From assembly GCF_964355755.1 (NCBI RefSeq), contig NC_092680.1, positions 15,539,001-15,603,000 on the forward strand: a DNA stretch of 64,000 nucleotides. The letters are read 5' to 3'. Position numbers and translations under genes: made by a program. The stretch comes from Antedon mediterranea. Its lineage: Eukaryota > Echinodermata > Crinoidea > Comatulida > Antedonidae. Shown here one piece after another: positions 1-64,000 of this stretch; the first letter of the stretch is position 1, and every line of letters begins with the position of its first letter. The notes beneath the pieces were generated by a model. It searched no databases. It was not told where the DNA came from and saw only the letters and a list, made by a program, of their open reading frames with translations.

Positions 1-1130
1 GATTTACATATTTCTGCTTCAATCAGTTCTAAATAAATTCACTGAGTGAGAGTTGATTGTATAGGCTACTTATTATACCTTCTGCTTCCATTTAGTAAAT
101 TAGTTATTTATCTTGACTCAGATAATTATAGTAGAACTCATATTAAGCGAACACCTTTAATAGGAGTGCCCCTTATAACAAGAATTTAGGAATTGTCAGT
201 AGCTGAAGTAAAGCATATTTCCTCTAATTTATTAACTAAAAAATGTCCCTTTTATAAAGGAGAAGTTCTGTAGATTGTTGTTGTACAGTATTGTAGTGTA
301 AAATAGCAAACGTAACAATGTCACTATTTTCATACAATCTCTCGCTCACCCCCCCCCCCCCCTAAAATGAAATACTGTAGTGCTTTTCAATGTAAAGAAC
401 TGGCATAATAGAGAGTCCATATTAATAGTAATGTTATGTGTCTGTTATCATTTACATTTTGTTTGTATAGAGTGTTAGGTAGCTAGAATGAACATTAACT
501 CTGTGGTCTATTACATTATTGCATACATAATCAGATAGATTTATCTTTATACTGTAGGCATATTCTCTCTTTATTTTTAATATTACTATAATTAACTTTA
601 TATTTTCTTTATTTTTTATTAATTATTAATATTACATTACAAAATTATTCTCGGAATCATTTACTAGTATTATTTTAACTTATGTACATCTAATAATTAT
701 TACAGCTACATTCATTCAAATGCACGTTATAACAGAACAGATTTTCAAATTACCGAAAAAATCTAAATATTTATGTGCTGTGCCTTTAGCAGTATTACTC
801 AGTTTGTTGACCTTTGATCTGTTGTAAAGTCAATGTACGCTATATTTTATGAGGAGAATCAAAAGGAAACCAATTAGACAAAAACACGTACTGTATCTCC
901 TTTGTTTAAAAAATTAGGATTTCTAGTATACTGTACCTCAACTGATAATTGCATGAATTTCACACTTACAGAAAAATCTAGCATTCAATTATATGCATCT
1001 GTATATGAGCATTAAAATCTTAAAGCTATACATTTTAAATTTAATTAAGTGGACTGCAATGGATGACTTTAGTTGGTCAACACAAATGATTTGCTAACAT
1101 GAACCAACCAACTACATTACATACATTTGC
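1..1130. other. Noncoding, AT-rich
   Basis: No gene seen. Contains a 14-base C run (349-362) and many TACTGTA/ACTGTA words. Confidence 0.6.
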
Positions 1131-1139
1131 CTCTCTCCA

Positions 1140-1271
1140 TCCATGGGATTTGCCTTCGTCCATTTTCTTGTATTATCACTTGCCATTTTGTTTTTGTTAC
1201 TTTTGTCTTCTGGACGTGAATAAATGTTCTTTGAATTGAATTGAATTGAATTGAATTGAATTGAATTGAAT
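1140..1271 (+). mobile_element. Probable LINE 3' tail with (TTGAA)n microsatellite
   Basis: An AT-rich 3' UTR-like stretch ends in gtgaataaatgttc, followed by about eight TTGAA units (1230-1270). Non-LTR elements in deuterostomes commonly end in such short-unit tails. No coding part is visible, so the family is unknown. Confidence 0.45.
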
Positions 1272-1730
1272 GGTCTACAAATTGGTAACTGGTATTGATG
1301 AAAACTAAACTGCGCTGATTACGGCTGCAACATTATGGGAGTCATATTATTATTCCTGAAATAATTTTTTTTTTATGATTTGAAATGAGAGCGCCCTCTC
1401 AACAGAAGTGACACAATGTTACATCATTTAAAATATGTAAAATAGATTGGTGAAAACCATAAATCAATTATTTAAAATTCCTACAAATACAGTATCGATC
1501 AATATATATTATATAAATTATAATATAAGCAACATTTTTGTGTCTCATTACAATTTAAAGTAATGATCATCATGGTATCAACACTTTCTTTATTTCTGTG
1601 TGCCATGTGCTATAGTATTATAAATTCACAAGCATAACAAAATTCTAAACTGCCTATAAATGAAATACTGAAAATTAATTAATTTATCAACCATAGAGCT
1701 AGATAAAGGAAAGTTGTAAGAATAAAAAAG

Positions 1731-1806
1731 GCTGCTTCAACTGAGATTCGTACCCAGAGTCTTTTGCTTTACTCATACAGACATCCTATGGACCACTGAG
1801 GCTTTC
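1731..1806 (-). ncRNA. tRNA-like SINE head or tRNA pseudogene
   Basis: The minus strand has an A-box-like cctcagtggtccatagg and, about 30 bp on, a degenerate B box (gggtacgaatctc). The spacing matches a tRNA, but the stems do not all pair. It is probably a SINE head or decayed tRNA, not a working gene. Confidence 0.4.
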
Positions 1807-1935
1807 ATTGTACCATTCAAATTCGATTAGATCGCGACTCTCACGAACACTTTGTTCTCAATTGTCACACAGGATCAATTTGGTTTACCCTCATCTTTGT
1901 ACGATGTGTGTCTATATAATACTGTATTTCATTTA

Positions 1936-2032
1936 GTATTTTTGATTTAGCTTGTTGCTTATTCTATTTGTATCTTCATTGAGATTCAGCTGCTGATACC
2001 CACAGCATTGTCATTTTTTCAGTAATTTTACC
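1936..2032 (+). mobile_element. Partial copy of the 9.88-kb repeat family
   Basis: Shares gatttagcttgttgcttatt, gtatcttcattgagattcag and tgatacccacagcattgtca with the reverse complement of 9881-9985. The ribozyme-like end is absent. Confidence 0.6.
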
Positions 2033-3239
2033 TTTGGATTTTCAAATAGTGTTTTGATATTAATTGATGCTCATATTGAGTAAAAATCAAATCATTTTAT
2101 TATTGATATATCATTTCATTGAAGCAAAAGAACTTTGTTCGAGATTTATTGGCAAGTAAACCAGACAAAATGTATGATCAGAAGGTGATTAAGGACCGTT
2201 ATACAAAAAAAGTTATCATTGACATAAAAAAATGTTGTAATGATTATTAGAACAGTATGTTAGAATACAACGATCAACAATATAATTCAAATGTGTTTTT
2301 TTTTTCTTTTTTTTTTTGACACTGAATATAAATAAAAGATTTGATTAAAATGCATTCTAATTACACGTTTTACATTAAAGCTCTTGGCTATATTACTATA
2401 ATGTTGTATAAATTGACGCAATTAACTATATATAGAACAATGTACTATGATATTATAGTCAATAAATCGATAAATTCTGACCTTTTTAGAATTTGCCTAT
2501 TCATTCATCTTGGTTTATTTCCAATGTATTTTGTTACATAGTTCTGATAATAAAGCAAAACATTTTGCATTTTACATAAAGTTGCCATAATTATTAAAAT
2601 AATACACAGAGGCTGTACAAGATAAAACTTAGTTTAAAAGGTGCTTTAGAGAAAATTCTTACTATCAAACAATAATTATGTATTTTGTAGAAGATTAGAT
2701 TATATCCAACAATACAAAGTTTAACTTCTGGTTTAATAGTGATTTGATTTTTTCTTTATTTCAGCATCATAAAATCAATTTACATAAAATACAATGAATA
2801 TACAGAAAACAAAAGATCAAAACATCAACAATATACAAACAGCGATTCCAAGTGCAAAAGGATTTTTTTTTTAACATTATAAGAATCATTTCTGTGATAG
2901 TTGTCATTTTGCAGAATTCAGTTACTGCTGTTTCTCCAAGCAGGCGCCTAACCAAAAAACAGTTATTTCAGCATTTAAGGTGTTCGGTCATGCATGAAAT
3001 ATTGCTGGTATTACATGTTTACTTGCATTAATCAATGTTTCGCCACCATCATGTAGCGAGCTAGATTAGTATGATGGTTTACTTGTTAACACTTCTAATC
3101 CGGTTACATTTAATTTATTCAATTTAAAGACTTGTCTCTCTTCAGGTTTTCTTCACCACTCAAAGTGTCAAAATAATAATGTTGTCAATAATTTGTCAAT
3201 TGTTTGACGGCTAAGGTAGTGGTTTCTTGCCAGAATTTT
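2033..3239. other. Noncoding, AT-rich
   Basis: Only short chance frames. The 66-codon frame at 2341 lacks an ATG start and has no recognisable domain. Confidence 0.6.
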
Positions 3240-5050
3240 AAATAAAGGGTTAAAATCATGGCATACAGTGCCAAGGGTTCAAATCCCAGCTTAGTACCAT
3301 TAAGGGTTCAATTCCTGGCATATAGTGCCAATGGTTCAAATCCCAGCTTAGTACCATGAAGGGTTCAATTCCTGGCATACAGTACCAAGGGTTCAATTCC
3401 TGGCATACAGTGCCAAGGGTTCAAATCCCAGCTTAGTACCAAGGGTTCAATTCCTGGCATACAGTGCCAAGGGTTCAAATCCCAGCTTAGTACCATGAAG
3501 GGTTCAATTCCTGGCATACAGTGCCAAGGGTTCAAATCCCAGCTTAATACCATGAAGGGTTCAATTCCTGGCATACAGTGCCAATGGTTCAAATCCCAGC
3601 TTAGTACCATGAAGGTTCAATTCCTGGCATACAGTGCCAAGGGTTCAAATCCCAGCTTAGTACCATGAAGGGTTCCATTCCTGGTATACAGTGCCAAGGG
3701 TTCAAATCCCAGCTTAGTACCATGAAGGGTTCAATTTCTGCATACAGTGCCAAGGGTTTAAATCCCAGCTTAGTACCATGAAGGGTTCAATTCCTGGCAT
3801 ACAGTGCCAAGGGTTCAAATCCCAGCTTAGTACCATGAAGGGTTCAATTCCTGGCATACAGTGCCAAGGGTTCAAATCCCAGCTTAGTACCATGAAGGGT
3901 TCAATTCCTGGCATACAGTGCCAAGGGTTCAAATCCCAGCTTAGTACCATGAAGGGTTCAATTCCTGGCATACAGTGCCAATGGTTCAAATCCCAGCTTA
4001 GTACCATGAAGGGTTCAATTCCTGGCATACAGTGCCAAGTGTTCAAATCCCAGCTTAGTACCATAAAGGGTTCAATTCCTGGCATAGAGTGCCAAGGGTT
4101 CAAATCCCAACTTAGTACCATGAAGGGTTCAATTCCTGGCATACAACGTGCCAAGGGTTCAAATCCCAGCTTAGTACCATGAAGGGTTCAATTCCTGGCA
4201 TACAGTGCCAAGGGTTCAAATCCCAGCTTAGTACCAAGGGTTCAATTCCTGGCATAGAGTGCCAAGGGTTAAAATCCCAGCTTAGTACCATGAAGGGTTC
4301 AATTCCTGGCATACAGTGCCAAGGGTTCAAATCCCAGCTTAGTACCATGAAGGGTTCACTTCCTGGCATACAGTACCAATGGTTCAATTCCTGGCATACA
4401 GTGCCAAGGGTTCAAATCTCAGCTTAGTACCATGAAGGGTTCAATTCCTGGCATAACAGTGCCAAGGGTTCAAATCCCAGCTTAGTACCATGAAGGGTTC
4501 AATTCTTGGCATACAGTGCCAAGGGTTCAAATCCCAGCTTGGTACCATGAAGGGTTCAATTCCTGGCATACAGTGCCAAGGGTTCAAATCCCAGCTTATA
4601 GTACCATGAAGGGTTCAATTCCTGGCATACAGTGCCAAGGGTTCAAATCCCAGCTTAGTACCATGAAGGGTTTAATTCCTGGCATACAGTGCCAAGGGTT
4701 CAAATCCCAGCTTAGTACCATGAAGGGTTCAATTCCTGGCATACAGTGCCAAGGATTCAAATCCCAGCTTAGTACCAAGGGTTCAATTCCTGGTATCAGA
4801 TGCACCAAGGCTTCATATCCTAGCATACAGTATCAAGGGTTCGAATCCCAGCTTAGTCCCAAGTGTTCAATTCCTGGTATCAGATGCACCAACACTTCAT
4901 ATCCTAGCTTAGTCCTGGTATCAGATTTAGTTGTACAGTATCAAGGCTTCGTATCCTAGCATACAGTATCGAGGGTTCAATCCCAGCTTAGTATACTAAG
5001 GGTTCAAATCCAAGCTTAGTACTAAGGGTCAAATTCAAGATTAGTACAGA
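3240..5050. repeat. 57-bp tandem satellite, about 31 units, two Pol III B-box words per unit
   Basis: A head-to-tail array of a 57-bp unit. The unit is itself an ancient dimer of a 28-29 bp block, since both halves start AAGGGTTCAA. Each unit contains GGTTCAATTCC and GGTTCAAATCC, both exact matches to the tRNA B-box consensus, and a small hairpin TGGCA-tacag-TGCCA. Because 57 is a multiple of 3, several frames stay open on both strands (for example MKGSIPGIQCQGFKSQLST per unit on the plus strand). These frames are by-products. Units at both ends are more degenerate (from about 4790 onward), as in unequal-exchange arrays. Confidence 0.92.
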
Positions 5051-5204
5051 CGTTTCTGATAACAGTGCTTGTTCATCATCAGCTAATATATATTATTTCT
5101 AATAAAATATTATCATTGTTTATTAATTAATAAAACAGTTATTATTTCTAAGTTATGCATTTATGAAATGTAAAGTTTTGATGTTGTTAGATAATTACTG
5201 CAAC

Positions 5205-6900
5205 TAGACAATTTAGTTTGACAACATGTGTGTGACAGTGTGGTTGCTTTGTTTGTGTATTGTTCAAGATTGGTATTGTTCTTTTTTTATTGAGTGTTTT
5301 TATTCCTGCCATCTCTATTACAATATATATTTCACGACGGTTTTATTTTACAAGACAGATGGTCAAAACTAACTCTATTTCATATTCAGTAACTGACCAA
5401 TATTTCTTCCTAAAGAAACCAGGACTTAAATGCCTCAGGTCATAGAAAATGTGTTGTAGTCAACAGCTTCTCTGTGAATGGGATAAAATTAAGTGAATCC
5501 CTGAACAAAGAGGAAAAGAACAAAGGCCTCGTCGCCTAATAGGTGGCTGACACACAGGGTTGTATTAGCTTTTGTTTATTTCCATAGAATTCATATCTTT
5601 TATAAATTTGTGTTTTTTTAAAAGTTATTTTCTATAAAGATGACATAGTGGACATTTACAAGAGAAAAATACTCCCACTTTTGCTAAAAATGTTATAAAA
5701 ACATCTTAAATCCGATTTTGATTTTGTAATTTTTGTAAGAAAGTTTATTGTTATTAATATTAATAATAATAATAATATTGTTGTCATAGAGAACTTTAAA
5801 CATTATAATTAAAAATGAGATTAATTTAATATTATTGTTATTTTCAATCTCATTTTCAAGAAAATGTTTATCTTTTTGATTCAGAGTAGGAGTTGTATGT
5901 ACCTAAAAAGGTAAACACTTCCACATGTGTTATAACAACATCTAAAATCCGATTTTGATTTTGGTAATTTTTTTAAGAAATGTTATTGTTAATAATAATA
6001 ATAATAATATTTTTGTCATAGATAACTTTAAAGCCCCCTTCCCTACGTTTTTTAGATCTAATTTAAGATCACAAACTATATTTAATGTAAAAATAATACT
6101 ATATGGTCCTATTGCGATAACTTTTTTCGTCTTTAAACGGTTAAAAATGTGAAAAATAAGTTGATCCTAATAATTATAGCGGCCCGCTATAAATCCCAAA
6201 ATACATTGCGCGCGGATTGATATTTTTGTTTTTCACCTGTAATTCGCCCACTCTTCGATCAATCGTGAGGCCAAAACAAATGGAAGACTCCCTAACTTTT
6301 CAGCAAAAATACCGGGTTTTCCCCAATTTGTATCAAAAATAGAAAGACAATTAATGCAGCAACTATACAACGTCAGGCTAGGTATATATGTTTACCAGCT
6401 AGGCCTACAAAACTAAGCCTAGCTAGGCTAGGCCTAAGACTGTCCACGAGAGGTCGATCGCCGCGAGCTACTTAGGTAGTGCATTGTTTCTCACTTTTTA
6501 TCATAATTTACCATAAAACGTACATTTAAGACAAGGAATGACATGGTTTAATGTTTTTAAAGTGATATATGTATTATTTTCCAAAAAAACGTCCAAAATT
6601 GCAGGGAAGGGGTGTTTAAACTTTATAATTAAAAAATGAGAATAATTTAATATTATTATTTTAATTCAATCTCATTGTCAAAAAATGTTTATGAAATATA
6701 TATTGTAATGGAGATGGCAAGAATAAAAACACTCAATAAAAAAAGAACAATACCAATCTAGAACAATACACATATAAAGCAACCACACTGTCACACACAC
6801 ATTGTCAAACTGAATCAAAATGTATCTTTTTGATTCAGAGTAGGAGTTTTGTATGTACCTACCTTTATTAACCCCAGGGGAATGCTCAAAATAAGACTTC
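5205..6900. repeat. Nest of local direct and inverted duplications
   Basis: 5207-5332 reappears inverted at 6694-6822. 5696-5800 is repeated directly at 5937-6035. 5800-5905 is repeated at 6615-6860 with the inverted piece inserted inside it. No gene is seen here; the 61-codon frame at 5260 belongs to the inverted repeat. Confidence 0.7.
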
Positions 6901-7032
6901 TGCTTACTACTATAAATTCTGTGGTCCTTAAGGTTCAAATCTTCCCTACTATTTAAATTGCATTTTAAAAACTTGACTTTGTGAATAACAAACTATGATT
7001 TAAAAAAAAGGCTTTTATATGATTGTATAAAG

Positions 7033-7192
7033 GTCAATTTACACAGACGAGCGGTAACAGAGGCGGAAAACTGTTTGCTTGTCCCACGTAGATTGTGTAC
7101 CTATCCTGAGTGGGTTTCCACTCAACCGCCAGTCCACCCCGCATTTTGTTGTTGAGTCGCTTACCGTTTACCGCTCGTCAGTGTAAATTGAC
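7033..7192. mobile_element. Foldback MITE, 160 bp, 25-bp terminal inverted repeats
   Basis: The ends begin GTCAATTTACACAGACGAGC and, inverted, GTCAATTTACACTGACGAGC, with one mismatch in 25. A diverged relative lies at 18.65 kb. No clear target duplication is visible. Confidence 0.75.
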
Positions 7193-7919
7193 ACCTGGTT
7201 CATAAGAGAAGTTAAAAGGTTAATAAGAAATAAAGTATTCAGTTTTTTGGGTGGATGTTTTATGCTTGTGGAATATGTTGAATGTGGCTGTTAAATAACA
7301 CATGATAATACAAATACAAATAAACATAACAAAACCCATGATGGTGACAGGATTAAACAAAGACAAACTTATTGCTGTACAAATTGTCTCAGCCGTCAAA
7401 AAAGGCCCATTTATATCCATCCCAGTATCAAGACTGTGTATATTTAAACCTTATAAACAGATGGCAATTTCAGTCATTTTTATGGTTAGCTTTGTGTGGG
7501 GAAAAGAAACATTATCCACCATAAGTAGCATATTAACTTAATATCTGTCCACCTTGCTAGCTAATCATGCTCAATGGTAAATTATGTATGTCTTTTGCCA
7601 ATTGGTCTTAATTATCTCATAATCCTCTAAGGAATAACTGCACTTTAATATTACATTTAAATTATAAACTATATTACACTTTTACATATATCTAGGATGA
7701 AGAATATGTAAAATATTTTATTTTGTTTCCTTTTTGGCGAAGTTCTTTTAAAATCATTAATCTTTTCTTCAAATTAAATGTTGTTCAACATAATTCATGT
7801 TCATTTATTTTATTTGTTTATTTAATTTTTGTTTATATGCATCTTGCGATTCAAGTAATTTGTCCACATCACAAAAAAACGCCACCGCTTGTGATTGATT
7901 GCATCCACATTGGAACTAA
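7193..7919. other. Noncoding stretch between MITE and minisatellite
   Basis: Overlapping frames on both strands at 7220-7540 have no recognisable domain or splice context. Nothing else is seen. Confidence 0.5.
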
Positions 7920-9172
7920 ATAATAAAGAAGCTCAACCACAACAACAGGCTCATCCACCACAACAACAGGCTCATCCACCACAACAACAGGCTCATCCAC
8001 CACAACAAGAAGCTCACCCACAACAACCAGAAACTCACCCACAACAACCAGAAGCTCAACCACCACAACAAGAAGCTAACCCACAACAACAAGAAGCTAA
8101 CCCACAGTAACAAGCTAACCCAAAACAAGAAGCTCATCCAAAACAAGAAGCTCACCCACCACAATAAGAAGCTCACCCACCACAACAAGAAGCTAACCCA
8201 CAACAACAAGCTAACCCACAACAACAAGAAGTTAACCCACAACAACAAGGAGCTCACGAACAACAACAAGAAGCTCAACCACAACAACCCAACAAGAAGA
8301 AGCTCATTCACCACAACAAGAAGCTCACCCACAACAACAAGAAGCTAACCCACAACAAGAAGCTCAACCACAACAACCCAACAAGAAGAAGCTCATTCAC
8401 CACAACAACAAGCTAACCCACAACAAGAAGCTCATCCAAAACAAGAAGCTCACCCACCACAATAAGAAGCTCACCCACCACAACAAGAAGCTAACCCAAC
8501 AAGACGCTAACCCACAACAACAAGAAGCTAACCCACAACAACAAGAAGCTAACCCAAAACAACAAGAAGCTAACCCACAACAACAAGAAGCTCAACCACA
8601 ACAACCCAACAAGAAGAAGCTCATTCACCACAACAAGAAGCTCACCCACAACAACAAGAAGCTAACCCACAACAACCAGAAGCTCAACCACCACAAGAAG
8701 CTCATCCAAAACAAGAAGCTCACCCACCACAATAAGAAGCTCACCCACCACAACAAGAAGCTAACCCACAACAAAAAGCTCAACCACCACAACAAGAAGC
8801 TCATCCACCACAACAAGAAGCTCACCCAACAAGAAGCTAACCCACAACAACAAGAAGCTCATCCACAACTCACCCAACAAGAAGCTAACCCTTGACAACC
8901 AGAAGCTCAACCACAACAACAAGAAGCTCACCCACAACAACAAGAAGCTCAACCAACAAGAAGCTAACCCACAACAACAAGAAGCTAACCCACAACAAGG
9001 AGCTCACTAACAACAACAAGAAGCTAACCCACAACAAGAAGTTCAACCACAACAACCCAACAACAAGAAGCTCACACGCAACAACCAGAAGCTCAACCAC
9101 CACAACAAGAAGCTAACCCACAACAACAAGAAGTCAACCCACAACAAGAAGCTCATCCAAAACAAGTGATTT
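7920..9172. repeat. A/C-rich minisatellite, mostly 18- and 21-bp units
   Basis: Tandem variants of a core like caacaagaagctcacccac. Units differ by 3 bp (CAA gain or loss), so reading frames persist on both strands: Pro/Gln/Glu/Ala/His-rich on plus, Leu/Trp/Ser-rich on minus. The plus strand is nearly free of T and poor in G. No start context, splice site or flanking coding sequence supports translation. Confidence 0.9.
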
Positions 9173-9880
9173 TGGCTCAGACTGTAGAAATATTATATGA
9201 AAAAAGTGATCCCAAACAGCAGTTTTAGATTCTTAATTTCCATTTGGAATTAATATCTCAATAATAATTATTATAATGTCTTTAATGTTTTACTTGTGCA
9301 TGTTATCATCATCATCATCCCACAGTACAAGGTTCAATGATTCACTAGGTTCACATTATTAAACATTCATGTATCTTAACATCACATCTCTTTGTGAGTT
9401 ATTTTTCCTGTTCATTGCCTTTGTGGTGTGTTAATGAACCAACACATAATATTGTGTCTCAACCAGAGACTAAATATCTAGCCAACATCTGTCTGCTATG
9501 TTTACTGTTTTGTCATTAGTCTAGTCATTAAAAAAGTGATATTGAATGTCAGTAAATGTACATTTATGTATGGTGGTAATAATAGATGGAAACTTGAAAT
9601 TGAATGTGATAATAATTCACAATCTTTCAAAATAAATGTTGTGAAAAACATAGTTAATGCAGTTTTTTTTCTATTAAATATACATTAATTACATTACTGC
9701 ACCTATATGATCATCCTTCTATAGTAATATTCTTCCAAATTTAACAATCTTGTGATAGAAATATTCTCAGATTTTTTTTTTTCAGTAAAATAAATAAATA
9801 ACAAATAAAGCAGTTTCTATCTCTTTCACAATATTAGTATTATCTATTATCTACCCACATAAAAATATATATATCCAAAA
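9173..9880. other. Noncoding, AT-rich
   Basis: Nothing seen apart from a short (ATC)n run near 9308. Confidence 0.6.
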
Positions 9881-10040
9881 GGCAAATTACTGAAAAAATG
9901 ACAATGCTGTGGGTATCAGTGGCTGGATCTCAATGGAGATACAAAAAAAAGGCGAAAAGCTAAATCAAAACGATAAAGTAAAACACCCAGAAAAGTTAGC
10001 AGAGCTTTCGGGCAACACTAGCCCTTCATCAGTGCAATAT
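9881..10040 (-). mobile_element. Interspersed repeat with a hammerhead-like core
   Basis: Read on the minus strand it starts with a CTGATGA-containing stretch (RC of 9995-10037). It continues through aacttttctgggtg and gttttgatttagctttt to tgatacccacagcattgtca. Parts recur at 1936-2030 (plus) and 31490-31600 (inverted), so it is a repeat family. Its type is unknown; a Penelope-like element end is possible. Confidence 0.6.
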
Positions 10041-10721
10041 GTATATATATAAATAATAAATAAATAAATATATATCTCGGTTGGGGCGACTTTTTCTCAT
10101 TCTCCCAGATTTCCTCATCTTTATCGTTTCAAAAATTAATTAAATAATTTTCAGTGTATCACCGGGCGGTTTGGAATTTATTTCTATGCCTGTTGTGTTT
10201 ATATAAATATTATTATTATTTTCAAAATAAAAAACCATTTTTAAACAAAAACTACAGTATAGAAAAAAACACCTACAGTGTTTCATATAAAACAAGCAAA
10301 CATAAGTGTGAAAATCAAAAAATGTTTACAGTTATTTTAATAGTAATATAAATATTCATATTATTATTAATATTGTTTTAGTTGTAATGATTGTGTATAC
10401 CTTGCAAGTTGGACAGTTGTAATTAAATTGTGGTACAATATTCATTCCATGCAAAGTTCATGCATACTTTTAAGATAGCAAAATTATAAATGTGTTGATT
10501 GATCAACCTCTAATTACTAAACATTGCATCCACTAGCCTAGGTAGAATTTAAAGGGAGCACCCTGATTTATGTTTAAATATATATAAAATATAACTAAAA
10601 TATATATAATATAAAATCATAACCATTCATATGAAATATTATTAGTGAATTTTAATATTTTACTATATGTCATGTTCATTTTTTTTTTATTTATTGAAGA
10701 AAAAAATTCAGTGTTTTACTT

Positions 10722-11048
10722 ATTTAATAGTATTTCCCAGCTTTTAACTTGTCCATGGTCCAAATGGTCACATTTGCTTGTTGGTAAATGTTGTGTAGTT
10801 ATACTGTAGTGTTTCCCAGGGACCTGCTTTTAATTTTACCAGGGTCCTAATGGTCACACATGCTTGTTAGTAAATGTTGCACTGTAGTTATTGTGTTTCC
10901 CAGGGACCTATACTATAAACTATAAACTTGTTAAATGATGTACAGTAGTTGTAGTGTTTCCCAGGGACCTGTATACAATTTATCCAGGGTCCTAAATGGT
11001 CACACATGCTTGTTGTTGCTAAATACTGCATGTGTAGTTGTTGCTGCA
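10722..11048. repeat. ~80-bp tandem repeat, about four copies
   Basis: The block 'gtttcccagggacctg ... ggtcctaatggtcacacatg cttgtt ... taaatg' recurs at about 10733, 10811, 10893 and 10951. The third copy lacks its middle. Confidence 0.8.
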
Positions 11049-12074
11049 GGTTAACTTTATAAGTCCTTTGTGATGTATGATAAATGAAGATTGATATCGT
11101 GTTGATGGGTATTGTCAATGATAAATACGATATCTAGTTTTCCGTTACCATGACGAATTTAGCATTTTGTCATGTATATAAGCCATGATTATTTTGCATA
11201 AATTTTTGAAAATTATGTTAAAGATTTAATTTTTGTCTTTCATAAACATATTTGTCATCAGTGGCGGCCCGAGAATCAAATAAGCAATCTCATGAATCTT
11301 ACTATAACTCACCAAATATATGTCTGTTTGTCCTGTTTTATTCAGAATCAGATTAGGGGTCGCACGGTCCCCCGGTCAGGGGAGTGGGGTTTACAGCTCG
11401 GTATAAGAAAGAATGAGTGTGAGTTTTTTAGGATTGAACAGTCAAAGTCAAATCTCAAAATGCTGATATTTTAAATGGGTATGCTTGTAGTAATAAGAAT
11501 TATAATTTTTTTTTTCAAGATTAAAAGCATCAGACGTCATAAAGATAGTCCCAGTCCTTTTCTTTATTAGACCATTTTCTCTTCCAAGCAAATAGTAATG
11601 TATCAATGAATTACCTCTATTTTCTTGACACCAAAATAGGAAACTAATGATTTGTTTGATAACACATGATTTCAATCAAGAATCTTTTATAAAACAAATT
11701 TCCTGATTCTTGACATATGTTGAAAATTGAAATAATGTTGAACATGAAAGGTTCAATGAAAGTTTACTGTCATCTTTATATAATATATCTGTGAATTTGA
11801 TGAAAATCCTGTTTCAGCTTTCCATACATCATGATTTGCATGTCATCATTCTAACAATCCCATATTTATGAGAATTATGAATTATTAAATTAATTATTCA
11901 ATTCAATAATTGTAAATCATATTGGTTTATTCAACATACAGTACTTGCATTTCTTCAATTAAAACTACACATTATTCAGTTTTGAGTATAAGAAATTTGA
12001 TGTATGTATGATGCTTTTATGTTTCTCTAAAATATATTTGTTATATTTTAAATAAGATGTTTGTACAGGTATAG
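11049..12074. other. Noncoding, AT-rich
   Basis: Nothing supportable. A short GC-richer patch (11350-11400) carries no feature I recognise. Confidence 0.55.
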
Positions 12075-12330
12075 GAAGAATAATAATAATAATAATAAAT
12101 ATCATTTATAAAGCGCAAGAGACAAAGGTTTCAAAGCGCTGTGTTTTCCAAGATCTGTGCAAAGTAGTAGCGTGTGATTATGCGTCTCTGAAGAGATGAG
12201 TTTTGAGTTTAGTTTTAAATGTGATTACAGATTTTGATGAGCGTATTTCGAGGGGTAGAGTGTTCCAGAGTTTTGGGGCTGCGACAGCGAAAGCACGATC
12301 ACCGTAAAACCGAGTTCTGGACTGAAATAC
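12075..12330 (-). mobile_element. 3' end of a CR1/L2-like non-LTR retrotransposon
   Basis: The minus strand from about 12330 to the stop at 12178 reads SRTRFYGDRAFAVAAPKLWN, then LP.EIRSSKSV..FK.KLKTHLF. This is the well-known C-terminus of CR1/L2-clade LINE reverse transcriptase polyproteins. After the stop comes a short 3' UTR with the 'aagcgc' words often seen in these elements and an (ATT)n tail at 12080-12099. It is strongly 5'-truncated, the usual fate of LINE copies. Confidence 0.85.
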
Positions 12331-14404
12331 ATATAAAGAAAGGGAAGGAGGGACTATTTTATATTTTGCCCCATGATTTTAATATCTTAAAAGGTATTTT
12401 CTTGAGAAAAGGATGTTGCAAGTAGAGTAGAATAAAAATAAATAGTGGCACATAGGAAAAGGAATGGAGCAAGGAGAGTGAAAAAAAGAGGTTAGGTTAG
12501 TTAGCATGTAGTAAATGAATAAACTGAGTTGAGTGTGACGGGGTGTTGAGCTTGTGGTGCCCAGCTTACCACTTAAACATTTCTATTTTTTAGTATATAA
12601 TTGTCTCAACTACTTATGTTTACTTTGTCAACATTGTATTTTGTTTCCAATGTTACCACCACCATTAACGCTGTTCAGCCAAATAGTCTTCTGCCTTTTC
12701 CCCCTCTGCTTATTTCTGCTGTGAAGTTTCTCCAAAGTATTCTGTCAGATGCTGCTATGTTCTTTAATTTCTGTAGGTCCATTGTAATTTTGAATTGTGT
12801 TGGTAGTGTGGTAGTTGGATCTGATAATATTAGTGCTTTTAAGTCCCTTTTCAATGTTATTGGTAAAGTGCACACTGGTCTCCCTCTGAAGTAACAGTCA
12901 ACTGCTGTATTTGTTTCTTTAGCCTTAACAATATATGTTCAAATAGTCCCAACTAATTTGCATCTTTGTGATCGTTTTGGTTTGAGATGTTTTAAATATG
13001 TGGAAGAATTGCATCGTTGGAATTACCCACGTAATGAAATCAACAAAATAAATTCTTTAAAAAAATCATTCTGGAAATATAAGATAACCATATGCTGTGT
13101 TTGATAACAATAATATTATTTATTATTCCATAATAGAAACTTTGTAGATTTCCTTTGTTTTATGTAGGAAAAATGCATGTTGATATATTTATTGTCAATC
13201 ATTATCGTCATAGTGTAAATGGGCCTCTATGCCCATCACCAAAGTACACACACATACTGTGTACATTGCACTTGGCATTTCCAAATAGATTGTGTTAAAA
13301 CATGTTATAATAATGAATTTGGTATTATATTTTTCAGGGTGTGTTATACAGTAGTGCAGTTTTGCAACACCTGCAATGAAAGTTTGAACCCATAATATTC
13401 CACAAATATCAATACAACTTCATTCCTATTGGTTTGTACATTGCAATATGTAAATTATGAAATGTTTTAATGCTATTATTAATGTATACTAAAATTGTAT
13501 TTATTTTTTTGCATTAAATATGCAGTTTTGCATAAATGTTCAAAGTTTAATTTTGTGATTTATTACATTCTGAAATAATTAAGATGTATGTAAATATCAT
13601 AATAATATTTTAGGGATATGTAGACACAATTTACACTCGGACTGTAATATAATTTAAAGGTATGTGAAACTGTATAATATAGAGTATATTCATGTAAAAT
13701 ATACCATTTTACTAATTATATTACTTTAAACAAGTTTGTTTGCTATTAGGCCTATATATACCAACCAACCATACTTATATATTGGTGATCTCACAAAAGC
13801 TTATTAAAGTCATGAGTTGTCGTCTGTATCTTCAGTATGGGACGAAATATTAAATGGTCTCTGTCGCTCTTGGCAATTTGTCTGGTATGTCTCACAGTTT
13901 CTGATTCTGATTTATTTATTTTTCTTATCAGTTCGATTATGTAAGGAATTACTTATTTTATAGAAATATGTTGGGAGAATGTTACATATATATACAATAT
14001 CACTGATATAGACCACCTATAGTATTAGTATTAAAAATTTTTAAATCGGTTATTAATTGTGTTATCTGTTCATATTCTAGTTACCAATGATTTCATTCAT
14101 TTGGTATGATTGTCATATTTTTTTCTGAACTTCTATTTTTATGTTTGAAAGAAACATTTATCAACTCAATTTCATATCATGACAATTATCTTTCTCATTA
14201 GTCACCACAATTTTCATTTTGATTACATCTACACCATGTATTTGAATATTGGATATTGTGACGTCATCATATGGCCAGTTGAATCGCGTTTGTCCAATTA
14301 TCTTTCAACTTTTAATATATTGTTGCTCAGACAATTACCTGTCGAAATGTTCGTCTTTATGTCTAATGTTGATGATTTCATCATACCAATTTCACCTATG
14401 CTAT
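12331..14404. other. Noncoding, with an unresolved open frame on both strands at 12.6-12.9 kb
   Basis: At 12601-12894 both strands are open (97 codons plus, 66 codons minus). The composition is more protein-like than the flanks, but I recognise no domain. It lies on the 5' side of the minus-strand LINE end and may be transposon debris. Confidence 0.4.
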
Positions 14405-14592
14405 TACAGTTGACCCTCTGTGAGCGGCCACCTCCCTTAAAACCGCAATTTGAAAAGCCTGTTTGTTCTTCCTATCTAATCATTTGGTATCTCCCGTAAG
14501 CGGCCACCTCCCGTAAACGGCCGCGGCCACTTTTTATTTTACTGAAAACTAGAATTTTTTTATGATAAATTACCTCCCGTAAGCGGCTACAC
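14405..14592. repeat. Repeated CTCCCGTAAGCGGCCAC words
   Basis: Three to four copies of cctcccgtaagcggccac and variants occur in under 200 bp, GC-rich against the background. This is a short interspersed-repeat motif; no gene is seen. Confidence 0.5.
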
Positions 14593-14694
14593 GAAACATT
14601 CATAATGACTTTTGACATATATCTGTAACTGTGTCCGTTTGATACTTGTATATTCTAGAAATAAGCCTCTACTCCACAATATACAGTACTACCG

Positions 14695-14869
14695 CAGGGA
14701 AAATTTTCATTAAAAAATTTTGTTTAGCAATATTGCTAATCAAACTGATTTTTAAGTCGAGAAACATAGTTTTGTATTGTATTTTTTGCTACACAATTTT
14801 CAAAATGTGTAGCAATAAGGTTGTTTTGTATAGCTTTTTGCTACGCTACACTGGCGAAAATGTTCCCTG
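14695..14869 (+). mobile_element. 175-bp MITE, CAGGGAA ends, 5-bp target duplication (copy 1)
   Basis: Terminal inverted repeats CAGGGAAAATTTTC and CAGGGAACATTTTC. The element is flanked on both sides by taccg. Ends starting CAGGG with a short duplication resemble the hAT group that Repbase calls hAT5. It has no coding capacity. Confidence 0.85.
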
Positions 14870-17800
14870 TACCGTATAGTAACGTTTAGACTTTTAGGAC
14901 TTTGTTCATTTCAGACTATATTTACGTTACAAAAAAATGTTTACTACTGATTGTAGTATAATAGTAATATAATATAATAAATTATTTCTTAAATTATTAA
15001 ATAGAATATAAAAAAAACATTAATTCAGAAAGAACAATAATTAAAATTGTTGCGTCAAAAAGTTGAGCGGCGTTTTTTTTTCAGTCTTGTTTATAAATTA
15101 AATGTTGGTAACATTATCACATGTATCACCTATAATTCGTCAAAATGACGAATTAAATTCTGGTTATATTATAGTTTTTTATTTAATATATAATTATTTT
15201 AAATAAAAAATACAGTGCTTATTCCATTGTCTAGGCGATATATTAACAAACTTTAAAGATGTATTGTCCCCTAAAAACTGAAATATAAAGATAGGCACAA
15301 TGGACCATTCAAAACAAAATAGGTACAGTAAAGGGTTGGTTTTTTAGCAGTGATGTAATTTGGACGGCCATGTTACCGTCGCTCGACATAAGCTTTAGAG
15401 AGAATCGATTTATAACGTGCTTAATAGCAACAAACGAAAAACATCTTAACTTTGTTTACAGTTATTGGCTAATATTGTTTTTCTTAAAACGTATGATACT
15501 TTATAGAAAGATATGTTTGATGAATAATGCCAAAGTTTTCACTTAAGCAATTTTCTTAAACTTAAGCAACAGGATTAATAAATGCCATCGGGATAAACCT
15601 CAAATGTAGAAAACGTCTTAGGCCTATCATAATGGCTATCTTGATATTTTTTTTCTTGGTTTAGTATTTCAAGATTTTCAGTAGGCCTACTTATTTAGGC
15701 TTATTTTGGGGCACTATGAATCAGTTAAACACTTTTGATAGATTATCTTAATATTATCTTACTCCCGGTATTTTTAAAAATTATAATCCTAAACAAATAC
15801 GTTTTTTCTTAAAATTTGGATGACGTACTTCATAAATGCTTTAATCGGTTTTTTAATAGTAAATTTTGTCCGAAACAGAAGTTAAGCAAAAATATTTTTA
15901 CATTTTTTTCTTAGTTCTTGGAAAACGTACCGTACTCCATAAATACTCATTTTTTCACTTAAGCACTTTATGATTATCTTCACAAAAATAATAAATAGAA
16001 GCCAGCCTATAGCAATGTAGATCTAGAATGTTTAAATTTTTCTCTACACTAGGCCTTGATGATAGATTCTCAAATGTTTTTGAACTAACATAAAGCACAC
16101 AAATATTAACGTATTTATTCCCTTGAATTGTAGATGACAATAAGTTCATTTCCATAAGATAAAAATGATATAACTGTAGAGACAATAAAACTTTTGATCT
16201 CAACACAATAATGTAAAACATTATAATATGTTCATGTTAATAAACAAAAAAGAAATGCCTGCAAGGCCTTTGATTTTCCACGTAACCACATAATTATTTT
16301 GATATATAAATTATGCATTTTTATCTCAACTCGATGAATATCTTAACAATATTTCGAGTAAATCCTATGGGTTTTTTTGTAATATATTCCTATGTTATTC
16401 GTGTTTTTCTTTATTGTCAATAATTAATTAACTTTTGGTGTATAATATAATAATAATAATATACACATCGGTATATGTATTTAGGCCTAATATTATCTCT
16501 ATGTTATTATGCATTGTCGTAACGCTATAAATATTGAAAATAGAGAAGTGTAAACATCATAAAAATAAGGAAAAAAGGGTAGAAAACGGAAATTTAACGT
16601 TATGAAAATGAAATTTGAATATACAAATACTGTAATAATATGAATGATTAAATGAATAAATGTGTTGGTTAACCACAAAAGGTAAAAACAAAAATAAACA
16701 TTTCAATATCGCACAGTGCTCATTATGGATCTCATGTATTGAATATACCTTTATATCTATCAAAAGTCATCCTAACTCATCTCGTTTTGTTTTTATTTTA
16801 TTGAGCTCTGCCTCCACGTATCGGAACACTCTGCCTAGATGAGCTGAAACAGTTACCTTTTATGCCTAAATATTGAAACAGGCCTTTAACCATATTTATT
16901 AAAACAACGTATAATATCCCCTGTTATGAATGGTAAAACCTTTCTGGGTTCTCTTCCTCGGAATTGATGCATTTCAAGTAAGCCGTGATCATCTTGAAAT
17001 TGTAATTTTTACGCTGGCCTGGCAGGTCACTTTAATCTTGGTCAACGAATCAAGTCTAATCCGATTAGAAAGCCTATAGTCATGATATGTATTATCATCG
17101 TAATAAATGTGTATGCTTAATTTGTTCAAATCATTTCAGGTTTAATTTCGTTTATCTAATTATTCAAGTGGTTCTAACACTACCAAAACGAGAATGATTC
17201 TAATACTTAATCAATATACACATTCTTATTAATTTAATCTAAAAATCTGTTTTAACCAAATTGACTGCGACACTAATTGAACTGTATTCCATCTTGGAAA
17301 CAGTCGTCTTTTTCTATAACAATACATTCTGATGCATTATAAATAACTAAAGTGTTTGTGGGAGAGTGGGAGGTACTCCGCTCATTCCTCGCAAACAAGT
17401 TTGAATTACTTCCCAATACCTCTTACGAATGCCTACATATTTCTTTTACCTGAGTGGGGAGGAACATATAGATAAAACGCAACACTATTTGTGTTACATG
17501 TGTGGTTAGGAACAAGGAAATCTAGGAATAAGGTAGATAGAGGACCCAAGGCTGCGGTGACCGAATCGAAGACTTCAACCGACAACTTCCAGATTACAAG
17601 CGCAATACATACCGCACAAAATGCTTAGTACAGTAATTGCATTTGTCTCCCGGTTGTTATATTTATTTTGAAATGTTTCTTTTCTACAAGTATTTTCTAA
17701 TTGATTTTGTTTTATGGATTTCCGCATTTGTTACATTTTTTTTCTCGTAAGTGTTTTGTGACATGATGTGAAAATCGAAGACATTACATGAAGCCATAAT

Positions 17801-17914
17801 AAATCATAGGTGTGTCAAACTGTGGTAAAGTGTTCTGAAATTCTTCGAATTTACCGACATCACTCAGTTTATGATACTTATACGTGCTCATTCCTGGGTT
17901 AACGTTTTTGTCTA
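14870..17914. other. Noncoding, AT-rich intergenic
   Basis: Only chance frames and a few TAGGCCTA words are seen, plus the short family end at 15.25 kb. No exon with convincing splice sites was found. Confidence 0.5.
15250..15290. repeat. End fragment of the same family (copy E)
   Basis: ctttaaagatgtattgtccc followed by ctaaaaactgaaatataaag matches the terminus of copy A only. Confidence 0.4.
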
Positions 17915-18090
17915 AAGCGTGGTTCCCACTAAAGACGCAACGCGAGTTGACCATTGACGGAAGCGACAGTTCGAATAATTCATCACCTGTGATTGGTCAG
18001 ATCACTTTTACCTTGCGCTTGAGCTTGATTCCCACTCCTACGATGGAACGCAATGGACGTAACTGCCGTACGAGCCTTCGCTTAAGCTAA
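17915..18090. mobile_element. Possible MITE with 'ggttcccactaaagacgcaa' end
   Basis: A GC-richer island starts ctaaagcgtggttcccacta and carries a related inner motif, gattcccactcctacgatgg. It looks like a short interspersed element. The ends are not well defined and the 68-codon frame across it is not convincing. Confidence 0.35.
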
Positions 18091-18648
18091 GCTAAATTGT
18101 ACAAAGCATTTATGCTTTAAATTATTTTAAATGCTTGATATATAAATTTTACAAAGAAGGAGAGTTCGATCATTTCATTGATTGATTCGATTGTATTGTT
18201 TCTGCTGTGTGGTGAATAATCATGTAATGCAAATATATATATATCTTATATATTTCAATGCACATGCCCCTCCCACCGGACGAATTCCAGTTTCAAGTCA
18301 TGGAATTGATTCTTACCTTTGTGTAATTCCACTTTATGAATTCAATATTCCAAAAACCTTATGTCGAATTTAGCTGTTTTGTTTTAAGGTTTTTAGGCCC
18401 ATACACTGCTATAGTATCATTTCAATGTCTTCAGTGACGGATGAGGATTGTGCGAAGAGTATTATAAATAACCCGGTTTAAACAAACTATTTATTACAGT
18501 CTAATAATATAATAATAATGCTAAGAAAATATTCAACCTTTCGAAATTTATAAAAGTGTAGGTAAGTTAATCGAATCTTTAAACCAACATGGGGTCAATG
18601 TGTTCTACAACCATTACAGTCAAAACCATTCAGGGGACACCCTAGAGG

Positions 18649-18745
18649 CCAATTTACACAGACAAGCGCGTAGCTTGTTTTCCACGTAAAATATGTATCT
18701 ATCTTGAGCGTAAACTCCTCCTCTCCGGCGTTGTGTGTAAATTGT
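18649..18745. mobile_element. Diverged relative of the 7.03-kb MITE
   Basis: Starts ccaatttacacagacaagcg and ends with the inverted form ttgtgtgtaaattg. The ends and some internal words (cacgta, tatctat) match the 7.03-kb element; the centre is shorter. Confidence 0.55.
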
Positions 18746-18901
18746 TCTTTAGGGGAACATGTTTACCTCTCGAAGGTTTCCCCTTAATAGAGTGTTACTG
18801 TAATAACAATGTATGTTTGCATGTGATCAATTAGATTTTAGAGAACATAGGCCTACCTTTTAATTGAAACCCTGTGTTATTATTCTTTGATTGTTTTTTT
18901 A

Positions 18902-18992
18902 GGGTGGGTTACTATTAGAAGGGAGTTACTATTAGATTAGTGGGTTACTGTTACTAATCTTAAATTCAGCACCTGAAAATAGTAACCCACCC
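18902..18992. mobile_element. 91-bp foldback with perfect 15-bp inverted ends
   Basis: GGGTGGGTTACTATT at one end and its exact reverse complement at the other. The interior repeats 'ttactatta' words. It is likely a tiny MITE. Confidence 0.6.
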
Positions 18993-19904
18993 CCAACTTT
19001 TTCGGTCAGCAACAGCATAAGCCTTTCTAGCCAGGGGACTCGCATTCAACGCCGCGCAAAATGTATTGCTTTTAAGCCATTTAAACTCAATAAAAATGTT
19101 ATTTCGTTAAACAAAATTAGAAGTTCAAAAAGCGGCCTATTAATTAGAGTTTTAAAAATTTCACTTTTAGGTGTAATTTGAACTGTATATTGTTATACGT
19201 ACATTATTTCTAGTTCTCGTTCGTTCTCGGTAAACGGGAAAATGGCAACTTTATCGTCCTCAAAAAGATAAGACGACGGAACTTCCCGCTAAGCTCCGCC
19301 CACATCGTTAAAGATCATGCATAAATTATTCACGAGCACCGTCCTGTGGCATCCCATCCTGTTTCGTAAAGTCCCTATTGTCTAGTGTGAACGAAACATT
19401 AACCATGAGTAGATTACAACTGTACATTACAATAAACGTACGCTATGTATCGATGATATGCTGAATATTAAAATTAATTAAAACGAACTGGATAGTACAC
19501 TGAGCATATTGCCACTGCGCATCTAGGAAACGTTTATTTTATGAAACATGTTCTTAGGTGAGTGAGTGAATTGACTCACGTTTGATAGCATCATATATAA
19601 TAATAAAAAAATCTATTGTAAATTACGAATTGTAGCATTACATGTATTTTTCTCAGCAGAAGAGTTGTTGAAATATTGCATTAGAAAATGTAGTAGGCCG
19701 GTTAAATCAAAATTCATTCTTTATTAGAAAATGTACACTGATATTGCGAATAGCTGTTCATTTCCACAGAATTCTCAGAACATTGCTTTACAAATTGTAG
19801 TATTAAGGGCTACATGCTTTCTCCGAACTGCGCTGAAGAAATTATTGCACTAACATTTATTGCATTATATATAAGGATTATGGCTATGGCATCAATAGAC
19901 AATG

Positions 19905-20216
19905 CATTTTGATGATGACGACGACGATGATAAATGATGATGATGAAAATGATGATGATGAAATTGATGATGATGAAAACGATAATGAAAATGATGATGA
20001 CATTTATGATATTGATGATGATAAAAATGAGGATGATGATGAAAATGATGATGATAAAATTGATGAGGATGATGATGATGAAATTGATTATGATGAATTT
20101 GATGATAATGATGAAAATGATAATGATGATAAAATATGTGATGGTGATGATGAAATTGATGATGATGATGATGATCGAATTGATGATGATACAATTGATG
20201 ATGATGATTGATGACT
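19905..20216. repeat. (GAT)n-type imperfect trinucleotide repeat
   Basis: About 310 bp of GATGAT with AAA/AAT variants. It is open in three frames: Asp/Glu on plus, Met/Lys on plus, His on minus. The lack of stops follows from the repeat and is not taken as coding. Confidence 0.9.
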
Positions 20217-22925
20217 ATTAGTCATATCTTAAAATGTTTGATTTAAGATGATGATGATGATGTACCGTAGACGATAACGTTGATGATGAAGAGTGATCCG
20301 ACTCTGACTATGGGTATAATAATGATAATGAAAAAAAGCCTAAATATGTTCCTTTCATGTTATGTCAAACACTCGATGAATTGTGTGAAAACCAAGGTAT
20401 TTGACTACTGTACATTACCTAAATAGGAAACGCATGCATTGTATGGTAACGATATTTCTGTAAATCAATAAACATTAGCAATTCTCTAAATATGTTGACC
20501 TCATCTATTCAAATCACCGGCAATCAACATCTAATTAAGCACAACAACACAATCAATTCGTATCACAACAAAACTGTTTCTAATTGAGGAATTCATTATA
20601 AGAACACGATGCACTTCGCGTATAATATAATAATTGCAGGTTCCGTTCAGTAGTATAATAATTGCAGGTTCCGTTCAGTAGTGAGTATTATTTACATGCA
20701 TTACCCAGGCTCGCCAAGTGGTTATGCCTTTGTTGCTCTCTGTTCCATTAAGATGTCTTGAATAGTAGTGGTAGTTACAATTTCGTACCGTTTTAAGTTG
20801 ATATGTTTTACTTCTTGAAGATGATTTTTGTTTTAAAGAATACAGTTATTGTAGGAGCGTGTAACAAAAAGTCATAGGCCATGATAGTAGAATGCGCAGG
20901 TGATGCGGGAACTTTACAGGTCCACCCCTGGAATCGGTCTATCTATCTAATGTTGGATAGGCCTACTTCACTTATAATAGGTAAATTAAATGTAATTTAA
21001 AAAGCTACAAACACAGTCAAAATACAATATCAATATTAGCCCAAATATTTTCTTCTTAACGTCGGAATGAACGAAATTGCGATATTCGTAAGCTTTTATT
21101 TAACAATATTCGAACATTCTGTTGTGGGATTTGGACGAACCTATTTAAATTTATGCTTAATCTTTGTCTTATTTCCGTTTTATAAATTTAGATCACCGTG
21201 CTTCTTGACCATAATAGTAATAACAAAATGGCTCCTAAATATTCGCACTTTAGTCCAAGAAATTCTAATAGAAAAGTAACTGTGTCATACGTCACGTATT
21301 TCGATAATTAATTTTCCGCCTGTCGAGTTATCGAAACCATTGTTATAAAGACCCTTACGTCACGTGATTACATTTGTTTTGAAAATTATACGAAAGCGTA
21401 TTTATATCATTATTATATGCCTCGCCAACAGAAAAAACGAACACAGAACGTTATACGTTGATTTTTGTTTTATTCATCAAACCGCACACAAATAACAAAT
21501 AAGTCATCTACATTATAAAAAGGAGCGTTGCTACATAAATTCGGCAGTGATTAAAACAACCATGGAAAAGATATTTAACGCTCATAAATTTAGTACTATT
21601 TTCTACACAATTTCAAGTGGATATTAAACCCCACTGTGTCGGTGTAGCATAATCGATAAAAATACAATATTTTTAAATTCACATAATTGTTAACAAAAGT
21701 TTCATTATAATTAATAATAATGCTCATTTGAATTTGATGAATTAACTTTAAATTTGCATACGGTAAAGTTTAACTCAAATCTTACTTATATATTATTATT
21801 AATGTATATGACTTGAGTTCTTTTTAATGATCAAATTTAAATGATATTTTAAAAGTGGTAATTATACGGTATACGTAATTTTAAACCATAAACATTGAGC
21901 GCTTACTAAAGAAAGCATTAACATGAAAGCATAATATAATAAATCCATTAACATACAAATAAGGTGAACTATGAATTTCCTTACGATTCTAAAAAATCAT
22001 AATTATCATAGCATGCACGCCTTTTTCGTTTATCTTTGTTTATATATCAGAGAATGCAAAATCAAATCAAATGTTTTACGTTTGCTTGCTGGGCAACATA
22101 ACAAAACCTATTTATTCAGTCCGTGACGTCATCAAACAAAAATAAATCGCATTCTTTTTTTATCAGTAAAATACAATTTAAAATATTTATAATATTGCAT
22201 TCATTTTTTAAAAACAACTATAGCCATTAGCTTGTATACTGAAACAATTCTCATTAAATGAAAAAAATATATATATTGTTTTTTTTTTTTATCTAAGCAT
22301 TATATAAACCAATATTTTCTTTTGAATTGAATGTGTACGTCAAGAACATATTAAAAGTTATATATACAGAAACTATGCCCAAATTATAAAGGAACTTGCA
22401 TAAACCAAATGTAGTATTACAAATGTATTTCGTAACATTAAAACACTCAAACATAATGATCTGCATAAATTAAGGCAATCGAAATATGTTCGCGAAAATA
22501 TTTCTGCAACTGCAGCTATGCGCCTCATTAATACTAGACTATCACGTGATCAGCCTAGATAATGTTATGTGTACACTGTGGCTCATATTTACTTAGTTTT
22601 CTGCATCATAAGCGTCACAAATCGGAAACAGTAAATGTTTTGCAAATCTCGTATTTATCTTTAAAGCTTCAATAAATTAGAACTAAAAAAGATGGTCTTG
22701 CTTTAACGTCTTGATTGACATGTATTTAGTTAGTTGTTGTCTCGTCTCAAAATACAACGAACCAAAGAATCAAAGTCGAAGAGGTAGCATAGATGTAAAA
22801 GACTTCTTTCCTTACATCACAAAACTGCTTTCGTAAACAAAATATTTGAATTTCTGAATTTTCTCATTAAACAAAGTCTCATTTTTCTATATACTAACAG
22901 AAAAAGATACTCAAATCATACGTAA
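20217..22925. other. Intergenic and probable 3' flank of the GAS1-like gene
   Basis: AT-rich, no open frame of note. The minus-strand 3' UTR of the GAS1-like gene probably extends into its right part, but no single polyadenylation signal stands out. Confidence 0.45.
20626..20681. repeat. Exact 28-bp tandem duplication
   Basis: tataataattgcaggttccg plus ttcagtag occurs twice head to tail with no difference. Confidence 0.9.
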
Positions 22926-24215
22926 TCAAATTAACATTTGACGTTCCAAACGTTTGTAATATGAACCTACTGTAATAAAAAGAACGAAATATTTCATTAG
23001 CGAGCCGGCAGATAATCGATGACCCGTAGAAGGCATTAATACTTCACAGATATCATCATTCTGGAAACTTGAGCATAATTTATCATGTTTGTCGCAACGA
23101 CACTGTTTCAGTTGAACACCGTCTGTGCTGTTGGAAAGTCTGTCCAGTGACAATCTACAGTCGAGGGTGCATTGGACGTCATTTGTATCTTTGGAGAACA
23201 TGTCGTAGCTGCAGTTTGCTAGAAAATTAGACAGTGTAGTACTACAGCTTGAAGAGCCATTTAGACAAGGCAACACTTCTGAGCAGGATGGATCAGGGAC
23301 AGACTGCAGGCAGTATTCATACCTTTCAGCGTCCCTGTTACAGATATCTGTGTGGTATGTTGGTAAAGAATCCTGGCAATCGCACTCGTACAAAAACTGA
23401 TACCTTTCTTTCATTTGAGTCACTTTTATGGCACATTCACTAGAGCAGTTATACATTCCTTCACCATTAGTTTGATCACATTCAACCAATTCCAATAAAT
23501 TTCCTCCCATAACATTTTGACAACGTAAATCACCATTGCAAAACTGTTTCATTTTTTCTGTGCACATGGGTAGCATGGGTTCTGGATTTACCACGACAGA
23601 TGTAGTATCTGAATAACTATATTCTGACATTGAATAATCAGGACGTTGGCACTCTGTCTTGTTAATAAACTTGTGGCACCAGCCTTGTGATCTTTCATCA
23701 CAAGTACAATCCCACAGTCCATCCGCGTCAGGGTTGAGTTTAAGTTCATTAAAATCAAACATACAGACGGTAGCACAACCTATCTCATATGTATCAAATT
23801 CATCGTTGCAACTGCTTAAATAATCGTTTAAGTTTGTTCTACACGTAGAGCTATCATTGCAAACTTTGTACATTTTTGAGCAGCTATTCTCTGGTTCAAA
23901 ACATATGGGTAGTCGTTGTCTATCTGCAAGACATTCGGTGGTAGAGTACAGCCCTACAACGTCCTGTTCACAATCGCAATCAACGAACCATGGATATTTC
24001 ACTTTCATAAAGTTTACACGATCTTTACACTTATTCGAGCAAACGTCTGTTCGGCCATTTCGGAGGTCTCCACAGTCTTCAGTTAATATTACAAAATTTG
24101 GAATCATTTGATTTGTAAATGCCATATCACTATTTTCTCGTGACGATTGCTGACAATTAGAAATAACACTTGGTATAAATACTGCAAACGATAGCAGTAT
24201 TTCTATATAAACCAT
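22926..24215 (-). CDS. GAS1/GDNF-receptor-like cysteine-rich surface protein, intronless
   Basis: A single open frame of 429 residues on the minus strand starting at ATG 24215. Residues 1-20 are a signal peptide. The mature part contains cysteine modules of the GDNF-receptor/GAS1 type: a half module at about 48-105 (CGD.RN...VCSNKC...CDC), then fuller modules at about 112-189, 218-302 and 311-390. Each has the C-x3-C and C-x-C spacing of the family. N-glycosylation sequons occur at about 120, 185, 256, 319, 334 and 362. A hydrophobic stretch at about 407-418 near the C-terminus could be a GPI-anchor signal, although the last residues (KRLERQ) are charged. GAS1 genes are intronless and act as cell-surface co-receptors; GFR-alpha genes have many introns. 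Gene structure therefore favours GAS1-like. The ligand is unknown. Confidence 0.85.
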   Translation of the reverse strand: MVYIEILLSFAVFIPSVISNCQQSSRENSDMAFTNQMIPNFVILTEDCGDLRNGRTDVCSNKCKDRVNFMKVKYPWFVDCDCEQDVVGLYSTTECLADRQRLPICFEPENSCSKMYKVCNDSSTCRTNLNDYLSSCNDEFDTYEIGCATVCMFDFNELKLNPDADGLWDCTCDERSQGWCHKFINKTECQRPDYSMSEYSYSDTTSVVVNPEPMLPMCTEKMKQFCNGDLRCQNVMGGNLLELVECDQTNGEGMYNCSSECAIKVTQMKERYQFLYECDCQDSLPTYHTDICNRDAERYEYCLQSVPDPSCSEVLPCLNGSSSCSTTLSNFLANCSYDMFSKDTNDVQCTLDCRLSLDRLSNSTDGVQLKQCRCDKHDKLCSSFQNDDICEVLMPSTGHRLSAGSLMKYFVLFITVGSYYKRLERQMLI

Positions 24216-25662
24216 CTTGTCTACTTGATTAAGGGGAATTTGATGAAGGAAAATTTATGGAATGTTTCACTCAATTTGAAAACCGTTCTAAATATAAAAT
24301 TAGAATAATTCTTCAGTAAAACAAAATAAACAATGTTTTTTTATTAGCCAAAACAGTTTTACCTCTCCATCTTGTTGGTATATTTTCTCCTCGCTTTAAC
24401 AGCACATATTACACTCACATAAATGGGATTCACCGTCCATTGATTAGTAAAATACGCTACTGATAGTAAAATAGCTTATGAATATTCTACTCGAGCCCTT
24501 AGGAAAATCCGAATAATCGACATGAAATTGCAAATATCTAGCCGTGTATCTGCACCGTTATTCTGATCGTAGCTTGGACAATACACAGATATTAGACGCA
24601 CTATGCAATTCCACACAAAGTCGAAGTAAAATACATTGTAACAATCCTGTTGAGAAATCACCCGGAAAAACTGGGTCTTGGCGATCGTCTGAATGCAATC
24701 GTCTGCTCGTGTCAGTCCCGTGTAAGCGTGGCTAACATATCAAGCGTTAAATACCATAACGCGAAGAATGATAAGCGTGTGTACTGTAGCCTATACAGTC
24801 CTGGCGAGTAATGAAGCGATGCTTGGTAAAAGGACTGATTATCAGATGGCAATTTTATTATTGTAATGTGGCCAGTAACTGCATTTGGGAGAACTCAGTG
24901 CAGCTGCGACTGCGTAAATACTTGGCGCGCATTATGTTTACTTTCTGTATGACTCGTAATTTATCGTAAACAAATTGTTATTTAACTTGAATACACGCAT
25001 TTATTTGTAAAGGTTTAAATTACAAAACACATTATAACAATTGAAAATAAATAAAATAATGAGGTATAATTTTTTTTTATATGCTGAATAAATATGCTGA
25101 ACATAATTTAGAATTAAAAATTAAAAATAAATATTAAAATAATAGAGCGAAAAAAAAACCAAAACAAAAACTAATTGTTTGCCTGAAATTTATTTATGGA
25201 GATCATAATTATATATTAATATTGTTTTGTTACATAGGCCTAAGCTATATTAAATACTGTTGTAATTAGGCTAATTAGTAAGTTTATAATTAATGTTTTA
25301 ACATAAATATTAGTAGGCACTATAGTATAGGATTTGGAAACAATTCAGGTTACGCTGTAAACGATAACAGTGATTCGTTTTCCACATTTTAAGAGGAACG
25401 CAACGCAAGTATGGGTGTGTGGGATGAGGGGGTGTGGAGGAGGTGTATTTTAAAATGATAAATACATTTAAAATAAATACGTGTATTTGAGTATCACTGA
25501 GGTAACTTATAATATGCAGATTTTATATAGTGCACTTGTACTTTATGGTTGGCTTAATTTCACGCTATGTTGATATACTAATAACTGAAAACCCCAACTT
25601 GTTTTCACTGCCTGCACGGCACGAAAGTTTAATGAGAATAAATACACTGAGGGCGCTCATTA

Positions 25663-25726
25663 CGTTTTTCAGTCTATGGAAGAATGCAAAAACGTTTTTT
25701 CAGTCTATGGAAGAATGCAAAAACGT
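25663..25726. repeat. 31-bp tandem duplication
   Basis: ttttcagtctatggaagaat plus gcaaaaacg is repeated directly. It extends the 129-codon frame at 25530, which is otherwise not convincing. Confidence 0.85.
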
Positions 25727-26469
25727 TGACAGTCTAAGTTTATACAAATTCTCCGTCAGAAATCCACACCTTGTGATCTGCGCAGCTCGATCAAGAGGTA
25801 TTTGTCATTATTCGTGTGTTATTGGTATTTTGGCGACGTTTTCGTCCCATAAGTTATCTAAAAAGAAACTGAGAAAAGTTTTTTTCATCTTCTTCATTTG
25901 GCTCAAAACGGTTTTTTAAAATTAATTTTAAAGTCGTCATTTTAGAAACTTTATGCATTGAGAGCATAATTTGATTAATTCATTAGCAATTATGCAATTG
26001 ATTTTGAGTTAATAGGATTGACATCATGTCTTTCTTTCATATTGTATAAATACCTACAGTTCTGCTATATTTTTTATTTAATTCATACAGAAGACAATAT
26101 ATTTACAATATTATTTTTATTAATAAAACTAAGATATGGTAATTTATACAACTCTTTTCCTCTCCTTACCTTCTATACCCATACACAACAATTTATAATC
26201 GTTTTTCTCTCAATAATAATATATTCTTTATAAAAAGGTAAACTTGTTCTTACAATATAAGATTCTATTTTACCAAGTTGACCTCCTATTATTAGTTTTC
26301 TGATCCAAGAACTATATACTATACTGTAGTTAAAATGTGTTACATAGCGAAGTAGTTTTAACAAAGTTAATCTTAATCACTTCTGTAGAAAAAGAAAACC
26401 CGAAATAATGTTTTCAGTTATAAAATGACAAAATAAACAATTAAAATTCAACCAAAAACTCATTGGCTG

Positions 26470-26641
26470 GCAGCCAATTTCACTATTTTTTGCTTTAAAT
26501 TACAGTTATTTAAAGTAAATTGTTTTTTTTTTTTGTCTATTTTTTGTCAAAGTGAATAACTATTAGGCCTATGTGACATAAAAATGATATATTCAACAGC
26601 AAAAAAATATTTTTTTAGGGGGACAATACATCTTTAACTAC
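26470..26641. repeat. Interspersed repeat ending TTAAAGATGTATTGTCCCC (copy A)
   Basis: In reverse complement it starts TTAAAGATGTATTGTCCCC and runs through gctgttgaatatatcatttt, tgtcacatag and ttattcactttgac. Related copies are at 62.14-62.29, 58.02-58.11, 45.67-45.76 and 15.25-15.29 kb. Confidence 0.6.
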
Positions 26642-27044
26642 CGTATCTTATACACAAAAACATAGGATTTGTTTTTTCAAGTTGAACTGGGCCTAGGCCT
26701 ATAGACTACAATTTTCTGATTAAGTAAAATATAATGATAATATCCTGCAGTTGAATGGTCTTCTGGGTCTGGTCATTACGATGAGGATTATTTGTAATCT
26801 AAAAAAAAAAATGTATACTATTATATATAAAACAAAATTGATTAAATAATGTAAGTTAATGTATATTAGTCTATTTCTATCTAATGCTTTTTGAGAAATT
26901 GATTTCTGAATTTTTCTCTATGCCGTTAGTGAATGGCATAAGCTTCGGAATCTGGACAAAACGGATCTGTTGGCCAGGCGGACGACAATTACATAGAGGT
27001 AATAATGACAGCAGAAACAATACACTAAAAGAATGCTAACCTGA

Positions 27045-27221
27045 TCAGTCACGTCTCCATGGGCGTTCCCTACTATCACCATCATCATCACCCTTGTCGT
27101 CTTTGTCGTCGCCATCTCTATCACTGTCGCCATCTCCTTGACCAGGACGTTTAAGTGTCCATTCGATATAAATACCATCTTTACCATCATCGCCATGTTT
27201 ATCCATCTCATGGCTATCCTC
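27045..27221 (-). CDS. Membrane-protein gene exon 3 (Asp/Gly-rich tail)
   Basis: Acceptor ctcatacag; 58 codons then TGA at 27045-27047. IYIEWTLKRPG is the only non-repetitive block. The rest is an Asp/Gly run, so repeat drift may have shaped it. Confidence 0.6.
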   Translation of the reverse strand, partial: EDSHEMDKHGDDGKDGIYIEWTLKRPGQGDGDSDRDGDDKDDKGDDDGDSRERPWRRD

Positions 27222-28820
27222 CTGTATGAGAACATTTAATTATTATTATTAAAGACGCATACAGGAACATCAAATAATGGTATTATGATTTTTTTTCAGA
27301 TTACAAAAAAACGTTGTGAAATTATTTAAAAAAAACATATACCGTATTCGAATAATCCCCCCCCCCCCCCACCCTTTCCATAACTTGAATAAACTCCCCT
27401 CCTCCTAGAACATAAATTATTTCATAAAAAACGCCCCGTCACACATCCATATATACACAATTTTGTATTATACTACAGGTTCAATTGTTAATAGAATTCA
27501 TTGACTGCCATGATCAACAATAAATTTACCAAGCATTTTGATACAATTTTATATTCATTATATTAATTAAATATAATTATATATTAATTGTGTTGTACTT
27601 ATTATATTATACAAGTTACCACATTACATCCAAACGCCCCGGGACGTTTATTCGTATAAATAAAGTAAAAATGTGATCGCTTGCCGTCAAATAATTATAT
27701 ATTTCAAAACATATAGGCCTAGTAATACACCCTTTACTCACCTCGTCATGATCTTCGTTAGCGTATCTACATCTAATGGCAAACATACCCATGAGGACAA
27801 GAAGCAATATCACAGCTATAGCAAGAAAGCCGAGAATCTTGAAACCTTTTGTTTTTTTCACTTTAGTTGGAGGGCCGGTTGTTATCTGCAATAATTCAAT
27901 GTGTATAATAATAAATAATAATGTTTATAATCTATATATAAATTTACGTAAGGGCAAAATTCGAAGCAAGCGTACCGTACCATCTAGTAACAAAATGACC
28001 ACAAATAGGCATACTACCTGATTGCCCCTCTATAGCGGTTTTTAATATAATCATTATAATATTTTAGTTATAGGCTAAACGTATCAATATCAATAACAGC
28101 ATCACACACTGCACCGTGTTAAACAAAATGCGTCATAAATTCCTCGTTTATGCTTTGTCATTTTGCATTGTATAGGCCTACACCTTTTATTCCTATCGCC
28201 ATTGTAGTGTAATCGTGGCATTGTGGTATAAAACGAATCACTGAACCAGTTATAGTGACTAAGGGGCGCGCTGAGGGTCTAAATCCTAAATCCTTCCGAC
28301 GAACATTATGACATTATGCCTATGCCTACATGGTATGACAGAATGTATTACAGAAGAAATGTCATGTCATGCTATCAACAAGCGCTGTTTATATTGGTCA
28401 TCTATTTAGAAAAGAATAACACTTTACATCATCAAATGATCATTTATGTAAAATTAACACTGGGTCATAACTGACAGAATCCGTTAGATGCCATTCTATT
28501 ATCCAATTCTCAGTGCTGTACATCTCCAAATACAACACTATTGGACAAGTATCATGCATGTAATGCTGTATTACCGAATATTTCTATGATACTGGACAAA
28601 TATAGAGATAGGCTATAGGCCTACTGTACGTATAGAGAATCGGGTGCATTCTATCCGGAAATACCCGTGATATCAAGACCTGATTTTGATATTGATATAT
28701 TCCTTGAAAATATACAATACATACCACAACAACAGATTCTTCTTTATTGAGATCCTCCTTGGCTTTGGTAACGGAGTCCTTACCGTGATCCTCGCTTGTT
28801 TTAGTTGTAGGTTTCACCAT
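27045..28820 (-). CDS. Small single-pass membrane protein with acidic tail, three exons, family not recognised
   Basis: Exons 28725-28820, 27742-27885 and 27045-27221 join in phase 0 at both junctions (donors gtatgt and gtgagt; acceptors ttgcag and atacag), giving 138 residues. Residues 1-48 are polar and Lys/Thr-rich, ending in KVKKTKGFK. Residues 49-69 form one strong membrane helix (ILGFLAIAVILLLVLMG and further residues). Residues 70-138 are highly acidic, rich in Asp and Gly, with blocks such as GDGDSDRDGDDKDDKGDDDG. The basic flank before the helix predicts a cytosolic N-terminus and an outside acidic tail, which could bind divalent cations. I do not recognise the family and assign no function. 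Clean splice sites, a shared frame and the membrane helix support a real gene. The low-complexity tail is the weakest part. Confidence 0.65.
27340..27662. repeat. Repeat with poly-C run in intron 2 of the membrane-protein gene
   Basis: Begins taccgtattcgaataatccc followed by a C run, continues taaactcccctcc and aaaacgccccgtcac, and ends aaacgccccgggacgtttat. The ends are roughly inverted, so it may be a foldback element. Confidence 0.45.
27742..27885 (-). CDS. Membrane-protein gene exon 2 (transmembrane helix)
   Basis: A 48-codon exon between ttgcag and gtgagt. It encodes ITTGPPTKVKKTKGFK, the membrane helix and RCRYANEDHDE. Confidence 0.7.
28725..28820 (-). CDS. Membrane-protein gene exon 1
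   Basis: ATG at 28820; 32 codons rich in Lys, Glu and Thr, ending EESVVV before donor gtatgt. Confidence 0.6.
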
Positions 28821-30337
28821 TTTCAGTTACGTTTGGTATTCTGGTTTTTATAATTATGTTTAGTTAGTGCGCTTTCATTTCGTTGTGGAGCTATAGTCGA
28901 ATTTTCTGAGTAATCATCATAACTAATTATAATAACAAAGTAATTACTGAACCATTGGATATTTTAAAATACAGTGATCTCTCTGACGTGAGCTTATTGA
29001 TTTGAATTGTTGTATTTTACGGTGGTACTATCTTAATGAATAAATTATTATACCAAGGCAATCTAACAACAGCACACTGAGTTCGCCTCCTTTTCAACTC
29101 GTAACAGTGCTTTAACCTTATGTCTGGCTGCGACAAATACCAACAGTACTATAGTACATTCTCAACGGTGTATGTGAGGTGAGGTGTAGAACTGACCGGG
29201 TCGCAGCCACATAAACCATTTGATCTCCGAGGCTCAGCATCATGTTGTTAGATTGTCTTGATTATAGTATTACCATTCATAATAGAAGGAAACAATATGA
29301 TTCGGTAGGCCCTATAACTTTTTTATTGGCAGCACCTGCGTGTGTTTCCATCAGAATGATATATTAAATTATATTTAGGCCTAAACTAAATTGTTAATGT
29401 TAATTTATGTTAAATTAATGATAATTTGAATTTCTACCTTAAGTTGCTTTTGGTTCAAAAAATGATTTCTTGGCGAATGTAATTAGCGTGTAACTAAAAT
29501 GTCTAGAGCTTTAGAATTATCTATCATAAAAGACAAACTCAAGTGGTAACGGGACGATTCGGCCCTGAGACGATTCGGCCCAGGGACGATTCGGCCCGGG
29601 ACTATTTGGCCCGGGACGATTCGGCCCTGGGATGATTCGGCCCTGAGACGATTCGGCCCACTCAAATTTATTGACTTTGACAAGAATTTTAATTAATGTT
29701 GAAATAATGCCCTATCTTTGTAGACGTTTTCATAAGACTCCTTTTCACCGCAGTAGACTCACGCCGCCGTCCGAAATCTAATCCGAGTAAAGCAAGTAAA
29801 ACATGCCTCATGATACGGAGAGAGTTAATTTAAACCTTTCATAATATAAGATCTGAATAATCAAATAAACTGAATCACTTACAATACACAAACATGGTTT
29901 GGTGAAAATGATATCAATAATTTTTTTTTCTGTTTTTGCAAGACCCATTTATAAAACACAACTAAATCATACATACAAGCATAAATAGAATAAAGCTAAA
30001 GTAGAAACGTTATTATTTCCTGCTATATAATTTATTGTTATCCATCGGGATAAATCGATAGAGTATTAAATATTATCACCCTTTGTTTCTTTTAATATTC
30101 TGTTCTGTTAGGCCTATACCAGTACAATATAGTTCTTTCCACAACTTTGGTCCATAAAATGTATAAATCTCGTCTGTTACAAGGTCCTATATTGTCACAA
30201 TAAGCCTAACTATAAACATAATAAAGCGCAATGGTGATGCATTTGATCTTACATTTTCCATAAATCCTATGTCATTTAATTTGTGAATATTTTATCAGTT
30301 TTAAAATAGACAGAACAAGGGAGCTTTTACCCGTTGA
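28821..30337. other. Intergenic between the membrane-protein and methyltransferase genes
   Basis: Holds the GACGATTCGGCCC tandem block; otherwise AT-rich with nothing recognised. Confidence 0.45.
29551..29660. repeat. Tandem GACGATTCGGCCC repeat, seven copies
   Basis: Seven copies of about 15-18 bp with core GGGACGATTCGGCCC. The copies differ mainly in the linking CTGAGA/CAGG/GGG bases. The block is far more GC-rich than its surroundings. Confidence 0.85.
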
Positions 30338-30452
30338 TATGTTAGTTCTGAAAAGAACTGTTGAGTTACTCGACGTTTCTCACTCCTGAAGAAGATCAAA
30401 GCATATTGATCGAAATGTCGAGAAACTCAAGAGTTCTTTTCAGAACTAACAT
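30338..30452. repeat. 41-bp-arm inverted repeat around a hammerhead-like core
   Basis: Arms starting atgttagttctgaaaagaac pair with three mismatches in about 41 bp. The loop holds CTGAAGA, a 6-bp stem and GAAA. It could be two inverted ends of a Penelope-like retroelement. Confidence 0.6.
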
Positions 30453-30928
30453 ACGTGGTGTACCGCAAACTTATATCAACATTTGATTTCGCCATGCAAA
30501 CCTTCATACCTTTTACCTCATATAGTATTATAAATAGTGGTCGTGCACATTTAAAAGTGGTCTTAACGTGTATGTTTCTATTTATTTTTGAAAACATCGA
30601 TTTTGACAATGAATGACATTAAGAGGTCATTTTAAAATCTAACCTTGTCAAATAAATATACAGAAAAACATACATATTTAATTTTTCATTATTATTATTA
30701 TTAGATTTATCATTAATGAAAAATAATTAAAATGAAAAAAAAAACCTCTAAATTAGATAGGCCTAATTTGTTGCTTCCCGTAATAGGCAATGAAACCTAG
30801 CTAAGTATATGTAAATTCCAGATGCTGGAAAATTGAAATAGATTCCATTTTAAAATAAGTATCCACTAAAATATACAATCTAAATGCTTATTATAAAAAA
30901 ATTAATCACTTGATGTAATACATAACGG

Positions 30929-30973
30929 CAACAATTTAGAAAAACAGTATCATACTGTTTTTCTAAATTGTTG
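30929..30973. repeat. Perfect 21-bp hairpin with 3-nt loop
   Basis: Arm caacaatttagaaaaacagt plus a is followed by tca and the exact reverse complement of the arm. No terminator or gene is adjacent. Confidence 0.85.
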
Positions 30974-31061
30974 ATGATAAAACTATTCAATTCATTTGTT
31001 AAAATGGAAATTACAATGTTCCACATTCTAAATATAAGTGGGAATCTAAACTATAGCACAA

Positions 31062-31067
31062 TTTATT
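31062..31067 (-). terminator. Candidate polyadenylation signal of the methyltransferase gene
   Basis: AATAAA on the minus strand about 40 bp after the TGA. In AT-rich DNA such a hexamer can occur by chance; its position is what supports it. Confidence 0.4.
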
Positions 31068-31107
31068 ATATGCTGCATATGACAAATAATGCCCAGCAAT
31101 TTTAACT

Positions 31108-31292
31108 TCACCCGGATTGGGTTTTTTTGGTCTTTGTAGCTCGGAGTACAATTATATCGAGGGTATAATATTTATTCCCTCGTTGGTTGACAGGAAAATG
31201 CTGGTAGCACCACTCGGTGGCATCGTGCACAATCTCAGACCGATATTGCTCTGGTACATAATTCACATGACCAACAAGTGTACAGACATAGC
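31108..31292 (-). CDS. Methyltransferase exon 4 (C-terminal cap)
   Basis: Acceptor ttcgttcag. The exon continues exon 3 in frame through a split Ser codon. It encodes YVCTLVGHVNYVPEQYRSEI, then the DATEWC block and YYTLDIIVLRATK before the TGA. The pattern of a proline-led helix followed by a final hydrophobic strand is the normal C-terminus of JHAMT-like enzymes. Confidence 0.85.
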
Positions 31293-33306
31293 CTGAACGA
31301 AATTTTAAAGTAAAATCATTAATGATATAAGAAAAATGGAAAATGTATTTAAAGAACAGCGTTTTAATTCAAAGATTTTATCTATTTGAAAAAAAAAACT
31401 TCTATCAACGCCAAAGTTTACAACTAAATTGTGTACAGTATTATTTTTAAATGTAAAACAATATGTATTTATATAAATTAAAAATGTAGGTGGATCTCAA
31501 TGTAGAAACATGTACAAAATGAAATAAGCAAAAAGCTAAATAAAAACGTAAAACAGCCAGAAATGTAACAGTTCTTCTGGGCCAGACTAACCAATCATTA
31601 TACCAGGGACACTGAATTGAAATTTATATTTATACTGGGTAACCTCTTCAGTCAAAGACTGGTCTCCCAGAGGGCCCAGTTGGTGATCAGTGGCTGTGAT
31701 GTACTAATACACCGGGGTAACCCCCTACTCGTCTCGAAAGATGTACTAGGTTCTTTAAAGCGCACACGAGCTAGATGTGTACACTGGACCTACAGTTTAT
31801 AGTCCTTATCCGAGAAGACTCGTTCTACCACCAGAACCATGGAGTGAGTGAGCCTCGAACCCCTGCCGATGTTATGGCACTTTATACTTAATGAATTTGT
31901 GTAATTGTGTAGGTTAGTATGTATTATTTTATTTGATTTACTTTTTAACTGCTCTTTGCTAAAGATCTCAAGTTCATCACATGGTGTGTTCAAGTCTCCA
32001 TGGACCTCTTCAAACCCAACGGATTTCAACAGCTCAGTGTTTTCTTCTAGTGTCAACTGGTTATGTATTTTGTGTTCGTAGCCCTTGATATTAAAAGTAA
32101 AATTAAGCCGTTAATTATTAGATGTGAAATTGGTTGCATAGGCGTCTAAAAGCTGAAATATAATTAGATTTTTATTGTATTCACTATCTTGAATATATTT
32201 ATTGAAATGTTAGCAGACGTCTAATTTTGAAAACGTTTTGACACAAACACAAAAAACATGTTTCACCACCAGATTTATAATTGACACGAGATTAGATTAT
32301 CTAACATGTGGGAGTAACACTGTAGTAGGCCTATTCTAAGAGTGTTAGACTTACTTTTAGGTGTTGCTTCCATTTTTCATGATTCTCTAAAAAATATGGA
32401 AGTTCTGTTTTGCCGGAACCTAAAAGCTGGTGGCGTGGACCAGCAAACAAAAGAAAACACGTTCCATTTTCGCTTAGACATTCATACATACTCTGGAATG
32501 CTTTTCTTTTTTCTTCCACCCAATGCAGTACAAGTACAGACAAAATCTTATTGAATGCACCTCTCCAGTTTGGAAATATTTGCAGGCAGTTGGTGATGTC
32601 TGCAATTTCGTATGACAAGTTTGTACGTAATGGTTGGTACTTCTGCCTTGCAACATGAATCATATCTCTTGATTTGTCAAAACCTAAAGAAATGTTTCTC
32701 AATTCATTTTTAACCGAATTTTGACATTGTCATTCTTGTCTTATTCTGGAATGATTTTAATTACATCGTTTTGTGTCCAGTCCTAAAATCCTTAACCCTT
32801 GTTACTAGACTTTATAATTTAAATAATTTGCAAAGTCAAAATGTTTTTTAAAATGTTACCAACTTTTTTTGTCTTTGGAGTTAACCACCTTTATTCATTC
32901 AATGTTTCATTAACAATAATTAAATACTATCTATACATTTTTTCGTTATTTTCTGATCTTTTTTATCCTCTTTATTATCTATATTTTAATATTTTGGCCT
33001 ATACATATACTTTAGATTATTACTATCTGTCCAATATTGTCCTAATTTATACATTGTTCTTTCTATTACACTATCTTAAAAATATAGGTGGTCATTTGAT
33101 AGTCAATCATTCGTAGAATTTAACCACTCACCTGTTGCTGAGTTTGCGCTGCCTGCCATATCATACACAATATCACCGCTTCCGCAACCAACATCAAGTA
33201 TGTTGTCATAGTCATTGACTGACAAATAGGGTTCCAAATAAAGTTTAAACGCAACCTGTTGCCTTGCTATAGTTTTCGAATACAGAGTAGCTTCGTCTAC
33301 GTTCAT
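31108..33306 (-). CDS. JHAMT-like class I SAM-dependent methyltransferase, four exons
   Basis: On the minus strand, exons 33132-33306, 32355-32683, 31942-32083 and 31108-31292 join in phase to give a 276-residue protein, the usual length for this family. Residues 36-45 are SAM-binding motif I (ILDVGCGSGD), and D61 in GFDKS is the acidic ribose-binding residue after strand 2. The LHWV segment and the C-terminal pattern NYVPEQYRSEIVHDATEW are typical of juvenile-hormone-acid-methyltransferase-like proteins. Outside insects these proteins occur as families of unknown substrate, so a juvenile hormone role should not be assumed. No signal peptide or membrane segment is seen, so it is probably cytosolic. 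Exon 3 is open past its donor only because an intronic SINE reads in frame. Exon 4 restores the conserved C-terminus. A candidate polyadenylation signal lies about 40 bp after the stop. Confidence 0.88.
31488..31602. mobile_element. Diverged copy of the 9.88-kb repeat family
   Basis: Shares gtggatctcaatgtagaaac, caaaaagctaaataaaaacg and cagccagaaa with the 9.88-kb copy in the same orientation as the plus-strand text there. The CTGATGA core is lost. It lies in intron 3 of the methyltransferase gene, next to the SINE. Confidence 0.5.
31640..31886 (-). mobile_element. 5'-truncated second copy of the same tRNA-derived SINE
   Basis: The minus strand shares the B-box region (ggttcgaggc), gtcttctcggataaggacta, ccagtgtacac and gtagggggttaccccggtg with the copy at 50.83 kb. 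The A box is missing. It lies in intron 3 of the methyltransferase gene in the same orientation and reads in frame from exon 3, which makes a false longer ORF. Confidence 0.8.
31942..32083 (-). CDS. Methyltransferase exon 3
   Basis: Acceptor aatatcaag. The exon encodes ENTELLKSVGFEEVHGDL and LEIFSKEQLK, matching the family's late beta strand and the helix before the C-terminal cap. I chose donor gtaaat at 31941. It gives the phase needed for exon 4 and stops before the downstream SINE. Confidence 0.8.
32355..32683 (-). CDS. Methyltransferase exon 2 (Rossmann core)
   Basis: A 329-bp exon between acceptor tttctttag and donor gtaagt. It encodes GFDKSRDMIHVA, then IADITNC (motif II region), the VLHWVEE block and the NGTCFLLFAG strand. 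It ends in phase 0. Confidence 0.9.
33132..33306 (-). CDS. Methyltransferase exon 1 (SAM motif I)
   Basis: ATG at 33306. The exon encodes an N-terminal helix with YSKTIARQQ, then motif I (ILDVGCGSGD), which binds the SAM methionine part. It ends at donor gtgagt, phase 1. Confidence 0.88.
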
Positions 33307-34303
33307 TTTGGAATTTAGCTCAACGCACGATAGTAGACTACGATAGAACTACGGCAGTATACTTCTTTGAAAGCGTGAGATCTTTTTATATGATTCACAA
33401 TATCATATAAAATAATATGATGGTAGACCATACTATTATACGGTACATTAAATGGTATATGTAATTAACCTTTGCTATGAATAAGATATTATGAGAATGT
33501 TTATGGCATTTCGAAATAAAAAAGAAAAGAATGATGAATGGATGAATAAATGATATCGGTTAGTAGGTAATCTTTAAATATATCAACTGCAGTTGATTCT
33601 ATAGTTTAAATTAGACATTTAAAAATAAGAATATCTTGTCACTCTGAAAAGGTCTACGAAAATGCTAGCAGCATGCGCCCTTTTCAGTAGAACAGAGGGA
33701 GGAACGTGTGTCCTTCTTAATGTGACCAATAACTAGGTGTTAGCACTGCACACACAATTTCGCTAGAATTTGGAAGTTAACATGGTAATGTAGCTACAAA
33801 GGTAATTATAAATAACTTCTTCCATATTATGACACAATTATGCCATCATACTCTATTACTTTAATTTTATCTGAACTATTTATAGGCCTACTATAATTAT
33901 TAAAAAGGCTCTACATTAATTAATTTGTTTTAGTGAAGAAATACAATAACCATGCTGTTGCTCTGGACACAATACCAGAATCCATATTAAATGGACGCAT
34001 CTAGGATTTTAAAAAAATGAGGTGGTTTCCCGTTGCTTTCCTCACCTATTTTAGGAAGCTGTCAATCAAGTTATATTCCCCCTACTAAATTACTCATTAA
34101 TATTTAGCTTTCTTTCTAATATAATTTGATAGACTTCGATCGCACCATAGTACTATAAAGCATGTGTATTCACCATATGTTTAAAAATTATGATGGTAGT
34201 TTAAGTATAAAGTGTAACTAAAGCCTTTAATTGTCTATAGCTTCAATTTCCATTTCCAATTTATGTCCACAAAATACATCATCAGCAACATTGTGTGCAA
34301 CTA
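33307..34303. other. Upstream region of the methyltransferase gene
   Basis: Contains a segment (33641-33735) with a partial duplicate at 36885-36975. No TATA box or initiator can be assigned with confidence. Confidence 0.4.
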
Positions 34304-34722
34304 TTATATAATTAATGAATGTTTATGAGTGTAATGGTACAAATAATGGCATGGTGTGAATGATGCAACAAACGACTAAACTCTGGGCCTAGCAAGGCTA
34401 AACGCCTAGGCCTAATACTAACAGGCCTAGGCCTACTATCTAGGCAACTTGAACTAATCTAAGCTAATTATGTTTTTTCCAACGATTCCGCGTCTTGTAG
34501 ACGCTCCCATTAATTAATCAAAATCTTACAAACGATCTAAAGCTAATTTAAATGCCCTTTTTATCTAAAGGGCAATTTCCAAACGCGTAAAGATTTGTTT
34601 TTCGTACACGAAAAAAGTACTATTAAACGATCGTTTAATAGCGCGTACTATTGCACAATATATGACCCATAATCGTCCAATCAAATGACAGGAATTTATT
34701 TAGGTGTTATATAATATTAAAT
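34304..34722 (-). mobile_element. Family copy 2 of the 39.05-kb element
   Basis: In reverse complement it shows ttcctgtcatttgattggac, gcaatagtacgcgctatt and, at the other end, gccattatttgtaccattac. The centre differs and holds TAGGCCTA words. Confidence 0.65.
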
Positions 34723-35289
34723 AAAAAAAAGGCAAACACAAACAGTTTGTCCTCTTTGCACGCCGCGGTAAAATCTATGATTGGTGTGAATTTTGCACTC
34801 AATATCAATCTTGCAACGGAGATGGTCATGGTCATAAAACGTTTGTAAACCAAATATTTATTAAATTATAACTTATTAAACATTTACAAAATTACCTCTG
34901 GATCAAAAGCGGGATAAAAGGCTATGAATGTGGAATTTCCAGAGGGCGTCATTAAGACTATTAAAGCAGAAACCGAGAAAAAGGCAGCATTGTAACAGTT
35001 CAGAGAGGTGATGATAGAGTAGGCACAACTTTTAAGTAAAAGCAAAGCCACGTGGTCGTGGATTAGCCTACTTCAGTTCACTTCCATTTGTAATAATAAA
35101 CATTTATAGGATGATTTATAGGCTATATATCTATTTTTGTTATATCTTTCTAAAAGGCTCTACGTTTATTCGTTTTCTTTCATTCTTAGCGTGCAAGATG
35201 TTCACTGTCTCCAGCCCATGGCCGGTGACTTTGATCTTGGTTGAGATTGACCTTTCGCGGTTCGTCATGGCCTTTTTTTTAATTCAGAA

Positions 35290-35592
35290 CTGATTCCTAT
35301 GCCAAAACTGGAGGATGTTACTGCCTAGGTTCATCGACGGGGCAAGTTCCTCTTCACTGCCGTCTAATCCCATCGATGATAACGGAACTGACATTTCCTC
35401 CGAACTGAATGTACCCTGGTGTTTTGCAAGTGTCATTCATGTTGCATTCGAAGAAGATATTAAAGAGTTTATGCGAAAAGAGACAGCCTTGGGATAAACT
35501 GTGTATGTATAAAACAGCTGACATTCAACTGAACCAGTACTGTATTGCTGACCAGCTGCTTGATGTTGTATTTGTTGATTGTTGCCCATAGT
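35290..35592 (+). pseudogene. Possible decayed coding fragment
   Basis: Two overlapping frames (35315-35497 and 35409-35591) show protein-like composition, for example DISSELNVPWCFASV and EEDIKEFMRKETALG. They would need a frame change near 35490 to continue into CMYKTADIQLNQYCIADQLL. No family is recognised; transposase or gene debris are both possible. Confidence 0.25.
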
Positions 35593-36134
35593 GCCTCATG
35601 ACAAACTGAAGGTTCTTTCATTTACTACAAAAGACCAATCAAAACAAAGAAGGAGCTGTTTTGGCTTATTTATAGTGTCAACGCATTAATTCCTTTAACA
35701 AAGATGTTATGAGTCATAATCTTTTGATATACCTAAATACTTTATACATAAATGGTATGATACCGGTATAGTAATAAGGTTTCAATGATATGCAAGTTTT
35801 TTTTCTTCTAATAAATCAGGTTTAGGAACTATACATCTTTCTCAACCTTTTCCATTTGAGAAAAAAGACAGCAATTTTCCCATTTTTGGTATGTTGTTCA
35901 GATGGGTCTTAGAAAGTACCTACAGCAAAAATAGATTCTTTTGTAGCATTTGTATGCTAAGTTTTAACTCGGGGTACCCGAGTCTAGGACTCTCTCATCT
36001 TCTCTTCCATCTGGACAGTATTGAGCCACTATTGAGCCAACTTTCAAGTCCTACTAGTTCTTTACGCGTCGTCGGACGGCTCTGGCATTGCATGCGTAGT
36101 ATACTAGGGTAATAGGTAAACAAAGCTATAGAGA

Positions 36135-36317
36135 GAAAATGTTCGTACTTCAACCGGATGCAGAATTACGACGTCATAAACATGGTACCAATCGAAAAAA
36201 GTTGATTTACAAAGTACTACTCCATCCTTATTCGTTGTAGTATTGAGCTAGGATTCGGCATGGGTATACTACAGGGACATGTCCTCTTTCAAACCGGATG
36301 CAGCAATATGACGTCTC
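36135..36317. repeat. Direct pair of CCGGATGCAG...GACGTC motifs
   Basis: ttcaaccggatgcagaatta followed by cgacgtca, and about 140 bp later ttcaaaccggatgcagcaat followed by atgacgtc. It could be two ends of a short element or duplicated regulatory sites. Confidence 0.4.
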
Positions 36318-38749
36318 GATGGTGGCAAGCGATTTTCGTCGTAATATAGCCGTGTCATTTCAAAGGTCTTGACTTGGAGAGTAAGAATATCAAACAGTAA
36401 AACCTACTTATGATATTGTGACGTCATTTCTGCTCCCGAAAATAGCAAATCGGAACAATTTGGCAAAACAACATAATTTCAGGAATTATTTGTATACTTT
36501 GCATATAATCAATTTCGATATAAATGAGAAATCATTACATTACACATGTAACCCGAGTATCGCACATTCGTGCTTGTTATTATAGACACATTCTAGCTCT
36601 GACCGTTCCTACACATATACCTATACCTGAGGTTTTAACGTATCCCCCGAATAATTACCCGCTTACAGAACCTTAATTATAATTACGGCTACCTTTTGAC
36701 GCCTACCATAATTTGTTTACTCTTGATTTCCTAATTTGTACTTTATCGCAATGGAATTTATTTTTACTTTGAATGTAGTTTGTGTCATTAAATTAGCTAT
36801 AAAAACGTAGGAAAAGGGGCTTTAAAGAGATCAAGTAGGCTGCGATAGATTCTTACTAATGCTCAATACAGTAGTATCAAACGCGCTTTGGAAAGGTAAA
36901 TGACAAATCCAGCAGCATGCGCCTTTCGTTCAATACAATCAGAGGACCTTGAGTCCTGATTGTGACTACTAACCCGTCAACGACTAGACTAGATTTAGGC
37001 CCACTCTGTTGGACTTTTTCAGTTGAAACATTATAATGCAATCGTCAGCATAAAAAACAACACATAGGCCTACATGAGAAGCTGCCTCTTTTTATATAAC
37101 ACAATGCCAATGACAATAATGTGAGCAAAAATGACAACATAAAGTTAGAACAATGTGATCATCTATGTTCGTGCCATAAAATCAACCAAAGTGCTTACAA
37201 GCACAATTTGGATGGATAATGTTATTACTACTTGATATTATTTAATTAATTGTTGTATTTTTTCTTCAGCTTGGGGGCATTTTTTAATTATAGCTGGCCT
37301 ACATGATACCATTACATACACCCAAAAAATAAATAAAAGATTTCCTCATCTTAAAAAACTAATTTATTCAAATTTATTATTGGATATACTACTATAATAT
37401 AAAACATGTAATGATGGAGTTTCTCGTGAAACAGCAGACTATTCTTATAGTGTTCCGTTTCCTCAGTGAAACTCCACGTACTGTTTCAGCCTTGTCCATG
37501 TTTAAAAACATTATGACCTCGATTGTCCAATGGATATTTTTACGCAATGAGAGGCACCAAATGAAAAAAAAAACGAGAAGGCAAGTTATAATTGTTGGTA
37601 GTATTTTATTAAGCGAAAGATGAACTGAACAAAAATAATAGATGGAATGATAATTATACCAGTCTGAACAAACCAAGATGTTGCTCTGGAAGGCGGGCGG
37701 GGAAAAGATTAGTATATGTTTACTTGACAAGATTGCGGCTAGGTGAAACTGGGAGATCCGCCTCCCTAAAAAGGTACAACAAGATTGAGCCCTCAATTGT
37801 TCATATTTTAGAAATAATTAATACGAGGCAAGACTACGGTAAATTCATTATCAGTAGAAAATCCACAGCTTTTCTCTTCTTTTAAATTTAGACTTTTGTT
37901 TAAAGATTTCATGTTTTTTTTACTTTTACTAAATGATTAGGACCTAAAGAAAAATTAATAGTCAGTGAAAATGTTTAAAAGAATTCGCTTTTTGGTTCTT
38001 GATGCCAGAATCATAAGCTGAAAGATAAATAAAACTAAAATTAAATCTACGCACGTTATTGAGAAACACTAGGTTGACGCAAGCGCACAACACACGTACC
38101 ATAATATAAGGTCGAGTTTAAACGAGTGGATAAGTAATTTGTTTTTGCTTCCATCATACAATTTAAAAAGTATAATTACTATCACGAAACCCACAATCAA
38201 CAAGTCCATCGCAACTTATTGCAAAAAGAAATGCGATTTTGTATGGAATGATGCTGGTGAAATGAATACGTTGTGACTTTGAGATGTTACTAAAAATAAG
38301 TAAATCAATTAAGTTTAAAACAATGTGATTTTATAGGCGTGATTTTAAGAGTTCTCTATATATCTATATGCTCATTTATTTTTTAAATCATTTTAGTTTC
38401 AATTAGTATTAGAGAAAAAACGGCCTGTAAAAACATATTTTGGGAAACGTTTCCCATCACCAGTGTGAAGCTAAACTGATCCAATTATTATTATCAAATA
38501 TGGTACGCAGGTCATGGTAACATTGTTAACTATGTTCATATATTTTGAACTAGATCTGCCCGAAGTCTGTAGTTATTGTCTTTTTTTCAGTTAGTCCACT
38601 AGTCGGCGTTTAGATTTTTGTCTGAATAGTACATTATACGTGTGAAACGCCACATGTGCCAAAATAGTTATCCTTTTACTAATTTCGGTCTAGAACCTAG
38701 TCTAATTTTGAACATACAAACTTGCCTTTTTACACTTTGATAGATCATC

Positions 38750-38850
38750 TTTCAGTTTGAATTTGCTTTCGGCTCTCAATTTGAACCTGCTCGAGCCGAC
38801 TCTAAAAAGTAAGGTTAAATAAATTCATTCATTCATTCATTCATTCTGCT
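38750..38850 (+). mobile_element. Probable LINE 3' tail with (ATTC)n
   Basis: The sequence ends ggttaaataaattcattcat with six ATTC units (38821-38846). It is the same layout as a truncated LINE end; no coding sequence is visible. Confidence 0.4.
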
Positions 38851-39044
38851 TTTATTCAATATTTCTCTTTGCAGTAGGCCTATATATAAAATAAAACTGA
38901 ATTGCGAGAGATTTACATATAAAATTGGTACAAGCTTTCAAACATCAAAATTTACAACATTAAAAAGTTAAAAAGTTAAAAAAAATAAATTTTTAAAAAG
39001 GAGATATTACACAGTCATGGAAGAAACTTATGAAAGTACTTATT

Positions 39045-39365
39045 ACTTATTATATAACACCTATATAAATTCCTGTCATTTGATTGGACGAATGTGGGTC
39101 ACATGGCGTGCAATAGTACGCACTATTCAACGATCGTTAAATAGTACTTTTTGAAACATTTTTGTTTGTTATTTAGATGTTATATAAAACAAATAATGAA
39201 TGTTTTGTATTCGTGTAATGGTACAAATAATGGCACTTGGTGAATGATGAAAGGTTATATCAACTCGGCTTTGCCTCGTTGATATAACCTTTCATCATTC
39301 ACCTCGTGCCATTATTTGTACCATTGCACTCATAAATATTCATTATTTGTATATTATTATTATTA
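39045..39365 (+). mobile_element. Interspersed element with a long perfect-looking hairpin (family copy 1)
   Basis: The left part has ttcctgtcatttgattggac and cgatcgttaaatagtac. The right part (39189-39350) is an inverted repeat with arms of about 70 bp around a 13-nt loop (tcggctttgcctc). Relatives at 34.3-34.7 kb (inverted) and 56.6-56.8 kb define a family. Confidence 0.75.
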
Positions 39366-40719
39366 TAATTATTCCCCCTTTGGATGTTTGTTCATCTATA
39401 TATAAATTGTCATGCAAACAATTTTAGTGAGGGTTCTACTACTGTATTCGAGAACCATCTGTGAGTAGGCCTATATGTAAATCATTGCTATGGCACGCAT
39501 CCATACATGGTGTATCAAAATTCCCCCGCAATTGGGAGAAGCGGGGTATCAAAAAGACCAGAGCAAGCTAAAACAACAATCTGGATCTTTATGACATTAA
39601 ATCATTCTGCTACATTATACTTGATTTGTATACTAGTCATTGCAGTGATATAATGCTACGCCCGATCCAGCAGCTTTCTCTAGCAACCATGGCAAGTAGG
39701 TCTACAATCCAATCCCCGAGGGTGTAGATTGTAGGACAGTATAAAAATACTGCCAAGTATCGCAGGCAAAATTTAGTACACACACACGTTATACTTTGTC
39801 CGCAGATTAGAACCTGACTTAAGTAATATGTATTAAAACTATTTAATACAGCTAGACTCGTATTTAGATGACTTGCGATAGTTGCTGTAAGCTGCAGAAT
39901 CGAATGTGTTTCACTTCACTAAAAAGAAAACAAAACTATACCTGGACACTCTCTGAAATCGACCGCTTTTTTCTACAAAAATTGGCTTAAATGAATAAAA
40001 AGAAATCGAAATGAATACAGTTATTTATATGTGAATGATGGTAATAACGGAAATCAACTTTTCCCTCGCATTTGCACAATATTATTCCATAAAGGTCTGG
40101 TGCTGCTTTTTGACATTTTTTCGAGCGTGACAATTAAACATTTGCGCATGTGTAGTTTTGTGGTAATAGCTGCATGATTAACCCGACTTCAGTAATTTAG
40201 TGTCGACTGGTGTGTACACATGCGCACTATATTGTTCCGCTTTTTTGGCGAAGTACAATTGTTACAATGTCATAGAATGGTTTACATTTACAGTAAATAA
40301 AACATGATTGATATAATGTTGTTAATATTATTCTCTCTGAAGAGATGTGATATTCCTCGAATTTGATACTGTATGTCACCAGGGAGATGTATCTTCCCGA
40401 TGTCACTAATAATATAGTGTACACTTACGTAACGATGTTGGGTCTAAGCTCGCAATTCTGTTCAAACACCTGCAAACACAAGCTCTCGAATTACAACGAG
40501 AACAGGCCAATTGCATCGCATATGCTAAAGAAAGCAAACAACATACCCTTTTCCATAAGTATAATGTTCAGAACTTTAGCAAAAAAATTATTTAAAATTA
40601 AGTTATACCGTTATGCCCACCCCCTCTCTCTCTCTCTCCCTCTCCCTGTAAAAAACTGCCACTTTTATTTAATCATCTTAATATAACAAGGCCAACAGCC
40701 ATTAAGTCGCGTGCTACAA
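39366..40719. other. Intergenic, no supported gene
   Basis: A (CT)n run at about 40622-40646 is the only clear structure. The 107-codon frame at 40363 runs into it and has no domain. Confidence 0.5.
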
Positions 40720-41433
40720 TGCATAGTGATACCGGACCGACAGACAGACCGACAGACAGACCGACAGACAGACCGACTGACATAGTGAACTATAGAGTCG
40801 CGTCCACGCGACTGAAAAGGCATAATTTTGACGAATTTTTGAACTTTTTCATCAAAAACGTGCGCAAATTATCCAATTCAACGTGCTCGTATGACGTAAT
40901 TTTAAGTCGAAATTGTTTAAAAGTTGGTAAAATTATTAGAAAAGGCTGTAAAAACATAAATCACGCGAAAAAAGTATATATTTAACGCTACGTACGCACC
41001 GCGCGCGTAAATATTTGCGCGCGTATGTGAATTTTTGACATGCTCAAAATGACAAGAAACTATTTTACTATAATTAAAAATTAATTTTGTGTAAAACACA
41101 TTTTTTTTTTCAACAGAAAGTTAGCGCCTGATATAAATTAAACTTTTGCAAAGTTTCAATTTAAAATGTTATTTGATTTTTGACCTATGTTAAATACGAG
41201 AAAATCGTTCAAACGCGCGTAAATCACTTTGCGCAACTCTAACGTCATTCACAATAGGAGGTGCACAATTTCACGTAAATGCTCACATGTTGACATCAAA
41301 ACAGTTCAAAAAGTACCGAAAAGCGATAAAACGCATAGTGATACCGGACCGACAGACATACCGACAGACAGACCGACAGACAGACCGACCGACCAACCGA
41401 CATAGTGAACTATAGAGTCGCGTCCACGCGACT
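40720..41433. repeat. Pair of direct (GACA/GACC)n-plus-hairpin modules
   Basis: Modules 40720-40813 and 41332-41433 share gcatagtgataccggaccga, a GACAGACC run, catagtgaactatagagtcg and the perfect hairpin AGTCGCGTCCACGCGACT. About 520 bp with several GCGCGC words separates them. Confidence 0.8.
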
Positions 41434-43879
41434 AAAAAGATGTCATCATAGTAAATTCTTAATCTAATCAAAATTAAACATTTTGTGATACGTGTTAAAT
41501 ATTATGAGTTAAACTTACTTAATAATATAAAATAATATCGTTTGAAGAAATATTAATAACAAAACTTACCATGTGTTAGCAGCAAACTTAAAACCAAAAC
41601 AAGTCCTAATTTGGTTGAAATCATCATTCATTATTAAAAAACACTATACACAGAACCTTAATCAAAAACTGTATTATCTGCTGTTATCAAAATGCACAGT
41701 TCTATCCTCTAACTCTGCTTTAAATATAAAAGTTTTGGCACAGAGGAGGGGCGTGCTTTAGTTATTACGACTGAAATACTACGAACCAATTATCGCCTTG
41801 TTGCATAAGGAGTGTGTTTACTTGGTTATAACAGGGAGTGGCTCCCTGGTTATAATATAAGGATGTGGGTATAGAAAAAGAGTAGGCCGAGCAAAAACAG
41901 CTGGAGTAAGGAGAAATAGTGAGAAAGGGTTGTTGACCGAGTCGCACAATATCACATAAGGAAGTAAGAAGTACAATATTAATATAATATGTATAGCTTA
42001 CGCGCGCCCAACTTTCTTTACTCTTACAATAATAAGGACGTTGATGTATTTAATCATACCGCATATCATTATACGGAAGTTCTAAGAACAAACATATTAA
42101 TTGTATTTCTTACAACTTCTAATCACGTTGTTAATAGCTACATAATAATCTTTATTGTCTTTCTTTCTTGTTTGTTTTTTTTCAGATACATAAAATCAAA
42201 ACTAAAGACAAAAGACCAAAAAAAAAGCTTTCGCTTATCGAGTTTTGGCCTTTTAAAATAAATAAAACTTAAACTACAACGTATATAATTTCTGAGAAAG
42301 AAAAATCTGAAGAAAATTAATTACATAAATGAAAATTAATAACTCACTGGCATTATCAATATGAATATGAAATAAGTAATAGAAGAGTATTATACACTAA
42401 AAACTAAGCATCATATAAGGTTATTAAATGTTCTTTGACTTTGATGGCAAATTGTGTTCTAAATGAAATTGACTTAATATTTATTGGGAGTTTATTTCAG
42501 AGTTTGGGACCTTGATATGTTATATTGGTTTGAGATAGAGTCGTACGGCAAAAGGGGATCGAGAGATTAAACGGGTCATTAAATCGGGTGTTAAATGGAT
42601 GGTTTACATAGTTAAAGTATAGTATAATATGATGAGGTCATCTAGAATAAAATAAATCAGAAATAAATTTAAGCACATGCTACTCATACAATTTAAAAAC
42701 ATCTAAAATCAACAATTGCTTAAACAAAGGTATAGAATGTGCTCTAAAATCTGAAAACGTAACACAGCGAACGAACATCTTTCGAATAAGTAGAATGTAC
42801 AGTATGATTGTCAAATTTTATCTATAAACTGTTCTTGTTATCAACCATGTTGCTTGTAAAAGTATACAAAACTGCCTTTAAAAGCATGTATAGCATGTCG
42901 ACAGCCTCATAACAAAAGTGTCTAAGTCATAATTTTTATTTATTTTTTGTTTTTCTGTCTAACTCACTGCTTATATCATTATACTACCCTCTGTACATTA
43001 TCTGAGTGCTTTTATATACATTTGCACATGCTCAGGTCGTTTTTTTGTGATTCTGCCTAATAAGTCAGCTGTGTGACTTAGGCAATTTTCATTTGTAAAA
43101 CTGCCTAAGTCACACTATATTCAAAATATTTTAGCCTAAGTCATTTTATTACGTTGCGCAATAATTATATTGCGTTTTCTTACCTATATTACATTTAGCT
43201 TCTATTGATATATATTTATAGAAAAAATATGAATAGGCCTAACTATTTGTTTTAAAAAAATTTATGAGGTTTTTTGTCTTTTTCTCAAAACTACAAAAAA
43301 TGACGTAGGCACTTTTGTTATGAGGGTAACGATGTGTAACATTGATTATAATTAAAAATAGTCTCGTCTCAAAATGTATATATTATGATAAAGTCTGTCT
43401 ACACTATCACACTTTATGTGACAACAAATGTGATGTGCCGTAATACTTCAAATGCATTTTTGTATTATTCTGTTATGATCATTATTGTTTTAAATATTTA
43501 TCACTGTTTTCAACTATTAAATGGATCAGTTTACCAGCAAGGTGTATTGCTTAGGCCTATGGCGAGAAATTTAAAATAAAGCTACAATTTCGAATTATAT
43601 ATTTTCACAACGTCCTCACTCAACAACGACTTTTTTGCTCTGACTTTTATGTGAGACTGATTACAATCAGAGCATGCCTTTTATGCGAGGGTGACAATAT
43701 GGATATAGGCCTAGGCCTAATAATTTACTTGTTTTTTAAATAGCAATTTTGTACATAAGACGCCTCAGTCTGTAAATGTTTTGCGTGTGAAATTACAGAA
43801 ATACGCAGTATGAGAAAAAATATTTTCTTCTGACAGATTAAAATTGTGATAGTGCGACCTCATTGGTTTCTCATAATCA
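41434..43879. other. Intergenic 5' of the PHM gene
   Basis: AT-rich. Contains several gcctaagtcac words (43050-43150) and a stretch at 42480-42600 (gagtttatttcagagtttgg) that resembles interspersed-repeat text. No gene is seen. Confidence 0.45.
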
Positions 43880-43968
43880 CTGATGCGGAGCGAGCTAGCT
43901 GAGTAAGCACCCTACCAGACGGACAGTTTGCTCTGTAAAAGCAGAGCTTACTTATTTACGAAGATTTG
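43880..43968 (+). other. Possible 5' noncoding exon of the PHM gene
   Basis: A comparatively GC-rich stretch (agcgagctagctgagtaagc onward) ends at a strong donor, ttg|gtaagt, at 43969. A good acceptor, ttttcatttag, ends at 44811, about 160 bp before the PHM start codon, so splicing to a 5' UTR segment starting near 44812 is plausible. This rests only on splice signals and composition. Transcript data would settle it. Confidence 0.3.
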
Positions 43969-44493
43969 GTAAGTTTGTGCTTAAATTACATGTTATAATT
44001 GAATAAAAATGATAATATATAGTTTGTGGAATGTATTTCAAAATTGCATTGAAGCCTATCTGCAACACACACTTAAATTATTTCTTTTTAACGCCTATAA
44101 GTTCACGAAATATTTACCTATCGTCAATTTGGTGGAGCTGTAGCTAGCTAGAGGCCTGACTGAAGGATCAGAATTGATATCCACATGACACCTACATTTA
44201 TGTAGCCTACGATAAGGCCTTCGTGGGAGGGTGACGATATGAATATAGGCCTAATAAATTACTGTTTTTAACAAGTAAATGTGTACATTTAACTCTATAA
44301 ATGTTTTGCGTGCGAAATGTACAGTATGAGAAAAATACTTTCCTCTGTTTGAGTAGTTTGTAATAATATATATAATTTTAATGGTCTGCTTATTCACATG
44401 AGTTGGTATTTATATTTAATTAATATTTAATGAATAATCAAACTAACCCCTAAATAAAAATCATGCAGCGGTGCGGATTTCATTGGCAGATGT

Positions 44494-44668
44494 CAGGGAA
44501 TAATTTCGCCAGTGTAGCATAGCAAAAAGCTATACAAAACAACCTTTTTGCTACACATTTCTACAATTGTGTAGCAAAAAATACAATACAAAACTATGTT
44601 TCTTGACTAAAAAATCAGTTTGATTAGCAATTTTGCTAAACAAAATTTTCAAATGAAATTTTTCCCTG
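44494..44668 (-). mobile_element. 175-bp MITE, CAGGGAA ends, 5-bp target duplication (copy 2)
   Basis: Same length as the copy at 14.7 kb, opposite orientation and very similar by eye throughout. It is flanked on both sides by gatgt. It lies just upstream of the PHM start, inside the putative first intron. Confidence 0.85.
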
Positions 44669-44969
44669 GATGTAAACCGTAAATAATTCACACCCCAATT
44701 TACATTTTGTACTGTACAGTATTATGGGAGTAACCTGCAATACCGGTACTGTAATTTAGTATGGCCTACTCACTGTATAATAATTATATGCTTTTGTTTA
44801 TTTTCATTTAGGTACATGTAGGCCCGGGGGTAAAGTACATGTGAAGTACAGTGCCTTCTAAATACGTTAATATGACAAAAATGTTATAAGAATCTTCACA
44901 AGAATCTTTTTTCCCAACAAAGGAAACCAATATCTTTACTTCTGGTATTCTGGATGTTTTATTGTCATC

Positions 44970-45119
44970 ATGTTCCCAGTAACTCGCCATTACTGCCTTT
45001 TGTTGTTGTTTATCTCCTTTTATGGATGTATGGGATATGGAGGTTCAAGTGATCAGTCCATGTATGATGAGGACACCTTCATGCAGGATATTCTAATGCC
45101 TGGTGTTCAACCATCTCAG
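44970..45119 (+). CDS. PAM: PHM coding exon 1 (signal peptide and pro-region)
   Basis: ATG at 44970 opens a signal peptide with hydrophobic core [12 protein letters not shown], then an acidic linker. The exon ends with MPGVQPSQ, which matches the start of the PHM catalytic core. The donor is gtacag at 45120, phase 0. Confidence 0.85.
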
Positions 45120-48100
45120 GTACAGTACAGTATATCACTTGTGTTTAGATGGCCTATTCAGTCATTTACTGTAGGTCAACAAGTATTTTACATTACATCA
45201 TAATATGTCTATGTGTGTTTTCATTGTCATTTTCAATTCCTGTCGAAACATTGCTGTTTTCAATTTACTATGACAATACTTACAGCTGTGTTTACACACT
45301 TTAATATAAAGAAACTTACTGTATTTAACCCTTTCAAGACGTGGCCCATCCCATATGGGGTAATTTACTAAACCTATTAAAAATACCTTATTTAGCCTCA
45401 GTCACTTGGGGTAGAAACCTTGTGTCTTTAATGGGTTAAAAACTATAAACTGCAGTTTATGTAAAAAAACTAAAACTACAGTAGATACAGTACTACTGTA
45501 TATTACACTAGAATTATCAAAATATTATTTAATGAAATTCTTATCCCTGAATAATCATATTGATCAATAATTTATAAATCATGTTGAAAGATGACAATTA
45601 AGATTAACATCGGCAGAAGGTCCCAATTAAATTTATCAGACTAGTTTGATAGTATAGACATACTGTAGCTTTGTGTATTAATTGTTAAAATAATTGTTTT
45701 AGTGTTTTTAGAATATGCCATTTTATTATAGTTATTCACTTTACTTTGACCAAAGATTGGATAAAAAGATAAAATATTGATCTGCAACAACTGTAATTTG
45801 AAGCATTGATCTGTTTTGGAAACGTTTAGGTTCATACAGAATGGCTACTGCACTGTAGATATAAACCATAAACAGTACATTACATTTAAACCCACTTTAC
45901 ATTTTAGTTACAAAACAATAATTGTTGTTTGCAACATTATGTTGTGGGTTTTTTTGTTTCTTTAATCTTTTTTAAAATTTATTCACATATCTTTTTTTGT
46001 TATTCTGTTTTTGTATGTAATGGAAACTAAACTTTGTATGTTCTATTTTTAGCCTGATGATTATCTTTGTACCGCAATGTCAATACCTGTAGACAATATA
46101 TATATTGGTAAGTGTTATACTAAATATGATTTTTGTTTAATTATATATTTATACACTACAGTAATTAATAAATGCAACACTTTAATACTATGCTAAGATC
46201 ATGTTACTTTTGGATTACATGTATTAGTTGTACTATATAAACAATGTAAACTTGATATGTCTGTACATGCAAACTTTATTTTGTAATTAATATTTAGTTT
46301 AATGTTAAATCATGGTTCCTCCAAGATGTGGATATTCGTGTGTACTGTAAAAGTCAAAAGTGATTTCAATCAATTTATAATATATTATTATTTTAATATC
46401 ATGATGTTATAAAATATCAATCTAAAACAGTAATTCATGAAAAACCATTTTAATGCTACATAATAAATTTTTTATGTTAGTGAATTTATTACTGTAATGA
46501 GATGCGTGTCTTTAAAGCTATTAATAATAGTCCCAATTGGACTATTGACGTAATCATGTGATCTTTACGACAAAAGCCTTTGTTTGCGTAAGGAAGCCAG
46601 ACCACCAGGTCTTGTACTGTACGTTGTTCTTAATTCACGCAAACAACCTAGCTATTCACAAATGAATTAAAATTAATCTACAGTAAGACTGTATAAATAT
46701 ACAGTAAATTGTTTCACATTTGTTGGAGAATTGTGGGTTTAAACAATAATGCCATTCTAGTTTCATACCCATCTTGTTTAAATAAGAATCTTTGAACCAT
46801 TGTTATACACCTTTCATGCGTCCATTTTTTTTATTTTTTTTATTTCTGTCTTTTGTTGTGAAGAAACCTTCGGTATCATAGTACTGATATGACTGGTGGA
46901 TCAGAAAAATCAAAATCAGAAGTAAAAAAAAAAGTCAAGTAAAATATAACATAACATAAAGAAAAGTTAAAATAAAATGGATAATTACTGTAGAGATACA
47001 ATAAATCATCTGAAAGCTTTTTATTCAAACCACCTGCCCACTCATTTACACCTGTCTTCTCTCAGCCATAAAAAAAATGTATTTCATCGCTAGTTATAAG
47101 CACTATCAATTACCAAACAGTTGTACTGTAACTGTTGGAAGATACAGTAACACTGCACTTTAAACAGACTCAAAAACTACCGAACCGAAAAACTAGTGGT
47201 CGCTGGGGCAGCACGACACAATGACATGATGTCGTGTGTAGATGATATAATAGAGTTAAAGAGGAAACACTGCGTGCTGCGCTTAATTTGTTCTTGGCAC
47301 TATGTGTTTCCTTAATTTTGTTAGTCTAGCTGGATAGCCAGGCTGCGATATTTCTTTTCGTTGGTGACCCCTGAAACAGCACAAAATAAACATGAATATT
47401 CATTAGTTATACTGTATCCATAAGGTGACATAAGAATTGAGCTGAATTGAACTACAATTCGCTAATGCAAATGCTTTCCGTCGAGCCGTCTGTGTAGTTG
47501 AGTGGATTTGACTATGGACTTTACATTTACAGTACATGTTGATGTATGAGGTTCAAATGCCTTGAGCAACTTATTTTTACTGTGAGAGATTATTTAGGGT
47601 TAGGTTTAGATAGTATTTAGGAAGTAGTTCGGCTATCTGTCTCATAAGGTGTCCCCAACTCATGCACACAAAAAAAAAATCACGGCCAGGCCACAGTTCA
47701 GTCCCGGAAACTATTTTAGACCGCAAAATAAAAGGTTTACGGAACTCTACAATAGGCTTACCGGACAAATCCACTTTTTCCCTCTCTATTAACATAATTT
47801 TATATGCACTCTACTATTGCTTGCCGAAATGTAAATCAATAATTTTTTTAATTGATAACAATCTAATAGATTTAGTTTTAATTTTTTTTTCTTCAAAATT
47901 TTGGAATTAACAATAATGAAGGCTTTACCATTCAGTATTATAAAAAGCCATAGCTGATCGTGTCAATTTGAATGCAGTTATCTACTGTAGCTCTATGCAT
48001 GTGACGTGTTCGCATAACATTATGTTTAGTATTTAATAATAATAATCAATCACAAAAATAATGCATTTAACATCTAAAGGACAAAATCCACTATAAAAGT

Positions 48101-51100
48101 AAAAAACATCAATAAGATACTGTAGAATTTGATTTGCTGCTATATTCATAGCATTATTGATTTTACATCTGGCGTGCTTTACAATTGCTACCAATGAATA
48201 TACAGTATGAAGATTCAGTTTTGTGTTTGTTCAATCAATTTACATTGATTTTGGCTTCAACTGTTGTAATAGGTTGACTGATACTACTGTAGGCCTAAAT
48301 TAGTAATTCATATATTTGTGAATGAATTAAAATTATATTTATTAATACAATTGAGGAAGTGACAGCAAAATATCACAGCTGGGCTCAAAATTCATCCTTG
48401 CAAATTGACACATTTACTATAATAATAGTATCAGATTCATATCGTATAATTTATTTCGCCATATAGAAAACAAAAACAAACATACTGACATAACAAATTT
48501 ATTTTAATGAGGCAGGATAATACCTACTGTAAACAAAAATTACAATCAAGTGTAATTACGATACTACAAGAATTAAAAATTTAAAACAATTAAAAAGGAT
48601 TAAAATTGCATGACAATATATAATTTATATATATGTATTTTCTCTTTTTGTTATTGTATCCTCTCTTCGGAGAGAGAAGGGCTATATTGTCAGTTTGTCC
48701 AGGTAAGCAGGCACAAAATAGACCAGTAAAATTTAGTTTAAAAAAAACAAAAAAAAAACTACTGTATTCTATCAAAGGTACTGTAGTTGATCTGAAGGTT
48801 TGTTCTGATTTGCTTGTGGTTTTGTCCGGCAATGGTTTACACACTGTTGCTGACTACTGTAGGACAAAGTACCCGGTCCTTTAAAATATAAATGATTCTT
48901 GCTTTTAAGAGAAATTTGATATTTATTGTTGGAAATCATAGACTACAGTAACTTATATAATTATTTACTTTATATATTTAGTTTTATTTATTTTTATTAA
49001 ATAAAAAATATATAACACATATGTTCAATTTAAGTATATATAGATCTTTAAACTTGTTTCACACTCTACTACCCTAATAATTTATTTATCCTCTGATAAC
49101 AGTTACTGTACAATATTGTATGTGGGTGCGATTGATTTTAGCTTATTATAATTGTGTTAATGGTAACGCCGTGTTAGAATTAGTACTTTCCCAACTGAAT
49201 CCATTATTGTGTGAAAATTCTCCATCCGATCGTGTCAAATAACAATACGTTTGGTGTATAAACTCAATTTTATTCTACTTCTACTGATAGGATATTATAT
49301 TATAGAAATGTGACATGAATTGTGCTTGTACACTGTACAGAGAATGGTGCTTCTTCTTTTGTGTATGGCTAAAATAAACAAATATATTTGTTAAGTGTGA
49401 ACGTCTGCATACATTTCAGGGGAGGGTGTTTTTTTTCTTCTTAATGTTTGATCAGGAATTAAATGGAATAATCATCATCAATATTTTGCCAATATGTTAA
49501 CATTTCTTGAATTGACTACATGCTGTACTATACACAGCATGTCCTTTCATCAGTTAGAGCTGATTTATGAATCTGTAGGTTAATTTTAAAAGGTCATAGT
49601 AATTATTACATAACTTATTTTTATACAGTTTTAATTTCGCAGTATGGCTACATTTGATTCAGTGATACTGATTGTATGTTAATTAAATCTTTATGCTGTA
49701 GTGGAAAGTATGTACAACTACTTTAGTAACTAATTCACTATTCACACTTAGGCTACAATATAAGAAACAATTTCAATAACTGTGCATATATATTATTATA
49801 TTTATAACAGAGAACTACAATATAATAAAAGTGGGACGTATCCACACAAGACAAAAAAAAGAAACAATTTCCACTTAATATTTTAGAATGTTCTCTTCTC
49901 ATGTAATGAAACTTATTGACTTTGTGAATATACTCTTTTTGTTTCAAACTTCTGCCAAATACAAACAGATGCTGAGTATACTGTATACTGTAAAAAAGAT
50001 ACTGAAGAAAAGACAAAACAGCTGATAAATAAATAATGCTAGTTGTTCAAAAACCCAAATGTTCTCCATGATTGCTGAATACAGCCACAGAATCATAACA
50101 TACAATGTACTGTACCAAAATGCAGAGCCATATATATAAAGAGTTGCGACTTTGAATGGAGTAGAAGCCATTTTTGTGTCCAACAATTCCTATGTAGAGT
50201 ATGGAGTTGAGTCTTTTGTTTTAAAAATGTATAACGTTCAAAAGGCTTTAACTATCGAATTTAATATCCAAATTTAATTTCTGTAAAGGTTTTTGTTAAA
50301 ATAATAATAAAATTATAAAGTTACTGCAAACATGTTTTTAAACAACAAAAAAAGCAATTTCGAAACGGCTCTGGATGTGCGCTCTACGCGTGCTGGTTTA
50401 GTTTGTACAGCGATTCTGTATAGTTAATGCATTGTTTTTGTATTTTGTTGTTTAAAATCATGTTCGCAGTAACTTTATGATTTCATTATTATCATAAAAA
50501 AAATATATAACAAAAACCTTTAAACAAATTGATTGTTTTGATATTAAATTCTATATTTAAAGCCTTGTGAATGTTATACATTTTTAAGCAAATGACACGA
50601 CTCCATACTCTACATAAGCATAGTTTGACCCAAAGATGGCCGGTGTGCACCCCACATGACTTTCTAAAATCCGTGAACGCAATGCCATAACTCTTTTATA
50701 CTGTATATATGGCTCTGAACCAAAATGTAACAGGTTTTGCATACTAGTATAACAGTAACTGTACTTGAATACAGTACCTTCATTTACAATTCCAAAAACA
50801 AACCTGTATACAAATAAAACAAATGAGTGAGTCATATGGCTGAGCGGTTAAGGCAGGGGCGCCGTTTACCGTACCTAAAGAGCCAACAACAACATCGGCA
50901 AGGGTTCGAGGGCGACTCGCTCCTAGTTCTGGTGGTGGAACAAGTCTTCTCGGATAAGGACTATAAACCGTAGGTCCAGTGTACACAGTTATAACCTGTG
51001 TGTACTTTAAAGAAACCCAGTTCATTATTCGAAAAAGAGTAGGGGGTTACCCCGGTGAACTGGTTCACACAATAGCCCCCTGTATCAGGGGGATTACCAC

Positions 51101-54100
51101 CTATCTGATAGGACAGTGATTAATTCACTATTGGTAATCCTTGGCCACATTGCCTAAAGACATAAAATAAAATAAAATAAAATAAAATAAAATAAAATAA
51201 AATAAAATAAAATAAATAAATAAATAAATAAACCTCTCACACATGAAAAGACTTCCTAGTTAATGTACACGGCCTACTCAACATCTACTATTATAGTACA
51301 GTAGTAGTAGTAGTATTGACAAATTCATAGTAACTACAAATGTGTTAATCTTTCATTTGAGTATGACAATATGTCCACATCGAGACACTGGTTCTCTTCA
51401 GATCACTGAAGCTGGTTGCGGTATCTGGTGTTAAAAATTGTAACAACTCAACTAAATTAATTGGCCATAAGAAATCAGGCTAGCTTGTACAGAGGCAGAT
51501 TTGGGATGTTTTTTGGTATACACGTATCTTGAAATATTGGGATATACTCCACGATTATTGGAAGGGTAGGGAGACACTGTATGGACACACCTTATGTCAT
51601 GTACTACTGCATCATTGAGAATATTAAATATAAAATGCACCTTTGCCATTTTCATTAAACTCATCAATTCAATGAAGGTCATGTTTATTAAAGTTATTCA
51701 TGCAAATTGTATTCTTTATGAAGTCAAATTTAAGATAATTAGAATTCATTGAGGCAAAGTGTTCTTTGTATGAGAAAAATATGCAAACATTTGATTGCAT
51801 CTATTCAACAATGTATTAGACACACATTATTCAAACATTATTGCAATGCATATAATATAGAATATGTTAATTAAATGTGTAATTTATGATTTAATATCCA
51901 GAAAAGTGATTATACTACGTACAGTATAGTACAAAATGATGTACAGTATCAGTGCAGTAAAATTTAACATCGCTACATAACAATTCATTGTAATTGCATT
52001 TAAATTTGATTGTATCCTTTCATTCTATTTTTATATTTTCAATGTTTTTTATGTGAATTATGTATTTTTATACCGCTTTATATAAAGTATTTTTATATTT
52101 TAATTTCTTAGTTTGGACTGTCAGGCTATAGTTAAATGGAGTTTACTTTTGTTGTCCATAGCCGACAATCAAATCCTTTTTCCTATATTGTATTTTATAC
52201 TGTATATTGTTATATTACTTAATAAATGAATGAATGAATTCTTTTCATTTTAGGCATATTATAAAGTACAGTACATTTTTTTAATACATTTTTAATTCTA
52301 ATACTCTTATTTTTTACAGTGGATTTTATACCGAGGGCCACCATGGACACAGCACATCATCTTCTGTTGTTTGGATGTGATTCAATTGAGACACATAAAA
52401 GCAAAGCTTGGTAAGAGTTATTTGTCAAAAATTAAACATGTTTAAAGTTCTCCTGACGACCTAAAACAATGTCCGATACTATCTCAATACTCGTCGGGAT
52501 TAATCTCGGACAGAGCCGACAAGTCAAGACTTTTGATCAAGCCTCGTCTTATAATGCTGTCTCAGTTGGCCTTTAGAATATCACAGATTTGATACATTAC
52601 AAAGTACTGTATTTTCCACAATAATCAATTAGATTTTCAGATTTAAATATTCATCCATACTCCAATCTTACTAGTACAGTACAGTCTAGTCTAAAGTAAT
52701 AACAGTATTTCATATATTTGATAGGTTGTGATTGGTCGCTAAACCGAAGAATGTTTTGGAATGAGTTAGTTTTAAAATTGCAAAAAAATATATACCGTAG
52801 TTCCTCGGGTATAATCCCACCTCGAGTATAATCCCACCCCCGACTTTACGATTACCTTCGCACACAAGCATATCCCCGGGCAAAGTCCCAGTGTATAATT
52901 TATCATTAGGACAGAGGTAGGCCTAGCTAGCTAGGCCGATGTTGATTTTTTTTAAAGAAATTCTCACCAAAAAATAGAGTAATTTCTCTGAATTCGGCTG
53001 ACTTAAAACTCATCAAACATTGGCCATCGTAAAGTTGAATACAACCTTAATATCATCGCCCCGATCTTCGCGTTCTGCACATCATGCATTCGCCGCACAC
53101 TCGCTCGCCGTGTACATTCTGCATGCCTTGTTTACACTACTGCATGCTTGATTACCATAAAAAAAACACCGCCCTCTATACCGACCAGAGCAGTACTGTA
53201 GTTTGTGTCACATGCAACAACATGCGATTTGCACAGAGCTCGAGCGTGGGGAATCGGGAGAGAGACAAATGGTATAGTCCATGAACTATGCCCTCATGTG
53301 GAAGCCTCCCCACAAACCACCATCATTTCTTTTCGAGACATGTTGGTTTAGTTTGTGTAATTTAAACATCAAATGCAGAACTATTGTCACATTTGTTGTG
53401 ATGAATATGACATTTAAGCAACGAGAAAGTAATTTTAACTTGCAGCTAGACGTGTCATAGGTTAAACATTTGTCTTTTTTTAGATATGTTGTAGAAAACG
53501 ATTGGTTGTTGCCTGTTTAAAAATTAATCTGTATCTGTAACATTGTTGCATTCAAGTATAAGGCTTAATAAGGAAATTATTCAGAATTTATTTAAATTAC
53601 TGGATGAAAATTAACAATTATAAAATAATAATTAATACAGTATCATTAAAAGACTTTTTATTTTAACCAATATTATTAGAGTATGTGAAGCGCCACTGGT
53701 AATGAGCTTTCATAGAAATGTGCGCTATATGTTAATGTCTAATATCTCAACTTTATCATAGAATCACTATATTACAGTATATGTTTTAAAAAGCAATGTT
53801 GCTATAATACTGTAGCTAGGTTTAATATGTTGTACAGTACAATGCATCCTTAATGAAAATTTAAACATTTAGAATTTGAATTAGTGAAAATATATTGCCT
53901 ATAAAGTACAGTATAATGTATGTAAATAACAAATATAGACCTACTGTACAGTACACCATGGCCATCACTGAAAGATATCAAAATAAATAAAAGTGGATGT
54001 TCTCTTTTCTTTTAGGAATTGTGGCTCAATGGGAACGTGTAACGGACCGTCCAAAATTATATTTGCTTGGGCCAGGAATGCTCCTTCCCCTGATATCCCA

Positions 54101-57100
54101 GCAGGTAAGGCATGACCACCTCACAATTAACTATTCACTATCACTGTTTTACTGTTCTACAAACCATTAAGACACCAGTTCTGATCCATTTTGAAAGAAA
54201 TGGAGGCAGGGTGGCTAAATTTGAAATGTAAAGTGGGCATTTAAGAGTCGACATCCCATCCTCACATTATACAGAGTAATGTTTTATCCTAAACAAAATT
54301 TCAATTACAGAATAATCAAATTTATGAATGAAATTACTGGTCACTCAAATTCATTATCATCATTTATCCCATCATTAAGAGTACCGTGTACCATAACATA
54401 ACGATTCCTTCTAATTCACACAGCATCAATGTTGATGTTTGCTCATTTTATTTCTGTACAGTAAATTATGCTGCTGTAATCTTCTTGAATGCCAAATGTC
54501 ATAGGTTATCAACATCTTTTACCATAATATGATTCTAAAATCTGGATATTTTGGATGAAAAGCATTGGAGATTAATGTTAACTGTTAAGTACATTTAAGA
54601 AGTAAACATCAATTTATAATACTGTCTTAAGAATTTAAAAAAGTGATATCAAAATGCTGTAGGCTGGCTACTTTTCTTTTTATTGATTTACAGTTTTTTT
54701 TGTTTGATTACCAGATATAATAATAATAATCAGCCACATTACAACTATAATAAAAGAAGATATTTTAAAAAAGGGAATTTGGATACAAAATAAGCTACAG
54801 TACTGTGTTAAATAATAGGGAGGTTTCGCAATCTTACGAATACGATAACGAAAACGGATACGTCACGCACACGTATTCGTTTTTCGTAAGCCAGTAAAAA
54901 TCAGTTTTGCATGGCAACGAAATATTGAAAGCGCCGTCCAAAATATGACTGCGGTAAATTTAAGCGAAGCGCAGGTACTTGGTGCTTGGCTGCCTAGGCC
55001 TAGCGTAACATCAAAGCGAGTGAGGACTTTAAAAACTGCTATTTATCAAAATTGACCAGGCATTTTAGTAAATTACTTTAGTAAATTACTTTCAATAAAT
55101 CTATAATTATATTATAATCATGAATAATTCCTGATTCAAATGCAAAATGTGTAAAATAGATTAAAAACTATACTCGTTTTGTAGTTACGAATATGACTGG
55201 TGATATTCGTCAACACGAAAACGCTTTACGAATATGAAATGGGGATCAGCTCAAAAGTTTCACAAATGTGTGACGTATCCGTTTTCGTTATCGTATTCGT
55301 AAGGTTGCGAAATAATCATCTCAAAAAGCATCATTTACTATTCAGTAGACAGCTGATCTAAATGATATTTATTACTTACCATATTAATAAGTAATATTTT
55401 ATGAATTTAATTATTTTCTATTTAATATGTTTTTTTTATTTCCTATTTTTAAAATTATTATTATCATATCACAACTTAATTTTTGAGATATTTCCCATAA
55501 GTTTAAATAGCATATTTTACATTCAGTACTATAACAGTAATCTATCATAATGATAATATTATATCTTGATACAATAATAATGATAATATTATATCTTGAT
55601 ACAATAATAATGATAATATCATATCTTGGTATAAACACAATCAAATAAGAGAATAAAAATCATAGTACAACTGCTTATCTTAAGCAAGGACAAGCCAATG
55701 CTAAAGGGGCATGTCAAGGAAAATATAAAAATATTTAATAAAATAATGTTTACAAAAATATATAAAAAAATAATATTTTGCTCTAGACAGGCTCTTCACT
55801 ACAATGACATCCTTACATATCTCTTAAGTATACCAAATATAGTAATTGCATCCTGTTGTAACATGACGACATTTGGCATTGTTTAGTTAACAATTAGGTT
55901 TTTTGTGAGTAGATACTTAAATATCTGTGGACATAGTAATAATGCACTTTACCACAATATGATCTAGAAAATATGAAAAATAACCAAGAGGATTTTTAAT
56001 TTAATTTTCTCTAAAATACATTTGTTATATAGTTTTTTTTATCATGTCATTCTATTGATTCCAATAACATGTTATAATTTAACACACATTTTGAGGTTAT
56101 AACTATACTTCCTCAATGGAAAGCAAACTAAAATCATATGTTATTTTGACATTTAAACAAGATGTAATTACTGCAGTAACTGCAGTATACTGTAACACAT
56201 AATTTTGAGCAGATATACAATAATTTATGCACATTTATCAGACAAATTAAAAAAAATCTAATTGACGGTGACAATTGTAAAAGCAGTCTGGAATATAGAA
56301 CTGCAATTAAATATCTGTACTATTTGAACTATTGAATGTAGAACGAATGTATAATAAATGGCTACGAAATTACAACAGCTGATTTAATATGCGTCTCGAC
56401 AGTATGGTCAAGGTACACTCACGATCAAACGTGAATATTAACATAAAAGGAAGGAGAGGCATCAACATGTGCCAATGGTATGGTTATTGTCTGCAGCGCC
56501 ACTGCCTAACCACTCGGCAACTTGACTCGAGCAACCTCTCGGCCACTCGACTCAACTTATTTAAATAATTATTTTTATATAATGTAACAACTAAATAAAT
56601 TCCTGTCATTTTATTGGACGATTGTGGTGAACGGTTGTTCAATAGTAAAAATTATTTTTGTGTACCGAAAAAACATGGAAAACATGAAATCGTTAGATAA
56701 AAACAGAATTAGCCTAGATGAGTTCCAGTGGCTTTCGCCTCATTGAAATATAACCTTTCATTATTCACCTCATGCAATTATTTTATATATACATTAAAAT
56801 TGTAATTTCTATAAATATTTTTTTTCAATTCTCAACAGATGTTGGTTTTAGGATTGGTCGTGAAGCAAATGTCAATTTTCTTGTACTGCAGATTCACTAT
56901 GGACATATTGAGCCCTTTCAAGGTTTGTTAAAATAACAGTAGTATCATAATATAAATACACACGGTGCATTTGGTTTTTCAGATACTGCACCACGCCAAA
57001 TAACCGTTTATTTGAAAATTGATTTAAAAATATAATTTTTATATCAACCACATTTTTGCAAAATTTATACTTCAAAAGTTGTTTAAATCATTTATTATTA

Positions 57101-60100
57101 TAATTTAATTAGTGTATTGTTATAAACATCATAAATTAACATAATTTATTTTAATTATTTTAAATTCATAATATAAAAATAACGCTTAAAAAAGAACGAC
57201 GTTTTGACTCCATCATAGGGTCATTATCAGGTCTTTTGTTATATAAACTTTGACCCTTGGCTTGTGCTATTTAATTAGTTGTTGTTTTAAATTTTTTCAT
57301 TGGACTTGATAATAATATAATATCAAAATTTATTAAATGATATTTATCCCATAATATACAATCTACGATAATGTAATTAATTGATATAAAAAATGTATTA
57401 AAAAAGTAACATCATTTGAATAAAAGAACAAAGCACACATCTACACATAATCAAACATCGTATACTCTATCTCTAACAATTTTTTCAATCTTCTATCGAC
57501 TAAAGCCGAAGTATAGTCGTTATCTCGGGACCGTTCTATGGCCACCACCAGGTAGGCTTACTTCATCAAGGCTTCTATGAATGGATGTACTGGTTGGGAG
57601 CAGGAACGCTAGTAGACCAAACCCTGTACCGTTTTGATTACGATCAATCGAGAAATTACCTCACGACGTCGTTCTTTTTTAAGCGTTATTTTTATGTTAT
57701 GTATTTACAATAAACGTACCCTCATTTGTTATTTTTAATTCATAATTTAAATATGATCAAATTGCTTTAAATCCTAATGTATTCAAATTTTGAAAAAACA
57801 ATATAATTAACACTTATATTCACATATTTTTACTATTGAAAATTATGTTTTGTCTTATTATTTATGTCATTAATAGACACTTTATGTATGTTTTTGTTTT
57901 TCTTCAACAGATGGTAGTGTAGATAATTCAGGATTGACACTTGTGATGACAATGCAAAGGTAATAAAAATAATAATCTATACAACAGGATGAATACCGTT
58001 ATAAAAATTAAGTTATATCTATTGTTCCCCTGAAATATAATGTTCTGTTGTAGAATATGCCATTTTAATGTCACATAATTTAATATTCACTTTTTATCAA
58101 AAATTGGATCGGAAAAAAAAAATGAAGCCGGAAAAAAAATGTAATTGAAAAAAAACAAAATGGCTACTTGAAAAACACTGTCTGAAAAAAGAATGTTTAT
58201 TTTGTTTTTGTATAAGTGAAATAATTATTTTTGCTTGTTGTTTTTAAATAATTTTATTAAAACTACATAAAATGGCCTAATCAAAGTTTGATTTTATTTA
58301 ACTTTTACATATTTTAAAGGACAATATATTTCCTATTACATATTTGTTGTTTAATAGATTAGTTTTTCTAATGGCAGTAACCTATTGTTTTTATGAATGT
58401 TAAAGCTATTAATGGGATGTTGACTTTAATTAAAGCGATGATTTTGAAGCAGTATATTCTCATGGTACATGTAATCTAACCAATATTTTTAGATTAAATT
58501 TACGCCTTTTGATTGGATGATTAGAAAAGGCTATGAATGTAATTTCATCCTTAAACATTGTAATGTGATTAAGAAGTCAGAAAGTGTGCCATGAGTATTA
58601 AGCTACTCTATACAATATGTGAGTGTCAACATGTCAATAAAGTCATCTAAAATTATATTCACATTGAGACATGATTCCGGTCTAATTGGCAGGTAAATTG
58701 TAAAGAAAAATTAGTGCAGTGTTTAAGATTAGAATCAATAAAACTAACTCTTTCAAATTCCACCCAACCAAATTCATTTTCCGTGTGAATGTGGCTTTAG
58801 TTTACACACGTACAAAACAAAAATACATTCTTTTTATCCCTAATGAAAGAAACGAGTTCATCATATTATTAAATTCATGTACATATATATCATGCTAAAT
58901 ATATGAATACTTACAGGAAGAAATTCTAAACCTCCCTTTGTTTTTGTATACAGTATATAAATATATTTGTTTAATGTTTCCCACTTTTTAAAAACCTAAA
59001 ACCTGTTCCTGGAAACCAGGCATTGTGGTTTGTTACTTTGTTTAAATTACTTGATTGATATACTTATTATTCAAATTAACTACAGTATATCTAATTTGAG
59101 CAATTGTATGTCAACATGAATTTCCTTTTAAACAAATAAAATGAACTGTGAACTATGATATCTCTATTCTCAGAGGAGTGTTGGTAATGGAATCGTTGAT
59201 TGTATATGAATAATTAACGAAGTAGAAATTATCAATAAATTGTCTTTTTTTAAATATTGTTTCAGGCAACAATATTTGGCCGGTATCTACTTACTTGTCT
59301 CAGGAAGTATTTATATTCCACCTCATGGTGAAAGTGAGTATTATAATGTGCTAATTATGTTAATTGTTCCATGATACCTGTAGTATAACAGCAGGTGGAC
59401 AATAAATCACAGCTGAGAGTCATATATGCCTTCTTTAGGATGTGTTCACACAAGCTAACAAATTATTTAGCTCAAAGAAACTGTGCGTGTAGTTCATCTG
59501 TTTGTTTCCAATTCAAGTCAGTTTTATGAAATCAATTAATATTGGAGGTCTTTAATACACAAATTCAACCAAACGATTATAATAATATACTTGAGCTGCC
59601 TAAAACCTTGATTGGATATCAAAGAAATACAAGTAGTTGATTGGTTACTAAAGAAAGAGGTCAAATTGCCAGTCTCAATCTTTATATACTGTACCATTAT
59701 ATTAGACTTAAATAAATGGCATCCAGTAGTAACCTCTATTAAATGGACACACCTTTGGGACCCAATAAAGTGTCCTTTAATAGTGGTTGGATAGGTAATG
59801 TAGTCATTGACCTTTTCACAGGAAAGTGTATGGTATATTCAAGTACACTCTCAACTTTATATACAGGTATACTGGATCAACATAATATTCAAGAACCTCT
59901 ATTAATTTTGTATCTGGATATATCAAACTGAGTTTGACAAAAAAAGTGTGATAATATGCTCAAATATTGTAGTGATGTGCCCAAATAGGGTTGGTAGTGA
60001 TATGCCCAAATATGGTAATGATATGACTTCATCATGTCCATATATGGGCACATCACATTTTTTTATCACATAATGATAAAGTTTGATAGTGCGAATAGAG

Positions 60101-61980
60101 CTTTAGTATATATTATGTTCTTATTTAGATGTTCACACCGATATTTCCTGTGAATACCAGAGTTCAACGCCCATCTACGCATTCGCATTTCGAACACACT
60201 CACATGAACTTGGTCGCGTGATTACAGGTTATCGTATTCGTAATGGACATTGGCAGCTTTTGGGAAAAGGCAACCCACAGTGGCCTCAGGTATGTAAAAG
60301 GAATTCTCATTAAAAAGTTAAACTACATCTATAACGGCACGTTTCATATTATATGGAATATAACAATGAATTTATTTAATAGTGAGCTTTTGATTTGTGA
60401 CAACAGACCACCAAACTATGTCATTTTAATTCATTGTGCGCATATTGAGATGCATATCTTCACTCCTTACTTCAACACATGTTTGATGGGTTCTAGGTCC
60501 AGGCGACGAATGACGACATATCGATTGACCTGATCTACATAGGTCGTTGACCATCGTAAATCAAAAGCTTGCTATCAATAATGTGAATCCGAGTATATAC
60601 TGTATAATATATGCAAATGCATAATTATTTTGGGCCATAGCCTATCAATCACTGTGATTAATATTGTATATGGATAGTTTAACTATTATTGGTGTGAAAA
60701 TAACTGCGTAATAAAATGGATTTAATAGCCATTGTAACTGCAACCAGATTAATTATTATCTATCTAGCAGCCGTCTTTACTAATTGCTTGATAAAAAGCT
60801 GTATTTGCATTTACCACTTAATCTCATCACAATCCAGCCTGGACATATCATTGTCCTCCTTAATAGCTATATTTAATAGGATTTCCTATGAATTATTACT
60901 TCTCATTTATGTAATATTATATGTCGGCAATAAATTATCTATACAATTTGTCACGGTCAGCTTTTATTAAAAAAGATATCTTATTGCAACAAGGCAGAAT
61001 TTGCAAGTAGATTCACAATAGTAAACATGTTCAAAGAAATGTTAAATAGTTTTACAATCTGTACAAAATACTCATGCATACAAAATTAAAAAAAATCTTC
61101 GACATCAATTAAGAAACAGACATTTTATATACAAAGTATCGATAGCCATCAGCTTCTGTTATCGGTAGTAAGGTTGCATCATCAATCCGTTGAGACCCTC
61201 AATTTGCACCGACAGTTTCTCCATCAGGACTTTTACTTGCCTGAGAAATATTCATGGATCAATTTACACTTGGGGCAATGCTATTTATGAAAGTAGGCAA
61301 CCAAAGTACGTTCGTATTCATATGTTTCCATAAACAGTTTTGCAGGAATTAAAAAAAATATAGGCTAACAAACACAAGGAGACTCTTTCCTTTCCCGTGC
61401 TTTGTCATCTTTCGGTAAACTATTAGTGGTACAACCGCCTTGGCATTTGAACAATTTCGTGTTGCTTTTATTATCTTGTTCATGCACTGACACACCTAGG
61501 TAAAGTATTACATTACAAGATTACAGATAATTACACAAGGCATTGCGCCCTCTACATTATTCGAAGTGGATAACTTCACAGTTGTCATGCCTAGAAATGA
61601 TTTTAAAAATTTAGTACTTTATAATGCGCGTTATTGAAACTGAAAATAGTGAAAATGTTGTGTAATTGCCTTTAAAGCTTTGTTTAAAATGGCACATATC
61701 TCAATGCATTTCTAAGTTTAAATTTACAACTGATCAATTATGTGTTTGTATGTTTACCATACTAATCCAGGTATAATAATGTTATTCAAAGTGATTGGAG
61801 GTGCGTATTGCTGAGTGGGTATATGAGTACTGTAAGCGTTTCTGAAAGTAAAAACATTTTTTTATTTCACATTTAGGCATTTTATCCGATGGATGAAGAG
61901 TATGAAATTAAATATGGAGACATGGTTGCAGCGAGGTGTAGTTTTAGTGCACCCAATAGGGATACCTACACACAGGTTGG
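44970..61980 (+). CDS. PAM: Peptidylglycine alpha-hydroxylating monooxygenase (PHM domain of PAM), 5' part, nine exons
   Basis: Coding segments joined by GT-AG introns: 44970-45119, 46053-46107, 52320-52410, 54016-54104, 56839-56922, 57911-57959, 59266-59333, 60129-60289, 61877-61980. Phases agree at every junction, giving 283 residues with no stop. Residues 1-25 are a signal peptide with a Leu/Phe-rich core. The rest aligns along its length with the copper type II monooxygenase fold. The CuH ligands are the HH pair at 81-82 (in [11 protein letters not shown]) and H148 (in QIHYG). The CuM His ligands are H219 and H221 (in RTHSHELG). Cysteines 56, 88, 101, 107, 203 and 270 fit the family's disulfide partners. 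By family knowledge the enzyme hydroxylates the alpha carbon of C-terminal glycine in peptides, using ascorbate, O2 and copper, as the first step of neuropeptide amidation in secretory granules. The third CuM ligand (Met) and the C-terminus lie beyond the window, so it cannot be decided whether this is monofunctional PHM or bifunctional PAM with a lyase domain. Confidence 0.93.
45325..45439. mobile_element. 115-bp MITE with TTAACCC ends
   Basis: Ends TTAACCCTTTCAAGAC and, inverted, TTAACCCATTAAAGAC. The interior holds cccatcccatatgggg. The terminal TTAA could reflect a TTAA-targeting family. It lies in PHM intron 1. Confidence 0.55.
45670..45765. repeat. Copy D of the same family, inverted, in PHM intron 1
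   Basis: Shares agaatatgccattttattat and gttattcactttactttgac with copy C. Confidence 0.45.
46053..46107 (+). CDS. PAM: PHM coding exon 2
   Basis: A 55-bp exon between acceptor tttttag and donor gtaagt. It encodes [18 protein letters not shown], with the first conserved Cys (C56). It ends with one base of a split Val codon. Confidence 0.88.
50829..51232 (+). mobile_element. tRNA-derived SINE, near full length, with (AAAAT)n tail
   Basis: The head carries an A box (TGGCTGAGCGG at 50838-50848) and a B box (GGTTCGAGGGC at 50903-50913) in Pol III spacing. A non-tRNA body of about 250 bp follows, with words such as gtcttctcggataaggac and gtagggggttaccccggtg. It ends in a pentanucleotide tail (51164-51232). 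A second copy lies at 31.64-31.89 kb, which proves it is an interspersed family. It sits in intron 2 of the PHM gene. Confidence 0.8.
52095..52240 (+). mobile_element. Probable LINE 3' tail with (AATG)n in PHM intron 2
   Basis: A 3' UTR-like stretch with tagccgacaatcaaatcc ends in ttaataaatgaatgaatgaa. It is the usual end of a truncated non-LTR copy. It lies within the 6.2-kb intron 2 of the PHM gene. Confidence 0.4.
52320..52410 (+). CDS. PAM: PHM coding exon 3 (CuH His-His pair)
   Basis: A 91-bp exon after acceptor tttttacag, ending at donor gtaaga. It encodes [20 protein letters not shown] and further residues. The His pair (81-82) binds CuH in the PHM family. It ends with two bases of a split Trp codon. 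Confidence 0.92.
52797..52900. repeat. 'gtataatcccacc' repeat in PHM intron 3
   Basis: ccgtagttcctcgggtataa, then cccacctcgagtataatccc and a C run. It resembles the ccgtattcgaataatccc repeat at 27.3 kb and is probably a related interspersed sequence. Confidence 0.35.
54016..54104 (+). CDS. PAM: PHM coding exon 4
   Basis: An 89-bp exon between ttttag and gtaagg. It encodes the Cys-containing loop (C101, C107) and the [10 protein letters not shown] block, which corresponds to the conserved ILYAWARNAP block of the family. Confidence 0.92.
54824..55312. mobile_element. ~490-bp terminal-inverted-repeat element in PHM intron 4
   Basis: About 42-bp inverted ends start TTTCGCAATCTTACGAATAC on the left and TTTCGCAACCTTACGAATAC (inverted) on the right. 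Both continue through gataacgaaaacggatacgt. The interior has no coding frame. It is probably a non-autonomous DNA transposon. Confidence 0.75.
55542..55630. repeat. 30-bp tandem repeat, three copies, in PHM intron 4
   Basis: Unit ataatgataatattatatct plus tgatacaata, three times with minor changes. Confidence 0.85.
56495..56560 (-). ncRNA. tRNA-like A-box fragments (SINE relic)
   Basis: The minus strand holds two tandem A-box-like pieces (gtggccgagaggttgctcga and gttgccgagtggttaggcag), similar to Leu/Ser tRNA 5' ends, with no clear B box. It is likely a relic of a tRNA-derived element within PHM intron 4. Confidence 0.3.
56575..56800 (+). mobile_element. Family copy 3 of the 39.05-kb element, in PHM intron 4
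   Basis: Shares aaattcctgtcattttattg, gttcaatagtaaa and tataacctttcattattcac with the other copies, but is shorter and lacks the long hairpin arm. Confidence 0.55.
56839..56922 (+). CDS. PAM: PHM coding exon 5 (third CuH His)
   Basis: An 84-bp exon after acceptor ctcaacag, ending at donor gtttgt. It encodes [22 protein letters not shown] and a short tail; H148 of IHYG is the third CuH ligand. Confidence 0.92.
57171..57697. repeat. ~527-bp element with 33-bp inverted ends in PHM intron 6
   Basis: Left arm aaaataacgcttaaaaaaga plus acgacg; right arm is its inverse at 57665-57697. Just inside the left arm the minus strand carries a degenerate CTGATAA...AAAACGTC motif like those in the repeats at 10.0 and 30.4 kb. 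Confidence 0.6.
57911..57959 (+). CDS. PAM: PHM coding exon 6
   Basis: A 49-bp exon after cttcaacag, ending at donor gtaata. It encodes [16 protein letters not shown]. This fits the family strand with the D-x-SG-x-x-L pattern, and the phase bridges exons 5 and 7. Confidence 0.85.
58018..58110. repeat. Copy C of the same family, inverted, in PHM intron 6
   Basis: ttgttcccctgaaatataat, gttgtagaatatgccatttt and atattcactttttatcaaaa align with the reverse complement of copy A. Confidence 0.5.
59266..59333 (+). CDS. PAM: PHM coding exon 7
   Basis: A 68-bp exon after tgtttcag, ending at donor gtgagt. It encodes [20 protein letters not shown] and two more residues. It corresponds to the conserved LIAGMYLMMS-x-IPAGE block. 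Confidence 0.9.
60129..60289 (+). CDS. PAM: PHM coding exon 8 (CuM His ligands)
   Basis: A 161-bp exon after ttatttag, ending at donor gtatgt. It encodes DISCEY (C203), the H-x-H motif in [11 protein letters not shown] (H219, H221) and [13 protein letters not shown]. It ends in phase 0 with PQWPQ. Confidence 0.93.
61877..61980 (+). CDS. PAM: PHM coding exon 9 (last one visible)
   Basis: A 104-bp exon after acceptor cacatttag, ending at donor gtatgt with two bases of a split Gly codon. It encodes [21 protein letters not shown]270 and a short tail. By homology the next exon should start with G-T-x-x-x-E-M-C and supply the CuM Met ligand. I found no such exon in the remaining 2 kb. Confidence 0.9.
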
Positions 61981-63207
61981 GTATGTAACATGTTTTATTG
62001 CTCAACTACATAGACTACTATACCAAGAACAAAATATAAAAAAAAATATTTTAGTAAAATGTAAATGAAATGTATGTGTTTTAAATTTATCGTCCCCAAA
62101 ATCATGAAAAATGAAGATAATAAACAAAAATAGATCATTTCAACAATATTTGCTTTAAATTACAGTTTTTTTAGGTAAATTTTTTTTTATCAAATTTTTT
62201 CTCAGAGTGCATAAACATTATTAATTTAAATGACATATTCAACAAAATCATTAGAAAAATTATTTTTTCAGGGAGACAATATATTTTTTATTCTTTCTTT
62301 AATTGAACATGAACATTATTTGTCGCGCCGCGGCTCTAGCCAGCTATGTCCCAGGAGGACACATTCATTAATAAGCTGTTTCATAGCGGTAGCTTTAGTA
62401 TCTAAGGCTGACAGTTTTGTGAATTTGGAAACTCGACTATAATTTATAGGTAGCTGCTGGACCCAAAAAAACGTCTGGGAGAAGAGAGTCTATATGAAAG
62501 CCTTTGCTGATAATACAGTATTATTGAGATGTAGACGGAAATCTGTAAAATCTTGTTCAATAAATAATAACTTCGTTTTGCTGTCAACCAGGCCGGTATT
62601 ATAATAAGTCACTGTCAAATAATCATTCGATAATGGTCAAAACTTTATTTTGGCTCTGTCAACATAAAGGGAGGTATTTACAATGACTTTCTTTTGACTG
62701 TCAATCTAGGCCAAGGTTATAATAATACGCCGTCAGATATTAAATCATTGAAACAGTCCTGGTAAATTTTTTTTTGGTTATCAGATGCCGGGGGGGGGGG
62801 GTCCAATCAATTATCGTCAGAAGGTGAACAATCAGTCTAGGTAGCAGCAGCAGATTATTATTAACGCCTGCTCCATTAATTAATCCAGAAAAAGGTTTGT
62901 ACATTATCTATTTGTTTATTAGCCTTCTCCTAACACAATTATATTTTCTTTAAAAAAAGGTTTTATAAGTGGTTTCAACATTTACGATAGTAATTTCACA
63001 GTTCTGTGTCTGGACGCAAGTTCATAGACCTACTAGTTATATTATTCATATTAACTGATACTTACTCTTCATTTACCGTAAAGTTCAGTTTTAATGAAAT
63101 ATATAATATAAATTGGCTTCGTAACAATTAATTAGTGTTGAAAAGGTTAGTTTTTTGGTGATAGGTGAAAATGACATGTCACTTCGTAATCAATTTATTT
63201 TTTTGGT
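61981..63207. other. PHM intron 9, no further exon found
   Basis: Contains family copy B and a G run (62789-62800). I looked for the expected GT-x-x-x-EMC exon on the plus strand and did not find it. Confidence 0.5.
62140..62292. repeat. Copy B of the TTAAAGATGTATTGTCC family
   Basis: Shares tttgctttaaattacag, aaatgacatattcaaca and ggagacaatatattttt with copy A in the same orientation. It lies 3' of PHM exon 9. Confidence 0.55.
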
Positions 63208-63575
63208 ATAAAGGCCCAATTACACTATGACGATAACGACGGACGATAAATATATAGCATGCATTTTTTTTACATAAACCAAAAGAAATTAGAAAGGTTT
63301 TCGTTCTAGACCTATAGGATAATCATTTATGCTGTCTTTGATAAAAATAATGTTTTTCAAATTCCAATCAAATGACGTCATGATAAATAAAAACAATAAA
63401 ATCGCTGTATTGTCACGGTATTATTGGTCTTACTAATCATGACGTCATTTGATTGGACGTGTGAAAATATAATTTTCATCAAAGGAATTGTTTATATTTC
63501 TTTTGGTTTATGTATTAAAAATGCACATTTGTCTATTTATCGTCGATCGTTATCGTCCTAGTGTATGGGCCTTAT
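63208..63575. mobile_element. 368-bp foldback element
   Basis: The ends ataaaggccca...gacgataacgacgg and ataaggcccatacactagga (inverted) pair. Pairing resumes inside with aaaccaaaagaaat and with ccaatcaaatgacgtcatga against its complement, so almost the whole element folds back. Confidence 0.75.
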
Positions 63576-64000
63576 GCTGTAAATGTTCAATTAATTGATC
63601 ATTCCGATTTGATTAGTTGGACTCTTGCACAGTTGCTGTCTAATCGTTGTTGTGTAATATCATTTCGAACCATATTAAAATCATAAAGAGATTCATATTC
63701 CTTAACATGTGGCTGTGCATGGAAGTCCGGTCTACAAAAACTCGGGCCCGGGATCATTGTTATTGGGCCTGAAAGTGTTGGTGAATTCATAATTATACTT
63801 AATATTATATTTATATATATATATATATAATTATATTATTATACAATTGAAAGCAAAACCCATTGAATCTCAAATCATTAGGACTAGAAATTTGGCTTAT
63901 CAATCAAATAAATACTCTCGTTCAAAATGAAACTCCAACCTCTCTAATCAAAAGATTGAACTCGAAAACGGACCGTTTTTTGAATTGGGTATGTTGAAAC

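Follow-up and report, generated by a model that had tools for sequence, protein, structure and literature searches.

A tandem array in the 64-kb stretch of DNA analysed here (the window) is packed with copies of the Pol III B box, and it raises the question of where these boxes came from and whether anything keeps them in place. The original prediction, made from the letters of the window, had offered two answers: sites that bind TFIIIC without giving RNA and act as a boundary, or a satellite born from the T-arm and 3' ends of tRNAs. Our analysis supports the second answer in a modified form, the source being most likely a tRNA-derived SINE. We put the probability that the array is a SINE-derived minisatellite at roughly 0.7, and on sequence comparison it is most likely an old, dimerised expansion of a SINE T-arm.

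Structure of the array and its B boxes

We used TRF and wrap-around alignment to define the array. It was found on the plus strand at 3242-5047, and its predicted extent, dimeric 57-bp unit and regular spacing were all confirmed. The unit is composed of AAGGGTTCAATTCCTGGCATACAGTGCC and AAGGGTTCAAATCCCAGCTTAGTACCATG, half-units of 28 and 29 bp, and about 32 dimers (34 alignment rows), with indels inside the array, cover 1.8 kb. A homogeneous core (3245-4776, plus strand; 28 alignment rows, part of them split by half-unit deletions) is followed by a right end (4777-5047, plus strand; 5 rows, the last ~270 bp) that is strongly diverged from the core in the wrap-around alignment. The array has at least the four tandem units by which a SINE-derived satellite is recognised.

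Exact matches to the B-box consensus GGTTCRANNCC were found 47 times in the window, all of them on the plus strand and inside the array (3276-5011), with none on the minus strand. When one or two mismatches were allowed, the number in the array rose to 58 and 63, respectively. The array of B boxes is therefore real, while the "about 60 perfect" copies that had been predicted come down to 47 exact ones (58 at up to one mismatch). Among 200,000 shuffled circular 57-mers, 173 carried at least one B box and a single one carried two, so the B-box motif within one unit exceeds chance. As the words were copied from one another, the independent evidence amounts to one or two occurrences, not 47.

We then looked for A boxes at 34-65 bp upstream of exact B boxes. 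The closest candidates in this range had two mismatches: TGGCATAGAGTG at 4080 and 4250 (46 bp) and AATCCCAGCTTGG at 4530 (51 bp). The sole perfect match in the window to the long A-box form TRGCNNAGYNNNGG is TAGCTTAGTCCTGG at 4905-4918 (plus strand); it lies in the diverged right end, and an exact B box follows it at 4974, a distance of 69 bp. This spacing is within the yeast A-box to B-box range of 32-93 bp given in the available text of PMC12409998, and 4905/4974 may thus represent a relic or a chance promoter. The predicted lack of A boxes at tRNA spacing is therefore borne out in the core, with the right end as a partial exception.

No tRNA gene was found in the window by ARAGORN (bacterial code), and Rfam gave nothing at gathering score across the window and no tRNA up to E 10 in 3050-5250. 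The tRNA-like fold with A and B boxes that marks a Pol III tRNA gene was not found at the array. The hairpin that had been taken to add to a tRNA-like look can indeed form in RNA, but it is unexceptional against shuffled sequences, with z -1.6 for the 57-nt unit (13 of 200 shuffles equal or better) and z -1.9 for 114 nt (6 of 200). A tRNA-like fold for the array was rejected on these grounds, together with the absence of an Rfam tRNA match.

Variation at the B-box positions

To compare B-box positions with the remainder of the unit we counted substitutions in the alignment rows, with one short leading row omitted. In the 28 rows of the core, 13 of 599 B-box positions were substituted vs 12 of 928 elsewhere (Fisher p 0.22). 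For consensus-defining positions the counts were 12 of 489 vs 13 of 1038 elsewhere (p 0.13), with 12 of the 13 core B-box substitutions falling on such positions. The core B boxes are thus no less variable than the remainder of the unit. The five rows of the right end showed the opposite direction without reaching significance, both for all B-box positions (20/107 vs 41/158, p 0.18) and for the constrained ones (15/87 vs 46/178, p 0.12).

Occurrence of the unit in the genome and its flanks

The genome searched comprised 354 Mb on 18 contigs, and the DNA searches scored the best candidates. All 16 matches of a two-unit query were at the array locus, as were all 25 genome matches of half-unit 1 (26 bp) and 27 of the 28 matches of half-unit 2 (23 bp, up to 3 mismatches). 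Counted genome-wide, the array unit occupied one locus among the candidates scored. The remaining half-unit 2 match, at C4:2104569 with 2 mismatches, coincided with the B box in a SINE-like tRNA head, where an A-box-like stretch is followed by the B box and then the 3' part. A related head is carried by C7 (L022), and neither of the two was called by Rfam's tRNA model. Because the C4 head was found using half-unit 2 as a query, its spacer match is no independent test.

The B-box core GGGTTCAAATCCCAGC, at up to one mismatch, was present in 64 places, 28 in the array and 36 outside it, with none in the reversed control. Of the outside places 23 were read: three were in tRNA genes called by ARAGORN, two were tRNA-Pro-like by eye and at least six were, by eye, in SINE-like heads, some being ambiguous. 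Full B boxes seldom stood in close tandem pairs: the genome gave 40 matches, of which the array accounted for 35, and the reversed control gave none. In a separate search, 58 of the 62 tRNA-family matches listed (63 of 35,763 first-look candidates scored) belonged to a dense tRNA array at C8:23582228-23673161, many of its members being spaced ~175 bp; in the 2 kb of it that were read (L010) ARAGORN called nine tRNA-Lys(TTT).

The left flank (2300-3241) was unique apart from ~2740-2852, a short dispersed fragment with 20 of its 31 other matches on C3, at 19.6-25.1 Mb. Just right of the array, 5211-5334 recurs inverted at 6692-6815, ~1.4 kb away, with 94% identity. Farther right, ~6016-6391 is a high-copy dispersed element of ~370 bp, of which 39 copies, 94-96% identical, were listed on 10 contigs (best 40 of 1750 candidates scored).

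Repeated B-box segments in a tRNA-derived SINE

A process by which satellites arise from SINEs is present in this genome: copies of a tRNA-derived SINE, here named SINE-B, carry from 2 to ~34 B-box units. In a search for three GGTTCRA words with gaps of 14-24 bp we obtained 579 matches vs 279 in the reversed control. The 100 of these 579 that were listed came from contigs C1 to C3 and represented 10 loci by our count, of which five (L074-L078) were SINE-B-like, with a 23-24-bp unit near GGGTTCAATCCTGACCTAGTGCCA. In L078, whose body was the query that gathered the SINE-B family, a head (nhmmer E 2.5e-21) and a body (1.8e-54) bracket 4.1 identical 24-bp units. L077 has ~10 units between a head (1.5e-24) and a body (5.7e-38), L075 a 34-unit array plus a SINE-B body (1e-26), and L074 a SINE-B head (2.1e-10) plus 3 units, all by nhmmer, while L076 has 13 units resembling those of SINE-B. 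In both L077 and L078 the B-box array lies within a tRNA-derived SINE, with the head upstream and the body downstream.

To sample SINE-B copies we used the 3' body of L078 alone as a query, which makes the sampling independent of the number of B-box units, and read all of the best 40 of 1860 candidates. With the query's own locus excluded, a multi-unit B-box segment was found in 4 of 39 copies: five units each in L091 and L096, and two each in L103 and L115, those of L103 being recognised by eye and not by TRF. L100, where two B-box-like words surround an inverted repeat, was excluded from this count. The segment that is tandemly repeated in SINE-B copies is 24 bp long and bears the B box. When the 24 loci L081-L104 were analysed with TRF, periods of at least 10 bp within the SINE were found only at the B-box segment and in one A-rich tail (L093); a tandem repeat in L098 was located in the upstream A-rich flank.

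The SINE-B consensus contains two copies of the octamer CCAGGGTT, set exactly 24 bp apart, with the B box and the 3' part of the tRNA between them, and the usual period of the SINE-B arrays equals this spacing. Such a direct repeat would explain slippage at the B-box segment. In many of the SINE-B copies with a single unit, at least one octamer is altered. Another abundant SINE, SINE-A, has a consensus without such a direct repeat. With the best 40 of 2510 SINE-A candidates scored, extra B boxes were found in 0 of the 20 copies read; since the query included the head, this sample is biased against expansions and was not used as a control. Nothing in the window was recognised as SINE-A (best E 4.4).

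At C6:848858-848893 (L071) a tRNA-like head, which ARAGORN did not call, shows a single duplication of its T-arm and 3' acceptor part (25 bp), resembling an initial stage of the same expansion process in another family. On the minus strand at C11:18255400-18256113 (L069) we found a minisatellite with T-arm-like units, in which a 27-bp unit (AGTGATTTAAGGGCCTGGGTTCAAGTT, 21.6 copies) adjoins a 26-bp unit (GGTTCAAGTCCTGATTTAAGCTCCTA, 4.9 copies).

Comparison of the array units and edges with SINEs

The spacer of half-unit 1 was found to resemble that of SINE-B (shuffle p 0.0006, uncorrected for the handful of families compared; equalled by 1 of 20,707 window segments). Spacers of six other B-box-like minisatellite units scored lower, with a best p of 0.019. 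For half-unit 2 the likeness to SINE-B was weak (p 0.08; equalled by 564 of 20,707 window segments), and the spacers of the two half-units were weakly alike (p 0.09). A profile built from 11 SINE heads placed 22 array units over the inclusion threshold (best E 0.00077) and gave nothing below E 4 elsewhere in the window, a result with some circularity, most of the heads having been chosen with a B-box core that came from the array. Against the SINE-B model, the best-matching array position was the unit at 4967-5004, in the right end, though the match is weak (nhmmer E 0.96). The array unit is 28/29 bp and not 24 bp long, and the comparisons singled out no exact parent SINE.

At the array edges nhmmer detected no significant SINE head or body. 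On the left, 3197-3246 (plus strand) may be what is left of a SINE head's A-box half, with the start of TAGTGGTTTCTTGCCA lying 30 bp upstream of the first GGGTT. When this edge was anchored to 7 heads, the null segments that scored as well numbered 429 of 17,670 by the sum, 2,780 of 17,670 by the maximum and 281 of 17,670 for the best single head, and the alignment scores fell below those among the heads themselves. In local alignment, 118 of 6,186 segments were as good for the C4 head, 733 of 6,186 for the SINE-B head and 2,390 of 6,186 for the SINE-A head. Although inspection by eye and some of the tests hinted at a SINE head on the left, we did not accept one; nhmmer gave no SINE-B match at 3197-3246. 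A SINE-B body at the right edge was also rejected, with 2,688 of 6,184 segments as good.

Origin of the array

From the spacer similarity we infer that the array started within such a SINE, the bracketing parts of which were not detected at its edges. In a tRNA-derived SINE, short direct repeats would flank the Pol III B box (T-arm) together with the 3' part of the tRNA. Duplication of the B-box segment would follow from slippage or unequal exchange involving these repeats, the simplest cause; subsequent exchange would lengthen and homogenise the array, and a variant unit pair would then spread as the 57-bp dimer. The B boxes would be inherited from the SINE promoter and passively multiplied, and passive multiplication would explain their presence. 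A SINE source is favoured because the same genome holds intermediate stages, with 1, 2, 4, 5, ~10 and ~34 units.

The array could instead be an ordinary minisatellite that grew from a chance B-box word, its likeness to SINE T-arm units being coincidental. Such an origin would sit well with the abundance of GGTTCRA triplets even in the reversed control, with the five of the 10 loci among the triplet matches listed that are not SINE-B-like, and with the undetected bracketing SINE. We nevertheless regard it as unlikely, given that the half-unit 1 spacer resembles SINE-B outside the B box, that full B boxes seldom occur as close tandem pairs (35 of the 40 matches belong to the array, with 0 in the reversed control) and that just 173 of 200,000 shuffled units contained a B box. 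The unit could also be derived directly from the 3' end of a true tRNA gene and not from a SINE, and GGGTTCAATTCCCAGC is present in tRNA-Gly and tRNA-Asp genes of this genome. In the tRNA genes read, however, the sequences after the T-arm (CGATGCA, CAGGGAG) are by eye unlike the array spacers, while the SINE-B segment fits half-unit 1 and the window has no tRNA gene by ARAGORN (bacterial code), which makes this descent highly improbable. A coding repeat was rejected. Although the 57 bp of the unit equal 19 codons, with an open frame that reads KGSIPGIQCQGFKSQLSTM on the plus strand and a longest uninterrupted stretch of 157 aa, that frame is broken again and again by 1- and 2-bp indels. The minus frame is open over an equal length (157 aa), so the openness follows from the unit, and we give coding hardly any credence.

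The boundary reading treats the array as ETC-like: its many B boxes would bind TFIIIC without Pol III and form a chromatin boundary, and selection would keep them. The 47 exact B boxes in 1.8 kb and a core without an A-box match under 2 mismatches at 34-65 bp are what it would predict, as are the slightly less variable B-box positions of the right end (p 0.12-0.18). In the available text of PMC12409998 the B box is described as a high-affinity site, on account of which TFIIIC binding to the array is possible, and ETC sites are described as bearing B-box motifs without TFIIIB or Pol III. In the core, however, B-box positions change no more slowly than the remainder (13/599 vs 12/928, the direction being towards faster), 12 of the 13 substitutions hit consensus-defining positions, and the same expansion is seen in ordinary SINE copies, so that selection is unnecessary as an explanation. 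These results lend no support to the predicted boundary and, in the core, show the divergence of B-box positions that had been named as counting against it; an ETC-like array is very unlikely overall. A broader version would have SINE promoters give rise, time and again, to dense B-box arrays on which TFIIIC is sequestered or anchored at new sites, giving local platforms without Pol III transcription, some of which, such as the 47-box array, could act on neighbouring chromatin. No single conserved box would be needed there, since the number of boxes would matter and not their identity; we consider this a long shot.

Comparison with known systems

With a SINE origin, the array would join the SINE-derived satellites (sSats) known in squamate reptiles (Vassetzky et al. 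2023, PMC10702118). According to the available text of that work, in squamate sSats, as in our reading of the array, a portion of a tRNA-derived SINE is repeated in tandem, and the main snake sSat unit takes in the 3' portion of the head, where box B lies, together with some of the body. Homogeneity is greater in longer loci, and alternating dimeric patterns are reported. SINEs with short (~30 nt) internal duplications, reported by others and cited there, correspond to the step visible in single SINE-B copies (PMC10702118). There are also differences: the unit here is 24-29 bp vs 67-143 nt in squamate sSats, which come from other SINE families, and the SINE terminus, kept by most squamate sSats, is unrecognised in the window array (PMC10702118, available text).

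Other tandem families have been attributed to a tRNA-related SINE-like region, namely Satellite 1 of Xenopus laevis and Hy/Pol III of Hydromantes, the latter with a unit of ~200 nt, unlike the 24-29 bp here (PMC9659126, available text). The tRNA origin of Hy/Pol III has been questioned because it is without box B (PMC10702118, available text). Alu minisatellites and a mouse repeat from SINE B1 are, as here, expansions inside a SINE but involve other SINEs and other segments (PMC9659126, available text). ETC sites of yeast and mammals share with the array B-box motifs without a complete Pol III promoter; they are defined by TFIIIC occupancy, whereas the array is known from sequence alone and its core has no sign of constraint (PMC12409998, available text). 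In the titles and abstracts of the literature searched, where subscription journals are thinly covered, we found no 24-29-bp B-box minisatellites.

The array would add a case to the known SINE-derived satellites and be set apart by its short unit and the visible direct repeat. One genome here gives a series from a single SINE to a 34-unit array, together with a candidate sequence cause, the 8-bp direct repeat around the B box. This bears on a question left open by the squamate work, the authors of which, in its available text, were uncertain whether SINE-derived satellites are restricted to squamates (PMC10702118). Natural arrays of 2 to ~60 B boxes also provide material for studying TFIIIC dosage at one site.

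Other features of the window

A second minisatellite was found at 7936-9159, with a 21/42-bp period; it is ACCACAACAAGAAGCTC-rich and has long open stretches on both strands. Twenty ORFs of the window were compared with Pfam and a match was obtained for one only, an exon-like ORF on the minus strand (32334-32729) with a methyltransferase domain (Methyltransf_11, E 2.2e-08), the solved relatives of which include juvenile hormone acid methyltransferases.
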